The notes under the pieces are model-generated. The model was given only the letters and a program-made list of their open reading frames with translations, had not been told where the DNA came from and made no database searches. The position numbers and the translations under genes were made by a program. A stretch of 55,942 nucleotides of DNA from Frankia sp. R82 (lineage in GTDB: Bacteria > Actinomycetota > Actinomycetes > Frankiales > Frankiaceae), in NCBI RefSeq assembly GCF_023716925.1, contig NZ_JAMQQG010000281.1:1-55942 (forward strand). The letters are read 5' to 3'. This document shows, piece by piece, positions 1-55,942 of the stretch (within the stretch, counting starts at the first letter, position 1; each line of letters starts with the position of its first letter).

Positions 1-2229
1 GGTGGTGGCCGACCGGGCCAGCCGGGCCGACCGGGCCGACCGGGCCAGGGCAGCCGTGGCCCGATGTGGTGGCGGCGCCGGCCGCGGTGGCTGCGCCGGC
101 TGGTGCTTGCCGGGGTGTTCTCCTCGATCCTGCTGTTCGTCGCCGGTATCGCCGTGATCTACGCGGCCACCCGGGTGCCGCTGCCGGACGAGGTCAAGAC
201 CGCCCAGACCTCGATCATCTACTACGGTCCGCCGTCGGCCCAGCAGAGCACCGGGGCCGAGATGGTGCGAATCGGCACGGTGAACCGCACCGACGTTCCG
301 CTGGCCCAGGTCTCGAAGGCCATGCAGCACGCGGCACTCGCAGCCGAGGACAAGCGGTTCTACAGCGAGCCGGGTATCTCGCCGAAGGGCATCGCCCGGG
401 CGCTGTACATCAACCTCACTGGCGGCGATCTGCAGGGTGGCTCGACCATCACGCAGCAGTACGCGAAGAACGCGTACCTCAGTCAGGAACGCACGTTCAC
501 CCGCAAGATGCGGGAAATCGTGCTCGCGGTGAAGCTGGACCGCAAGTACTCGAAGGACAAGATCCTCGAGTTCTACCTGAACACGATCTACTTCGGCCGC
601 AACTCCTATGGGATCGAGGCGGCGGCCAAGGCCTACTTCAACACGACGGCCGCGCAGCTCACTGCCGAGCAGGGCGCGGTGCTGGCCGGCCTGATCCGGT
701 CGCCCAACTATCTCGACCCGGCGAAGAATCCCGGTCCGGCCGCCACCCGGTGGCACGAGGTGGTCGCGACCATGGCCGAACAGGGCTGGGCACCGGCGTC
801 CATCACGAGCACCCAGCCACCGCCCGTCATACCCAAGGCGGAACAGAACACCGCCGCCACCTCCGCGCAGGTCGCCTACATCCGTGACGAGGTCATCCGC
901 GAACTGAAGGACGCGGGAATCACGGAGGACCAGATCAACCAGGACGGTCTGCGGATCACGACCACGATCGACCAGAGTCGCCAGATAGCCTCCTTCCAGG
1001 CCGTCAACCAGGTGCTGAGCAGGGCATACTCGGCCGTACCGGATCTACGGACCGGGCTGTCCGCCGTCGAACCCGGCACCGGGCGCATCCTTGCCTGGTA
1101 CGGCGGTTCGCTCTATGGCAAGGACGCCCAGGGTCACGAGGCCTACGAGGACAACGTCTCCGGGGCACAGGTGCAGTCCGCGTCCACCTTCAAGACGATC
1201 ACGCTGGTCGCCGCGCTGCAGAAGAACATCAACCTGAAGTCCACCTTCGCTGCTCCCGCGAAGGCGTATCTCCCCGGCTATGTGGTGGAGAACGACGAGA
1301 GCGAGGGCGGCGACCTGGGTTACAAGGACCTGATCCAGGCGACCGCGGCATCGATCAACACGGTGTACGTCCCGTTGGGTCAGAGCATTGGTGTCAACAA
1401 CATCATTTCCACCGCGCGCGCCCTTGGTATCCGCAACAAGTCGGACCTGAAATCCGAGGCCGGTATCACCCTGGGCAAGGACACCGTGTTCCCCATCGAC
1501 ATGACCTCGGTCTATTCGGTGCTCGCCAGCAACGGGGTGCGAGCCACCCCGCACATTGTCGACAAGGTTGTCGACGGCAGTGGCCAGGTGATCTACAACG
1601 GCGCCGTGCAGAACCCCAAGCAGGTCATCCCCGCCGCGGTCGCCCGGGACGCGACCTACGCCCTGCAGAGCGTCATCACCGACCCGTCCGGCACCGGCCA
1701 TCGGGCCGCGCTCGCCGGCGGTCGTGAAGCCGCCGGCAAGACCGGCACCTCAACGGACTTCCGGTCCGCCTGGTTCTGCGGCTATACCAAGGAGATCGCC
1801 TCCTGCGTCGACATGTTCCGGGGCAAGGGACTCGTCACCGACCAGCTGCGCGGCATTCCTGGTGCGCCGGACGGGGTGTACGGCGGAACGCTGCCGGCGC
1901 AGGTCTGGAAGGCGTTCATGGACGCCGCCCTGCAGGGCGTGCCGAAATCCACCTTCGACCCGCCGGCCTTCGGCGGCATGGTGCAGGACAACGCTCCGCC
2001 CGAGCCGACCCCGACCATGACCGCGGCGCCGGACTCCAGCCAGACCGGAACCGGTATCAACCTCGGTGACCTGTTCGGCGGCAACGGCAACGGCAACGGC
2101 GGCGTCAACAACGGTGCAGGTGGCGGCGGTGGTGGTGGTACAACCGGTGGCCAGCAGCAGCCCGGAGACAACCGCGGGACCCGGCCCCGGCAGACGGGCA
2201 TCTTCGTCGATCCCCTCCCGGGCGGATGA
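1..2229 (+). CDS. Bifunctional penicillin-binding protein (class A PBP), 5' end outside window
   Basis: Membrane-anchored peptidoglycan synthase that polymerises lipid II (GT51 transglycosylase) and cross-links stem peptides (transpeptidase). The frame is open from base 1 with a Gly/Pro/Arg-rich stretch, so the true start probably lies upstream; the first ATG in the window is at 64. Counting from that ATG there is one membrane helix at about 14-36, the GT51 motif EDKRF with catalytic Glu95, the GGSTITQQ motif near 125, the transpeptidase nucleophile motif STFK at 374-377, an SIN motif, and KTGTS near 560. The C-terminus is a Gly/Asn/Gln/Pro-rich tail with a run of glycines, common in actinobacterial class A PBPs. 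The next gene starts about 70 bp downstream on the same strand. Confidence 0.93.
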   Translation, partial: GGGRPGQPGRPGRPGQGSRGPMWWRRRPRWLRRLVLAGVFSSILLFVAGIAVIYAATRVPLPDEVKTAQTSIIYYGPPSAQQSTGAEMVRIGTVNRTDVPLAQVSKAMQHAALAAEDKRFYSEPGISPKGIARALYINLTGGDLQGGSTITQQYAKNAYLSQERTFTRKMREIVLAVKLDRKYSKDKILEFYLNTIYFGRNSYGIEAAAKAYFNTTAAQLTAEQGAVLAGLIRSPNYLDPAKNPGPAATRWHEVVATMAEQGWAPASITSTQPPPVIPKAEQNTAATSAQVAYIRDEVIRELKDAGITEDQINQDGLRITTTIDQSRQIASFQAVNQVLSRAYSAVPDLRTGLSAVEPGTGRILAWYGGSLYGKDAQGHEAYEDNVSGAQVQSASTFKTITLVAALQKNINLKSTFAAPAKAYLPGYVVENDESEGGDLGYKDLIQATAASINTVYVPLGQSIGVNNIISTARALGIRNKSDLKSEAGITLGKDTVFPIDMTSVYSVLASNGVRATPHIVDKVVDGSGQVIYNGAVQNPKQVIPAAVARDATYALQSVITDPSGTGHRAALAGGREAAGKTGTSTDFRSAWFCGYTKEIASCVDMFRGKGLVTDQLRGIPGAPDGVYGGTLPAQVWKAFMDAALQGVPKSTFDPPAFGGMVQDNAPPEPTPTMTAAPDSSQTGTGINLGDLFGGNGNGNGGVNNGAGGGGGGGTTGGQQQPGDNRGTRPRQTGIFVDPLPGG

Positions 2230-2301
2230 TGGGGAAAGGGGTCCCCCGTCCGGCCTGGTCGGGCAGGTGGGCGGAATGATCTCCCACGACGGTGGGTGAG
2301 A

Positions 2302-4482
2302 ATGGCGCCCATGGCCACGACACAGGCGTCATCCGCCCGCGTCAGCCCGGCTCGGGAGGACCCGGTCGTCGGGGGCGCGAGCCAGCTGATCGGTGGGCCG
2401 CCCGGCGCGCACGCCGCCGGGCCCGGGCGGCGTGCCTGGTTGACGCCGTTGCGGATCCTGATGGCGCTGGTCATCCTCACATCGCTGCTCGGCTATGCCC
2501 AGAAGGCCAGCTGCCGGGACACCCGGAACTGGACGCACGAATACCAGTACAGCGCGCTGTGCTACTCCGACGTGGTCGCCCTCTACAGCCAGGAGGGCCT
2601 CGTCGACGGGAAGATCCCCTATCTGGACTACCCGACGGAGTACCCGCCGCTGATCGGCGCGGCGATGGCGCTCATCGCCTGGCCGGCCAGGCTGGCCGCC
2701 GGGCCGAAACCGGTCTACCGGGTGGACAACGGCCAGCAGGTCGTCGATCACTACACGATGGACCGACGTTCGGCCGTCTTCTACGACCTCACCGCGCTGC
2801 TGTTTCTGGTCGCGGCATGTGTGGCGGTCCTCTGTACCGCACTGACCGCGGGATCTCGGCGGGTCTGGGACGCCGCGCTGTTCGCCGTCGCCCCGGCTCT
2901 CGTGCTGCATCTGTTGACCAACTGGGACATCCTGGCGGTCGCGTTCGCCGCCGGTGGCCTGCTCGCCTGGTCCAGACGGGCGCCCCGCCTGGCCGGGGTG
3001 CTGCTCGGGCTCGGAGTCCTGACCAAGTTGTACCCGGCGTTGTTCCTGCTCGGCCTGTTGTTCCTGTGCCTGCGCGCGGGCAAGGTCCGCACATGGCTCA
3101 CGACGTTCGTGTCGGCGCTGGTCACCGTCATCGTGGTGATGGTGCCGCTGTGGCTGGTCGCCGGCTACTTCGACCAGCAGGCCGACCGGGTCGGCGACGG
3201 CATCCTCGCCACGTTCTGGCACGGCGGGAGCTGGACCCACCTGCTGGGCGGCGGCCCGGACGGAGCACGCAACGCCCTGGCCCGCTTCTTCGACCTCAAC
3301 TCCGAACGAGGTGCCGACTGGGACTCGGTGGCCTTCGGCGCCACCTGGCTCGCCGACCGGCACGACCCGTCCTGGTTCGGGCCGATGCACCTGGTGATCT
3401 GCCTGGTCACCGCGATCGTGCTGATCGCCGTGGCCAGCGCGCTCGTCGTCTACCGGTCGGACACCCTGCGGCTGGTCATCGCCTCGGCGGTGGCCGCGTT
3501 CGGGACGGTCGCCGTGGCCGTGCCGTTCGTCCTGCAGGGCATCCGGGACAACGGCCTGCCCGTGCACACCCTCAACATCGTCACCGCGGCGACGCTGGTG
3601 GTGTCGGTCATCGGGATCGGCCTGCTCACCTGGCTGGCCCCGCGCCGCCCGCGGCTGCCCCAGGTGCTGTTCCTGCTGGTCGTCGCGTTCCTGCTGAGCA
3701 ACAAGGTGTTCTCGCCGCAGTACACGCTGTGGCTGTTGCCCCTGGTGGCACTCGCCCGGCCGCGCTGGCGGCTGTTCCTGGTCTGGCAGATCTGCGAGTT
3801 CTGGGTCATGTTCACCCGGTTCATGCACTTCATCTACAACGACACCCAGGGACGTCACGGCGTTGACCGAGGCTGGTTCGTCGGCGCCGTGGCACTGCGT
3901 GACTTCGTCCTACTGGTGATGGCCGGGTTCGTGGTGCGGGAGATCCTGCATCCGCGAGCCGATGTCATCCGCGCGGGCACCGGGCGTGGCCTGGCGGAAA
4001 GGTCCGTCGCCGATCGACCGGACGCCGGTCTCGATCCCGACTCCCTCGACGACCCGGCCGGCGGTGTGCTCGACCACGCCCCCGACGTACGCGGCGGCTG
4101 GCGGGGCCGCCCGACCCACCCTGATGCCACGACGTCCGCGTCGGAGTCCGCACCCACACCCGCGTCGGAGTCCGCACCCGCACCTGCGTCGGAGTCCGCA
4201 CCCACACCTGCGTCTGCGGTCGTGACCATGGACAGGACCGCTGCTGCGACGACAACGTCGGTGAGTGATCGGCGGCGTCCGGCGGAGGAGACGCAACGGC
4301 CGGTACTGCGTCCGGTCGAACCGGGCGCACTGTTCCGCCCCCGTCGCCGCGCCGACTCCCACTCCACCGGCCAGGACACGACCGGCCACGACCTGACCGG
4401 CCAGGACACGACCGGCCACGACCTGACCGGCCACGCCGCGGATGACGGGGACACCCGCGGTGGGGGACCTGCCGGTGGCTAG
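2302..4482 (+). CDS. Polytopic membrane glycosyltransferase (GT87/DUF2029-like)
   Basis: Integral membrane protein of about 726 residues. A soluble N-terminus is followed by about ten hydrophobic helices with conserved-looking loops, for example LDYPTEYPPLIG between helices and LTKLYPALFLLGLL. This architecture fits actinobacterial GT-C enzymes that use polyprenyl-phosphate sugars to build cell-wall glycans; the exact substrate cannot be read from sequence. ATG 2302 is preferred because GGTGGG lies 5 bp upstream; GTG 2296 and ATG 2311 are alternatives. The last ~170 residues are a hydrophilic tail of tandem repeats (ASESAPTP and TGQDTTGHDL units) with no domain. The end overlaps the next gene, a PIG-V-like glycosyltransferase, by about 40 bp, suggesting translational coupling and a shared pathway. 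Confidence 0.8.
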   Translation: MAPMATTQASSARVSPAREDPVVGGASQLIGGPPGAHAAGPGRRAWLTPLRILMALVILTSLLGYAQKASCRDTRNWTHEYQYSALCYSDVVALYSQEGLVDGKIPYLDYPTEYPPLIGAAMALIAWPARLAAGPKPVYRVDNGQQVVDHYTMDRRSAVFYDLTALLFLVAACVAVLCTALTAGSRRVWDAALFAVAPALVLHLLTNWDILAVAFAAGGLLAWSRRAPRLAGVLLGLGVLTKLYPALFLLGLLFLCLRAGKVRTWLTTFVSALVTVIVVMVPLWLVAGYFDQQADRVGDGILATFWHGGSWTHLLGGGPDGARNALARFFDLNSERGADWDSVAFGATWLADRHDPSWFGPMHLVICLVTAIVLIAVASALVVYRSDTLRLVIASAVAAFGTVAVAVPFVLQGIRDNGLPVHTLNIVTAATLVVSVIGIGLLTWLAPRRPRLPQVLFLLVVAFLLSNKVFSPQYTLWLLPLVALARPRWRLFLVWQICEFWVMFTRFMHFIYNDTQGRHGVDRGWFVGAVALRDFVLLVMAGFVVREILHPRADVIRAGTGRGLAERSVADRPDAGLDPDSLDDPAGGVLDHAPDVRGGWRGRPTHPDATTSASESAPTPASESAPAPASESAPTPASAVVTMDRTAAATTTSVSDRRRPAEETQRPVLRPVEPGALFRPRRRADSHSTGQDTTGHDLTGQDTTGHDLTGHAADDGDTRGGGPAGG
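4138..4209 (+). repeat. Three 24-bp tandem repeats inside the GT87-like gene
   Basis: Three consecutive 24-bp units starting gcgtcggagtccgcaccc encode ASESAPTP, ASESAPAP and ASESAPTP. The unit is a multiple of three, so copy-number change would keep the frame. It lies in the non-conserved C-terminal tail. Confidence 0.9.
4366..4425 (+). repeat. Two 30-bp (four 15-bp) tandem repeats in the same tail
   Basis: Alternating 15-bp units accggccaggacacg and accggccacgacctg, two of each, encode TGQDT and TGHDL. The array is in frame, just before the start of the overlapping downstream gene. Confidence 0.9.
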
Positions 4483-5710
4483 TCCGCCGGTGCACGACTC
4501 CTCGGCGGACGACTCCCCGGCGCGCCGCCCGCCGCCGCACCGCTCGTCCGCGGACGGCGCGTGGTGGTTCGCGTCCGGGGTGCGCACGCGCTGGGAGCGG
4601 GTGCCGCGGGCGGTGCGGGCGACCCTGCCGCTGTGGCTGGGGAGCCGACTCGCGGTGGCGCTGCTGTCGCTGGCCGCGGCGCGGGCCCTGAGTTCGGGTC
4701 CGGCGCGGGACACACCGGGGCTGCGCACCCTGTGGGATCGCTGGGACGTCGGGCTGTTCACCAAGGTCGCCCGCTACGGCTATCTGTCCCCGGCGTACGC
4801 CGACCGCACCGAGGTCGACTTCCCCGGCCTGCCGCTGGCGATCCGTCTGGCCCATCTGGTCCTGCGCGACTGGATCGTCGCCGGGCTCGCCGTCTCGCTG
4901 CTGGCCGGGGTGGTCACCGCCGCGGCCCTGTGGCGCCTGGCCGCGGACGAGGTCGGCGAGCCGGACGCACGGTTCGCGGTTCTGAGCCTGATCTGCTTTC
5001 CCTACGCGGTGTTCCTGTTCGCCGCCTACTCGGAGGGGCTGTTCCTGGCCTGCGCGACCGCCTCGTGGCTGGCCGCCCGACGGGGACGCTGGTGGCTCGC
5101 CGGCCTGCTCGGCGCCGGCGCCGCATCCACCCGGATCAGCGGTGTCGCCTTCGGGGTGGCACTGGTGGTGCAGTACGTCGTCAGCCGCCGGGCGCAGGGC
5201 CGGCCGGTGTTCGCCCGGCCGGCGTTCGCGCTGGCCCTGCCGCCCGTGCCGGTCCTCGCCTACCTGGTCTACCTGCGGGCGCGTACCGGCGGCTGGTCGT
5301 CCTACACCGACGCGATGCGGGCCGGCTGGCACCGCTGGACCGACTGGCCCTGGTCCGGATGGGCGGCGACCTGGTCGTCCGCGACCGACGGCAACGGCGC
5401 GTCGGCGTTCGTCTGGTTCTGGCGCGGTGAGGTGCTCGCCGTGGTCGTCGGCGTCGCGCTGACGATCATTCTGCTGGTCGGACGACGGTGGGGCGAGGCG
5501 ACCTTCGTGGGCGTGATGACCACGATCATGGCCTGCACGAACTACTACGCCTCCGGGATCCGTGGCATCCTCGTCGCCTTCCCGCTGTATCTGCTGCTCG
5601 CCCGGGCGGCGGCCCGCCGCAGCTGGGTGGCACCGCTGTATCTGAGTGTCTGTGCCCCGGTGATGGCCGTGCTGGTGATCGCGTTCACCCAGGGCCAGTG
5701 GGTCGACTGA
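4442..5710 (+). CDS. PIG-V-like membrane mannosyltransferase family protein
   Basis: 422-residue polytopic protein with eight or more hydrophobic segments. The motif WDRWDVGLFTKVARYGY after the first helix and the later FPYAVFLFAAYSEGLFL segment match the PIG-V/GPI-mannosyltransferase-II-like GT-C family, which uses polyprenyl-phosphate mannose in actinobacteria. The first ~40 residues are Pro/Ser/Asp-rich and cytoplasmic. The start overlaps the end of the upstream GT87-like gene, so both are probably made from one transcript. No strong Shine-Dalgarno precedes ATG 4442, consistent with coupling. The acceptor substrate is unknown. Confidence 0.78.
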   Translation: MTGTPAVGDLPVASPPVHDSSADDSPARRPPPHRSSADGAWWFASGVRTRWERVPRAVRATLPLWLGSRLAVALLSLAAARALSSGPARDTPGLRTLWDRWDVGLFTKVARYGYLSPAYADRTEVDFPGLPLAIRLAHLVLRDWIVAGLAVSLLAGVVTAAALWRLAADEVGEPDARFAVLSLICFPYAVFLFAAYSEGLFLACATASWLAARRGRWWLAGLLGAGAASTRISGVAFGVALVVQYVVSRRAQGRPVFARPAFALALPPVPVLAYLVYLRARTGGWSSYTDAMRAGWHRWTDWPWSGWAATWSSATDGNGASAFVWFWRGEVLAVVVGVALTIILLVGRRWGEATFVGVMTTIMACTNYYASGIRGILVAFPLYLLLARAAARRSWVAPLYLSVCAPVMAVLVIAFTQGQWVD

Positions 5711-5759
5711 TCGGCGTGGGCGTCGCTGTCGGTGGGCGTCGATGTGGGACAGTGCAGCG

Positions 5760-6026
5760 ATGAACGCCACGCCACGGACCATGGCTGGCCTCGTCGGGGG
5801 GTGCGCTCTGCTTGCCGCGCTCGCGACGCTCGGACTCGCCCTCGCGGACCCGTCGCCGTCCCGTCATGTTCGTGGCCTGCTCGTGACGATCGATCTCGTC
5901 CTGTTGGCCGGAGCGGCCACCGCCTGGCTGCGTGTGGTGCTGGCGGTCGGCGAAGGCCGCGTCGAGGAAAACCACCTCGGAGATGGCCGTGTCGGCGCGG
6001 GCCACCTCGGCGAGGGGAGCGGCTGA
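5760..6026 (+). CDS. Small two-helix membrane protein, unknown function
   Basis: 88-residue protein with two hydrophobic helices (about residues 9-27 and 36-56) separated by a short basic loop with SRHVRG, and a polar C-terminal tail. It lies 49 bp after the PIG-V-like gene on the same strand. ATG 5742 (six codons upstream) is a possible alternative start. No domain is recognised. It may be the last gene of the glycosyltransferase operon. Confidence 0.5.
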   Translation: MNATPRTMAGLVGGCALLAALATLGLALADPSPSRHVRGLLVTIDLVLLAGAATAWLRVVLAVGEGRVEENHLGDGRVGAGHLGEGSG

Positions 6027-6098
6027 GCCGATCGAGTAGACTCATCGGGACATGCCGTGCGCCGGCGCATGTGCCCGTCTGCTGGTCAGCCGCTTATC

Positions 6099-6132
6099 GA
6101 TCACCTGACTGATCGGATCACCTGACTGATCG
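6099..6132 (+). repeat. Two perfect 17-bp tandem repeats upstream of rpsF
   Basis: GATCACCTGACTGATCG occurs twice without a gap. The unit is partly self-complementary (GATCA...TGATC). It sits about 210-240 bp upstream of rpsF in the probable promoter/leader region. Confidence 0.85.
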
Positions 6133-6292
6133 TATGATCATCAGACTCCTGGTCCATCAGGTTCGTGGTCGGGCTGCCACAGATGGGCGCCGTGTACCGA
6201 TGATCGCCCGGATGCGCCGGTCGCGCGGTTCCTGTGGATCGCGGGCGTCAGGCTCGTCCGAGGCGATACGGATCCGGGGCGCGGTCCCTCCT

Positions 6293-6311
6293 GCCACGGA
6301 TGATCCGTGGC
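6293..6311 (+). promoter_or_regulatory. Hairpin in the rpsF leader
   Basis: GCCACGGAT and ATCCGTGGC form a perfect inverted repeat around one central base, ending 12 bp before the Shine-Dalgarno AGGAGGTGGG (6324-6333). Bacterial rpsF leaders commonly bind the S6:S18 pair for feedback control; whether this hairpin belongs to such a motif is inference. Confidence 0.4.
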
Positions 6312-6340
6312 CGCCGAGTCCACAGGAGGTGGGTTCACCC

Positions 6341-6667
6341 TTGGCACGCCATTACGAGCTGATGGTCATCCTCGATGCAGACCTCGAGGAACGCACCGTT
6401 GCGCCGTCCCTCGACCAGTACCTCGGTGTCGTCCGACAGGGCGGCGGCGTGGTGGAGAAGGTCGACATCTGGGGTCGCCGCCGGCTCGCCTACGAGATCG
6501 CCAAGAGCCACGAGGGCATCTACGCGGTCATCGACCTGCACGCCGAGCCGGCCGTGGTCGCCGAGCTCGACCGGCAGCTCGTGCTGAACGAGTCGGTCCT
6601 GCGCACGAAGGTCATCCGGCTCCCCGAGCCGAAGCGGCCCCGCCAGAGCCGCCGAGTGGCGGCATGA
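6341..6667 (+). CDS. rpsF: 30S ribosomal protein S6
   Basis: 108-residue S6, a small-subunit protein that pairs with S18. It begins [16 protein letters not shown] and shows the S6 core [13 protein letters not shown] and a basic C-terminus. The start is TTG 6341: AGGAGGTGGG lies 7 bp upstream and this gives the normal S6 N-terminus, whereas an upstream ATG at 6134 would add about 70 unrelated residues. First gene of rpsF-ssb-rpsR-rplI. Confidence 0.95.
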
Positions 6668-6730
6668 TCCGGTCCACGGCGACGGCACTGCGTCCGTCCG
6701 CCCGGGCCACCGACATCAGGGAGGGTGGGC

Positions 6731-7318
6731 ATGGCCGGTGAGACCGTCATAACTGTAGTCGGCAACCTGACCAATGACCCCGAACTGCGGTTCACGCCGA
6801 ACGGCGCTGCGGTGGCGAGCTTCACCGTCGCTTCCACGCCGCGCACGCTGGACCGTCAGTCCAACGAGTGGAAGGACGGGGAGGCGCTGTTCCTGCGCTG
6901 CTCCGTCTGGCGGCAGGCCGCGGAGAACGTGGCCGAGTCGCTGCAGAAGGGCGCCCGGGTCATCGTGTCCGGTCGGCTCAAGCAGCGCTCCTTCGAGACC
7001 CGTGAGGGCGAGAAGCGCACGGTGATCGAGCTCGACGTCGACGAGGTCGGCCCGAGCCTGCGTTACGCGACCGCGAAGGTCGTCCGCGCCGCCCGTGGTG
7101 GCGGCGGCGGTGGCGGTTACGGTGGCGGGTCCGGCGGTGGCGGTGGCGGTGGCTACGGCGATGGTGGCTCTGGCGGCGGTGGCGGCTACGGCACGCCGGC
7201 CGCGGCCTCCGCGGCGCCCGCCGGTGGTTCCGGCGGCGGCTACGCCGGCGGAGCACCAAACGATGACCCCTGGTCGCAGCAGCCGGCCGGTGGCTACTCA
7301 GACGAGCCTCCGTTTTGA
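6731..7318 (+). CDS. ssb: Single-stranded DNA-binding protein
   Basis: 195-residue SSB that coats single-stranded DNA in replication and repair. The N-terminal OB fold (about 1-110) starts with [20 protein letters not shown]; a long Gly-rich linker follows; the acidic protein-interaction tip ends DEPPF. ATG 6731 is chosen over in-frame GTG 6725 because AGGGAGG lies just upstream. It sits between rpsF and rpsR, the standard arrangement. Confidence 0.96.
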
Positions 7319-7368
7319 GCGGCCGGTCGTCGTCATCGAGGACGGCACAACGAGGTAGGAGCACATCC

Positions 7369-7605
7369 ATGGCCAAGGCGGCCGTGCGCAAGCCCAAGAA
7401 GAAGGTTTGCGTCTTCTGCAAGGACAAGGTCGAGTACATCGACTTCAAGGACACGTCCTTGCTGCGGAAGTACATCTCCGACCGGGGCAAGATCCGCGCA
7501 CGCCGGGTAAGCGGCAACTGCAGTCAGCACCAGCGTGACGTCGCCACCGCGGTGAAGAACAGCCGCGAGATGGCGCTGCTGCCCTACACCGCCACAGCGC
7601 GGTAG
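7369..7605 (+). CDS. rpsR: 30S ribosomal protein S18
   Basis: 78-residue S18. It has the CVFC pair near residues 14-17 and a later Cys/His pair (GNCSQH), which resembles the zinc-binding (C+) S18 type known from actinobacteria. ATG 7369 has GTAGGA upstream. Because it is the zinc-type form, a zinc-free paralogue may exist elsewhere in the genome. Confidence 0.95.
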
Positions 7606-7616
7606 GGGGACCTTCG

Positions 7617-8066
7617 ATGAAGCTCATCCTGACTCAGGAGGTCCCCGGGCTCGGCAGCCCGGGTGACATCGTTGACGTCGCGAACGGCTACGGGCGTAAC
7701 TTCCTGGTGCCGCGCAAGTACGCGATTCTGGCGACCCGGGGTGCGGAGCGCCAGGTCGAGCAGATCAAGCGGGCCCGGTCGGCTCGGGCGGTTCGCGACC
7801 TCGACCACGCCAAGGAGATCGCCGGCCAGCTCGGCGGCCTCAAGGTCGAGCTGACCACGCGTGCGGGCAAGGAAGGCCGGCTGTTCGGTTCCGTGACGGC
7901 GGCCGACGTCGTCACGGCCGTCACCGCCGCCGGCGGCCCCGATCTGGACCGTCGCCGGGTCGAGCTGACCACGCCGATCAAGACCCTCGGCGCGCACACC
8001 GTCGCGGTGCACCTGCACCCCGAGGTGACCGCGTCGCTGAAGGTCCAGGTCCGCAAGGCCTCCTAG
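7617..8066 (+). CDS. rplI: 50S ribosomal protein L9
   Basis: 149-residue L9. The N-terminal domain MKLILTQEVPGLGSPGDIV and VANGYGRNFLVPRKYA motif are typical, followed by the central helix and C-terminal domain. It starts 11 bp after rpsR with a GGGGGACC ribosome-binding site. Last gene of the operon; a strong hairpin starts one base after its stop. Confidence 0.96.
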   Translation: MKLILTQEVPGLGSPGDIVDVANGYGRNFLVPRKYAILATRGAERQVEQIKRARSARAVRDLDHAKEIAGQLGGLKVELTTRAGKEGRLFGSVTAADVVTAVTAAGGPDLDRRRVELTTPIKTLGAHTVAVHLHPEVTASLKVQVRKAS

Positions 8067-8099
8067 CCGTTGGCCTGACGCAGGTCGTCAGGCCAACGG
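8067..8099 (+). terminator. Hairpin terminator of the rpsF-rplI operon
   Basis: Perfect 14-bp stem (CCGTTGGCCTGACG and CGTCAGGCCAACGG) with a 5-base loop, starting immediately after the rplI stop. Only a short T run follows, as is usual for high-GC actinobacteria. Confidence 0.85.
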
Positions 8100-8268
8100 T
8101 TTCGCCGCCGGGCACCGAGAGGCACCTGGCGGGCGGGCATCAGGAACTCCCTCGGAGCCCCTGCCCCCACACAGGTGGGTAGGCGGGTGGCCCCGGGGGA
8201 GTTTCCGCGTTTGCGGGGGGATCTGCCGGGCGGGGGCGCGTCGGCCGGGAGTTTTTTCCCGCGGATTG

Positions 8269-8421
8269 TTATCCACATGCCGGCGGCTGGATGTGCGCGG
8301 CGTACCTGGGCTTCTGGCACCTTGTGGCCGGCGTTGTCCACAGGTGGACAGGGTCTGTCCCGAGCTTCTCCCCAGGATCCGGCCCGTTGTCCACATCTTT
8401 TCCACAAGGCCCTGTGGATAA
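8269..8421. promoter_or_regulatory. Cluster of five DnaA-box-like sites upstream of dnaB
   Basis: Five 9-mers fit the actinobacterial DnaA box TT(G/A)TCCACA: TTATCCACA at 8269-8277, TTGTCCACA at 8334-8342 and 8387-8395, TTTTCCACA at 8398-8406 on the plus strand, and TTATCCACA on the minus strand at 8413-8421. The last three are spaced 2-6 bp apart. The rest of the rplI-dnaB gap (8100-8605) has no convincing gene. Confidence 0.75.
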
Positions 8422-8605
8422 CTCTTTGGCGGTGGTGGCGCTGGTCCGTAGGGTCGGGGCCCGGACGCGCCTCGGCGCGCTCGGTTGACCACCCTCTCGG
8501 AATATACGAACATATGTTCGAAGGACGGGTGCGGTCAGACTGGCGCTCCACCGGCCCATGCTGGCAGGCCAGGTCGTGTCGGGAGTCGAGTCGGGAGGGG
8601 GCCTC

Positions 8606-10927
8606 GTGAGCGTCACCGAGATCTCGCGTGGCACGGGCGGTCCGGCGGAGTTCGACCGGACCCCGCCGCATGACCTTCCGGCCGAGCAGAGCGTGCTCGG
8701 CGGCATGCTGCTGTCGAAGGACGCGATCGCCGACGTCGTCGAGGTCCTGCGGATGGCCGACTTCTACCGGCCGGCTCACGGTCTCATCTACGAGGTCATC
8801 GGCGATCTCTACGGCCGCGGCGAGCCAGCCGACGTGATCAGCGTGGCGGCCGAGCTCAGCCGGCGGGACATGCTCGAGCGGGTCGGTGGCCCCGGGTATC
8901 TGCACACGTTGATCTCCAGCGTGCCCACCGCGGCGAACGCCGGCTACTACGCCCGTATCGTCGGCGAGAAGGCGATCCTGCGTCGCCTGGCCGAGGCCGG
9001 TACCCGCATCGTCCAGCTCGCCTTCGGCGCCGCGCCCGACGTCAGCGATGTGGTGGACCGGGCCCAGGCCGCGGTCTACGAGGTCACCGAGCGGCGCACG
9101 ACCGATGACTATCTCCCGCTGGGTGATCTGCTCAACCCGGCCCTGGAGGAGATCGAGTCGATCCAGGCGCACGAGGGGTCGCTCACCGGCGTGCCGACCG
9201 GCTTCACCGACCTCGACGAGCTCACCAACGGCCTGCACGCCGGCCAGCTGTGGATCGTCGCGGCCCGGCCGGCCGTGGGCAAGGCGTTGGCGCTCGACAC
9301 ACCGCTGCCCACCCCGAGTGGCTGGACGACGATGGGCCGCGTGGCCGTCGGTGACCAGCTGATCGGCGCCGATGGCCGGCCAACGCAGGTCGTGGCTGCC
9401 ACCGAGGTGATGCACGGCCGGCCATGCTATGAGGTCGAGTTCTCCGACGGGTCCGTGATCGTGGCTGACGCCCAGCATCAGTGGATCACCGAGACGAGAG
9501 ACCGTCGACGCATCACAACGGATCGATCAGATGGCCGGGTCCGAACGCTCACCCGGCCGGTCACGACGGAAGAGATCGCACGCACCCTCCGTTGCCAGAC
9601 GGCGGACGCTCGGGCCAACCACGCGGTGCGCAACGCCCGTCCTTTCCAACTCCCGACCGTCGAGCTTCCCCTGGACCCCTACCTGCTCGGAGCATGGCTT
9701 GGCGATGGCACGTCCACCACGGCCAGCCTGACCTCCACGGATCCCGAGATCTCCGCGGAGATCTGCGAAATAGTGCCGTCTCGGCTGCGCTCGTTGGGTG
9801 TGCTGGGAAACAAACACATCCCGGCTTCCTACCTGCGAGCCGCAGAGCAGCAGCGGCGCGATCTCCTGGCCGGCCTGCTGGACGCCGACGGCACCGTGTC
9901 AACCCATGGATCGACTGCCCGGTTCGCGTCGACCAGTGCGCGGCTTGCCCGAGATGTCCGTGAACTTATCCTTTCGCTGGGATACCGGGCGACTGTTTCG
10001 ACCAAGCGGGTGCAGGGCGGCTCGGAGGCGAGCTCCACCTGCTATTCGATTGATTTTGTGCCTCAGGAGCAGGTCTTTCGGCTGGCCCGCAAGGCACAGC
10101 GGCTGCAGCCGACCGGCTTTCCGGGGGTCGGCCTGCGCTGTATCACAGCCGTCCGGCCGATCGCGTCGGTGCCGGTCCGCTGCGTCGAGGTCGACAACAC
10201 GGATCATCTCTACCTGGCGGGCGAAACCTGCATTCCGACGCACAACTCGACTCTCGGGCTGGATTTTGCGCGGGCAGCGTCGATCAAGAACGGGATGACA
10301 TCGGTCATCTTCTCGCTGGAGATGAGCCGTCTCGAGATCACTATGCGGCTGCTGTCCGCCGAGGCGCGCGTGTCGCTGCAGAACATCCGCACCGGTCGGC
10401 TCACCGAGGACGACTGGGGCCGCCTGGCCCGGCGGATGGGGGAGGTGGCCGAGGCCCCGTTGTTCATCGACGACAGCCCGCATCTGACGATGATGGAGAT
10501 CCGGGCCAAGGCCCGCCGGCTCAAGCAGCGCAACGACCTGCGCCTGGTCATCCTCGACTACCTGCAGCTCATGTCGTCGCCGAAGAAGGTCGAGAGCCGC
10601 CAGCAGGAGGTCAGCGAGATCTCCCGGTCGCTGAAGCTGCTGGCCAAGGAGCTCGAGGTTCCCGTCGTCGCCATCTCGCAGCTCAACCGTGCCTCCGAGC
10701 AGCGTGCCGACAAACGCCCTCAGGTCTCCGACCTGCGCGAGTCCGGCAGCCTTGAGCAGGACGCGGACGCGGTCATCCTGCTCTACCGGGAGGACGCGGT
10801 GGAGAAGGAGTCCGCCCGGGCCGGCGAGGCCGATCTGATCATCGCCAAGCACCGTAACGGGCCGACCGGCACCGTCACCGTCGCCTTCCAGGGGCACTAC
10901 TCCCGCTTCGTCGACATGGCCAACTGA
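8606..10927 (+). CDS. dnaB: Replicative DNA helicase DnaB precursor containing an intein
   Basis: Hexameric 5'-3' helicase of the replisome. The 773-residue precursor consists of an N-terminal primase-interacting domain (HDLPAEQSVLGGMLL), the RecA-like ATPase with Walker A interrupted at ARPAVGK, a 321-residue intein, and the rest of the ATPase: SLEMSRLEITMRL, Walker B LVILDYLQLM, and SQLNR with DLRESGSLEQDAD. Removing the intein gives a 452-residue DnaB with an intact ARPAVGKST P-loop, the usual family length. GTG 8606 is chosen because GGGAGGGGG lies 5 bp upstream and the N-terminus then matches the family; an in-frame start at 8558 lacks this. Activity depends on splicing. Confidence 0.95.
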   Translation: MSVTEISRGTGGPAEFDRTPPHDLPAEQSVLGGMLLSKDAIADVVEVLRMADFYRPAHGLIYEVIGDLYGRGEPADVISVAAELSRRDMLERVGGPGYLHTLISSVPTAANAGYYARIVGEKAILRRLAEAGTRIVQLAFGAAPDVSDVVDRAQAAVYEVTERRTTDDYLPLGDLLNPALEEIESIQAHEGSLTGVPTGFTDLDELTNGLHAGQLWIVAARPAVGKALALDTPLPTPSGWTTMGRVAVGDQLIGADGRPTQVVAATEVMHGRPCYEVEFSDGSVIVADAQHQWITETRDRRRITTDRSDGRVRTLTRPVTTEEIARTLRCQTADARANHAVRNARPFQLPTVELPLDPYLLGAWLGDGTSTTASLTSTDPEISAEICEIVPSRLRSLGVLGNKHIPASYLRAAEQQRRDLLAGLLDADGTVSTHGSTARFASTSARLARDVRELILSLGYRATVSTKRVQGGSEASSTCYSIDFVPQEQVFRLARKAQRLQPTGFPGVGLRCITAVRPIASVPVRCVEVDNTDHLYLAGETCIPTHNSTLGLDFARAASIKNGMTSVIFSLEMSRLEITMRLLSAEARVSLQNIRTGRLTEDDWGRLARRMGEVAEAPLFIDDSPHLTMMEIRAKARRLKQRNDLRLVILDYLQLMSSPKKVESRQQEVSEISRSLKLLAKELEVPVVAISQLNRASEQRADKRPQVSDLRESGSLEQDADAVILLYREDAVEKESARAGEADLIIAKHRNGPTGTVTVAFQGHYSRFVDMAN
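9284..10246 (+). mobile_element. Class 3-type LAGLIDADG intein in the DnaB P-loop
   Basis: 321-residue in-frame insert between GK and STLGLDF of the Walker A motif. It begins with Ala instead of Cys or Ser and ends HN, followed by extein Ser. The three residues defining class 3 inteins are present: Trp67 (in DAQHQW), Cys300 (in RCVEVD) and Thr319 (in PTHN). Two LAGLIDADG helices are visible, LLGAWLGDG at 134-142 and LLAGLLDADG at 194-203, so a homing endonuclease domain is present and looks intact. GC content is slightly lower than in the extein, with more A/T third positions. Confidence 0.9.
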
Positions 10928-11097
10928 GGCCCGTTCCTCGGGTGGGAGGTGCCGGGGTTGCCCGTACCGCCACCGGTTGTGGCCGGATGTCGGTCGCGGA
11001 GCCCACCGGTCGCCGTGGCGGTGACACACTGGACGCACCAGGACCTGGTTCGCCGGCCAGGCCACCGACCCGAGGGTGGGACGCGAGGAGATGTCAG

Positions 11098-11457
11098 GTG
11101 AGTGACGACGCGAACGGTCCGGCCGCGAAGGACTCTCCTCAGCCGGCCGCGTCGGCCGTACTCGAGCTCGCCCGGTTCGAGATCCGGCCCGGTACCGAGC
11201 AGGCTTTCGAGAGTGCCTTCTGGCAGATCCGGTCCGAGCTGGTCGGCTCCACCGGCTGCCGCGGCGCCCGGATGACCCGCGGTGTCGAGTCGCCGTCCAG
11301 CTACGTGCTGCTCGTCGAATGGGACACCCTCGACGATCACCTGGTGGGATTTCGGGAATCCGAGGCGTTCGTCCGGTGGCGGGCGGCGCTCGGGCCGTAC
11401 TTCGCCGCCCCGCCCGACGTCGCGCACGTGGCCGACGTCCAGCCGGATCCATCCTGA
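11098..11457 (+). CDS. Antibiotic biosynthesis monooxygenase (ABM) domain protein
   Basis: 119-residue protein with a ferredoxin-like ABM domain: ARFEIRPGTEQAFESAF at the N-terminal strand-helix, then YVLLVEWDTLDDHLVGFRES. ABM proteins act as small monooxygenases or haem/quinone-modifying enzymes, but no catalytic residues can be assigned here. GTG 11098 is supported by GAGGAG 7 bp upstream; longer upstream starts lack homology. It follows dnaB by 170 bp and may be monocistronic. Confidence 0.75.
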   Translation: MSDDANGPAAKDSPQPAASAVLELARFEIRPGTEQAFESAFWQIRSELVGSTGCRGARMTRGVESPSSYVLLVEWDTLDDHLVGFRESEAFVRWRAALGPYFAAPPDVAHVADVQPDPS

Positions 11458-11485
11458 TTCCGACTGATCGGACCGGCCCCTGACC

Positions 11486-12712
11486 ATGGCGAACTTCCTC
11501 GGCTTTCTGATCTTTGCGCCGCTGGTGGCGGCGGTCATCGGCTTCGGGATCTGGCTGTTCCCGGCGATCCTGATGCGCGGCCGGATCCGCGAGTTCCGCA
11601 TCCGGCCGTTCGCCTTCTTCGTCACCGGCTACATCGCCACGCTGCTGATGACCCTGTACCTGATCTTCGCCGAGCATTCGGTCGGTCCCTTCGCCGGCAC
11701 CGTCGCCTCACTCGGTCTGGTCTGGGTGATCCGCGACCAGTGGCGCCGTCGCCGACCGCCGTCCGACCATCCCCGGGGTGCCGGCAGGCGGCAGCCCGGC
11801 CAGCCGGCCCCCGGCGGTACCGCGTTCGAGCCGGGGCCGGCGGGACCTGCCGGCTACCCGGGGCAGCCCGGTTATCCGCCGGGCCATCCTGGCGCTCCCG
11901 GCCATCCCGGATACCCGGGGCAGCCGAGCTTCCCCGGCTCGACCGGCTACCCAGGTCAGGCCGGGCAGCCGGGTTTCCCCGGTCAGGCCGGGTACCCCGG
12001 TCAGGCCGGGTACCCCGGTCAGCCTGGGTACGCCGGTCAGGCCGGTTTCCCCGGTCAGGCTGGCTATCCGGGCCAGGGTGGACCCCAGGGCTACCCGGGT
12101 CATCCCGGCTACCCGACGGGATCTGCCGGTCAACCGGGATCTGCCGGTCAACCAGGGTTCGCCGGCCAGCCGGGCGCCGGGGGCCAGCCTGGGCCCGGCG
12201 GCTTCCCCGGCCAGATCTCGCCACCTGGCCGGAGCGGCGGGTCAGGGCGGCCGTCCGCACCGGGAGCGGGGTCTGCGTCGGGGCCAGGGCCCGACCCGGG
12301 GTCGGCTGACCGGACCGGGGACGAGGAGATCCGCGGGGGTGCCTCGGCCGGATCCGGAGACTCTCGGTCGGCGGACGCGGGTCCGGCTCCGGATCTCCCA
12401 CCGCTGGACGAGGTCATCGACATCCCGGATTTTCTGCCGGACTTCGATGCGCTGCCCGCCGCCCCCGATCCGCAGTGGCCAGGCAGTTCCGCACCTCGGG
12501 GCCGGAACAGGGAGCGCAACGGCCCCGCCAGGGACGAGGGCACCTCCGAGAACCAGGGTGATCCCGACAGCCGGCCCGACGAGTCCGGGCCCGGGTCCGC
12601 TGCCGACGGCCGCGGCTCCGGGCGACGGATCGCCGGTTACCCCTTCGCCGCTCCCCCACCCGACGGCGCTGGTGGCCCGCCACCTGCGGACTCGACCGAT
12701 CCGGACGTCTGA
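11486..12712 (+). CDS. Membrane protein with a collagen-like Gly-X-Y domain
   Basis: 408-residue protein. Residues 1-90 contain two or three membrane helices with a short basic loop ([13 protein letters not shown]). Residues ~111-235 are a long Gly-X-Y-like array dominated by GYPGQ, GQAGYP and GQPGF units, resembling bacterial collagen-like domains. The C-terminal third is acidic and Pro/Ser-rich with the segment [18 protein letters not shown]. No catalytic domain is seen. The 5' end lies 28 bp after the ABM gene. The repeat may be a flexible spacer rather than a true triple helix, because many triplets are irregular. Confidence 0.65.
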
Positions 12713-12786
12713 CCCCGACGCCCACCCCATCGACCCGTCAGAACGCTGATCCGCCAGAGCGCTGATCCACGAAACCCACTCACCAG

Positions 12787-12828
12787 AACACCGACCTGCG
12801 AACACCGATCTGCGGACACCGATCTGCG
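12787..12828. repeat. Three 14-bp tandem repeats
   Basis: aacaccgacctgcg, aacaccgatctgcg and gacaccgatctgcg are contiguous, with a partial fourth copy after them. They lie in the non-coding gap before ilvD (12713-13082), in which no gene is supported. Confidence 0.8.
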
Positions 12829-12956
12829 AACACCGGCCCACGAGCACGGGTAGGGCACGGTGCTGCGGCAACGCGGTGGCGGGTTGCATCGTCGCGTCTG
12901 CCATGTGGCGTACCGTCGAGTCATCACCCATGACCGCGCCCGCGGCCGTTGCGGAC

Positions 12957-12990
12957 CCGCCGTTCTGGCGGATCCGCCGTTCTGGCGGAT
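12957..12990. repeat. Two perfect 17-bp tandem repeats before ilvD
   Basis: ccgccgttctggcggat occurs twice in tandem. Each copy has a CCGCC...GGCGG inverted repeat, so the RNA or DNA could form small hairpins about 95-125 bp upstream of ilvD. Confidence 0.85.
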
Positions 12991-13082
12991 CCGCCGCCTC
13001 CGCGGCCGGTGGCCGGCGGTCCCGGCCGTGGTCGGTGTCGGTCGGGGTGATGTCCGTTGCCGATGTGATGCCCGAGGTCGAG

Positions 13083-14933
13083 ATGCCTGCACTGCGTTCC
13101 CGAACGACCACGCACGGCCGCAACATGGCTGGTGCCCGCGCCCTGTGGCGGGCCACGGGCATGACCGACGACGACTTCGGCAAGCCGATTATCGCGGTGG
13201 CGAACAGCTTCACCGAGTTCGTCCCCGGCCATGTGCACCTGCGTCACCTCGGCCAGCTGGTGGCCGGTGCGGTGGCGGAGTCCGGCGGGGTGGCCCGCGA
13301 GTTCAACACGATCGCCGTGGACGACGGGATCGCCATGGGGCACGGCGGCATGCTGTACTCGCTGCCGTCCCGGGAGCTCATCGCGGACAGCGTCGAGTAC
13401 ATGGTGAACGCGCACTGCGCGGACGCGCTGGTCTGTATCTCCAACTGCGACAAGATCACGCCCGGGATGCTGCTCGCGGCGATGCGGCTCAACATTCCCA
13501 CGGTGTTCGTCTCCGGCGGGGCGATGGAGTCCGGCAACGCGGTGATCTCCGGCGGCACGGCCCGCGCCAAGCTCGACCTGGTCACGGCGATGTCGGCGGC
13601 AGTGAATCCGGACGTCTCCGACAGCGACCTGTCGTCGATCGAACGTTCGGCCTGCCCGACCTGCGGGTCGTGTTCGGGCATGTTCACCGCGAACTCGATG
13701 AACTGTCTGACCGAGGCGATCGGGCTGTCACTGCCGGGCAACGGGTCGACGCTCGCCACCTCCGCGGCCCGCCGCGAGCTGTTCCTCGAGGCCGGGCGGG
13801 TCGTCGTCGATCTGGCCCGGCGCTACTACGAGAAGGACGACGAGGCCGTCCTGCCCCGCTCGATCGCCTCCGCGGCGGCGTTTCGCAACGCCTTCGCGGT
13901 GGACGTGGCGATGGGCGGGTCGACGAACACGGTGCTGCACCTGCTTGCCGCCGCGGTCGAGGGCGGCGTCGACGTGACGCTCGCCGACATCGACGAGATC
14001 TCCCGTACCGTGCCGTGCCTGGCCAAGGTGGCGCCGAGCTCCGCCCGCTACCACATGGAGGATGTGCACCGCGCCGGCGGGATTCCGGCCATCCTCGGTG
14101 AACTTGACCGGGCCGGCCTGCTCGACGCCTCCACCCACTCGGTGCACGCGGCGAGCCTGCGCGAGTTTCTTGACCGCTGGGACGTCCGCGGGCCCAACCC
14201 GTTGCCGGACGCGATCGAGCTGTTCCACGCCGCGCCCGGTGGGGTGCGCACGATCGAACCGTTCAGCTCGACGAACCGCTGGGAGTCCCTCGACACCGAC
14301 GCCGAGAACGGCTGCATCCGCTCGGTCGAGCACGCCTATTCCGCCGAGGGCGGCCTCGCGGTGCTGTTCGGCAACCTCGCCGTCGACGGCGCCGTCGTGA
14401 AGACCGCCGGGGTGGACGAGAGCCAGTGGACGTTCCGCGGCCCGGCCCTGGTCGTCGAAAGCCAGGAGGACGCGGTCGACGCGATCCTGACCAAGCGGGT
14501 CCAGGCCGGCGATGTGATCATCGTCCGGTACGAGGGCCCGCGGGGCGGCCCGGGCATGCAGGAGATGCTGTACCCGACGGCGTTCCTGAAGGGGCGTGGC
14601 CTCGGCCCGAAGTGCGCACTGGTCACGGACGGGCGGTTCTCCGGGGGCAGCTCGGGTCTGTCGATCGGGCACGTCTCCCCGGAGGCGGCCCATGGTGGCA
14701 CGATCGCGCTGGTCCGCGACGGCGACCTCATCGACATCGACATCCCGGCCCGGCGCCTGGAACTGCTGGTGTCGGACGAGGAACTGGCCCGGCGGCGGGC
14801 CGAGCAGGAGGCCGCCGGCGGCTACCGGCCGGTGGACCGCCAGCGTCCGGTCTCCGCGGCGCTGCGTGCCTACGCGGCGATGGCCACGTCCGCGTCGACC
14901 GGAGCCGCGCGCGACGTGTCCCTGCTCGGCTGA
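13083..14933 (+). CDS. ilvD: Dihydroxy-acid dehydratase
   Basis: Fe-S enzyme of valine, leucine and isoleucine synthesis that dehydrates dihydroxy-acids to 2-keto acids. The protein starts [19 protein letters not shown] and has the cluster cysteines in [10 protein letters not shown] and [19 protein letters not shown], plus the C-terminal [19 protein letters not shown] motif. ATG 13083 gives 616 residues, the usual family length, with GAGG 5 bp upstream; ATG 13050 or further upstream starts are possible. Convergent with egtD. Confidence 0.95.
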
Positions 14934-14945
14934 GCCGCGTGGCCG

Positions 14946-14963
14946 GCCCGCCGGGCGGCGGGC
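14946..14963. terminator. Hairpin between convergent ilvD and egtD
   Basis: GCCCGCC-GGGC-GGCGGGC forms a perfect 7-8 bp GC stem 12 bp after the ilvD stop, in the 93-bp gap between convergent genes. It could serve both strands. Confidence 0.5.
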
Positions 14964-15026
14964 GCGCGGACACCGGCGGGCTCGGACGCGGCGGTCGTCC
15001 CGGTCAGACCAAACCGGGGCGGCTGG

Positions 15027-16142
15027 TCAGACCGGGACGGCTGTGGGCAGTGCGGCCGGGATGGCGAGGGTGACAGCGAAGTCGCCGTCGGGGTCGGTCC
15101 AGCGGGCCGCGCACGCCCAGCCGGCCTGGTTCAGCTCGGCGTCGATGCTGTCCGGGACGAACTTGGCGCTGATCTCGGTCAGCACGTCCTCGCCCCGGGC
15201 GAAGTCGACGTGCAGGTCCAGTGCGTCGATGGTGACCCGCTGGTCGCGCACGGCGCGTAGCCGCATCTCGATCCACGAGTCCGCCGCGTTCCACCGCGCG
15301 ATGTGGGCGAAGCCGCGGACGTCGAAGTCCGCGCCGAGCTCCCGGTTGATCACCGTGAGGATGTTGCGGTTGAACGCGGCGGTCACACCGGCGCCGTCGT
15401 CGTAGGCGGCCACCAGTCGATCCGGGTCCTTGACCAGGTCCGTGCCGATCAGCAACGCGTCCCCGGGACCTGACTGTCCGCGCAGCGTCGTCAGGAACTC
15501 CTGACGTGCCGCCGGGCGCAGGTTGCCGATGGTTCCGCCGAGAAAAGCGATCATCCGGCGTCCACCGGTGGGCAGCTGCGCCAGGTGCCGCTCGAAGTCA
15601 CCGACCACCGCCTGTACGTCCAGTCCCGGATAGTCGGCGATGATTGCCTTACCGGCACTGATCAGCGAGGTCTCGTCGACGTCGAAGGGGACGAACCGGC
15701 GCAGCGTGCCCGCGCCGCGCAGCGCGTCCAACAGCAGGCGGGTCTTCACCGAACTGCCCGAGCCGAGTTCGATGAGGGTGTCCGCCGGACTGACGGCCGC
15801 GATGTCGGCCGCATGCAGCTCGAGAATCGCCCGTTCACATCGCGTGGGGTAGTACTCCGGTAGCCGGGTGATTTCGTCGAAGAGCATGCCGCCCCGGGCA
15901 TCGTAGAACCACTTCGGCGGCAGGGCACGCGGCGGCGCGGCCAGCCCGGCGCGCACGTCCTGGGACAGGGCGACGGCGCGATCGCCTTCGCGGACGTGGC
16001 GCTGCACGGTCAGACCGGGTTCCGCGGGGGATTCACGCGGGCCGGATTCACGCGGGCCGGTGGATTCACGTGGAACAGTGGTGGGCGAGTCCACGGGCTC
16101 AGCCGTCCCCGCGGGGACGGTCGTCGGAGTGCTCGGTGTCAT
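15027..16142 (-). CDS. egtD: L-histidine N-alpha-methyltransferase (ergothioneine)
   Basis: SAM-dependent enzyme that trimethylates histidine to hercynine. The 371-residue protein contains the EgtD family core: PPKWFYDARGGMLFDEIT, LPEYYPTRCERAIL, LIELGSGSSVKTRLLLDAL and FLGGTIGNLRP. ATG 16142 is preferred because GGAGG lies 8 bp upstream; the in-frame ATG 16184 would force a larger overlap with egtC and adds non-conserved residues. Last gene of the minus-strand egtA-egtB-egtC-egtD run, overlapping the end of egtC. Confidence 0.93.
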   Translation of the reverse strand: MTPSTPTTVPAGTAEPVDSPTTVPRESTGPRESGPRESPAEPGLTVQRHVREGDRAVALSQDVRAGLAAPPRALPPKWFYDARGGMLFDEITRLPEYYPTRCERAILELHAADIAAVSPADTLIELGSGSSVKTRLLLDALRGAGTLRRFVPFDVDETSLISAGKAIIADYPGLDVQAVVGDFERHLAQLPTGGRRMIAFLGGTIGNLRPAARQEFLTTLRGQSGPGDALLIGTDLVKDPDRLVAAYDDGAGVTAAFNRNILTVINRELGADFDVRGFAHIARWNAADSWIEMRLRAVRDQRVTIDALDLHVDFARGEDVLTEISAKFVPDSIDAELNQAGWACAARWTDPDGDFAVTLAIPAALPTAVPV

Positions 16143-17016
16143 CGTGACGTCCTCCATCGACAGTGTGCAACCCACAGTAGTCATCCTCGCAGGTCAAGCT
16201 ACGAAGAGTGACTTTGTGCGTGTCGGCCACCACAAGGTGGCGGTCGGGAACCTCGATCCACCCTGCCCCGTCGTCGTCGGGCTCACTCGCGACGAGGACG
16301 CCGTCCGCTTCGCTCCGATAGACGAGCGTCTCCCCCCAGGCGGTGGCAACGAGCTGGTTTCCATCGGTGACCAGCAGATTGAGGCGGGCTGTCGGCGACC
16401 GACCGGGTGCGGTTGATCCGCCGGACGCCGGCGCGGGCGGGGTGGTCCAGTCGCCGGCCCAGGGGCGCAGGGCACCGGGGCGGGGGTCGGCGAGGGCGGC
16501 GTCCCCAAGGGCGGTGACGACGCGGGCGACGGCGTCGGCCAGCGGCAGCCGGGTGGCCTCAGCCCAGACCAGAGCGGCCAGCAGCGCCGAGTCGCAGGTC
16601 GAGTCAGGTGCAGGAGCCTCGGGATGCTGCGCGAGCAGGGCCCGGACGGCGGCGGCGTCCACCCGGCCGTTGTGACTCAGCAGCCGGGTGCCGTCGGTGA
16701 ACGGGGCGGTCGCGGACTCCTCGACCGGCATGCCGACGCTCGCACTGCGCACGGCCGCCAGTACGCAGCCCGAGGTGATCACGCCGGCCATCGACGCGTA
16801 GGAGGCGTCCGTCCACAGGGGAACCGCCCGGCGCAGGCGAGCCGGACCGGGGCGCAGCCGTGGGGCGTACCAGCCGACGCCGTAGCCGTCGGCGTTGATC
16901 GTGCCGTGCCGCATCCGCCGCGGAGCCCAGGACTGGCGCAGCAGGCCGAACGGCCGCGCCATCGTGAGCTCGGCAAGGGTGCGGGGAGCACCGATCCAGG
17001 CGAGATGACGGCACAC
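16099..17016 (-). CDS. egtC: Gamma-glutamyl hercynylcysteine S-oxide hydrolase (class II amidotransferase)
   Basis: Removes the gamma-glutamyl group in ergothioneine synthesis. Class II glutamine-amidotransferase fold: the second residue is the nucleophilic Cys (MCRHLAWIGAP), exposed after Met removal, followed by NADGYGVGWYAP and LLSHNGRVD. GTG 17016 has GAGGGAG upstream. It lies 19 bp after egtB and overlaps the start of egtD, as expected of a tightly packed operon. Confidence 0.9.
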   Translation of the reverse strand: MCRHLAWIGAPRTLAELTMARPFGLLRQSWAPRRMRHGTINADGYGVGWYAPRLRPGPARLRRAVPLWTDASYASMAGVITSGCVLAAVRSASVGMPVEESATAPFTDGTRLLSHNGRVDAAAVRALLAQHPEAPAPDSTCDSALLAALVWAEATRLPLADAVARVVTALGDAALADPRPGALRPWAGDWTTPPAPASGGSTAPGRSPTARLNLLVTDGNQLVATAWGETLVYRSEADGVLVASEPDDDGAGWIEVPDRHLVVADTHKVTLRSLTCEDDYCGLHTVDGGRHDDTEHSDDRPRGDG

Positions 17017-17035
17017 CGTCGGCTCCCTCGGGTCG

Positions 17036-18412
17036 TCAGTCGGCGTCGCGGGCCAGCCGGAAGCCGGCGAAGATCTGGCGCCGGATCGGGTAGTCCCAGT
17101 TGCGGAAGGTGGTCCGGCAGGCCGGTGCCCCCGTCGCCCAGCTGCCGCCGCGCAGCACGCGGAAAGTGGACGACTCCCCCGCTTTCGGAAAGAAGACCTC
17201 GCTGTACTCGCGATAGGGATGGGAACGGAAACCCGGGTACGGCGTGAAACCGCTCGCCGTCCACTCCCACACGTCCCCGATCATCTGCTCGGCTCCGCAC
17301 GGACTCGCCCCGCCCGGATAGGCCCCCAGCGGTGCGGGGCCGCTCGTGCGATGCCCCAGGTTGGCACGGTCCGGCGTCGGCGGGGTGTCACCCCATGGAT
17401 ACCGGTGTGAACGGCCGGTGGCCGGATCGTGGGCGGCGGCCTTCTCCCACTCGGCCTCGGTGGGCAGTCGCCGCCCGGCCCAGCGGGCATGCGCCTGGGC
17501 CTCATACCAGCACACATGCTGCACCGGTTCGTCCAGCGGCACCGGTTCGACCCGGCCGAGCCGGCGGCGTAGCCAGGTGTCGCCGTCTCGCCACCAGAAC
17601 GCAGGCGCGGTGAGCCCCTCCTGCTCGCGCCACTGCCAGCCGGCCGTCGACCACAGGCGTCGATCGTCATAACCGCCGGCCTCGATGAACGCGATCTGGG
17701 CGCGGTTACTCACCGGCAGTGTGTCGATCCAGAACGCGGGCAGGTTCACCTGGTGGGCCGGGCGTTCGTTGTCGTACGCCCACGGGTCGTCGCTGGTGCC
17801 GAAGGTGAACGGGCCTGCCGGCACAAGGACCTCGCGGTGCGCCACGGCCCGACCCGGCGGGGCCGGCGCGCCCGGGGCGAGCAGCGCGGGGCCGGCCCGC
17901 AGCTGGTGGGTGGCCAGCATCGTCTCGCCGTGCTGATGTTCGTGCTGGATGACCATGCCGTAGACGAAGCCTCCGGCCAGCAGCCCGGCATTGCCGTCAC
18001 CGTCACCGTCACCGCCACCGCCGGACGGCGCGTCCAGCCGGTCGAGCAGGTCGAGGGCGCGTCCGCGGACCTCCCGCAGATAGGCCCGGGAGCCGTCGGG
18101 GCCGAGCAGGGACAGCTGGGCCCGGCTGGCCCGGCTGTGCCGGAAGGCATCGTAGATGCCGTCCAGGCCCGGACGGGTCGCCGCGGTCTCGCCGAGCGCC
18201 CGGACCAGCCAGAGATCCTCGTAGTTGCCGACATGCGCCAGATCCCAGACCAGGGGCGACATCAACGGCGAGTGCTGGCGGGCGAGCTCGGCGTCGTCGA
18301 TGTCGGTGTAGGCGAGAGAACGTCGCCGGGCGGCCTCCAGCCCGGCTGCCACCCGGGTCCGCAGGTCGGGGTCCTGCAGGCCCGGATCCTGGGTCAGGCG
18401 ACCGTCACGCAC
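17036..18412 (-). CDS. egtB: Hercynine oxygenase, iron-dependent sulfoxide synthase
   Basis: Non-haem iron enzyme joining gamma-glutamylcysteine and hercynine with O2. 458 residues: an N-terminal DinB-like domain supplies the iron ligands (His60 in LAHVGNYE; His157 and His161 in HEHQHGE), and a C-terminal formylglycine-generating-enzyme-like domain carries WEWTASGF and the FRVLRGGSW motif. A Gly/Asp repeat loop at about 130-141 just before the second ligand set is an unusual low-complexity insert. GTG 18412 has GGAGG 7 bp upstream. It overlaps the 3' end of egtA by 19 bp. Confidence 0.93.
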   Translation of the reverse strand: MRDGRLTQDPGLQDPDLRTRVAAGLEAARRRSLAYTDIDDAELARQHSPLMSPLVWDLAHVGNYEDLWLVRALGETAATRPGLDGIYDAFRHSRASRAQLSLLGPDGSRAYLREVRGRALDLLDRLDAPSGGGGDGDGDGNAGLLAGGFVYGMVIQHEHQHGETMLATHQLRAGPALLAPGAPAPPGRAVAHREVLVPAGPFTFGTSDDPWAYDNERPAHQVNLPAFWIDTLPVSNRAQIAFIEAGGYDDRRLWSTAGWQWREQEGLTAPAFWWRDGDTWLRRRLGRVEPVPLDEPVQHVCWYEAQAHARWAGRRLPTEAEWEKAAAHDPATGRSHRYPWGDTPPTPDRANLGHRTSGPAPLGAYPGGASPCGAEQMIGDVWEWTASGFTPYPGFRSHPYREYSEVFFPKAGESSTFRVLRGGSWATGAPACRTTFRNWDYPIRRQIFAGFRLARDAD

Positions 18413-19869
18413 GCCTGGGCCTCCTCACGTAGCAGACCGGCCGGACCGAGCCGGGCCAGCCGCTCGGACAGCTCGTCCGCCGGACAGCGGCCACGCAGCG
18501 TGTACCGCTGGGCGAACCGTTCGACGGCGCCGAGGAGCTCGTCGGAGGACCCGGCGCGGCGCAGGGCGTCGGTGGCGAGCGCGAGGCACTCCGCCCCGGC
18601 CCGCTGCAGCGACGCGTCGGCCATCGCGAGCATCGAGGCCGCCGGCCAGTGCCGGGCCACCGGTTCGCAGGCCGCCAGCGCACCGGCGGCGGCGGCCGGG
18701 TCGGTGAGCAGCGCTGTGGTCACCGCCACCGCCACCAGCCAGCCGTCCCCGGGCTGTGCGTCCAGATAGCGGATCTCCCACCACCCCCGCGGACGGACCG
18801 GGGGGAACAGCGTGGTCGCGTGATATCTGAGGTCGTCCAGCGTCGGCGCGCGCTCGACGGGACCGCGTCCGTCCAGCCAGTCGGCGAAGGTGTGGCCCGT
18901 GGTGGTGGCATCGAAGTGATCCTCGCGCGCCGCCGGGTCGTCCGCACGCGGTTTACCGGGGACGGCGGTCATCATCAGCGGAGCGGCCAGCAGGTAGCGG
19001 GCCCAGCGGGCGGCGAGGTCGTTGCGCGGCCGCGGGTCCACAAGAGCGCCGTCGCCGGGCGGGTCGGCGCTGAGGTTCACGTCCACCACGGCGCCGGTGC
19101 GGCTGGCATCGATGGCGGCCCAGATGGACTGGCGGGTGCAGCGCCAACCGGTGGCCTGCCCGGCGAGGGCGGGGGAGGCGGCGAACATGGCGGTCAGGAC
19201 CGGTCCGATGGTGTGGGCAAGCCGAAAGCGCCGCTCGGCGTCGGCCGGAGTTCCCCCCAGGTCCAGGTTCACCTGGACGGACGCCGTCGAGAACATCATC
19301 GCCTCCCCGGCCGGAATGCCGCCGGCGCGGAAATGCTCTCCCATCGCGACATACCGGGACGCGGTGGTCTGGCACACTCCGGCCCGGAGCGGATCGGTGC
19401 CCATGCCGACCAGGGCGAGGCCGTCCCGGGCCAGGGCGGTGCGGACGAACCGCAGGTCCGCGGCGGTCGCCGCCAACGCCTGCGGGAGCGGCGCCGGTGG
19501 TCCGGACAGCTCGAGCTGGCCACCCGGCTCGAAGGTGAGCCGACTGCCGCCCGGCAGCACCGCCCCGCCGAGGACGCGCCCGGTCCGCTCGGGTGGAACC
19601 GGACGCTCGACGGCCCGGCAGTCCACCACGAACCACTCCGTCTCGATCCCCACCGTCTCGATCCGCAGCGTCTCGATCGCATCCGTCGACGTCGACGTAG
19701 CCGCGCCGACCGGCGGGGTCGAGGGTGTCACACAGGCGACGGCAAAGGAGACAACCCCGGCACGGTCGAGCACTTCGTCACTGCGCGGCTCGGCGCAGTC
19801 GACCGGGCTGCGGTGATGCGGTGGGATGTCATCGTTGCCGGTGGCCCGAGGTGGCGCGTGACCTGGCAT
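18394..19869 (-). CDS. egtA: Glutamate-cysteine ligase (EgtA type)
   Basis: Makes gamma-glutamylcysteine for ergothioneine. 491 residues of the actinobacterial GCS2/EgtA family: GIETEWFVVD near the start of the domain, then LTFEPGGQLELSGPP, MMFSTASVQVNLDLGG and WWEIRYLDAQPGD. ATG 19869 has AAGGAG 7 bp upstream. The first ~70 residues are not conserved in type and look like a variable extension. First gene of the egt operon; its upstream region also faces the divergent NERD gene. Confidence 0.9.
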   Translation of the reverse strand: MPGHAPPRATGNDDIPPHHRSPVDCAEPRSDEVLDRAGVVSFAVACVTPSTPPVGAATSTSTDAIETLRIETVGIETEWFVVDCRAVERPVPPERTGRVLGGAVLPGGSRLTFEPGGQLELSGPPAPLPQALAATAADLRFVRTALARDGLALVGMGTDPLRAGVCQTTASRYVAMGEHFRAGGIPAGEAMMFSTASVQVNLDLGGTPADAERRFRLAHTIGPVLTAMFAASPALAGQATGWRCTRQSIWAAIDASRTGAVVDVNLSADPPGDGALVDPRPRNDLAARWARYLLAAPLMMTAVPGKPRADDPAAREDHFDATTTGHTFADWLDGRGPVERAPTLDDLRYHATTLFPPVRPRGWWEIRYLDAQPGDGWLVAVAVTTALLTDPAAAAGALAACEPVARHWPAASMLAMADASLQRAGAECLALATDALRRAGSSDELLGAVERFAQRYTLRGRCPADELSERLARLGPAGLLREEAQACVTVA

Positions 19870-20052
19870 CCTGCGGCTCCTTCGGGGTGCGGCGACCGTC
19901 GGCGCCGCGCTCGACGGTGGTTGCTGGGTTGTCTTCTCCCCAGCGACAGCGTCGACTATCCGAGCGGGCCCTGTGGTGTCGTCTCGGCGACCTCGCCGAC
20001 GGGTGGTATAGATGTGGGTTCAACGTGGTTCCCACACGCATATTCCACCCCC

Positions 20053-20080
20053 TGACCCCGCTGCTGTGACCCCGCTGCTG
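20053..20080. repeat. Two 14-bp tandem repeats in the egtA/NERD divergent region
   Basis: tgaccccgctgctg occurs twice, followed by a looser repeat of cctgtcgctat/cctgtcgctac. They lie in the 412-bp gap (19870-20281) that must hold the promoters of both divergent units; no gene is supported there. Confidence 0.75.
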
Positions 20081-20281
20081 TGAGCCTGTCGCTATCGCCC
20101 TGTCGCTACGACCGGTCGTAATGGCCTCGTAGCTATGACTCGGCAGTAGTTGTGTATTCAATGAAAATGGTGACCGGTATGGACCGGCAAGCCGGTTGCG
20201 CGGCGTAACTATCCGCGCTCGGGCCCGGTTCCGGACCGGAGACAAACGCCGAGCCCAGCGGCGTCGTGACGGCGCCGGGAG

Positions 20282-21121
20282 GTGGTGACCGCGGACGTGT
20301 CCGATCGACAGTCAGCGGGACGTTCGGCCATGGCCGAGTACCTGCGGCGCCGGGAGTTGTATTCCGCCGAGCGGGCCGACCACAGACGACGTTCGTGCGT
20401 CGTCGCGGGTGGCATCGCGGCGGCGGTGGTTCTGGTCGTGGTGGTGCTCTGTGTCCTCGCCGGGCTGCCCACGGGGGTGGCCGCCCAGCTCGGCGTCGTC
20501 GCGGCGCTGGTCGTCGGGGTGGTCGCGACCGTGCGGTTCCTGCGGACCCCACCCGAGATCGAGGCCTGGCGCCAGGACGCCGAGGCCGAACGCAGCACCG
20601 CCCGGGCACTCGACCGCCTGGTCCGCGCCGGCTACACGGTGCTGCACGACCGGGCCCTGGCGGACTCGGCGAGCAACATCGACCATCTGGTGATCGGTCC
20701 GTCCGGTGCGTGGGTGATCGAGACCGATGCCCATGAGGGCCCCGTTCGGCAGAACGCGGCCGGGGTCTGGGCCGGCAAGGTTCCCCTGCGGGCGATGCTC
20801 GGCCTGGTTGCCTGGATGGGTGAGGAGGCCACCGCGCAGCTGCTCGGCGAGCTGCCCGCGGGGTGGCAGCTCGAGGTACAGCCGGTCGTCGGGTTCGCCC
20901 GGGCGGAGGTGCCCGCGGGGCTCGCCCTGATCGACGGTGTGCTGCTGCTGCCCGCGGCCGGCGTCGCCGACTACGTGCTTTCCGCCGGGGTCGTCCTGCG
21001 TCCGATCGACGTCGCGATGCTCGTGGACGTCGCCGAACGCGCCTTTCCCGCCTACGAGGTGACCAGCCCACCGCGGTCCTGGCCGGCCCGTTCCCGCCTG
21101 CGCGGCCTGTTGCGCCGCTGA
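20282..21121 (+). CDS. NERD-domain membrane protein
   Basis: 279-residue protein. Two hydrophobic helices (about 42-62 and 67-87) precede a nuclease-related (NERD) domain whose core strands NIDHLVIGPSGAWVIETD are recognisable. In typical NERD domains this segment ends in a D/E-x-K pair; here the Lys position is Asp, so nuclease activity is doubtful. ATG 20330 (MAEYLRRRELYSA) is a plausible shorter start. No partner gene of known function is adjacent. Confidence 0.65.
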   Translation: MVTADVSDRQSAGRSAMAEYLRRRELYSAERADHRRRSCVVAGGIAAAVVLVVVVLCVLAGLPTGVAAQLGVVAALVVGVVATVRFLRTPPEIEAWRQDAEAERSTARALDRLVRAGYTVLHDRALADSASNIDHLVIGPSGAWVIETDAHEGPVRQNAAGVWAGKVPLRAMLGLVAWMGEEATAQLLGELPAGWQLEVQPVVGFARAEVPAGLALIDGVLLLPAAGVADYVLSAGVVLRPIDVAMLVDVAERAFPAYEVTSPPRSWPARSRLRGLLRR

Positions 21122-21165
21122 GGATCGGCCGCGGATCGGCCGCGGATCGGCTGCGGATCGGCTGC
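21122..21165. repeat. Four 11-bp tandem repeats after the NERD gene
   Basis: ggatcggccgc twice, then ggatcggctgc twice, begin immediately after the NERD stop codon, with a partial fifth copy (ggatc) following. Confidence 0.88.
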
Positions 21166-21285
21166 GGATCTTCCCGCCTGGATGTGCCTTCCGTCGCCGG
21201 CGGGATACCGTGGATGACGTCGCGAACAGCGGCGCCCACCGCCGGAGGACGTCGGCGGCGCGGAGGCCGGACGAGGGGAGTCGAC

Positions 21286-21429
21286 ATGGCGCGCAAGGTG
21301 ACAGTGCTGGCGCTGCTGGCCGGGGCCGGAGCCGCACTCACGGCCGCCCGGCGGCGCTCCCGCGGCGAGGAGATCGACCTGTGGCGCGAGGCCACCTCCA
21401 CGACCGGCACCGCGGCCACCCCCCACTGA
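21286..21429 (+). CDS. Small single-helix membrane protein with DLWREAT tail
   Basis: 47-residue protein: MARKVTVLALLAGAGAAL, a basic cluster (ARRRSR) and an acidic EEIDLWREAT segment. Small actinobacterial membrane proteins with a DLW/ELW-x-EAT ending are common, but no function is known. GAGGGGAG lies 5 bp before ATG 21286, which makes translation likely despite the short length. Confidence 0.55.
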   Translation: MARKVTVLALLAGAGAALTAARRRSRGEEIDLWREATSTTGTAATPH

Positions 21430-21484
21430 CCTGGTTGCACTGGCAGCCGAAAGTCGGCTGACGGACGGGTCGGGGTCGGGCACC

Positions 21485-21928
21485 ATGGAGAGCATGCTGC
21501 CCCGGGAGATTCTGATTCGACCGGGTTTCGTGTTGCCTGCGGACGAGTTGTCCTGGCGGTACTCCCGCTCGTCCGGGCCCGGCGGCCAGTCGGTGAACAC
21601 CTCCGACTCGCGCGTCGAGCTCGCCTTCGACGTCGCCGGCTCGCCGTCCATCCCGGCGGTGGACCGCGAACGTGCCCTGGCCCGGCTCGCCGGCCGGCTG
21701 CACGGTGGGGTGTTGACCGTCGTCGCCAGCGAGCACCGTTCGCAGCTGCGCAACCGCGAGGCCGCGCTCGAACGGCTGGCGGACGCCCTGCGCACCGCGA
21801 CGTCCCGCCCACCGCGACCGCGTCGTTCGACCAAGCCGTCCCGGGGCGCCGTCGAACGGCGGCTGAAGGCCAAGAAGCTCCGCTCCGCCACCAAGCGTGA
21901 CCGCCGCTCCGCCCCACCCAACGACTGA
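21485..21928 (+). CDS. arfB: Peptidyl-tRNA hydrolase ArfB (YaeJ-type ribosome rescue factor)
   Basis: 147-residue codon-independent release factor that frees stalled ribosomes. The class I release-factor loop RSSGPGGQSVNTSDSRVEL carries the catalytic GGQ (33-35), and the C-terminus is a long Lys/Arg-rich tail that enters the empty mRNA channel. ATG 21485 follows GGGTCGGG; ATG 21494 is an alternative. Monocistronic by spacing. Confidence 0.9.
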   Translation: MESMLPREILIRPGFVLPADELSWRYSRSSGPGGQSVNTSDSRVELAFDVAGSPSIPAVDRERALARLAGRLHGGVLTVVASEHRSQLRNREAALERLADALRTATSRPPRPRRSTKPSRGAVERRLKAKKLRSATKRDRRSAPPND

Positions 21929-21979
21929 CGGCAGGGTCCCGTCCCAGGGGACGGTGGTCGTCCCAGCCCAACCGTCGCG

Positions 21980-23044
21980 TCAGGACGGGACGCGCAGGGT
22001 GGGGTCGATGTAGGCGAGCCGTTCGCGGACCTTGAGGGCGAGGTCGCGGAAGTCGGAGTAGCAGCGGCGGACGGCGGTCTGGGTGCCGCCGAGGGCGCCG
22101 TCGCCGGCGCGCAGCTCGAACATGGGCTTGCGGGCGTCGTGGGCGAGCGGGACCAGGTTGGCGTAGTTGCGCATGGTGGCGATCTCGAAGGAACGGTCGT
22201 GCGCGCCGGGGTTGCCCGAGCCCAGCACCGAGGTCGCGAAGACCTCGGGGATGCGGTCGAGCCAGCGGTCGTGGGACTTGGCGGGGCGGTCGGTGCGGGT
22301 GGGCGGCTGCATGACGATGTACCCGATCGGCATCATCAGGCCGCGCGGCGCCGCGATCCGCTCGGGCACCTTCGGCAGCACGGTGCCCTGCCAGGTCGAC
22401 CGCCAGTCCCGCAGGGTCGGGCCCAGGTTGCGCAGACCGCGCAGGGAGAACAGGTCGGCGGCGATCGGCATGAGGACGGTGTCGGCGGACAGCAGCGACG
22501 CCCGGTTGATCGCGCCGAGGTTCGGGCCGACGTCGATCAGCACGATCTCGGCGCCCACCGCACGAGCGCCGTTCTCGATCGCCCGGTGCAACGCGGTGGT
22601 GGTGCGCAGCGCGGCGACGTCCTTGCCGAGGAAGCTGTTCGGCCAGGCGGCGGACAGCCGATCCTCGAACACGCTGAGTTCGACGTCCCCCGGCAGCAGC
22701 CACAGTCCGTCCTCGATCGTCACCGGCGTGATCAGGTCGACGTCCCCGACGCCCTCCATGATCGGGCCGATGGCGCTGGCCATCGTGCCGGAGTGCCGGT
22801 TCGTGCGTGGGGTGCGCGCGTCGAGGTCGAAGGGCTTCGGCGCCGAGGACGCGGTGTCCTCCGGCTCGCCCCACAGGATGGTCAGCTCGTCCTCGTCGAG
22901 GAACTGCGCGGTGAGGTTGGCCTGTGGGTCAAGATCGACGGCGAGCACCCGGTGGCCCATCCGCTGCAGCATGTGCGCAAGATGGTAGGCCAGGGTGGTC
23001 TTGCCGACGCCCCCCTTGTTGTTGAACAGCGCCATCGTGATCAT
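21980..23044 (-). CDS. Orphan ParA/MinD-family ATPase
   Basis: 354-residue deviant-Walker ATPase: NNKGGVGKTTLAYHLAHML with the signature lysine, Walker A' VDLDPQANLT, and LIDVGPNLGAINRA. It has long insertions (GEPEDTASSAPKPF region) and an extended C-terminus relative to chromosomal ParA. No parB-like gene lies next to it, so it is unlikely to be the chromosome-partition ParA. It may position an unrelated cargo. Convergent with arfB. Confidence 0.82.
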   Translation of the reverse strand: MITMALFNNKGGVGKTTLAYHLAHMLQRMGHRVLAVDLDPQANLTAQFLDEDELTILWGEPEDTASSAPKPFDLDARTPRTNRHSGTMASAIGPIMEGVGDVDLITPVTIEDGLWLLPGDVELSVFEDRLSAAWPNSFLGKDVAALRTTTALHRAIENGARAVGAEIVLIDVGPNLGAINRASLLSADTVLMPIAADLFSLRGLRNLGPTLRDWRSTWQGTVLPKVPERIAAPRGLMMPIGYIVMQPPTRTDRPAKSHDRWLDRIPEVFATSVLGSGNPGAHDRSFEIATMRNYANLVPLAHDARKPMFELRAGDGALGGTQTAVRRCYSDFRDLALKVRERLAYIDPTLRVPS

Positions 23045-23239
23045 GCGGTCTGCCGATCGCGTCCGTGACGAGGAGCCGCGCGATGGGTGTCCGTATCGCG
23101 ACCGTCCGTACCCCGGTTGTCCGTGTTGTCCGACACGGCCGGCATTCTCTCGCCTGACGCGCTCCGCCCGCTCGCGGGGCGTACCCGATGCGCCGCTCGT
23201 CCACCCGCCGGCGTCGGTCCTACTGCCCGGGGCCGAGTC

Positions 23240-24181
23240 CTACTGCCAGGGGCCGAGGGGCGGCCAACCGTCGGCACCGGGCTCGCGGCCCGTCAACCAG
23301 ACCAGGGTCGGGACGGTGGGGGCGTCGACGACGACCAGCTGGTCACCGCGTCCCACCGAGGTGGACGGACGATCTCCCGGTGCCAGCAGCACGGTGTACT
23401 CCGGCGGCACCCGCGCGGGCAGACCACGCACCGTCCAGGCCCATTCGGCGTCGACATAGGCAGCGCTGAGATCCGCCCACCGGGGTCCGCCGTGATCGGT
23501 CAGGCCCAGGTCGACCAGGTGCACCTCGACCTCGCGCCACCGCAGGAAGACCAGATCCGCAAGCGACGTGACACCGTACGAGCCCACCCGGCCGAACCCG
23601 GTGCGCCAGACGTCGACGGTGACCGCGTCCCAGGCCCGCTCGAGCCGGGCAACGGCGTCGGCGATCGCGACCCGGGCGACGGTGGCGGGCACGTCGCGAC
23701 CGGCCTCGATGTCCCCGTCGCGCTGCGCCGGACCGCCCGGATACTGGTCACTGACCTCACCGGCGGACGCGGCCTCGATCATCCCGGCATGACTCTCGGC
23801 GTTACGGGCCAGATGGGTGAGCAGATGCGCGACGCTCCACCCCGGCAGCAGGCAGGGTCGGCGCAGCGCGGTGTCGTCGAGACCGGCGACCAGATCCGCG
23901 AGCCGGCGGTGCGCCGCCGTGACCCCGGCAAGCAGGTCATGCGGGACGGCGGAGGGCCGATAGCCCGACCCGGCCGGCCCGGACCCCGGACCAGCCGCCG
24001 CGAGTGCCGCGGCGACACCGGACTCCTGCACCGGCCCCGAGTCCGGCTCCAGCTCCTGGTCTGGCTCCAGCTCCTGGTTCGACTCCGGGTTCGCTGGATC
24101 TGTCCGGCTCGCCGGTTCCGTGGTGCCTGACGGCCGGCCGTCGAAGGGGCGGTCAGGACGGAAGGAAGTGGGGGCAGCCAT
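23240..24181 (-). CDS. Mycothiol-dependent maleylpyruvate isomerase family protein (DinB-like)
   Basis: 313-residue protein with the actinobacterial MDMPI/DinB-like fold: AAHRRLADLVAGL, LPGWSVAHLLTHLARNAES (metal-ligand His in HLxxH), then TSLADLVFLRWREVEVHLVDL with further His. The family uses mycothiol as cofactor. A separate C-terminal domain ends in TLVWLTGREPG. ATG 24181 is the first start before a plausible N-terminus; the frame remains open upstream but that part is GC-rich filler. Residues 13-70 are a low-complexity NQELEPDQELEPD linker. The true substrate is unknown. Confidence 0.8.
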   Translation of the reverse strand: MAAPTSFRPDRPFDGRPSGTTEPASRTDPANPESNQELEPDQELEPDSGPVQESGVAAALAAAGPGSGPAGSGYRPSAVPHDLLAGVTAAHRRLADLVAGLDDTALRRPCLLPGWSVAHLLTHLARNAESHAGMIEAASAGEVSDQYPGGPAQRDGDIEAGRDVPATVARVAIADAVARLERAWDAVTVDVWRTGFGRVGSYGVTSLADLVFLRWREVEVHLVDLGLTDHGGPRWADLSAAYVDAEWAWTVRGLPARVPPEYTVLLAPGDRPSTSVGRGDQLVVVDAPTVPTLVWLTGREPGADGWPPLGPWQ

Positions 24182-24310
24182 ACGACCACCGTGCACCCAT
24201 CCGCCCCGCCATGCCAGGCGAAAACGCCGAACCCTGGACGATCGGTGGACAGCCCCGCCCCCCGACCAACGGCCCCCACCGACACCGCCGCCCGACACCG
24301 CCGCCCGACG

Positions 24311-24362
24311 GCCTGGACCGACGGCCTGGACCGACGGCCTGGACCGACGGCCTGGACCGACG
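24311..24362. repeat. Four 13-bp tandem repeats
   Basis: gcctggaccgacg occurs four times in a row, preceded by two related caccgccgcccga units. The unit is not a multiple of three and lies in the gap between the divergent genes at 24181 and 24440, which otherwise shows no gene. Confidence 0.9.
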
Positions 24363-24439
24363 GCCTCGGCAGGCTGCTCACCGCCGTGGCCTACCCTGGG
24401 TATGGCGACGTTCACAGAGCAGCGGTGGGAGGCGGGCAC

Positions 24440-24787
24440 ATGTTCACCACCGCGCGCTTCCTACAGGGCATCGTCCCGTTCGAGGGGCGCGGCCTGAACG
24501 CACCGTTCTCCCTCGGCTCCACCTTCACCTACGTCGTGCCCGACGGCACCACCGCCCAGCCGTTGTACTTCCGCGGCGGCAACTCCACCGACGAGCTGAT
24601 CTGCGCGATCCTGCACCGCGACGGCACCCCCATGCGCTACTTCCCGATCGGCGCCCGCGCCTCGGTGCACATCCCCCTGCGCGTCATCGAGGACCTGCCC
24701 CCCACCACCCGCGTCGAACTGCAGCTGGCCGCCCCCGCCGGCCTGACCGGCACCCTCGTCGCCGATGTGGGCATCGTCGAACTCTGA
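24440..24787 (+). CDS. Conserved-looking hypothetical protein
   Basis: 115-residue protein starting MFTTARFLQGIVPFEGRGL, with alternating short hydrophobic strands and the ending LVADVGIVEL, which suggests a small beta-rich fold. No domain is recognised. GGGAGG lies 7 bp before ATG 24440, and coding bias is typical of the window. The upstream in-frame extension to 24191 runs through the tandem repeats and is not believable. Confidence 0.65.
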   Translation: MFTTARFLQGIVPFEGRGLNAPFSLGSTFTYVVPDGTTAQPLYFRGGNSTDELICAILHRDGTPMRYFPIGARASVHIPLRVIEDLPPTTRVELQLAAPAGLTGTLVADVGIVEL

Positions 24788-25034
24788 CCCCCGCCGCCCG
24801 CCGCCCGCCTCCGGCCCCCGCTGATCTTCGGGTGCCATCGCACGACGGACGTGGCCGAGCCCCGCGCGCCGCCGCGGGTCTGCTGGCCGAGTCTGGCCCT
24901 GCGCCACCCGCCTCAGCGCTGCCGACGGCCGTCGGCCGGAGGCCCGACGCATGCCGTAGTCTGTAGAAGCGCTCCGCTCGGTGCGCCTGCTGGTCCCGCT
25001 GCGGGACGGCAGGTTGATTGGGTGGCGCGGCTGA

Positions 25035-25107
25035 GGGGGCGTAGCTCAATTGGCAGAGCACTGCCTTTGCAAGGCAGGGGTTCGGGGTTCAAATCCCCGC
25101 GTCTCCA
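25035..25107 (+). tRNA. tRNA-Ala (anticodon TGC)
   Basis: A 73-nt cloverleaf. The acceptor pairs GGGGGCG with CGTCTCC and contains the G3-U70 pair that identifies alanine tRNA. The D arm is GCTC-AATTGGCA-GAGC, the anticodon arm CTGCC-TTTGCAA-GGCAG (anticodon TGC), and the T arm CGGGG-TTCAAAT-CCCCG. Discriminator A; CCA is not encoded. The 247 bp before it (24788-25034) hold no supported gene. The 3' half is a common integrase target and an integrase remnant follows. Confidence 0.97.
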
Positions 25108-25301
25108 CTCGCTGGATTCCGCTGGTCGGTGCCCTTCGGGTAGCTTCCCACCTGCCGCGATGCTGGCTGGGGGGACAACCCCCGAAACCCCCGGGCATGG
25201 CGTGGCAGTCCTCCAAGATCGTTGTGTAGCCGGTCGGGGTCGGCGTTGTCGGGGAGCTGCGGCGGCAGCGCCGGTGACTACCCGGCCATGTCGAGTTGCG
25301 T

Positions 25302-25520
25302 CTACTGTCGCGGTACCGCGGCGGCCATCGTCTGGGCCGCGCGCTGGCCGGTGTAGAGCGTGCCGGTGATGGTGGTCGACCCGTGGCCGAGGCGCTTCGA
25401 GACGACGGTGATGTCGACGCCTTGGTCGAGGAGAATCGACGTGTTTCCGTGGCGAAGCTCGTGGAGGCGTCGGCAGGACAGCAGGTTCTCGCCGAGTTCG
25501 TCGCTCTTGCGGAGTTCGAA
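25302..25520 (-). pseudogene. Tyrosine recombinase (phage-type integrase) C-terminal remnant
   Basis: On the minus strand the last ~70 residues read LHELRHGNTSILLDQGVDIT, then VVSKRLGHGSTTITGTLY. These match the catalytic end of tyrosine integrases: HxLR box, LGH box and the nucleophile Tyr in TLYTG. The N-terminal domain and the first catalytic Arg region are absent; upstream sequence in the same frame has no similarity. It lies about 195 bp from tRNA-Ala, the usual position of an integrase next to its att site, so it most likely marks an old integration event. Confidence 0.6.
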
Positions 25521-25748
25521 CCCGGCCGGCGCTGACGCGAGGGTGAGCGCCGCGCCCGAACTGCGGCGTCGGACGCACCTGGTCACGGTGACGGCTGCCG
25601 ATCGGCTCCCGGCTGCGGAGACGGTCCAGTCCGTTCGGGGCCTCGTCGCGGCGGCCAAGCCGACCGTACCGGAGCCCGTCGCCAGGTCGGCCGAGACGAA
25701 CACAGCAGAGTCCCACTCCACACGCGATCACCTGCATGCGCGAGAATG

Positions 25749-27941
25749 TCACTCGACCGCATCGTCGACGAACGTATGCCCCGCGTCGGGCGGCACCTCG
25801 TCGACAACCTGTGCGTCCCCCTCGCCGATGTTCTGTAGGTACTCGTTACGGAGATCATAAAGTCGTTTTCCGGAGTCGGCAATCGCCCAAAACCACCAGC
25901 CGTTGATCGAGCGACCGCTGTTGAGTGCCTGGGCTGCCCCCGAAGGCGTGTTGTATGCCTTCTCGCCGATGTAGATGCGACCGTCCTGCGCGACAACCGC
26001 TATGGCTTCGCGATCCTCGATGTATGCCGCCCGGTAACTCTGCTTGAGTACGGTGCCCGCCCTTAACCAACCCTCGGCGACGAGTTGCGCAACATCGACG
26101 GTTACCGTGCTCGGTGCGGCGGTCGTCGCCGCTGTGAGCCCGACGTGTCCAGCGGGAGCCGGCCACACCTGGAGGATCTGGCCGATCAAGAGAGCCGTGC
26201 GTTTCTGGATCTTCGCCTCGTCCCACACTGGATTGCCAAGCTTCAGCGCCTCATTCGTGATAAGCACGTCGCTGACCGACTCAAGGTGGAGCCGCTTTGT
26301 GCTCCATGGTCCATTCGACATCTTGGCGTTCAACGGCGGCGTGACCAAGGTCAGGTTACCGAGCTGCTGTACAACACGGTCGCGTTCGGCCTTCTCGTTC
26401 GGGGTAAAAGAAGCTGGCCAACTCTTCCCCCACTTCTGCGGCATTAGGTGCTCGATGCTGCCCTTTCCTCGGGCTACCGGCCCCATCGCGAGTTTCGCGC
26501 CGTCCGGGTAACCGCGCTTGGCGTCTTCGAGCGCCTCGAGCACCATGCGAAGGCGGACGCGCAGGTATTTCCCGTACGCGGTGGCGCCCGTCAGTGCGGC
26601 ACGGATTTCGTCGTCGCCCGGCCAGTAGCCGACCGCAGTGTGATTGCTGACAAGGTACGCCTCGACTGCGTCAGCGAGGGCTTCCTTGGGCTGGCCACTG
26701 AGGTGCTGGAGGAGATCGATGACGAAGCGGTTCGAGCCCTGCGACGGTGCCTTGACAAGGGTGCGGCGTACGAACCAGCTCTCCAGGATGCCGAGGATGC
26801 GGTTTCGATCCGCCGCCGGGACGGTGGCCTGTTCGGGCTCGTCGAGCCAGATGAGGAGCGGGCGGCCGATCTCCGAGTCGAGCGTGCCGACCCGGTAGCT
26901 GAACAGCTCCGCCCGAGAAAGTGGGCCGTGCGGCTGCTCGGCGCCCTCGATGATCGCCCGGTAGCGGTCGGCGGCGGCCTTGATCTGCGGAAGGAATGCT
27001 CCGATGTCCTTCGCAACAGTGTTGACGTAGTGCTTGAACTGTGTGAAGACCTCGCGGATCGGAAAGTCGAGCAGGGTGCGGGCGGTGAGCCACTGCCAAA
27101 GGAAGAGCGAAGCGCGGGGGTTTTTGATTCGGCCAGTGGTGATCTCCGTCTCCCACCATGGCGTCTCGAAATCGGCCCAATACTTCAGGTAAGCCTTCTC
27201 TATGTCGGCCGAGTTGCCAGGGAGGTTCTGGAAGACGAAGTTCTTGATGAGGTCGGCGGCAGAGAGCGGTGTACCGCGGGCGTTCAGCGTCTCGAAGATC
27301 GCTTGAGCGTCCTCGTTCGTGTCGAGTCGAATACTCGCGATCTCAAGCCGATCCATAATGGTGGCGACAAGAATTCGGGCACGACGTTCAGCGTGGTTGC
27401 CGTCACCGAGCCAGGCCGCGATTGACTCCGCGAAAAACCTGTGGGCGTCACCGAGTCGGGACTTCGCGACCTTCGAGTAGTCGACCGGGGTGGTGGCGGA
27501 CATGACCGAGGCGAACCCGTCGCGGTCGCGGTTCGTCGGCCAAAGTTTGTACCGGTCGGTCTCGGTCTCGCGATAGGCGGGGGGATTCTCCACGAGCGGC
27601 TCGATCTGCTCGGCGAGCGCCGGCCAATGGCGACGCAGCAGCTCGGAGTGGAGCGCGTCGAGGAGAAGCTGGAGCGTTGTGAGGCGTTGCTGGCCATCGA
27701 TGACGTTCCACGCCGGGAGGGCGCCGAGCGTGGTCGGCATCTGCTGGATGACGATCGCGCCGAGGAAGTGCGTCGCCAATGGGTTGTGCTCCGAGATCAC
27801 CTGGATGAGCCGGACGATGTCCTGCCAGAGCGGCTCCCACTGCGTCTCCTTTGACCAGACATAGGGCCGCTGAAAAAGGGGGACGACGAGCTGAGTCGGG
27901 TTGTAGAAGACTTCCTTCGGCTTGACTACGTCAGTCTTCAC
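25749..27941 (-). CDS. DUF262-DUF1524 (GmrSD-like) protein with C-terminal RAMA-like domain
   Basis: 730-residue probable defence nuclease. N-terminal DUF262: VVPLFQRPYVWSKETQW and the ParB-like IDGQQRLTTLQLLLDAL, then ETLNARGTPLSAADLIKN. Middle to C-terminal DUF1524 HNH-like part: GSIEHLMPQKWG and QLGNLTLVTPPLNAKMSN. The last ~100 residues (LRAGTVLKQSYRAAYIEDRE, AYNTPSGAAQALNSGRSING, WWFWAI) resemble the RAMA domain of restriction and methylase proteins. GmrSD homologues cut modified phage DNA using NTPs. GC content is clearly lower than in neighbours, with many A/T third positions. It sits beside tRNA-Ala and the integrase remnant, implying horizontal acquisition. GTG 27941 lacks a strong ribosome-binding site. 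Confidence 0.85.
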   Translation of the reverse strand: MKTDVVKPKEVFYNPTQLVVPLFQRPYVWSKETQWEPLWQDIVRLIQVISEHNPLATHFLGAIVIQQMPTTLGALPAWNVIDGQQRLTTLQLLLDALHSELLRRHWPALAEQIEPLVENPPAYRETETDRYKLWPTNRDRDGFASVMSATTPVDYSKVAKSRLGDAHRFFAESIAAWLGDGNHAERRARILVATIMDRLEIASIRLDTNEDAQAIFETLNARGTPLSAADLIKNFVFQNLPGNSADIEKAYLKYWADFETPWWETEITTGRIKNPRASLFLWQWLTARTLLDFPIREVFTQFKHYVNTVAKDIGAFLPQIKAAADRYRAIIEGAEQPHGPLSRAELFSYRVGTLDSEIGRPLLIWLDEPEQATVPAADRNRILGILESWFVRRTLVKAPSQGSNRFVIDLLQHLSGQPKEALADAVEAYLVSNHTAVGYWPGDDEIRAALTGATAYGKYLRVRLRMVLEALEDAKRGYPDGAKLAMGPVARGKGSIEHLMPQKWGKSWPASFTPNEKAERDRVVQQLGNLTLVTPPLNAKMSNGPWSTKRLHLESVSDVLITNEALKLGNPVWDEAKIQKRTALLIGQILQVWPAPAGHVGLTAATTAAPSTVTVDVAQLVAEGWLRAGTVLKQSYRAAYIEDREAIAVVAQDGRIYIGEKAYNTPSGAAQALNSGRSINGWWFWAIADSGKRLYDLRNEYLQNIGEGDAQVVDEVPPDAGHTFVDDAVE

Positions 27942-28283
27942 CCTGGGCCCCCATCCTGGTCATTGCGACGATTCGACCCATTCTGCCTGGTCATCGCTGG
28001 GACCAGCCCAGATCTTTCGTATCTCAGTCGAATGATCGTGAGTTGAAGTCCAATCTTTGTTGATTTTTAGTTTTTTCGGTTGGTCTGTGTGTGGCTGTGG
28101 CTCCGTTGTCGTGCGGGGTGGGCGGTCAGAAAGGCGTCCATCGCGGCGGCAGCGACGTCCCGCTCGGTTTTCTCGCATTGCACCGACCACCGAACCCGCA
28201 GGGTCCAGGCGTCGGCGTCGGCGTCGGACAGCCGACCAGCGTAGGCCGGCGCCAGCCGGGACGTGGACCTGGAGACTGGGGCG
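27942..28283. other. AT-richer non-coding gap upstream of the DUF262 gene
   Basis: About 340 bp with a distinctly AT-rich core (28005-28085, including gatttttagttttttcgg). It probably holds the minus-strand promoter of the DUF262 gene and one edge of the island. No duplicate of the tRNA-Ala 3' end was seen here. A short minus-strand frame (ends near 28067) is uncertain. Confidence 0.5.
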
Positions 28284-28830
28284 ATGGACGCTGTGCGGTC
28301 GGATTCCGAGTTGTTGCTGCGGTTCCTGCGCGCCGGCTCGGAAGAATGGCCTGTGCTTGCGGGTCCGGTCGTGGCCGGCGTCGGGTCACAGCGGCTTCGC
28401 GGGATCGTCGCGGCGACCCGGGAGCGGGTCGGGTGCTTCTGGACGGTCAGCGACAGCGCGGACGGCCTGGTCGTCGACGGACCGGCCGGCAAGGTCCTGG
28501 CGTGGGTGCGGACGGACGCCGACGGGATGATCACTGGGCTGCTGCTGGACGGTTCCTCCCGCCGGTAACCCCGGATACGTCTGCCGCCCTGGACGCGGGA
28601 GGTGATCCCCGGCGTGGTGTGGGCCGTGCTGGTGGCGCTGGCAGCCTGGCGGTGCTGGCAGGCCGGATCGGTCTCCGGCTGGATCGCGGCCGTGATCATT
28701 ATCGCGGCTCTCTTCGTCCTGTTCGAGGCCCGGGGCACCCCGGCAACGCTCACCTTCTGGGTGCGCCGTGGCCTGGAAACAGGCGGCGTTCTGGCCGTCG
28801 CCTCGCTGATCCGGGTGCCTGGTCTTGCCT
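28284..28830 (+). pseudogene. Interrupted membrane-protein gene (in-frame stop at 28566)
   Basis: Two open segments lie in the same frame, separated only by TAA 28566-28568. The first (ATG 28284, GGAG upstream) encodes ~94 residues with ATRERVGCFWTVSDSADGL and ends DADGMITGLLLDGSSRR. After the stop the frame continues PRIRLPPWTREVIPGVVWAV with three hydrophobic helices. The second segment has no suitably spaced Shine-Dalgarno of its own. It reads naturally as one protein with a soluble domain followed by membrane helices, broken by one nonsense codon. The frame then runs into acpP antisense, so the natural C-terminus is unclear. Function unknown. Confidence 0.5.
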
Positions 28831-29071
28831 ATGCCCACCGTCGGTGCGCGTTGATCCAGTTGATGGCATCCTGCACGGTGTTGATCTCCTCGGCGTCCTC
28901 GTCGGAGATACCGATGGAGAACTCCTCTTCCAGGGCCACGCCCAGCTCGACAAGGTCCAGGGAGTCCGCTCCCAGGTCGTCGACGAAGGACGCGCTGTTC
29001 GTCACCTCCTCCGTCTTGACGTTCAGCTGCTCCGCGACCACATTCTTGACGCGATCTTCGACGGTGGACAC
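28829..29071 (-). CDS. acpP: Acyl carrier protein
   Basis: 80-residue ACP that carries acyl chains on a phosphopantetheine arm. The attachment motif [10 protein letters not shown] places the modified Ser at residue 37, and the protein has the four-helix, strongly acidic profile of type II fatty-acid synthase ACPs. GTG 29071 is preferred: AGGAGG lies 7 bp upstream and the sequence then starts [12 protein letters not shown]; an ATG at 29098 is possible. No fab genes are adjacent. Confidence 0.92.
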
Positions 29072-29259
29072 TTCGCGGCCTCCTGCTTCGGTGTGCATGG
29101 GAACGGACACGATCCGCATATTCTCCGATCGGTCCACACGGCGAGCCCCGTCGCCCACCTCTGATGGGTGATGCTCGCCACGTGAACCCTGTCCGGTCTG
29201 ATGCCATGCCCGCCCGGCCGGGGACAGCAGCGCCGGTGGCAACGGGCGCGCGGTCCTAC

Positions 29260-29303
29260 GCTCCCAGGGTCTGCGGTCGTGGCTCCCAGGGTGTCCGGTC
29301 GTG
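29260..29303. repeat. Two 22-bp imperfect tandem repeats upstream of acpP
   Basis: gctcccagggtctgcggtcgtg is followed directly by gctcccagggtgtccggtcgtg. They lie ~190 bp upstream of acpP in the 535-bp gap 29072-29606, which otherwise has only weak open frames and no supported gene. Confidence 0.75.
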
Positions 29304-29606
29304 AGCTTTCTCGGCATCGAGGTGACCAGCCCGCAGGCGTTTTTCGTCAGCGAGCTCGGTGCCGACCCCGCCGATGACCGGGGTCTGGCGGACTGGCCGC
29401 TGGCTCCCACCCAGATCCTCGGCGGCCTCACCGAGGGGATGGTCCTGCACGGTCCCGTTCGACCTGGTGCTCAGCTGCCTGGGAGTCCCTGCGGTCGCCG
29501 GCCGATTCCTGGCCCGGACCGGGGCCTGATCGGAAGCACGCCGCCTGGACAGGTGACTGACGCCGTCCTCGCCGTTGGCGGGGCGGCCGAGCAGAGGAAG
29601 AACGCG

Positions 29607-30086
29607 TCAGGTCGTGGTGGCCACCAGGGCGAGCAGGACCAGGGCGGTGAGGGCGGCGACCGTGCGGATGGAGTTGAAGAAGTCCCAGCGGGCGCGGTGG
29701 GACTGCCAGTCGCTGGGGGGCGCGTCCGGGGTCCAGGTGGCCATCGCGTTGTTGATGGGGAGGTCACCTCGGACGGTGACGATGATGTTGGTGAAGACGG
29801 CCACCGCGGCGATCGCGGCGAGGATCGCGCCGGTGGCGGGGCCGGTCACGGCGGCGGCCACGGCGAGGGCGATCGTCGAGAGGAGGCTGGTGATCTGCAG
29901 GGGTTTCATGAACTTCGGGTAGCTCACGTCGAACGCCTGCTTGACGGTCACGTAGGTGGTCGCGGGCAGGGTGTGCATCGCGGGCCGCACGGCGACCAGA
30001 CCGATGGTCATCGTGCCGGCGACCAGGCCGGTCAGAACGAGGGAGATGACGACAAGGGCCGAGACCATGATTGTTCGGCTCTCCAT
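29607..30086 (-). CDS. DUF1772 (anthrone oxygenase-like) membrane protein
   Basis: 159-residue protein with four hydrophobic helices. The segment YVTVKQAFDVSYPKFMKPLQ followed by helices and ARWDFFNSIRTVAALTALVL near the C-terminus is typical of DUF1772, a family that includes anthrone oxygenases. No catalytic assignment is possible. ATG 30068 (GGAGAG upstream) is an alternative start. The 223-bp gap to the methyltransferase gene contains no gene. Confidence 0.75.
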   Translation of the reverse strand: MESRTIMVSALVVISLVLTGLVAGTMTIGLVAVRPAMHTLPATTYVTVKQAFDVSYPKFMKPLQITSLLSTIALAVAAAVTGPATGAILAAIAAVAVFTNIIVTVRGDLPINNAMATWTPDAPPSDWQSHRARWDFFNSIRTVAALTALVLLALVATTT

Positions 30087-30309
30087 CCATCAGGTGCGGC
30101 TGAGTGGATGTGTTCGTACCAAGCCGAACAGGTCGTCGTGACCCGTTGGCCACTTCCTGCCGGGCGTGGGCCTCGCCTGGTGGCGGAACAGGCGGAACGG
30201 GCTGGCCTGCGGGACGTCGCTCCTGTCCGCGACGGCACCGGGCGAGCATCCACCCGAGTGCGGGCGGGCCGGCTGGAGGAGCACGAGCCATCCGAAGGTT
30301 TCGAAACGG

Positions 30310-31044
30310 TTACGCCCCGGCAGCCGGAAGGCTCACCTTACGGCCACGAATATGCAGGAAACGAGGGTTCCTCCGCATGTCGGCAAGGCCAGGGTACTTT
30401 TGCACCATGGCGGCGCTCGGCCGGGGCTCGGCCATGTAGTCACACACGAGACCGGCTTCCGCGAGCATCAGAAAATAGCTGCTGACGGTCCGGTGCGCAC
30501 TGTGCAGATGTATGGACTTCTCACCTATATAGACGTGTTCGTCATAGTCCCTCTCCTCGAAATAGCTGGTGTGATCACTGTCCGGCCGGGATGAGATGGC
30601 CTGCCACGACGAGAGTGGGTGGACGACGGAGAGGCACAGCGTGCCACCGGGTTCGAGAACGCGGCTGGCTTCGTCGATGGCCTTCGGCGCATCGGTGATG
30701 TCCTGGAGGGACATCGATGCGATGACAAGATCGAAGACGCCGTTCCGGAAGGGGAGATCGGTTCCGTCGGCGAGGATCGTCCGAAGGGGCGGATCTCCGT
30801 CCAGGGCCTTGCGGACCAGGTACGGAGAGATGTCCAGTCCGACGACGTCGACTCCGGCCCGGAGCAGATGCCTGCTCACCCTGCCCTCGCCGCAGCCCAG
30901 ATCGAGTGCCCGCTTCGCCTCTGGTGGAACCATCCTCAGCAGCGACGGCAGATTGAAATGCCAGAAGTAGAAGTCATGGCCGGGGTCGCGCGCCCAGGAG
31001 GACCAGTCCTCGGCAAGGTTCTTCCATCTGTCGAGCAGTGACAT
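30310..31044 (-). CDS. SAM-dependent class I methyltransferase
   Basis: 244-residue methyltransferase with motif I ALDLGCGEGRVSRHLL, motif II VVGLDISPYLV, the acidic DLVIAS strand and LEPGGTLCLSVVHPL. The substrate is unknown. It begins 9 bp after the stop of the toroid-like membrane protein gene, so it is the third gene of a minus-strand operon with the TrpF-like gene. Third-position GC is lower than the genome norm, as in its two partners. Confidence 0.85.
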   Translation of the reverse strand: MSLLDRWKNLAEDWSSWARDPGHDFYFWHFNLPSLLRMVPPEAKRALDLGCGEGRVSRHLLRAGVDVVGLDISPYLVRKALDGDPPLRTILADGTDLPFRNGVFDLVIASMSLQDITDAPKAIDEASRVLEPGGTLCLSVVHPLSSWQAISSRPDSDHTSYFEERDYDEHVYIGEKSIHLHSAHRTVSSYFLMLAEAGLVCDYMAEPRPSAAMVQKYPGLADMRRNPRFLHIRGRKVSLPAAGA

Positions 31045-31053
31045 CCGACATCC

Positions 31054-32352
31054 TCAGGTGACGAGATATGTGACGATGGGCAAAGCTACCGCAGTGACAG
31101 CACCATAGATCGACAGTGCTATGTTCCGATTTGGAGTACGTGGCAGTCGGGCGGCCAGGTAGCCGTACCATCCGATCGCGAGGAAATAGACGAGAGTGCA
31201 GGCGAGGACCTTGCGTGATATGTCGGTGAGGGCGATTCCGCCCAGCATGAAGGTAGTGAAAATGGAGATCGTGGTCGTGAACAGCGTGCCGACGGCGAGA
31301 CCAGCCGTGCTGTTCATGATGATCGCGTTCCCGCCGAAGGTGGGGGCGATCTGCTGGGCGTCGGTGTGATGGCGCCCGTCAATGCGGCAGAAGAGCTCGA
31401 GCACATCACCGGGTGACGCCTGTGCGAACGCCTGCTTCACCATCACCATCGTCTGTATGCCATGGGTGGTGGAATATGTGGTCGCCGGGCCTGCTTCGTT
31501 GAGCGCGAAGGCTCCCTCTTCGCCATCGGTTCCAGTACGTTGATGCCGCATCAGTTCGCCGAAATGCTGGCGAACTGCCGGGTTGAAAAGCTGTGAGGGT
31601 TCGATTCGCAGGACCGCCTGAATGACGATGGCCAGGTTCGGGTGCCGCCACTTGTCCCGAATCGGCCCACGAGAGAACTGTTCTTCCTCGACCGGGATGG
31701 GGCCGGCAAGTGCGTCGAGCAGCCGCTGCAGGCCCACCTTCACGGCGCGCCGGTAGGCGCTGTTCCGCCATTGTGAGAAGGCGGGCTCCGAGAGCGCCAG
31801 CAGCGCCCATGACGTGTGCGCGATGGCGCAGTCCAGGTTACTGGGACGGCCCAGATCTGTCAGGAGCCACTGCCAGGCCGCCATGTAGTGCAGCGCAAGC
31901 GCCGGTACGGACTCGCGGACGGACAACTCGCCGACCGCGACGAGGACCACCGCGGTCGCGAACGAGGACTCGCCGAGGGTCGGCGCGAGAGACCAGCCGC
32001 GGCCGGTGAACTTTCTCCGCAGATCGCGAAGCGTTCGGCTTATGTGCTGGTCGCGGGCCCGTGTCTTCGGTAATCGGCACAGTCCACGCAGGCGCCAGGC
32101 CTGGTCGATGGGCGTGTCGAACACCCATCGCCGGCCGTCTGGCCAGACGACCTCCCACGTGGCCAGCGCATCCAGAAGACGCTCGAGTTCCGTAGCCGAA
32201 CTTCCTGTGTGCGAGAGCGCCACCACGACCTCGGCCGTGTTCTGCGGATTGGGGCTGACGTCGGCCACCCACCCCCATCCTCCGGCTGGCGACTCGGCCT
32301 CCTCGAGCCAGCGGCAGGCGAGATCGATCCTTCTATCTATTGATATCTGCAT
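31054..32352 (-). CDS. Prenyltransferase/terpene-cyclase-like toroid protein with C-terminal membrane helices
   Basis: 432-residue protein. The N-terminal ~310 residues have repeated helix pairs and terpene-cyclase/prenyltransferase-like repeats, such as SPAGGWGWVADVSPNPQNTA, FTGRGWSLAPTLGESSFATA and LDCAIAHTSWALLALSEP. No DxDD motif is present, so squalene-type cyclisation is unlikely. The last ~100 residues form about three membrane helices. ATG 32352 has GGAG 5 bp upstream and overlaps the 3' end of the TrpF-like gene by 20 bp. The function is not known; the fold assignment is moderately confident. Confidence 0.65.
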   Translation of the reverse strand: MQISIDRRIDLACRWLEEAESPAGGWGWVADVSPNPQNTAEVVVALSHTGSSATELERLLDALATWEVVWPDGRRWVFDTPIDQAWRLRGLCRLPKTRARDQHISRTLRDLRRKFTGRGWSLAPTLGESSFATAVVLVAVGELSVRESVPALALHYMAAWQWLLTDLGRPSNLDCAIAHTSWALLALSEPAFSQWRNSAYRRAVKVGLQRLLDALAGPIPVEEEQFSRGPIRDKWRHPNLAIVIQAVLRIEPSQLFNPAVRQHFGELMRHQRTGTDGEEGAFALNEAGPATTYSTTHGIQTMVMVKQAFAQASPGDVLELFCRIDGRHHTDAQQIAPTFGGNAIIMNSTAGLAVGTLFTTTISIFTTFMLGGIALTDISRKVLACTLVYFLAIGWYGYLAARLPRTPNRNIALSIYGAVTAVALPIVTYLVT

Positions 32353-33004
32353 TGGCACTCCGCACAAAACCTTCGACCAGGTCGAGAATTTTGGCGCCGT
32401 TCCGCTCGACCCCGCTGTTGACGTTCACTCCCCAGGGCCGTACTGTTCGGACAGCTTCACCGACGTTCTCCGGGCGGAGCCCTCCCGCGAGAATGACCGG
32501 GATGAGCGATTCCTTGACTATTCCCGCCGAGACCGACCAGTCGTGGGTGAGTCCGGTGCCCCCGATCCGGTTCTCCGTGTAGTTGACCGAGTCCAGCACC
32601 AGACCATCCACCAGCGAGCTCCATGGCTCACTGGTCGGGGTGTCGCGGTCATCGACGACATGAATGGCCTTGAGTAGACGTATGTGTGGGGTGGTGGCGC
32701 GGAGAACGGGAATCGTGGCGGGGTCCACATCGCCATGAAGCTGGATGGTGTCGATGGGAAGCCGGGCGAGGTCGAGTATCTCGTCGACAGCGGTCGCGTG
32801 GGTGACCGCGTATCGGCCTACATACGGGGGCACACGGCGAAGGAGCTCCGCGGCCGTCGCCAGGTCCACCGCGTCCTCGGCACGGTGCCTGACCTGGACG
32901 AGCACTCCTATTGCGTCTGCTCCCCCTTCGACACAGGCGATGACGTCCTGATGCGTCTGATTGGCACAGATAGAAGTACGTATGCGGAGCGTGGGTAGGG
33001 TCAT
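32333..33004 (-). CDS. Phosphoribosylanthranilate isomerase-like (TrpF-family) protein
   Basis: 223-residue (beta/alpha)8 protein. TrpF signatures are visible: the IxxQLHGDVD strand, LVLDS with the Asp acid, GGTG phosphate loop, PVILAGGLRPENV and WGVNVNSGVE. The N-terminal KICG box is altered to SICA but keeps the catalytic Cys13. ATG 33004 has AGGAGG upstream. Actinobacteria normally lack trpF because PriA does both isomerisations, and no trp genes are near. Being first in an operon with a toroid-like membrane protein and a methyltransferase, it probably serves a specialised pathway. Confidence 0.78.
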   Translation of the reverse strand: MTLPTLRIRTSICANQTHQDVIACVEGGADAIGVLVQVRHRAEDAVDLATAAELLRRVPPYVGRYAVTHATAVDEILDLARLPIDTIQLHGDVDPATIPVLRATTPHIRLLKAIHVVDDRDTPTSEPWSSLVDGLVLDSVNYTENRIGGTGLTHDWSVSAGIVKESLIPVILAGGLRPENVGEAVRTVRPWGVNVNSGVERNGAKILDLVEGFVRSANADINR

Positions 33005-33375
33005 ATCTCCTCCTGTGGTGTTCTTTTGGTTCCGAAACGTCCGTCTCCGATTTCCCGAAAACCTGCGGGTTCATTCTCCCACCGGGTGCCGGAGTGGTTC
33101 GTCGGCGTCGTGTGGTCGTACGGAAAAAGTTAGAAAATGACATTGTGGTGAATGAGGAGCACTGCTGCGACACCGCCGGGTCCTGGCTCACCCAACCTGC
33201 CTGGTGGCGCCGGGTGGCCCTGCGTCGGCCGCCGGCCTTTGCCTCGACCCCTGCATATCGGTACAGCGCCGTACTTCGCCGAACGATGTTCGCCATCGGC
33301 CCGGCCCGGCCCTTGTTTCCGTCTCTGCCCTGGTCAACTGCCATCACGGGCGTCCGCCTCCCCCGAGGAGCCACC

Positions 33376-33655
33376 TCAACAACTGACAACGATGCCAGGT
33401 GATTGGTGCCGCTTCGCAGCCAAAATCCCATGACAGGGGGGAGAACCCCGCCGGAATGTATTGGCGGCACGTGTCCGGTCGTCACGCACCGCAGGCAACG
33501 CGTTTGTCAGGTGGCGTGCGTCGACCATGTGGCACAGGGGCCTGGGGTTCCGGACGAGCCACGCGAGGACAGGCGCAAGCCGCTGACGTCGCAGAGGGCC
33601 AGCGTTGCAGTGGGCCGCCGACGTCGCAGAAGGCAGTGGCCGGCCGCGTGAACAG
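33376..33655 (-). pseudogene. Possible decayed STAS (anti-sigma-factor antagonist) domain
   Basis: Two minus-strand frames carry pieces of a STAS domain. One reads ATLALCDVSGLRL, like the DSSGL phosphorylation loop. Another frame, about 25 bp further, reads LVRNPRPLCHMVDARHLTNA followed by LPAV, like the C-terminal strand-helix of STAS antagonists. A near-duplicate of the first piece (ATAFCDVGG) lies just upstream. The fragments cannot be joined without a frameshift and a deletion. The rest of 33005-33901 (about 900 bp) shows no gene. Confidence 0.35.
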
Positions 33656-33901
33656 ACTGCCGACGATCGGATGACGACATGGACCGCCGGGCCAGATTGC
33701 AACTCTCCGTAACGGAAAGCGTCGGGCGGGGCGGCGGGTGCATGCGATCACATTGCTGCCGCTATCGGGCTGTTCGCCGAGAACGGGCTGGACAGGCGCC
33801 GCTCGGGGTGAGCGGAACCACCTGGCGGCGGGCGGGGAGATCCACCGTGAACGGGGAGTCCCGGCCGGCGGGCGCGTGGCCAGCCGGCCGGTGCGCCAGT
33901 A

Positions 33902-34216
33902 CTATGCGGAGCCGCCGGCCACCGAACGTTGGACGACCTCGAACTCGAGCAGGGACGCGCCGGAGGAGACCGGGCGGGCGCGCTCGCCGGAGTGTGCCTC
34001 CATGGCCGGGCCGGTGAGCCAGGCCTGGAAGGACTCCTCGCTGTCCCAGTGGGTCACGACGAAGTAGCGGTTGTCGCCCTTCACGGGACGCAGCAGCTCG
34101 AACGAGACGAAGCCGGGCTGGCCGTCCACCGCGTGCAGGCGGTTGGCGAAGCGCTTCTCCAGCTCGGGGCCGGCGCCCTCGGGCACCTCGATGGCATTGA
34201 TCTTCACAACGGTCAC
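33902..34216 (-). CDS. mhuD: MhuD-type haem-degrading monooxygenase
   Basis: 104-residue ABM-fold enzyme that opens haem and releases iron. It starts MTVVKINAIEVPEGAGPELE and contains RPVKGDNRYFVVTHW, nearly the sequence of mycobacterial MhuD. The three MhuD active-site residues fall at identical positions: Asn7, Trp66 and His75 (haem ligand). Single gene, divergent from 34449; the 232-bp gap probably holds its promoter. The product may recycle haem or leghaemoglobin-like haem, which is inference. Confidence 0.88.
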   Translation of the reverse strand: MTVVKINAIEVPEGAGPELEKRFANRLHAVDGQPGFVSFELLRPVKGDNRYFVVTHWDSEESFQAWLTGPAMEAHSGERARPVSSGASLLEFEVVQRSVAGGSA

Positions 34217-34448
34217 CTGTTCAGACTAGGCCCAATTGCGGCCACCGATGCGCGGCGCGGCGACGTCAACCGCGGCACCTGCGCACCCGCGACGCGCCTC
34301 GACAGGAGACGCCAGGCGTGCAGGATCGCACCGCATCCATGCCTGCGGCCGGGAAGGATGCCTCGGGTGGATATCGGGATGGTGTCGTGTCCGGATTCTG
34401 ACGGCGTGGAGTGGGCTGACCAGGTGAAGGGCGACCTATTGTGGCGAC

Positions 34449-34814
34449 GTGGCCGAATCGCGAGTGCTGATTGTCGGGCTGGATCCGAACCCGATTCCCG
34501 GCATCGATTCCGCCGCGGTCGGGCGCGGCCTCACCTACGGGCTCGAGCGTCTGGCCGCGGCGGGCTTTGCGGCCGAGCAGGTGCTCGTGCGGCTGGATGC
34601 CTCGGCGCTCGACCAGGTCCGGCAGGCGGTGGTTGCACAGGCATGGGATGTGGTCGTCGTCGGCGGCGGCATCCGCAGGCCCGAGCAGCTGCTGGAGTTC
34701 TTCGAGGCCGTCGTCAACGTCGTGCATCTGGGCGCACCGCAGGCCCGGATCGCGTTCAACGCCGACGGGGGAGCAAGCCTGGAGGCCGTCCAACGGGTGC
34801 TGTCGTCTGCCTGA
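34449..34814 (+). CDS. Conserved hypothetical protein
   Basis: 121-residue protein with a Rossmann-like alternation: VLIVGLDPNPIPGIDSAAVG, then WDVVVVGGGIRRPEQLLEFF and VNVVHLGAPQARIAFNADG. The pattern resembles small actinobacterial proteins of unknown function. GTG 34449 gives a natural N-terminus. No operon partner. Confidence 0.65.
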   Translation: MAESRVLIVGLDPNPIPGIDSAAVGRGLTYGLERLAAAGFAAEQVLVRLDASALDQVRQAVVAQAWDVVVVGGGIRRPEQLLEFFEAVVNVVHLGAPQARIAFNADGGASLEAVQRVLSSA

Positions 34815-34818
34815 CCCG

Positions 34819-34890
34819 TCGGGTTCGGTACGTCGTCGGGGTTCGGTACGTCGTCGGGGTCCGGTACGTCGTCGGAGTTCGGTACGTCCG
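34819..34890. repeat. Four 18-bp tandem repeats after the 34449 gene
   Basis: Units like cggggttcggtacgtcgt occur four times (first and last slightly altered) starting 5 bp after the stop codon. The 335-bp gap up to the TetR gene (34815-35149) has no other supported feature. Confidence 0.9.
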
Positions 34891-35149
34891 GGCGGCACGT
34901 CGAATCTTCGGATGATCGCTCGGCTGGCACCTATCGGTGCGGCCAGGGTCGATGGGACGCCGGTCACGTTCGGTCGAGGTCTGGGACACGAACTGCGTCC
35001 TGCCTGGTTGGGGCCTACATACCCGGCCGGGGGAGGCCACGCGGCAGGGTGTCAAGATAGTCAGAAAACTGTCAGTCGGTGCCAGTTGCCGGTTGCCGGC
35101 GTACGTTGGGCGCGGGGCTGCGATCGGCTCGCGCAGGTGGGGGGGAACA

Positions 35150-36058
35150 GTGTCGACGGGAAACGTGGAGGGCCTGCGGGAGCGCAAGAAGCGGCGTACC
35201 CGGCAGGCAATCATCGAGGTTGCGCACGAGCTGTTCACCGAGAAGGGCTTTGAGGCGACCACGGTGGAGGAGATAGCCGCGGGGGCGGACGTCTCCGTGC
35301 GGACGCTGTTCCGCTACTTCACCAGCAAGGAGGCCATCGCCCTCGCGCCGCTGGAGGAGATGGGTGACCTCACGGTCGCGGCCCTGCGCCGCCGGCCGGT
35401 GGACGAACCTCCGCTGCTCGCCCTGCGTAACGCGGCGTTGAGCGCCTGGGGGCTGATGTCCCCGGACGGCGCCTCCCTGCGTCAGTACGCCGATCATCTG
35501 CTGCCCGTCGGCGGCGCGTCGCCGCTGGCCGGCGCGGTACTGCACCGACTGATCGCCGTCGGCGACCGGCTGGCCGCCGAACTGGCGGTCAGTGAGCCGG
35601 CCGGTGATGTTGCGAGTGCCGTGCAGGCACCGGTGGCGCTGCCGCTGCCGGAACTGGACGCCCGGTTGACCGTCTCGGTCTTCCTGGCCGCGGTGCAGGT
35701 GGCGATCCGATCCTGGTGCGCGGCCAACAGCACGGACCTGCAGGTGCTGCTCACCACGGTCGAGGCCTGCCTCGACCGGCTCGGTCCCACCGCGGTCGCC
35801 CCCGCAGCCGCCCCGGCAGCCGCCGCCGTCGCCGACCCCGGCCGTCCGCCGGTCTCGCCCGGTCCTGGCCGGGCCGCGGCCCTGCCCGGTCCGGGTCGGT
35901 CACCGACCTCGAGCGGGCCCGGCAGGGCGCCGGCCTCCGTCGCCGGCCCTGGCAGATCGCCCGCTTCGGGTGCCGGTCCCGGCAGGTCGCCGGCCATCCA
36001 GGGGGCGTCCGGCCGGCTCGTCCCACCAAGAGCCATCCTGGCGGCCAGCCGCACGTAA
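35150..36058 (+). CDS. TetR-family transcriptional regulator with repeat tail
   Basis: 302-residue repressor-type protein. The N-terminal HTH (about 9-60) includes RERKKRRTRQAIIEVAHELF, EATTVEEIAAGADVSVRTLF and RYFTSKEA. The ligand domain follows to ~200. The last ~80 residues are Pro/Gly/Arg-rich repeats (GPGRSPAS-type) with no known role. GTG 35150 has GGTGGGGGGGAA upstream. It lies 185 bp before shc on the same strand; control of shc is possible but unproven. Close paralogue of the TetR at 42181. Confidence 0.85.
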   Translation: MSTGNVEGLRERKKRRTRQAIIEVAHELFTEKGFEATTVEEIAAGADVSVRTLFRYFTSKEAIALAPLEEMGDLTVAALRRRPVDEPPLLALRNAALSAWGLMSPDGASLRQYADHLLPVGGASPLAGAVLHRLIAVGDRLAAELAVSEPAGDVASAVQAPVALPLPELDARLTVSVFLAAVQVAIRSWCAANSTDLQVLLTTVEACLDRLGPTAVAPAAAPAAAAVADPGRPPVSPGPGRAAALPGPGRSPTSSGPGRAPASVAGPGRSPASGAGPGRSPAIQGASGRLVPPRAILAASRT

Positions 36059-36243
36059 CCACCGAGGCCGCGCCCACCAGGCCCGGACGAGGCGGAGGCA
36101 TCACCGGCCAGCCATGGCCACCAGCTTGCCCATTCACGGCCCTGTCCTTCCGATTTGTTCAGGTCTGAACCACTCTGACCAAGCCCGCTTGCGGCGGATC
36201 TCCAGCCCCTGTCCGCTCGACACAGGTACGAGGAAGACATCCC

Positions 36244-38394
36244 ATGGCATCCCCTGAGATCACCGGCGCCGCGATCACCCCCATCCCCGAGCAGGGCAGG
36301 GCACGCGCGACGCCCGCCGCCGAGAATGCGCCCGCCAACACTCTCGGGCAGACGCTGCGGCGCGGGGTCGAGCATCTGCTGAACCGGCAGGACAAGGCCG
36401 GCTGGTGGAAGTTCGACCTCGAGAGCAACACGACGATGGACGCCGAGGACCTGCTGCTACGGGAGTTCCTCGGGATCCGTACCGAGGCGGCGACCGAAGC
36501 GTCCGCGCGGTTCATCCGCTCGCGTCAGCGTTCCGACGGCGCGTGGCCGCTGTTCTACGGCGGCCCCGGTGACCTGTCGGCCACCCTCGAGTCGTACATC
36601 GGCCTGCGCCTCGCCGGCGACGACCTGGACGCCGAGCACATGCGGCTGGCCGGCGAGTGGATCCGGGCGCACGGCGGCATCCCGCAGACCCGGGTGTTCA
36701 CCCGCATCTGGCTGGCGCTGTTCGGCTGGTGGCGCTGGGAGGACCTGCCGGTCCTCCCGCCGGAGATCATGTTCCTGCCGCCGACCGCGCCGCTGAACAT
36801 CTACTCGTTCTCGACCTGGGCGCGTCAGACGATCGTCCCGCTCACGATCGTGTTGGCGCTGCGTCCCGTGCACACCGCCCCGTTCGACCTTGATGAACTG
36901 GACGTCCCCGCCGGCCGGCTGAACCCAGCCGTCGAGATCGCCCGCGCCACCGGAACCGGAACCGGAACGGGAACCGCCGATGCCGAGGCGGTCGCCGTCG
37001 CCCTGGCCGACGAGGTCGTGGTGAAGGGGACGGTGACCAACGCGGCCGGAACGCCCGTGGCGGGCCCGCTCGCGGCCGGCGCCGACGGTGGTTGGGCGGC
37101 GAAGCTGCGCTCGAAGGTGGCCTGGCGGGAGGTGTTCCGCGGGGTCGACAAGGCGCTGCACCGCTACCACTCGATGCCGGTCCGGCCGCTGCGCACGCAG
37201 GCCATCCGGGCCGCGGAACGGTGGATCGTCACCCGGCAGGAGGCGGACGGGTGCTTCGGCGGGATCCAGCCGCCGGCCGTCTACTCGATCATCGCCCTGC
37301 ACCTGCTCGGCTACTCCCTCGATCACCCGGTGCTCACCGCCGCGCTGCAGGCCCTCGAGGACTACAGCGTCGAGATGCCGCAGGGCGCGCGGATGGTCGA
37401 GGCGTCGCAGTCACCGATCTGGGACACGGCGCTGGCCATGATCGCTCTCGCCGACGCGGGGGAGACCGCCGGCATCGCCGACGACCACCCGGCGTTGCTG
37501 CGTACCGCCGACTACCTGCTCGGCCAGGAGATCCGGGACAAGCGCGGGGACTGGGCGGTGAACCACCCGGATCTTGAGGCCAGTGGGTGGGCGTTCGAGT
37601 TCGAGAACGACACCTACCCCGACACCGACGACACCGCGGCCGTGCTGCTCGCTCTGCGCAAGGTGCGCCACCCTCGGTCCAAGGACCTGAACGCGTCGAT
37701 GGAGCGGGCCATCACCTGGCTGTTCGGGATGCAGTCCAGCGACGGCGGCTGGGGCGCCTACGACTCGGACAACACCTCCACGCTCGTCTACGAGATCCCG
37801 TTCGGGGACTTCGGCGCGCTCACCGACCCGCCGTCCGCCGACGTCACCGCGCACGTCGTCGAGCTGCTCGCCGAGGCGGGCCGGGTCAACGACCCGCGCA
37901 CCCAGCGCGGCATCCAGTGGCTGCTCGACCACCAGGAGGACGACGGGTCCTGGTTCGGCCGCTGGGGCGTCAACTATGTGTACGGCACCGGCAACGTGCT
38001 GCCGGCGCTGCGGGCGGCCGGCATCGCGCCGGACGACCCGGTGATGCAGGCCGGCGCCGACTGGCTGCTCGCCCACCAGAACGCCGACGGCGGCTGGGGC
38101 GAGGACGTGCGCTCCTACGACGACCGGGCCTGGGCGGGCCGCGGCGAGACCACCCCGTCGCAGACGGCGTGGGGGATGCTCGGCCTGCTGGCCACCGACC
38201 GGCGGCCCGAGGTCGTCGAGGCGCTCGCCCGCGGGGCCCGGTGGCTGGCGCAGCACCAGCAGCCCGACGGCAACTGGGACGAGCCGTACTTCACCGGCAC
38301 CGGGTTCCCCGGCGACTTCTACCTCAACTACTACGGCTACCGGCTGGTCTGGCCGGTGATGGCACTGGGCCGCTACCTGCGCGAGTTCGGCTAG
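36244..38394 (+). CDS. shc: Squalene-hopene cyclase
   Basis: 716-residue membrane-associated cyclase that converts squalene to hopene, the first step to hopanoids. The catalytic DTDDTA motif starts at residue 460, and several QW repeats are visible: DGCFGGIQPP, DGGWGAYDSD, DGSWFGRWG, DGGWGEDV and DGNWDEPYF. Residues ~235-290 form an Ala/Gly/Thr-rich insert (starting TGTGTGTGTA) that pushes DxDD ~50-80 residues later than in typical enzymes. Hopanoids are abundant in the Frankia vesicle envelope. No hpn genes flank it here. A strong hairpin follows the stop. Confidence 0.94.
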   Translation: MASPEITGAAITPIPEQGRARATPAAENAPANTLGQTLRRGVEHLLNRQDKAGWWKFDLESNTTMDAEDLLLREFLGIRTEAATEASARFIRSRQRSDGAWPLFYGGPGDLSATLESYIGLRLAGDDLDAEHMRLAGEWIRAHGGIPQTRVFTRIWLALFGWWRWEDLPVLPPEIMFLPPTAPLNIYSFSTWARQTIVPLTIVLALRPVHTAPFDLDELDVPAGRLNPAVEIARATGTGTGTGTADAEAVAVALADEVVVKGTVTNAAGTPVAGPLAAGADGGWAAKLRSKVAWREVFRGVDKALHRYHSMPVRPLRTQAIRAAERWIVTRQEADGCFGGIQPPAVYSIIALHLLGYSLDHPVLTAALQALEDYSVEMPQGARMVEASQSPIWDTALAMIALADAGETAGIADDHPALLRTADYLLGQEIRDKRGDWAVNHPDLEASGWAFEFENDTYPDTDDTAAVLLALRKVRHPRSKDLNASMERAITWLFGMQSSDGGWGAYDSDNTSTLVYEIPFGDFGALTDPPSADVTAHVVELLAEAGRVNDPRTQRGIQWLLDHQEDDGSWFGRWGVNYVYGTGNVLPALRAAGIAPDDPVMQAGADWLLAHQNADGGWGEDVRSYDDRAWAGRGETTPSQTAWGMLGLLATDRRPEVVEALARGARWLAQHQQPDGNWDEPYFTGTGFPGDFYLNYYGYRLVWPVMALGRYLREFG

Positions 38395-38400
38395 CCGGCG

Positions 38401-38443
38401 GGACGACCGGTGGTGCGGACGGCTGCCCGCCCACCGGTCGTCC
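38401..38443 (+). terminator. Hairpin terminator after shc
   Basis: GGACGACCGGTGG (38401-38413) pairs perfectly with CCACCGGTCGTCC (38431-38443) across a 17-base loop, starting 7 bp after the shc stop codon. Confidence 0.75.
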
Positions 38444-38515
38444 GACTGCCTGGGGCATCAGCGGCCAGGCCTGCGGATCATCATGTCGGTCAACGCGGTG
38501 AACCGGTGCCGGAGG

Positions 38516-39286
38516 TCAGCGCTGCTGGTCGGCCTTCGGCAGCTGTAGGCAGGAGCTCTGAACGAAGAACCAGCTCTGGTGGCCATCGCCGTCGTTCTTG
38601 CCGTATCGGGCCGCGCGCACCATCACGTACCTGCCGTCTCTGCTCGCGTAGCGAACCAGCACCTGATTTTTGCCGACCGTCCGCACGCCGTCCCGGCCGA
38701 TCGTGAGGGCTCCAACGAGCTGATGTGAGGGGACGGACCGCGTAAGCCATGGCTGCACGTTTCCCCATCCGTCGACCGTGCCGTTGTGGACCGCGCAGTC
38801 GCCGTGCGGGCTGAGACGGGCCGGCCGTCCGTCGTTGCCTTTGGCGTTCGACCACGTGCGGCCGTCAGTGAACGTGCTGATGAAGACAGCAAGAGGAACC
38901 TTCTGGGCCGGTGGGCAGCTCCCGGAGACAGGACGTCCGGGTGCTCCGGTCGCGCTGCTCTGGCTGATCCAGAGGCAATGGTGGAGGTCTCCACCAATTC
39001 TGGCCCACGTGTACGTACCGGCTTTCGAGACCTCCTCGTAGGACCAGCCGCGATACGCGGTACCGACCACCCAGCTCCGCGGAGCGCTCCGCAGCAGGGT
39101 GAAGTCCGACCTGACGCTTCTGCTCGTTGTGCCGGCCGAGGATGGAACCGCCGCCACCAGTAGCATCAGGGGTGCCAACAGCAGTACCGCGAGTAGCCGG
39201 CGGCGCTGCCGTGGGTATGTCCCGTCGGATCCCAGGGCTGTGGCCGCGGCGTCTTTCGGCCTCGTTCGCGGGTACGGCTCGGTCAT
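38516..39286 (-). CDS. Putative secreted or membrane-anchored protein, unknown function
   Basis: 256-residue protein. A charged N-terminus (residues 1-31) precedes a hydrophobic segment LLAVLLLAPLMLLVAAVPSS ending in an AxA-like site, so export is likely. The mature part has five or six cysteines spaced along it (HHCLW, GSCPP, GDCAV, SSCLQ), suggesting disulfides, and Trp-rich strands. No domain is recognised. ATG 39286 has AAGGACGG upstream. Divergent from the membrane-bound HTH gene at 39478. Confidence 0.65.
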   Translation of the reverse strand: MTEPYPRTRPKDAAATALGSDGTYPRQRRRLLAVLLLAPLMLLVAAVPSSAGTTSRSVRSDFTLLRSAPRSWVVGTAYRGWSYEEVSKAGTYTWARIGGDLHHCLWISQSSATGAPGRPVSGSCPPAQKVPLAVFISTFTDGRTWSNAKGNDGRPARLSPHGDCAVHNGTVDGWGNVQPWLTRSVPSHQLVGALTIGRDGVRTVGKNQVLVRYASRDGRYVMVRAARYGKNDGDGHQSWFFVQSSCLQLPKADQQR

Positions 39287-39477
39287 CGTCCGTCCTTTCG
39301 ATCGTGGGGCTTCGCCTTCCCGCCAACCGCGGGGTGGGCGAGCCAGACGATCCGCGATCTGCGCGGCCCTGGGAACAGCGATGGCGCGTATTGCGGGGAT
39401 GAAAGATTTCATTGGGGCTGACCTGCACGAATGCCCGATCGTGCAAGGTCCGGTGCAGGCGGGCCGGCAGGGGATTG

Positions 39478-40263
39478 ATGAAGGAGACGCCTCGAGCAGG
39501 CGCGATCGTTGTCACCGCGGATGCCGCGGCACAGTCGTTGTTTGCCCAGGAGTTCGCCCGCCTGCTGGACGCGACGGGCCTGACCCAGGAGCGGCTGGCA
39601 CCTCGGGTCGGCAGGTCCGCACCCACGCTCAGCCGTTACCGGACCGGCCGGAGCCTGCCGGAGGAGAGCCTGTTGCTGGCGGTATGCGAACAGGCGAAGG
39701 TGACGGACCGTGGCGAACGGGATCGGCTGCTGGGCCTCCTACGGCAGGCCCGAGCCACAAGGACCATGCCCGCCGCCGATTCGGCAACCGCGAGCGACCA
39801 GGAGGCGGGTGATCCGAACCGCAGTGATCCGAACGATGTAGCTGGGGCGACGCCGCGGGGCGGCCGGTCGAAACTGCGCACCTGGCGCAGAGGAGGGTCA
39901 GTGGCCGCGGTGGTGGTCGTCGTCCTCATGGCCGCTGGATGCCTGGCAGTCCGCGGTTATGGCACCGGACGCCCGGCCGGCAGCAGCTCGACACCGCCGC
40001 CGCTACGCACTCGAGTCGCGGCCTCGCCCAGCCCTGAGGGGCCCTGCCGTCGCTACGTGGTGACCGCCGAGGATGTGGCCCTGCGCGACGAACACGGGCA
40101 TCCTGTCGGCGATGAGGTCTCCAAGAAGCTGCTTCGCGGGACTCACCTGATGGTCACAAAAAGTGTCGAATCCAATGCTAAACGCTACTGGTTCGCTGTC
40201 GCGGAAGACGGCAGATCCGGATTCGTCTCCCTGGACCCGCGCTATCTGGCTCTGGCCTGCTGA
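39478..40263 (+). CDS. Membrane-bound HTH protein with extracytoplasmic SH3-like domain
   Basis: 261-residue one-component sensor-like protein. An N-terminal XRE-type HTH spans about 18-75 (LDATGLTQERLAPRVGRSAP and TLSRYRTGRSLPEESL). A Lys/Arg stretch and one membrane helix follow (GSVAAVVVVVLMAAGCLAV near 140-160). A Ser/Pro linker then leads to a C-terminal SH3-like beta domain with two cysteines (GPCRRYVVTAEDVALR ... YLALAC). ATG 39478 follows GGCAGGGG. Topology predicts cytoplasmic DNA binding coupled to an outside domain. Confidence 0.65.
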   Translation: MKETPRAGAIVVTADAAAQSLFAQEFARLLDATGLTQERLAPRVGRSAPTLSRYRTGRSLPEESLLLAVCEQAKVTDRGERDRLLGLLRQARATRTMPAADSATASDQEAGDPNRSDPNDVAGATPRGGRSKLRTWRRGGSVAAVVVVVLMAAGCLAVRGYGTGRPAGSSSTPPPLRTRVAASPSPEGPCRRYVVTAEDVALRDEHGHPVGDEVSKKLLRGTHLMVTKSVESNAKRYWFAVAEDGRSGFVSLDPRYLALAC

Positions 40264-40278
40264 CCTCGCGCCGCCGGC

Positions 40279-41934
40279 TCAGCCGGCGGCGAAGGCCCCG
40301 CCCTCGGTGGGGCGGCCACTGGAGCGGATCAGCGGCGCGGCGCAGGCGCCGAGCAGGGTGACGACCGCGCCGACCAGTAGCGCGACGTGCAGGCCGGACA
40401 TGAAGGCGGCGTGCGAGCCGGTGGCCAGTGCCTCGCCGACGCGGGCGGACGTGCCCGGCGGCGTCGGCGGCACGACCCCCTGACTGATGGTCTCGGCCGC
40501 CCCGGTGAGCTGGGTCGCGGTCCGCTCCGGTGCGCCCGCACCGACCAGCTTGTCGACCAGCACGCCGCTGATCCGCGAGGTCAGCACCGAGCCGAGCACC
40601 GAGGTGCCGATGGCGCCGCCGAGCTGCATCGCCGTGCTCTGCAGGCCGCCGGCCACCCCGGACAGTTCGATCGGCGCGTTGCCGACGATCGCCTCGGCCG
40701 AGGCGACGGCGACGAAGGAGACCCCGACCCCGAGCGCCAGCAGCGACGGCCACAGGTGCAGGTAGGACGAGTCGGTGTCGAGCAGCGTCAGGCCGAACAG
40801 CGCCGCCGAGGTGAAGAACAGGCCGATCCCGATCGGTACCCGTGGACCGAACCGCGTGGTCAGGCTCGCGCCGACCGGGCTGCCGATCATGAACACCACG
40901 GTGAGCGGCAGTAGCCGCACGCCGGCGCCGACCGCCGAGTAGCCATGGACGTTCTGCAGATACAGCGTGACGAAGAACAGCACGCCGAACATCGCGAAGA
41001 AGTTCACCATCACAAGCGCGCTGCCCAGGGCGATCGACCGGTTGCGAAACAGCGACAGCGGCAGCAGCGGCTGGGCGACCCGGCTCTCGGCAAGGGCGAA
41101 CAGCGCCAGCAGCACGACGGCGCCAGCGAGAAAACCGAACGTCGAGGGGCTGCTCCAGCCCCAGGTCTGCGCCTTGACCACCCCGAAGACCAGGGCGAAC
41201 AGCCCGCCGGAGAGCAGCACCAGACCGAGCGGGTCGAAGCGCTGCCCCGGCCGCTCGTCCTTGCTTTCCCGCACGACGGCGAGGCCGACTCCCAGCGCGA
41301 TCACCCCGACCGGGACGTTGAGGTAGAACACCGACTCCCAGGAGACGTTCTCGACGAGCAGCCCGCCGATGATCGGGCCGGCGGCGATCGAGATGGCGGA
41401 GCTCGCGCCCCAGATGCCGATGGCCGAGTTCAGCTTCTCGGCCGGGAACACCGAGCGCAGCAGCGCCAGCGTGTTCGGCATCAGCAGGGCACCGAACACC
41501 CCCTGCAGCGCCCGCCACACGATGACCTCGCCGATGGTGCCGGACAGGCCGACCAGCAGCGAGGCGGCCGCGAAACCGACGATGCCGGTGAGGAACACCT
41601 TCTTGCGGCCGAACCGGTCACCGAGCTTGCCGCCGACGACCAGCAGCACGGCCAGGGCCAGCAGATAGGCGTTGGTCACCCACTGCAGACTTTCCAGGCT
41701 GGCGCCGAGGTCGCGGGCGATGAACGGGTTGGCGATCGACACGACCGTTCCGTCGAGGCCGACCATGACCACGCCGAGCGCGACGCTGATCAGCGTCAGC
41801 CATGGATTGGACCGCAGCCGCTCGAACCGACCGCCCGGATCGGCGCCGGCCGACCGGCGCGGGGACCCGGCGTTCGTGGCCGGGCCCGTGGCGGTGCTGG
41901 TGCTGGTGCTGGTGCTGGTGGGAGATGCGGACAC
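40279..41934 (-). CDS. MFS drug exporter, DHA2 (EmrB/QacA) family
   Basis: 551-residue proton-driven exporter with 14 predicted helices. Motif A GGKLGDRFGRKKVF follows helix 2, motif C-like GPIIGGLL lies in helix 5, and the paired loop FGPRVPIGIG is present. The first ~20 residues are a Ser/Thr repeat (STSTSTST) encoded by a hexanucleotide run. Divergently paired with the TetR at 42181; a 20-bp near-palindrome (41988-42007) lies ~54 bp before its start. Confidence 0.92.
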   Translation of the reverse strand: MSASPTSTSTSTSTATGPATNAGSPRRSAGADPGGRFERLRSNPWLTLISVALGVVMVGLDGTVVSIANPFIARDLGASLESLQWVTNAYLLALAVLLVVGGKLGDRFGRKKVFLTGIVGFAAASLLVGLSGTIGEVIVWRALQGVFGALLMPNTLALLRSVFPAEKLNSAIGIWGASSAISIAAGPIIGGLLVENVSWESVFYLNVPVGVIALGVGLAVVRESKDERPGQRFDPLGLVLLSGGLFALVFGVVKAQTWGWSSPSTFGFLAGAVVLLALFALAESRVAQPLLPLSLFRNRSIALGSALVMVNFFAMFGVLFFVTLYLQNVHGYSAVGAGVRLLPLTVVFMIGSPVGASLTTRFGPRVPIGIGLFFTSAALFGLTLLDTDSSYLHLWPSLLALGVGVSFVAVASAEAIVGNAPIELSGVAGGLQSTAMQLGGAIGTSVLGSVLTSRISGVLVDKLVGAGAPERTATQLTGAAETISQGVVPPTPPGTSARVGEALATGSHAAFMSGLHVALLVGAVVTLLGACAAPLIRSSGRPTEGGAFAAG

Positions 41935-41987
41935 AGCGGCCTCCGCGTCGACGGAAAGCCCGCGCAGCGCTGATCACTGGGGGCGCA

Positions 41988-42007
41988 AGTGGCATACGTA
42001 TGACACT
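41988..42007. promoter_or_regulatory. Probable TetR operator of the MFS exporter
   Basis: AGTGGCATACGTATGACACT is a 20-bp inverted repeat with 9 of 10 symmetric pairs, in the intergenic region between the MFS exporter and the divergent TetR gene. Size and position fit a TetR-family operator. Confidence 0.65.
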
Positions 42008-42180
42008 TAGCAGTACGATGACAAATTACTACTCTACCGTTGAGGAAGACTGGACCCCCGGGTGTGACGTCATGAGAGCCCGAGGTCACAGACCCGGGGT
42101 CACCGACCCGCCGGGTTGGACTGGCCCCGGTGTGCAGCACGGAAGACGAAACTTTCAGGACAAGGACGGGCGAGCGGACA

Positions 42181-42945
42181 ATGGTCCTACCGGCAGACCC
42201 GGCATTACTGGCGCGCCCGGGCCTGCGGGAACGCAAGAAGGCGCACACCCGGGAGACGCTCCTCGCCGCGGCCAGCGAGCTGTTCACCGAGCGCGGCTAC
42301 GAGGCAACCACCGTCGAGGACATCGCCGCCGCCGCCGACGTCTCGCCGCGGACCTTCTTCCGCTACTTCCCGACCAAGGACGACGTGGTCAGCGAGATCT
42401 TCCGGACCGTCGGGTTCGGCGCACTCGTGGACGCCCGCCCGCTCGGTGAGCCGGCCGCCGTCTCGCTGCGCGCGTCGGCGTTCGTCCTGCTCCGGACGTG
42501 TGTGGACAACCGGGAGAAGTGCCTGGCCGTGCTGCGCATGGTCGCCACCCGGCCCGAGCTGCAGGCCCGCTTCGCGCAGGTGCAGCGGGAACGCCTCGAC
42601 GAGCTGGCCACCCTGGTCGCCGCGCGGCTGGGTGCCCCACCGGACCTACTGCGGGCCCGGCTGATGGCCAGCTGGACGCTCGCCACCGTCGACACCCTCC
42701 TGCTGGACTGGGGCGTCGCCGGTGGCGAGCCCGATCTGCTTGCCCTCGCCGAGGCGGCGTTCGACCAGCTCGAGCCCGCGCTCGGTGGGACGTCGGCACT
42801 CGGTGGGACGTCGGCGCTCGGTGGGACGTCGGCACTCGGTGGGACGTCGGCACTCGGTGGGACGACCGTGCCCGATGGGACGTCCGGAGCGGGTGGGACG
42901 TCCGGACCGGGCGGAACATGCGCGGACGGCCGGGCCCGTTCCTGA
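42181..42945 (+). CDS. TetR-family regulator, divergent from the MFS exporter
   Basis: 254-residue repressor with HTH RERKKAHTRETLLAAASELF, EATTVEDIAAAADVSPRTFF and RYFPTKDD, closely matching the TetR at 35150. The ligand domain runs to ~198. The C-terminal ~50 residues consist of tandem ALGGTS units and variants. ATG 42181 is chosen because it precedes the conserved region; a frame extension upstream is unlikely. Expected to repress the exporter and itself through the palindrome at 41988. Confidence 0.85.
   Translation: MVLPADPALLARPGLRERKKAHTRETLLAAASELFTERGYEATTVEDIAAAADVSPRTFFRYFPTKDDVVSEIFRTVGFGALVDARPLGEPAAVSLRASAFVLLRTCVDNREKCLAVLRMVATRPELQARFAQVQRERLDELATLVAARLGAPPDLLRARLMASWTLATVDTLLLDWGVAGGEPDLLALAEAAFDQLEPALGGTSALGGTSALGGTSALGGTSALGGTTVPDGTSGAGGTSGPGGTCADGRARS
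42778..42867 (+). repeat. Five 18-bp tandem repeats in the TetR tail
   Basis: Five contiguous copies of gc(a/g)ctcggtgggacgtcg encode ALGGTS; degenerate copies continue to about 42920. In-frame minisatellite. Confidence 0.92.
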
Positions 42946-43001
42946 CCCGGCCGTCCGCGGCGCTTCGATCATCTGGCTGGCCTGACCAGCCGACCGCCTG
43001 A

Positions 43002-45299
43002 CTACCGTCGGCGGCCGGAGCCCGAGTGCCGGCCGGAGCTCGAGTGCTGCTCGGTGAGCTCCGCGCGGTCCGCGGGACGCGGGACGGCGCCGGAGAGCAC
43101 CTCGCTGTCGGTGTGCACGCCGTTGGACCCGGCCGTGGCCTGGTGGGCGGCGGTGAGGTGGCTGCCCTCGAGGTCGAGATCGGGAACGATCCGGTCCAGC
43201 GCCTTCGGCAACGCCCAGGAGACGTGCCCGCTGAGCTTGAGGATCGCCGGGACCAGCGTCATTCGGACGACGAACGCGTCCACCGCGACGCCGATCGCCA
43301 GGGCCAGGCCGACGGACTTGATGACCGCGTCGTCGCCGAAGATGAAGCTGCCGAACACGGCGATCATGATCAGGGCCGCGGCGGTGATGACCCGGGCGGT
43401 GGCCGCCATGCCCGCGGTGATGGCATTCGACGGGTCGCGGTGGTGGACGTAGTGCTCGCGGACCCGGGAGACCAGGAACATCTCGTAGTCCATCGCCAGG
43501 CCGAACAGGATGCCGATCAGCAGGACCGGCAGGAAGCTGACGATCGGTCCGGTCGACTCGACGCCGAACAGGCTTCCGAGATGGCCCTCCTGGAAGACGA
43601 AGACGGTGACGCCCAGCGACGCGCCGATCGACAACAGGAAGCCCAGTACCGCCTTCACCGGCACGAGCAGCGAGCGGAACACGATCGTGAGCAGCACCAG
43701 GGCCAGACCGACGATCAGCGCCAGGAACAGCGGCAGCGCACCGGACAGCTTGTCCGACACGTCGATGTTGGACGCGGTGGTGCCGGTGACATAGGCCGCG
43801 ACGCCCTGCTCCTTCTCGACCCGGTGGGCCGCCGTCCGGATCGTCTTGACCAGGTCCTTCGTATCCTGCGACGACGGTCCCGAGTCGGGGGTGACGGTGA
43901 GGATCGCGACGTCACCGGCCTTGTTCGCGGTCGGGGTGCCGACGGCGGCGATGTCGTCGGCGGTGCGCAGCCGCTCGGCACCGGTGGTCGCGGCCGCCTT
44001 GGCCCCGGTGCTGCCGGGCGTCGAGATCACCAGGGTGAGCGGGCCGTTGAACCCGGGCCCGAAGCCGTCGGTGAGCAGGTCGTAGGCACGGCGCTCGGTG
44101 GTGGAGGTGGGCTTGCTCGAGTCGTCGGGCAGGCCGAGCTTCATCCCGGCGAGCGGGATCGCGAGCACGCCGGCGACCACCAGGCAGGCAAGCACGGTCA
44201 GCCAGGGCCGGGCCGTGACGAGGCCGGCCCAGCGCCGGCCGAACGGCTGGCGCCCCGCGGCGGCGGCCCGGGCCGTCCGACGCTGCAGCGGCCTGATGCG
44301 CCCGGCGTTCACGCGTGGTCCGAGCACGGCCAGCAGGGCGGGGACCAGGGTCAGCGCGATCAGCACGACGATGGCGACGGTTCCTGCCGCGGCCAGACCC
44401 ATGATGGTCAGGAACGGGATGCCGACGACGGCCAGGCCGGACAGGGCGATCACCACGGTGAGTCCGGCGAAGGTCACCGCGCCACCGGCGGTGGCGGTGG
44501 CCAGGGCGATCGAGTCATCGATCGCCATCCCCTCGGCGAGGTTCTGCCGGTGCCGGGTCAGCAGGAACAGGGCGTAGTCGATGCCGACGGCGAGGCCCAG
44601 CATCAGGGCCAGGGTGGGCGCGCTGTCGCTCAACGAGATCACCCCGGAGAGGGCCTCGATGCCGAGCAGTCCGAGCGCGACGCCGATCAGCGCGATCAGC
44701 ATCGGCAGACCCGCCGCGACCAGCCCGCCGAAGGTGATCCCCAGCACGATGAACGCGATGATCAGGCCGTACAGCTCGGAGCTGCTCGCCCCACCGGAGC
44801 TGGTGATGACCCCGCCGGAGAAATCCACCTGGAGCCCGACGGCCCGGACCTGGTCGGCGATCTTTTCGAGGGCGTCTTTGGCCTGGTCACTGACCTCGTC
44901 GACACTGACGGAATAACTAATGTCGCTGAACGCGACCTTTCCGTTGTCGCTGACGGTCGCCTTGTTCCACGGAGTGACACCGACGACCTCCGGTGCCCTG
45001 GCAACCTCGGCGAGCGCCTTTTCCGCCGCCGCCTGGTAGCCGGCCTCGGTCACCCGGTGCCCGTCCGGGGCGGCGATCACGATGCGGGCGGTGGCGCCGC
45101 CGGTGCCGGGGAACTTCTCGTCCAGCAGGTCGATGGCCTGCTGTGACTCCGCGCCGGGAATCTTGAAGGCGCTGCTCTTCGGCCCGGAGAAGGCCGCGGC
45201 GCACACTCCGGCGATGACCAGAACGACCAGCCAGAAACTGATGACGGACCACCGCCGTCGGACCGCAAAGCGGCCCAGCCGGTGCAGAAACGCTCCCAT
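43002..45299 (-). CDS. MMPL-family RND transporter
   Basis: 765-residue exporter with the MMPL/RND plan: one N-terminal helix (SVISFWLVVLVIAGVCAAAF), a large outside loop, a helix bundle with LALMLGLAVGIDYALFLLTR, a second helix and loop, and a second bundle with GILFGLAMDYEMFLVSRVRE. Such proteins export lipids, siderophores or drugs in actinobacteria. ATG 45299 has GGGAG 7 bp upstream. The C-terminus is a Ser/His/Arg-rich tail. A TetR gene lies upstream on the same strand (gap 45300-45553, no gene). Confidence 0.9.
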   Translation of the reverse strand: MGAFLHRLGRFAVRRRWSVISFWLVVLVIAGVCAAAFSGPKSSAFKIPGAESQQAIDLLDEKFPGTGGATARIVIAAPDGHRVTEAGYQAAAEKALAEVARAPEVVGVTPWNKATVSDNGKVAFSDISYSVSVDEVSDQAKDALEKIADQVRAVGLQVDFSGGVITSSGGASSSELYGLIIAFIVLGITFGGLVAAGLPMLIALIGVALGLLGIEALSGVISLSDSAPTLALMLGLAVGIDYALFLLTRHRQNLAEGMAIDDSIALATATAGGAVTFAGLTVVIALSGLAVVGIPFLTIMGLAAAGTVAIVVLIALTLVPALLAVLGPRVNAGRIRPLQRRTARAAAAGRQPFGRRWAGLVTARPWLTVLACLVVAGVLAIPLAGMKLGLPDDSSKPTSTTERRAYDLLTDGFGPGFNGPLTLVISTPGSTGAKAAATTGAERLRTADDIAAVGTPTANKAGDVAILTVTPDSGPSSQDTKDLVKTIRTAAHRVEKEQGVAAYVTGTTASNIDVSDKLSGALPLFLALIVGLALVLLTIVFRSLLVPVKAVLGFLLSIGASLGVTVFVFQEGHLGSLFGVESTGPIVSFLPVLLIGILFGLAMDYEMFLVSRVREHYVHHRDPSNAITAGMAATARVITAAALIMIAVFGSFIFGDDAVIKSVGLALAIGVAVDAFVVRMTLVPAILKLSGHVSWALPKALDRIVPDLDLEGSHLTAAHQATAGSNGVHTDSEVLSGAVPRPADRAELTEQHSSSGRHSGSGRRR

Positions 45300-45553
45300 G
45301 CCCACTCTCCCAATCCCAGCTCGTTCGGAGCTGGTCGCTGACCGCTGACCGCTGGCACCATGGCCACCGCAGGTCTCTGGCAGTGGTTGTCTAGATACTC
45401 TCGGTAGTTAATCCGGGGTTGCGTCGGACCTGGCCGCACCGGTGTGGATCCACCTGGCGCGCCGCTACCTGAGGTGAGGTTGTGGTGGTGGAAAAGGTCC
45501 TGGTCGGTCCAGCCGGTGGCGGGGACCCGGGCCAGGCGAGTTGTCGGTGGAAC

Positions 45554-46108
45554 TCAGGCCAGGCAGAGCAGGCGCAGTGCGCCGTCCACCAGTTCCTGGC
45601 GAGCTGCCTCGGTGGACATGTCGGTCTCCGGTGAGGCGGCGGCAACGGTGATCGCGCCGATCGCCATCCGGGACCGGAGTCGGACGTACGGGTCGGTACT
45701 ACGCCCGCTCAGCGCGGTCACCAGCAGTTCCGCGCGCTGCTCGCTGGTGGTGCAGTTCCCCTCGATGGAGGCTTCAGCGGCTTCGGACGCCTGCTGGAGC
45801 ACCATCGCGATCTGCTGCCGGTAACGGATCACCACATCGACGAAGCCCTCGACCGCCTGGCGCGCGACGACGGGAGTCGGTGCGTTCTGCAGTGTCTCGT
45901 TCAACGCGTCGAACGCTGTCATGCTCGGCGTCAACAGCTCGTTGAAGATCGCTTCCTTGCTGGCGAAGTGGTACAGCAGCGAGGCCTTGGAACATCCCAC
46001 CTCCTTCGCGATGTCCTGCAGGGACGTACCCCGGAAGCCGCGCTGCCCGAACAGTCGCAGCGCGACGTCCAGTAACTGGCCGCGGAGCACGGCACCCGAT
46101 CGGGCCAT
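45554..46108 (-). CDS. TetR-family regulator upstream of the MMPL transporter
   Basis: 184-residue regulator: RGQLLDVALRLFGQRGFRGT, SLQDIAKEVGCSKASLLYHF and ASKEAIFNELL form the HTH, followed by an all-helical ligand domain. ATG 46108 is supported by GGTGGG upstream; the frame is open further but those residues are not TetR-like. Two copies of a CTGTCCGATCGGACAG palindrome lie 14-47 bp upstream, a strong sign of autorepression. The next gene on the strand is the MMPL transporter. Confidence 0.9.
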   Translation of the reverse strand: MARSGAVLRGQLLDVALRLFGQRGFRGTSLQDIAKEVGCSKASLLYHFASKEAIFNELLTPSMTAFDALNETLQNAPTPVVARQAVEGFVDVVIRYRQQIAMVLQQASEAAEASIEGNCTTSEQRAELLVTALSGRSTDPYVRLRSRMAIGAITVAAASPETDMSTEAARQELVDGALRLLCLA

Positions 46109-46121
46109 GGACCCACCATAA

Positions 46122-46155
46122 CTGTCCGATCGGACAGGATTGACCGATCGGACAG
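46122..46155. promoter_or_regulatory. Two TetR operator palindromes
   Basis: CTGTCCGATCGGACAG (46122-46137) is a perfect 16-bp palindrome; a second, TGACCGATCGGACAG (46141-46155), shares its core with one mismatched pair. They sit directly before the TetR start codon at 46108. Confidence 0.8.
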
Positions 46156-46213
46156 AAACAGGGATCCGCATCACAGGCGGGGGAAATGTCACCCGATGTA
46201 TCTAACCCATCAC

Positions 46214-46236
46214 CATATCGACGGTCCATCGATATG
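46214..46236. promoter_or_regulatory. Dyad CATATCGA-N7-TCGATATG
   Basis: A perfect 8-bp inverted repeat with a 7-base spacer in the 417-bp gap between the TetR gene and the 46526 gene. It may be another regulator site; no gene is supported in this gap. Confidence 0.4.
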
Positions 46237-46388
46237 CGGACGGCATGTCCGCCACATGGGGAGACGGCATCAGCGCGGGATGGTGTCCTTGTCGGGCCGT
46301 GTTCGCCCGCTCCACCTTCCGCAGCGACGGCACGCCGGCCGGGATGATCAGCATCATCGGCCAACGGCGGCGCGTCCGGTGGCCAGCC

Positions 46389-46438
46389 GGGTTGGGCCGG
46401 GCCGGATACGTGGCGACGCATCCGGCCCGGCTCGACCC
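46389..46438 (-). terminator. Long hairpin downstream of the 46526 gene
   Basis: Two 19-base arms (46389-46407 and 46420-46438) pair at 17 of 19 positions around a 12-base loop. On the minus strand it lies ~90 bp after the stop of the 46526 gene. Confidence 0.6.
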
Positions 46439-46525
46439 GGTGTGCGGGACAGGCCTACGACTGGTAGGGATTCTTCCGGGAGATGGACCCACCGCGGCGG
46501 CCCAGGCCCACCGCGGCGGGCGGGC

Positions 46526-46963
46526 CTACCGCAGCGGCTGGGCGCAGTTCTTGCAGCGGTCGCTGAGGATTGACAGCAGCTCGACCGCCTTGAGGGACGC
46601 GTCGCGCACCTTGGCGATGTCCTGCGACGAGTTCAGCCGGATGAGCGCGGTCTCGGCGCCGTCCGAGGCGCCTTCGCGGACCGCCTCGATGATCTCGGCC
46701 GCGGGGGTGCCGTACTGGAAGAGCAGGATCTCCTTCTCCTGGTAGGCGGGTAGCTCCACGGGTAGATGACCCAGGCCGATGCCGGCAAGGTTGCGGCTGA
46801 GGATCTGCCGTACGTTCGTGCCCAGTCGGCCGTAACCACCGATCTCGCGCAGGTGGCCCATCGAGGTCCGGAAGACCCCGTTGTTGCCGACCACGGCGGC
46901 CCGCAGGTCCTCCCAGGTGCCGGGACTGTCCGTCGGCACACCGATCATCTGCGCCTCCGACAT
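46526..46963 (-). CDS. Conserved-looking hypothetical protein next to nif
   Basis: 145-residue soluble protein beginning MSEAQMIGVPTDSPGTWEDL, with LGTNVRQILSRNLAGIGLGH and an alpha-helical C-terminal half ending DRCKNCAQPLR. The final CxxC could bind metal or form a disulfide. No family is recognised. ATG 46963 (or 46972) overlaps the end of a 16-codon upstream ORF with a near-perfect Shine-Dalgarno, so translation is probably coupled to it. Divergent from nifV. Confidence 0.6.
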   Translation of the reverse strand: MSEAQMIGVPTDSPGTWEDLRAAVVGNNGVFRTSMGHLREIGGYGRLGTNVRQILSRNLAGIGLGHLPVELPAYQEKEILLFQYGTPAAEIIEAVREGASDGAETALIRLNSSQDIAKVRDASLKAVELLSILSDRCKNCAQPLR

Positions 46964-46965
46964 CC

Positions 46966-47016
46966 CTACCATCCCAGCTGGCAACCGACGTACCCCGTGT
47001 CCATGTGCACCGACAC
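46966..47016 (-). CDS. 16-residue leader ORF
   Basis: GTG 47016 is preceded at 6 bp by AAAGGAG and opens a 16-codon frame encoding MSVHMDTGYVGCQLGW, stopping at TAG 46966-46968, directly before ATG 46963 of the next gene. The larger gene itself has no good ribosome-binding site, so coupled translation or a regulatory leader peptide is the simplest reading. Confidence 0.45.
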   Translation of the reverse strand: MSVHMDTGYVGCQLGW

Positions 47017-47080
47017 ACCCAGCTCCTTTCGCCTCCCCGGGGGGAAAACCACAGCGTGCCGCCGGGCCGACATCCGGCAC

Positions 47081-47744
47081 CCGCCGACAACACCGCCGAC
47101 AGCACCGTCGACGCGACCGCCGAAGGTACCGCCAGGTTGGCCCAGTTCTTTTCCTTATCCAAAATAATATCCGAGCCCCCGGACGGGTCCGGCCACACGA
47201 TCAGTTCCGAGGGTTTCGATGTCGTTAACCCTCGCTGCACGGTCCGACGGTGATGTCGTCCGGTCGCGCCGAACATTGCGTGCCGACGCACCGTCGGCCC
47301 GATGTCCGGACAGGAGAAGTTGTTCCCGTGGTGAACCTCTTCGTAACCCGCGCCGCCGACAAATCGGTTCGGCGTCCCTGCGACCCCCCGTTGCGGGCGG
47401 GCGTCGGGGCATCTGCACGCGCGGATGGCCGCCCGCGGGCCGGCTATTCGCGCGGCGTGGCCTCCGGCCCTCGACAGGAACCGGTTTCGGGTGTCCTGAG
47501 CTCCACCTTTGTCCACCCCCGAAGGGGTGGTCGCCGCCTCGCCCGGCCGGGTCACCTCGCCCGATGGCACCGGTCCGAGGAAAAATTCAATCTTGGACTT
47601 TTCTTTGTGGATATCCTTGCGGACATCTCTTCGGAAAAGCTCTCGGCCATCTGCGAAGAATACCTGTTAACCGGGAAGTTACCCGCGCTTGCGAGTGCGA
47701 AATAATCGGCTCCTAGTCTGATTCATGTCGCCGCAGAACAAACG
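47081..47744. other. AT-richer intergenic region upstream of nifV
   Basis: About 660 bp, locally AT-rich at 47150-47185 and 47575-47725, between the divergent hypothetical gene and nifV. It should contain the nif promoter. A plus-strand frame to 47705 encodes VDILADISSEKLSAICEEYL near its end and could be a small gene, but its upstream part is not protein-like. No -24/-12 sigma-54 element with NifA sites was seen. Confidence 0.45.
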
Positions 47745-47801
47745 GTGAACCGCAGTTCGCGGCGCGGCCCATGGTCTTCTCATCCGGAGCAACGGCTGGT
47801 G

Positions 47802-49016
47802 ATGACAGTGCGAGACGAACGTTTTCCCAGCTCATCCCCCACGGCGATGCAGGCGGACGCGGCGGTCAGGTTCTGTGACACGACGCTGCGCGACGGCGAA
47901 CAGGCGCCTGGTGTCGCATTCACCGCGGTTGAGAAACTTGCCATCGCCGCAGCTCTGGATGCCATCGGTGTACACCAGATCGAGGCCGGTATCCCGGCGA
48001 TGGGTGTCAGCGAGCGGGACGTGCTGCGGGAGATCCTCGCGACCGATCCCCGGGCGGAGATCGTGGGCTGGTGCCGGGCCGACCACCGCGACGTCGAGGC
48101 CGCCGCAGCCTGCGGCCTGCTGACCGCGCACCTGACCATCCCCGTCTCCGACCTGCATCTCAAGAGCAAGTTGGAGAAGGACCGGGCCTGGGCGCGGCTG
48201 CGGGTCCGCGACTGTGTCAAGGACGCGACCGACCGGGGCATGCGGGTCAGCGTCGGCATGGAGGACGCCTCCCGCGCCGACGACTCGTTCGTCATCGACC
48301 TGGCCGGCGAACTGCGGGAACTGGGCGTCACCCGGTTGCGCTGGGCCGACACGGTGGGCCTGCTCGACCCGGTGAGCGCGTACGACCGGCTGGGGCGACT
48401 GGTCCGGGCGGTCCCGGGGCCGTGGGAGATCCACGCCCACGACGACTTCGGCCTGGCGACGGCCAACACCATCGCCGCCGTCCAGGCGGGGTTCACCTGG
48501 GTCAGCACCACCGTGCTGGGGCTGGGTGAACGCGCCGGGAACGCTCCGATCGAGGAGGTCGCCATGGCGCTTCGGCACCTGCTGAAGCTGCCGGTCGACC
48601 TGGACACCACGTCGTTTCGCACGCTGGCCCAGCTGGTGTCGCGGGCGGCGGGCCGGCCGCTGCCGGCGGGCAAGGCGGTGGTCGGGGAGTCGGTGTTCGC
48701 GCACGAGTCGGGCATCCACGTGCACGGCATCCTGCGTCACCCGGCGACCTACGAACCGTTCGACCCCGCCGAGGTCGGTGGGCGCCGCCGGCTGACCGTC
48801 GGCAAGCACAGCGGCCGGGCGGGCGTGCGCCACGCCCTGGCGCAGTGCGGGATCACCGCCGCCGAGGACGAGCTCGAACCGCTCGTCGAGCAGGTTCGGC
48901 TCGCCGCGACGCAGCACAAGCGTGGCCTGGGCAGCCACGACTTCCACGAGCTTCTCGGGCGGGTCGACATGCCGGCCCCCCGAGCAGGGATCCAGCCGCG
49001 CGAGGAACCGGTCTGA
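47802..49016 (+). CDS. nifV: Homocitrate synthase
   Basis: Condenses acetyl-CoA with 2-oxoglutarate to homocitrate, the organic ligand of FeMo-cofactor. 404-residue TIM-barrel of the HMGL/isopropylmalate-synthase family: FCDTTLRDGEQAPGVAFT, IHAHDDFGLATANTIA (metal-binding His pair), LGLGERAGNAPIEEVAMAL and HESGIHVHG. ATG 47802 is chosen as the best start; GTG 47745 and ATG 47847 are alternatives and none has a strong ribosome-binding site. It is 179 bp upstream of nifH on the same strand, the usual Frankia order. An isopropylmalate synthase is excluded by the nif context and length. Confidence 0.93.
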   Translation: MTVRDERFPSSSPTAMQADAAVRFCDTTLRDGEQAPGVAFTAVEKLAIAAALDAIGVHQIEAGIPAMGVSERDVLREILATDPRAEIVGWCRADHRDVEAAAACGLLTAHLTIPVSDLHLKSKLEKDRAWARLRVRDCVKDATDRGMRVSVGMEDASRADDSFVIDLAGELRELGVTRLRWADTVGLLDPVSAYDRLGRLVRAVPGPWEIHAHDDFGLATANTIAAVQAGFTWVSTTVLGLGERAGNAPIEEVAMALRHLLKLPVDLDTTSFRTLAQLVSRAAGRPLPAGKAVVGESVFAHESGIHVHGILRHPATYEPFDPAEVGGRRRLTVGKHSGRAGVRHALAQCGITAAEDELEPLVEQVRLAATQHKRGLGSHDFHELLGRVDMPAPRAGIQPREEPV

Positions 49017-49183
49017 CCGACCGCGTCCGCGCCTGGATTCGCACCACAAGAACCACGGTAGTGCCGATGTCCCGGTCCACCCCGACCGGCGGCACGTCCG
49101 GCACCCCGCGGACCCACGTTCCGTGGCCGGCCCGATCGGCCTGGCCACCGGCGGTGATCCGCGAGCCGGACGACCGTTCCTAG

Positions 49184-50059
<876 letters not shown>

Positions 50060-50115
50060 CGTCCTCCCTTTCCCGACTCTTATTTCCGCCCACCGTCGAG
50101 GATGAGGTCCCGATC

Positions 50116-51576
50116 ATGACGACGACGCCGGTACCGACCCGGGCCGAGACCGAGGCGATGATTGCCGATGTCCTGGCTCAGTACCCGAAGAAGGCCGCGA
50201 AGTTCCGGGCCAAGCACATCAAGGCCAACGACCCCGAGGGGTCGAAGGAGTGCGAGGTCAAGTCCAACATCAAGTCCCGCCCCGGGGTCATGACGATCCG
50301 TGGCTGCTCCTACGCCGGTTCCAAGGGCGTGGTGTGGGGACCGGTGAAGGACATGGTCACCATCAGCCACGGCCCCGTCGGCTGCGGCCAGTACTCCTGG
50401 GCGACGCGGCGTAACTACGCTCACGGCCACCTCGGCGTGAACAACTGGACCGCGATGCAGGTCACGACCGACTTCCAGGAAAAGGACATCGTCTTCGGCG
50501 GCGACACCAAGCTGGAGCAGGTCCTCGATGAGATCGTCGATCTGTTCCCGCTGGCCAAGGGCATCTCGGTGCAGTCCGAGTGCCCGATCGGCCTGATCGG
50601 TGACGACATCGAGGCCGTAGCGAAGAAGTCCTCGAAGAAGCTCGGCCTGCCGATCATCCCGGTCCGCTGCGAGGGCTTCCGCGGCGTGAGCCAGTCGCTC
50701 GGCCACCACATCGCGAACGACGCCGTTCGCGACCATGTCCTCGGTACCGGCGAGGGCACCTTCGAGCAGACCGACTACGACGTCGCGCTGATCGGTGACT
50801 ACAACATCGGCGGTGACGTCTGGGCGTCCCGCCGGATCCTCGAGGAGATGGGCCTGCGGGTCATCGCCCAGTGGTCCGGCGACGGCACGATCAACGAGAT
50901 GGCCTCGACGCACCTGTCGAAGCTGAACCTGATCCACTGCTACCGCTCGATGAACTACATCTGCACCACCATGGAAGAGCGCTACAACACTCCCTGGACC
51001 GAGTTCAACTTCTTCGGCCCCTCCAAGATCATCTCGTCCATGCGTAAGATCGCCGAGTTCTTCGATGACGAGATCAAGGCGAAGACCGAGGCGGCGATCG
51101 CCCGCTACCAGGTCCGCTTCGATGAGATCATCAAGGCGTTCCGGCCGCGCCTCGAGGGCAAGCGCGTCATGCTCGCCATCGGTGGCCTGCGCCCCCGGCA
51201 CACCATCGGTGCCTACGAGGACCTCGGCATGGAGGTCATCGGGACCGGCTACGAGTTCGCCCACAAGGACGACTACACCCGGACCTACGGCATGCTCAAG
51301 GAAGGCGTCGTTCTCTACGACGACCCGACCGCCTTCGAGGTCGAGGAGTTCGCCAAGCACCTCAAGCCCGACCTGATGGGCGCGGGTGTGAAGGAGAAGT
51401 ACGTCTTCCACAAGATGGGCATCCCCTTCCGGCAGATGCACTCCTGGGACTACTCCGGGCCGTACCACGGCGTCGACGGCTTCGCGGTCTTCGCCCGGGA
51501 CATGGACCAGGCCGTCAACAGCCCGACCTGGGACCTCCTCGAGGCGCCCTGGTCGAAGGCCGGCGAGGTCGCCTAG
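50116..51576 (+). CDS. nifD: Nitrogenase MoFe protein alpha chain
   Basis: 486 residues. P-cluster ligands Cys64, Cys90 and Cys156 are present, and the FeMo-cofactor ligands Cys275 (LIHCYRSMN) and His442 (QMHSWDYSG) fall at the same numbers as in Azotobacter. The substrate-channel motif SQSLGHH is kept. ATG 50116 follows a GAGGATGAGG-like ribosome-binding site. Transcribed with nifH and, after a 282-bp gap, nifK. Confidence 0.99.
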
Positions 51577-51858
51577 TCCTCGGTGGGAGCCAGCCCCCCG
51601 CCGCCCTGGCGGCACCCGGGCGCATGACGCCCCAGCAGTAGACGCCCGTTCAGGGCAGCAGTAGTCAGCCAGGTCCGGCCGCAAGGCAGCCGCCAGCGAC
51701 CCGGCACCCCCGTGAGCCAGCCGGCCCGAATGATCCACGTGAAACATGACCGGCTCAGGCGATCGGAACGGGTGCTGGCGGCTGCCGCGGCCGGCATCAG
51801 CCCCGCCGGGGACGCAGATCCCCCCGGGTCATCCCCCCAGGGGAGAGGAGGACGTCCG
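51577..51858. other. Unusually long nifD-nifK gap
   Basis: 282 bp with no supported gene. A small GCCGCC-CT-GGCGGC hairpin (51600-51613) lies 24 bp after nifD. The nifK frame is open upstream to 51712, but this part does not resemble NifK. Confidence 0.5.
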
Positions 51859-53418
51859 GTGACGACGCCCGAGCACACCAGCGCGATCCCACTGCAGGTT
51901 CTTGACCACAACGACGTCTTCCGGGACGAGGTCTACCAGGAGCAGTTCGAGAACAAGCGCGAGTTCGAGAACGCGGCCTCCAAGGAGGAGGTCGAGCGCG
52001 TCCTGCAGTGGACCCGCACCTGGGAGTACCGGGAGAAGAACTTCGCCCGGGAGAGCCTGTCCGTCAACCCGGCGAAGGCCTGCCAGCCGCTCGGTGCGGT
52101 GCTGGCCGGACTCGGGTTCGAGGGCACCCTGCCCCTGGTCCACGGCTCGCAGGGCTGCGTGTCCTACTTCCGCAGCCACTTCGCCCGGCACTTCAAGGAG
52201 CCGGTGCCCGCCGCCTCCACCTCGATGACCGAGGACGCCGCCGTGTTCGGCGGAATCAACAACCTCGTCGAGGCGATGGACAACATGTCCGCCCTCTACA
52301 AGCCGAAGCACATCGCGGTCAGCACCACCTGCATGGCCGAGGTCATCGGTGAGGACCTGTTCGCCTACATCGGCGCGGCGCGCGAGCAGGAGGCGATCAG
52401 CCAGGACTTCCCGGTCTCCTACGCCCACACCCCGAGCTTCGTGGGCTCGCACATCAACGGCTACGACGTGATGCTCAAGGGCATCCTCGACTCGCTGTCG
52501 AAGTCCCCCGACGCGGACGCCTCGAAGATCGAGAAGACGGACAAGGTCCGCCTCAACATCATTCCGGGCTTCGACACCTACGTCGGCAACCACCGGGAGT
52601 ACCGGCGGATGCTGGAGCTGATGGGCGTCGACCCGATCATCCTGGGCGACCACTCCGCGTCGCTGGACTCCCCGGCCGACGGCGAGTACGACCTCTACCC
52701 GGGTGGCACCACGCTCGTCGACGGTGCGCAGGCGAAGTTCAACCGGGCGAGCTTCATCCTGCAGGAGTCCACCCTGCGCCGCACCGCCGAGCTCATCAAG
52801 GACGTCTGGAAGCAGGAGCTGGTCACCCTGGAGACCCCGATCGGGGTCACCGGAACCGACGCCTTCGTGACCGCGGTCGCCCGGACCGCCGACGTCAAGG
52901 TGCCTGCCGAGCTGACCCTCGAGCGCGGCCGGCTCGTCGACGCGATCACGGACTCGTCCGCCTACGTGCACGGCAAGCGGGTCGCCATCGCCGGCGACCC
53001 CGACCTGGTCGTCGCGCTGACCCGGTTCGTGCTCGAGCTCGGCATGGTTCCGGTGCACATCGTGAGCACCAACGCCGACTCCACGTTCAAGGCGCGGATG
53101 GAGAAGGTGCTCTCGGCCAGCAAGTTCGGCGACGCCGCGACCGTGTGGCCGGAGAAGGACCTCTGGCACCTGCGTTCGCTGGTCTTCACCGAGCCGGTCG
53201 ACCTGCTCATCGGGTCGATGCAGCTCAAGTGGATCGGCCGCGAGACCGACACACCGCTGTTCCGGGTCGGCTTCCCGATCTTCGACCGGCACCACCTGCA
53301 CCGCTTCCCGATCATCGGGTACACCGGCGGCCTGCACCTGGTCACCGGGCTCGTCAACACGATCCTCGACGAGCTCGACCGCAAGGCTCCCGCGCACAGC
53401 TACGACGCGGTCCGCTGA
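51859..53418 (+). CDS. nifK: Nitrogenase MoFe protein beta chain
   Basis: 519-residue partner of NifD in the alpha2-beta2 MoFe protein. P-cluster cysteines Cys75 (KACQPLG), Cys100 (GSQGCVSYF) and Cys158 ([10 protein letters not shown]) are at the expected spacing. GTG 51859 is chosen because GGGAGAGGAGGAC lies just upstream and the length is then normal. The nearby upstream start at 51712 would add 49 unrelated residues. Confidence 0.98.
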
Positions 53419-53447
53419 CCGTCCGTCCCCGCTAGCGCAGGACCCGT

Positions 53448-53485
53448 CCCCGGACGGTCGTCGGCCCACCGCCGACCGTCCGGGG
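53448..53485 (+). terminator. Strong hairpin between nifK and nifE
   Basis: CCCCGGACGGTCG (53448-53460) pairs perfectly with CGACCGTCCGGGG (53473-53485) around a 12-base loop, 29 bp after the nifK stop. It could end or attenuate nifHDK transcription before nifEN. The remaining gap to nifE (to 53719) is GC-rich with no gene. Confidence 0.75.
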
Positions 53486-53719
53486 CCAGACGTGGCCGGC
53501 CGGCCGCGCCCACCGCGCTCCCTGCGGCCGGCCGACCACTCCCGGCGGGTCGAGTCCGCGCAGCCGCATCCGCGCCGACTCCCCGCCCCCGGGGCGGGTC
53601 GGTCGACTCCCTCCCGGGTCGGCCGGCCCCCCTGCCGCTGCACCGCACGTACTGCTGCACCGCACCACCGGCACCGCCTCCAGCCTCACCCGAGGACCGC
53701 CCCCTCCCGAGGATGGCCT

Positions 53720-55147
53720 ATGTCCGCACCTGACCGCGCGGCTCTGTTCACCGAGTCGGCCTGCGGAACCAACAACGCCAAGACCACCAAGGAGCGCAAG
53801 GCCGGCTGCCCCAAGCCCACCCCCGGCGGCACGGCCGGCGGCTGCACCTTCGACGGTGCGATGATCACCCTCGTCCCGATCGTGGACAGCGCCCACCTGG
53901 TCCACGGCCCGATCGCCTGCGCCGGAAACTCCTGGGACGGCCGCGGCAGCCTGACGTCCGGGCCGACGCTCTACAAGCATGGCTTCACCACCGACATGAC
54001 CGAGAACGACGTGGTCCTCGGCGGCGAGCAGCGGTTGTTCGACACGATCTGCGAGATTGTCGAGCGGTACGCGCCCCCCGCGGTCTTCGTCTACTCCACC
54101 TGCGTCACCGCGATGATCGGTGACGATCTCGGCGCGGTGTGCGCGTCCGCCGCCGAGCACACCGGGGTACCGGTGATCCCGGTCGAGGCCCCGGGGTTCC
54201 TCGGCAACAAGAACCTCGGCAACAAGATCGCCGGTCAGGCGCTGCTCGACCACGTCATCGGCACCGTCGAGCCGGACGACGTCGGCGCGTTCGACATCAA
54301 CCTGATCGGTGAGTACAACATCGCCGGCGAGCTGTGGGACGTGCTGCCGGTGCTGAACCGGCTGGGCCTGCGGCTGCGGGCCTGCATCAGCGGGGATGCC
54401 CGGTACCGCGACGTGGCCGCGGCCCACCGGGCGAAGGCGACCATGGTCGTCTGCTCCCGCGCCCTGCTCGGCCTCGCCCGCGGGCTCGAGGAGCGCTACG
54501 GCATCCCCTGGTTCGAGGGCAGCTTCTACGGCACCAGCGCCATGGCCGACACCCTGCGCGGCTTCGCCCGCCTGCTCGATGACGACGAGCTCACCCGGCG
54601 CACCGAGGAACTCATCGCCGCCGAGGAGGCGACCACCCAGGCGGCGCTCGCGCCCTACCGGGCCCGCCTGACCGGGCGCAAGGCCGTGCTCTACACCGGC
54701 GGTGTCAAGAGCTGGTCGATCGTCTCCGCGCTGCAGGACCTCGGGATCGAGGTCGTCGGCAGCGGCATCACCAAGAGCTCTGACGGAGACGTCGAGCGGA
54801 TCCGCGAGCTGCTCGGCGACGCGAAGATGATCGGCGAGGGCAGCCCGCGGGAGCTGCTGCGGGTGGCCGAGCAGACCGGCGCCGACATCCTCGTCGCCGG
54901 CGGTCGCAACCAGTACACCGCGCTCAAGGGCCGGCTGCCGTTCCTCGACATCAACCAGGAACGGCACATCCCCTACGCGGGCTACACCGGCATGGTCGAG
55001 TTCGCCCGCCGGCTCGACCTGGCGATCTCCAACCCGGTCTGGGACCAGGTCCGCCGGCCCGCCCCCTGGGACGCGCACGTGGCCGCAATCGCCGACGCCG
55101 CGGCGGGCGCACGCCTGGCGGAGTCGCAGCTGGCCGGGACAGTCTGA
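53720..55147 (+). CDS. nifE: FeMo-cofactor scaffold protein NifE
   Basis: 475-residue NifD homologue that, with NifN, holds the L-cluster precursor during FeMo-co assembly. Conserved cysteines are seen in [20 protein letters not shown] and [11 protein letters not shown], matching the P-cluster-like positions of NifD. GAGGATGG lies 5 bp before ATG 53720; the open frame to 53492 has no homology. The stop overlaps the nifN start as TGATG. Confidence 0.97.
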
Positions 55148-55942
55148 TGGCGCGGATCACCACGGTCGAGCGGGGCGCGGCGATCGACCCGCTCAAGCAC
55201 AGCCAGCCGCTCGGTGCGGCGCTGGTCTTCCTCGGTCTCGCCGGCTCCCTGCCGATCATGCACGGCTCGAAGGGCTGCGCCTCGTTCGCCAAGGCCCTGC
55301 TGACCCGGCACTTCAACGAGCCGATCCCGCTGCAGACCACGGGGATCAGCGAGGTGACCGCGGTCTTCGGCAGCGGCGAGTCGATGGTGGCCACGCTCGA
55401 CGCCATCCGCAAGAAGCAGCGCCCGGAGGTCATCGGCCTGCTGACCACGGGCGTCACCGAGGTCTCCGGCGAGGACGTCGGCGGCCAGCTGCGCGCCTAC
55501 CTGGCCGCCTGGGCCGACGCGGACGCGGAGGCGGGCGCCGAGGCGGACGCGGCCCCGCTGATCGTCGGTGTGTCCACCCCGGACTTCACCGGTGGTCTGT
55601 CCGACGGCTGGTCCGCCGCTCTCGAGGCCCTGGTCCGCGCGGTGATCCCGGCGGACGAGCTGGACCGTGGCGACCCCGACGAGCTGGCCGAGGACGTCGA
55701 CGACCGGGCCGAGGGCCGCACCGCCCTGCTCGCCGCCTCCGCCCTGGCCGTCGCGGGCGGCACGCGGCGCACCGCGCCCACCCCCCGATCGGCCGACGCC
55801 GCTCGGGCGCTCCCCGCCCCCGCGGCGGTCCGCCCCTCCCCCCCACCCCCAACTGCCCCCCCAAACCCCCCACCCCAAACACCGTCACCCCGGCCTTGGC
55901 CCCACCCCCCTCCCCGCACATCACATACACCCGAATCAACAC
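55147..55942 (+). CDS. nifN: FeMo-cofactor scaffold protein NifN, 3' end outside window
   Basis: NifK homologue pairing with NifE. The window covers the first ~225 plausible residues: DPLKHSQPLGAALVFLGLAG, GSKGCASF with Cys44, EPIPLQTTGISEVTAVFG and TTGVTEVSGEDV. The start ATG overlaps the nifE stop by one base, so the two are coupled. The reading frame stays open to the end, but from about 55,780 the protein becomes low-complexity Pro/Thr and does not resemble NifN, because the terminal DNA is anomalous. Confidence 0.9.
   Translation, partial: MARITTVERGAAIDPLKHSQPLGAALVFLGLAGSLPIMHGSKGCASFAKALLTRHFNEPIPLQTTGISEVTAVFGSGESMVATLDAIRKKQRPEVIGLLTTGVTEVSGEDVGGQLRAYLAAWADADAEAGAEADAAPLIVGVSTPDFTGGLSDGWSAALEALVRAVIPADELDRGDPDELAEDVDDRAEGRTALLAASALAVAGGTRRTAPTPRSADAARALPAPAAVRPSPPPPTAPPNPPPQTPSPRPWPHPPPRTSHTPEST
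55830..55942. other. C-rich, G-poor terminal tract, probably poor-quality contig end
   Basis: The last ~110 bases are runs of C broken by A and T with very few G, unlike any other part of the window and unlike nifN codons. This is typical of a low-quality read end. Confidence 0.6.

Follow-up and report, generated by a model that had tools for sequence, protein, structure and literature searches.

A conserved DnaA-box array upstream of dnaB in Frankia abuts a putative promoter and neighbours a LexA-type palindrome

Clusters of DnaA boxes outside oriC are found in several bacteria, with D78, H24 and H69 as the Streptomyces clusters and with datA, D78 and the Bacillus subtilis box clusters as examples of titration sites; the D78 cluster of Streptomyces coelicolor is reportedly a titration site. 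The Frankia cluster described here is likewise a group of several DnaA boxes that lies near oriC but not in it, as D78 is said to do. A further likeness comes from mycobacteria, where, according to PMC7738170, DnaA IDAP-seq on M. tuberculosis DNA yielded five strongly bound regions, one of them upstream of dnaB. The homologs of all five were recovered in vivo by ChIP-seq in M. smegmatis. The DnaA I282T variant is described in the same text as binding the dnaB promoter less and under-expressing dnaB, a correlation that could be indirect. The mycobacterial site (Rv0057 region) resembles that of Frankia in lying directly upstream of dnaB and not far from oriC, with binding shown in Mycobacterium and predicted in Frankia, whereas the Frankia boxes are more numerous and closer to the consensus (strict boxes were seen in 5/11 sampled loci of f4, the family that contains a Mycobacterium genome).

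In Caulobacter crescentus, dnaB carries predicted DnaA boxes and is a member of the DnaA regulon (PMC8203912; Hottes 2005, as cited in PMC8203912 and PMC7738170). The likeness to Frankia consists of the predicted boxes upstream of dnaB, and dnaB expression in Caulobacter is DnaA-dependent; however, the two organisms belong to different phyla with different box consensus sequences, and the comparison is one of descriptions only. A putative SOS box has also been placed upstream of M. tuberculosis dnaB (PMC8151990), similar in type and position to the palindrome found in Frankia. That DnaA binds upstream of dnaB is therefore already known from mycobacteria (PMC7738170), and the new part is the precise geometry. 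A literature search, mostly of papers open without subscription, returned no fixed box-promoter geometry, no DnaA/LexA pairing in Frankia and no Frankia case.

The window, that is, the whole 55,942-nucleotide stretch analysed here, belongs to a 6.9-Mb draft genome in 370 contigs (the own genome, G000). Within it, rplI and dnaB are separated by a gap of 539 bp (8067-8605, bounded by the stop codon of rplI and the dnaB GTG at 8606), and the features of this region are as follows.

7617-8066: rplI, ribosomal protein L9, confirmed by Pfam
8065-8101, plus strand: strong hairpin with a 16-bp stem (folding), a probable terminator
8269-8277, plus strand: DnaA box 1, TTATCCACA, exact; TTNTCCACA in 11/12 aligned Frankia sequences
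8334-8342, plus strand: DnaA box 2, TTGTCCACA, exact; TTNTCCACA in 8/12 aligned Frankia sequences
8366-8374, plus strand: TTCTCCCCA, a putative weak site that differs from the DnaA box TTNTCCACA by one base
8387-8395, plus strand: DnaA box 3, TTGTCCACA, exact; TTNTCCACA in 2/12 aligned Frankia sequences
8398-8406, plus strand: DnaA box 4, TTTTCCACA, first arm of a dyad with box 5; 11/12 Frankia sequences, 21/22 family loci
8413-8421, minus strand: DnaA box 5, TTATCCACA, inverted; 12/12 Frankia sequences, TGTGGAYAAC in 22/22 family loci
8426-8454, plus strand: putative dnaB promoter P1, TTGGCG (8426-8431), 17 bp, TAGGGT (8449-8454), proposed from conservation
8485-8490, plus strand: TTGACC, putative -35 of P2; TTGAC before the SOS-type box
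8507-8520, no strand assigned: LexA/SOS-type palindrome, CGAACATATGTTCG; GAACN4GTTC in 22/22 family loci, predicted LexA binding
8606-10927, plus strand: dnaB, replicative helicase (Pfam), interrupted by an intein; putative start codon

The putative GTG start of dnaB is preceded by GGGAGGGGG at 8593-8601. According to Pfam, DnaB is split by an intein with homing-endonuclease domains; these are of LAGLIDADG type, the insertion lies at the apparent Walker A motif (GK/A...HN/ST), and the first residue of the intein is Ala, as in class 3 inteins. The hairpin directly 3' of rplI is probably a transcription terminator, and its place after the rplI stop points to transcription of dnaB from promoters of its own. 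Folding of 8064-8240 as a whole gave a z of -6.2, and a second inverted repeat, GAACTCCC...GGGGGAGTT at 8143-8207, forms a long stem when folded and is recognisable in the aligned Frankia congeners. A known RNA element in the gap was also considered and set aside, as Rfam lists a tRNA alone in the window. An E. coli-type promoter and terminator scan of 8040-8640 found nothing; it reported no terminator at the rplI hairpin, nor did it report P1, its consensus being that of E. coli and P1 being of actinobacterial form.

The first-pass annotation had described five exact boxes within 153 bp, three of them within 35 bp, in the gap between rplI and dnaB, and these matches are seen as it stated. It had also judged them to exceed chance, and the counts bear this out: TTDTCCACA occurs six times in the window against 0.24 expected (100 shuffles, largest 3). 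The own genome holds 79 such sites, compared with 31 for the reversed pattern, and in 2000 rounds of random placement of these 79 no 153-bp span received more than two. Nor are boxes as frequent elsewhere, the condition under which that annotation would have given up its reading, since nowhere else in the draft genome do more than three fall within such a 153-bp span. The sixth site of the window is a lone TTGTCCACA on the minus strand (42501-42509). A functionless chance cluster can hence hardly be credited; it is rejected on the shuffles, on the random placement and on the conservation of the boxes across families described below. The sequence TTGTCCACA is given as a high-affinity DnaA box in M. 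tuberculosis and S. coelicolor (PMC4285127).

To follow the array within the genus, we aligned 12 Frankia sequences, the window and L034-L044, with L033 left out as it lies at a contig edge. The order and spacing of the array are kept in all 12, so that the conservation in related strains on which the earlier account had staked its claim does hold, with box 5 exact in 12/12. Steps of 65 and 64 bp separate boxes 1, 2 and 4 (8269, 8334 and 8398) in the window; in those congeners where all three are exact, the steps are 65-66 and 64 bp. The weak site at 8366-8374 reads TTCTCCCCA, TCCTCCCCA or TCATCCCCA across the 12 sequences, and the box 3 position is TTACCCACA or TTGCCCACA in most congeners. 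Mean column identity is 0.963 in the boxes (45 columns) against 0.763 outside them (205 columns), for sequences that are related and not independent. Beyond the genus, boxes 4 and 5 are the sole strict boxes in 10/14 family loci, and, as judged from the alignments, the most conserved part of the array is the inverted box 5 at 8413-8421.

For a wider comparison, 295 genomes of the class were searched, of which 293 gave a match, and upstream DNA was analysed for 110 loci, namely 30 default ones (22 from the Frankia family) and 80 chosen for spread among the matches listed, the families being unevenly sampled. The DnaB match coordinates served as the anchor, and 700 bp upstream were read (only 519 bp for L146). 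Strict TTNTCCACA was found within 700 bp upstream of dnaB in 86/110 loci from 23 families, 175 boxes in total, whereas 59 permuted-core patterns gave a mean of 1.4 hits over the 110 loci with a largest value of 19, which probably stems from true boxes read out of register, and the reversed pattern was present in 7/110 loci (1/92 in an earlier motif-anchored set). By family, the strict box occurred in 22/22 loci of f1 (that of Frankia), 18/18 of f15, 9/9 of f16, 4/4 of f21, 3/3 of f33, 7/8 of f17, 9/12 of f29, 5/11 of f4, 1/4 of f13 and 0/3 of f14, and in 8/16 loci of the other 13 families; the 24/110 loci without it include 6/11 of f4, 3/3 of f14 and 3/4 of f13. Among named relatives, for which the best 80 of 574 were taken, 67 had a strict box: 31/31 Streptomyces, 6/6 Nocardia, 4/6 Mycobacterium-labelled, 1/3 Mycolicibacterium and 0/2 Mycolicibacter in this best 80 of 574. 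DnaA boxes directly upstream of dnaB are conserved, and beyond chance.

Gene order offers a separate view of what the boxes belong to. In an rplI-anchored survey of 35 loci the dnaB motif was found in 19, the other 16 being uninformative on gene order. It lay more than 1.5 kb beyond rplI in 15 loci, and 12 of these had boxes 180-490 bp upstream of the dnaB motif; the three without a box near dnaB were L091, L116 and L118, and the separated locus L098 had two further boxes nearer rplI. Since the boxes stay with dnaB in 12 of the 15 separated loci, they mostly track dnaB and not rplI. Together with the hairpin after rplI, this disfavours the boxes as part of an rplI operon.

One promoter form of actinobacteria is TTGNNN/TANNNT. 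P1 is read as a promoter because it fits this form and is conserved, TTGGNG-17/18-TANGGT fitting 12/12 Frankia sequences, and only 4 bp separate box 5 from its putative -35. We have searched for this arrangement as a composite, defined as an inverted box with at most two mismatches, 2-7 bp, TTG..., 16-19 bp and TANNNT. It was present in 42/110 loci against 0-1/110 in each of ten shuffle rounds. All boxes were exact in the 21/22 f1 and 9/9 f16 loci that carry it, while the 5/8 f17 loci had one or two box mismatches; outside f1 and f16 it occurred in 12/79 loci, with an exact box in only one of those. The exact Frankia composite was not found in f4, a difference from Mycobacterium, and f15 had boxes in 18/18 loci with the composite in 0/18. 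Among the best 80 of 574 relatives, the composite was seen in 31/31 named Streptomyces loci, 30 of them with an exact box, and the box-TTG spacing there was always 5 bp. On sequence, the boxes stand at a fixed distance from the putative dnaB promoter in 21/22 family loci and in 31/31 named Streptomyces of that best 80 of 574, and other families differ.

Within whole genomes the exact composite lies at dnaB in each of four Frankia genomes, the sole extra site being in the own genome on contig C61; in the three other Frankia genomes it occurs once, at dnaB. The second site (G000:C61:8471-8597) combines the composite with a LexA-like palindrome and lies between frames that look, by eye, like a Ser/Thr kinase and a transposase.

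Several other groups of DnaA boxes were noted in the Frankia genomes. Four strict boxes in 45-47 bp steps lie upstream of a gene for a ParA-like ATPase (by eye) at L247 14735-14880 (G001:C1:7432669-7432814), about 65 kb from dnaA in G001. Three strict boxes with identical spacing occur in two genomes about 80 kb from dnaA (G001:C1:81800-81842 and G003:C1:80355-80397), adjoining an aminotransferase-like gene (by eye) in the former. The upstream side of dnaA carries an inverted pair TTGTCCACA-N3-TGTGGACAA at G001:C1:7497264-7497284, G003:C1:5432503-5432523 and G000:C5:2849-2869, and two strict boxes lie about 65 bp upstream of an inositol-1-phosphate synthase-like frame (by eye) at G001:C1:7466058-7466087.

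Downstream of P1, a conserved palindrome of CGAACN4GTTCG type stands at a promoter-like site in 22/22 family loci and 12/12 Frankia sequences, the latter all reading CGAACATNNGTTCG, and TTGAC precedes it at a near-fixed distance in 21/22 family loci. The distance from the palindrome to box 5 varies between 95 and 367 bp within the family, so the palindrome looks like a separate promoter; it probably marks a second dnaB promoter, P2, which is probably under SOS control. The own genome has four copies of CGAACATNNGTTCG and none of its reversed control; one of the other three copies is at a Ku-like start codon (by eye). Some 260 bp before the lexA open frame stands CGAACGGGAGTTCG, which shares its outer bases with the dnaB palindrome and differs in the inner four. 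Outside f1 an SOS-type palindrome precedes dnaB in 7/88 loci; within the best 80 of 574 named relatives it does so in 11, including Saccharomonospora, Prauserella, Amycolatopsis and Geodermatophilus, and in 0/31 of the Streptomyces. In comparison with LexA-controlled SOS promoters and with M. tuberculosis, the palindrome of the Frankia family is distinguished by its place at a second promoter-like site beside DnaA boxes. The initial account of this region had the DnaA-box cluster right; the promoter geometry and the LexA-type box were absent from it.

That account had also left two roles side by side for the cluster, namely titration of DnaA or a DnaA-responsive transcription of dnaB. The comparison favours transcription, because the boxes track dnaB, because a box abuts a promoter-like element at fixed spacing, and because of the mycobacterial binding described in PMC7738170. 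Titration is kept as a rival, according to which the cluster would mainly hold DnaA near the origin and lower the initiation frequency, with no role in dnaB transcription. By sequence the array is indeed a near-consensus box cluster outside oriC, with affinities that are predicted, and five such boxes seem beyond the need of one promoter. Strict boxes are also crowded near dnaA, with 30/62 in G001 and 20/57 in G003 falling inside the 100 kb next to the contig end at dnaA (the two genomes counted, with G005 left out), and in G001 some 44 kb separate rplI from dnaA. However, a pure sink would not require a fixed position against a -35, nor does it sit well with boxes that follow dnaB in the loci of other gene order or with the family loci outside the genus where the dyad boxes stand alone, and we consider it unlikely, although the extra boxes may add titration to the control of dnaB. 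A second or alternative replication origin is very improbable by comparison. The five strict boxes here do outnumber the three upstream of dnaN (contig C109), but in the relative G001 (400 kb) the cumulative G-C minimum lies 13 kb beyond dnaA, on the side away from dnaB, with that of T-A at 23 kb, and the skew runs on without a turn past dnaB, which lies 44 kb from dnaA in the opposite direction. In G001, then, neither a skew switch nor dnaA/dnaN adjacency marks this locus, and no AT-rich unwinding element was found beside the boxes: the most AT-rich 50 bp of the gap reach 50%, a value within the highest 1.3% for the window, whereas the dnaA-dnaN gaps of G001 and G003 reach 64%. A second origin is therefore rejected on AT content and on GC skew, the latter read from the relative G001 as the own assembly is fragmented.

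More difficult to separate from the preferred reading is the sign of the effect. DnaA oligomerises, and a filament spreading from boxes 4 and 5 over P1 could block its -35 and repress dnaB; a mere 4-5 bp separate the box from the -35, and dnaA autoregulation is reported for several bacteria (PMC8203912). On the other hand, both the -35 and the -10 are free of strict boxes, and in M. tuberculosis reduced binding of DnaA to the dnaB promoter accompanies lower dnaB expression (PMC7738170). Activation is favoured on these two grounds, that is, the strict boxes clear of the -35 and -10 and the result with the mycobacterial I282T mutant, and repression appears rather unlikely, with odds that overlap those of the best explanation since both concern the same control region.

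Taken together, the observed sequence, its conservation and its geometry lead us to infer DnaA and LexA binding in Frankia, the two promoters and the sign of the effect, and the region is best explained, with a probability of about 0.7, as a dnaB control region in which DnaA controls P1, with activation the likelier sign, beside a separate SOS-type P2. DnaA would bind the array at 8269-8421 and make its main contact with boxes 4 and 5, a dyad of close spacing that adjoins the putative -35 of P1; the centre of box 5 falls some 44 bp ahead of the expected start. The upstream boxes, with their 65- and 64-bp steps (8269, 8334 and 8398), would probably aid cooperative loading of DnaA, and DnaA bound at the dyad would act on P1, more likely activating it, such that helicase expression would follow active DnaA and hence initiation. 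P2, with its LexA-type box at 8507-8520, would probably raise dnaB expression on DNA damage.

A broader proposal, which we hold only tentatively, is that the inverted box abutting the dnaB -35 at 4-5 bp in Frankia and Streptomyces forms a nearly unique DnaA-dependent switch that couples helicase production to active DnaA, with variants of it over much of the actinomycetes, and that after DNA damage dnaB transcription passes to a second, LexA-controlled promoter in the Frankia family and in some further lineages. If this were true, the signals to initiate and to repair would converge on one gene, dnaB. The conserved geometry turns a vague box cluster into a precise promoter test, one that separates a role in transcription from titration. 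If the reading is right, DnaA would set the supply of the very helicase it must load, a feed-forward link that would extend over a wide range of actinomycetes.
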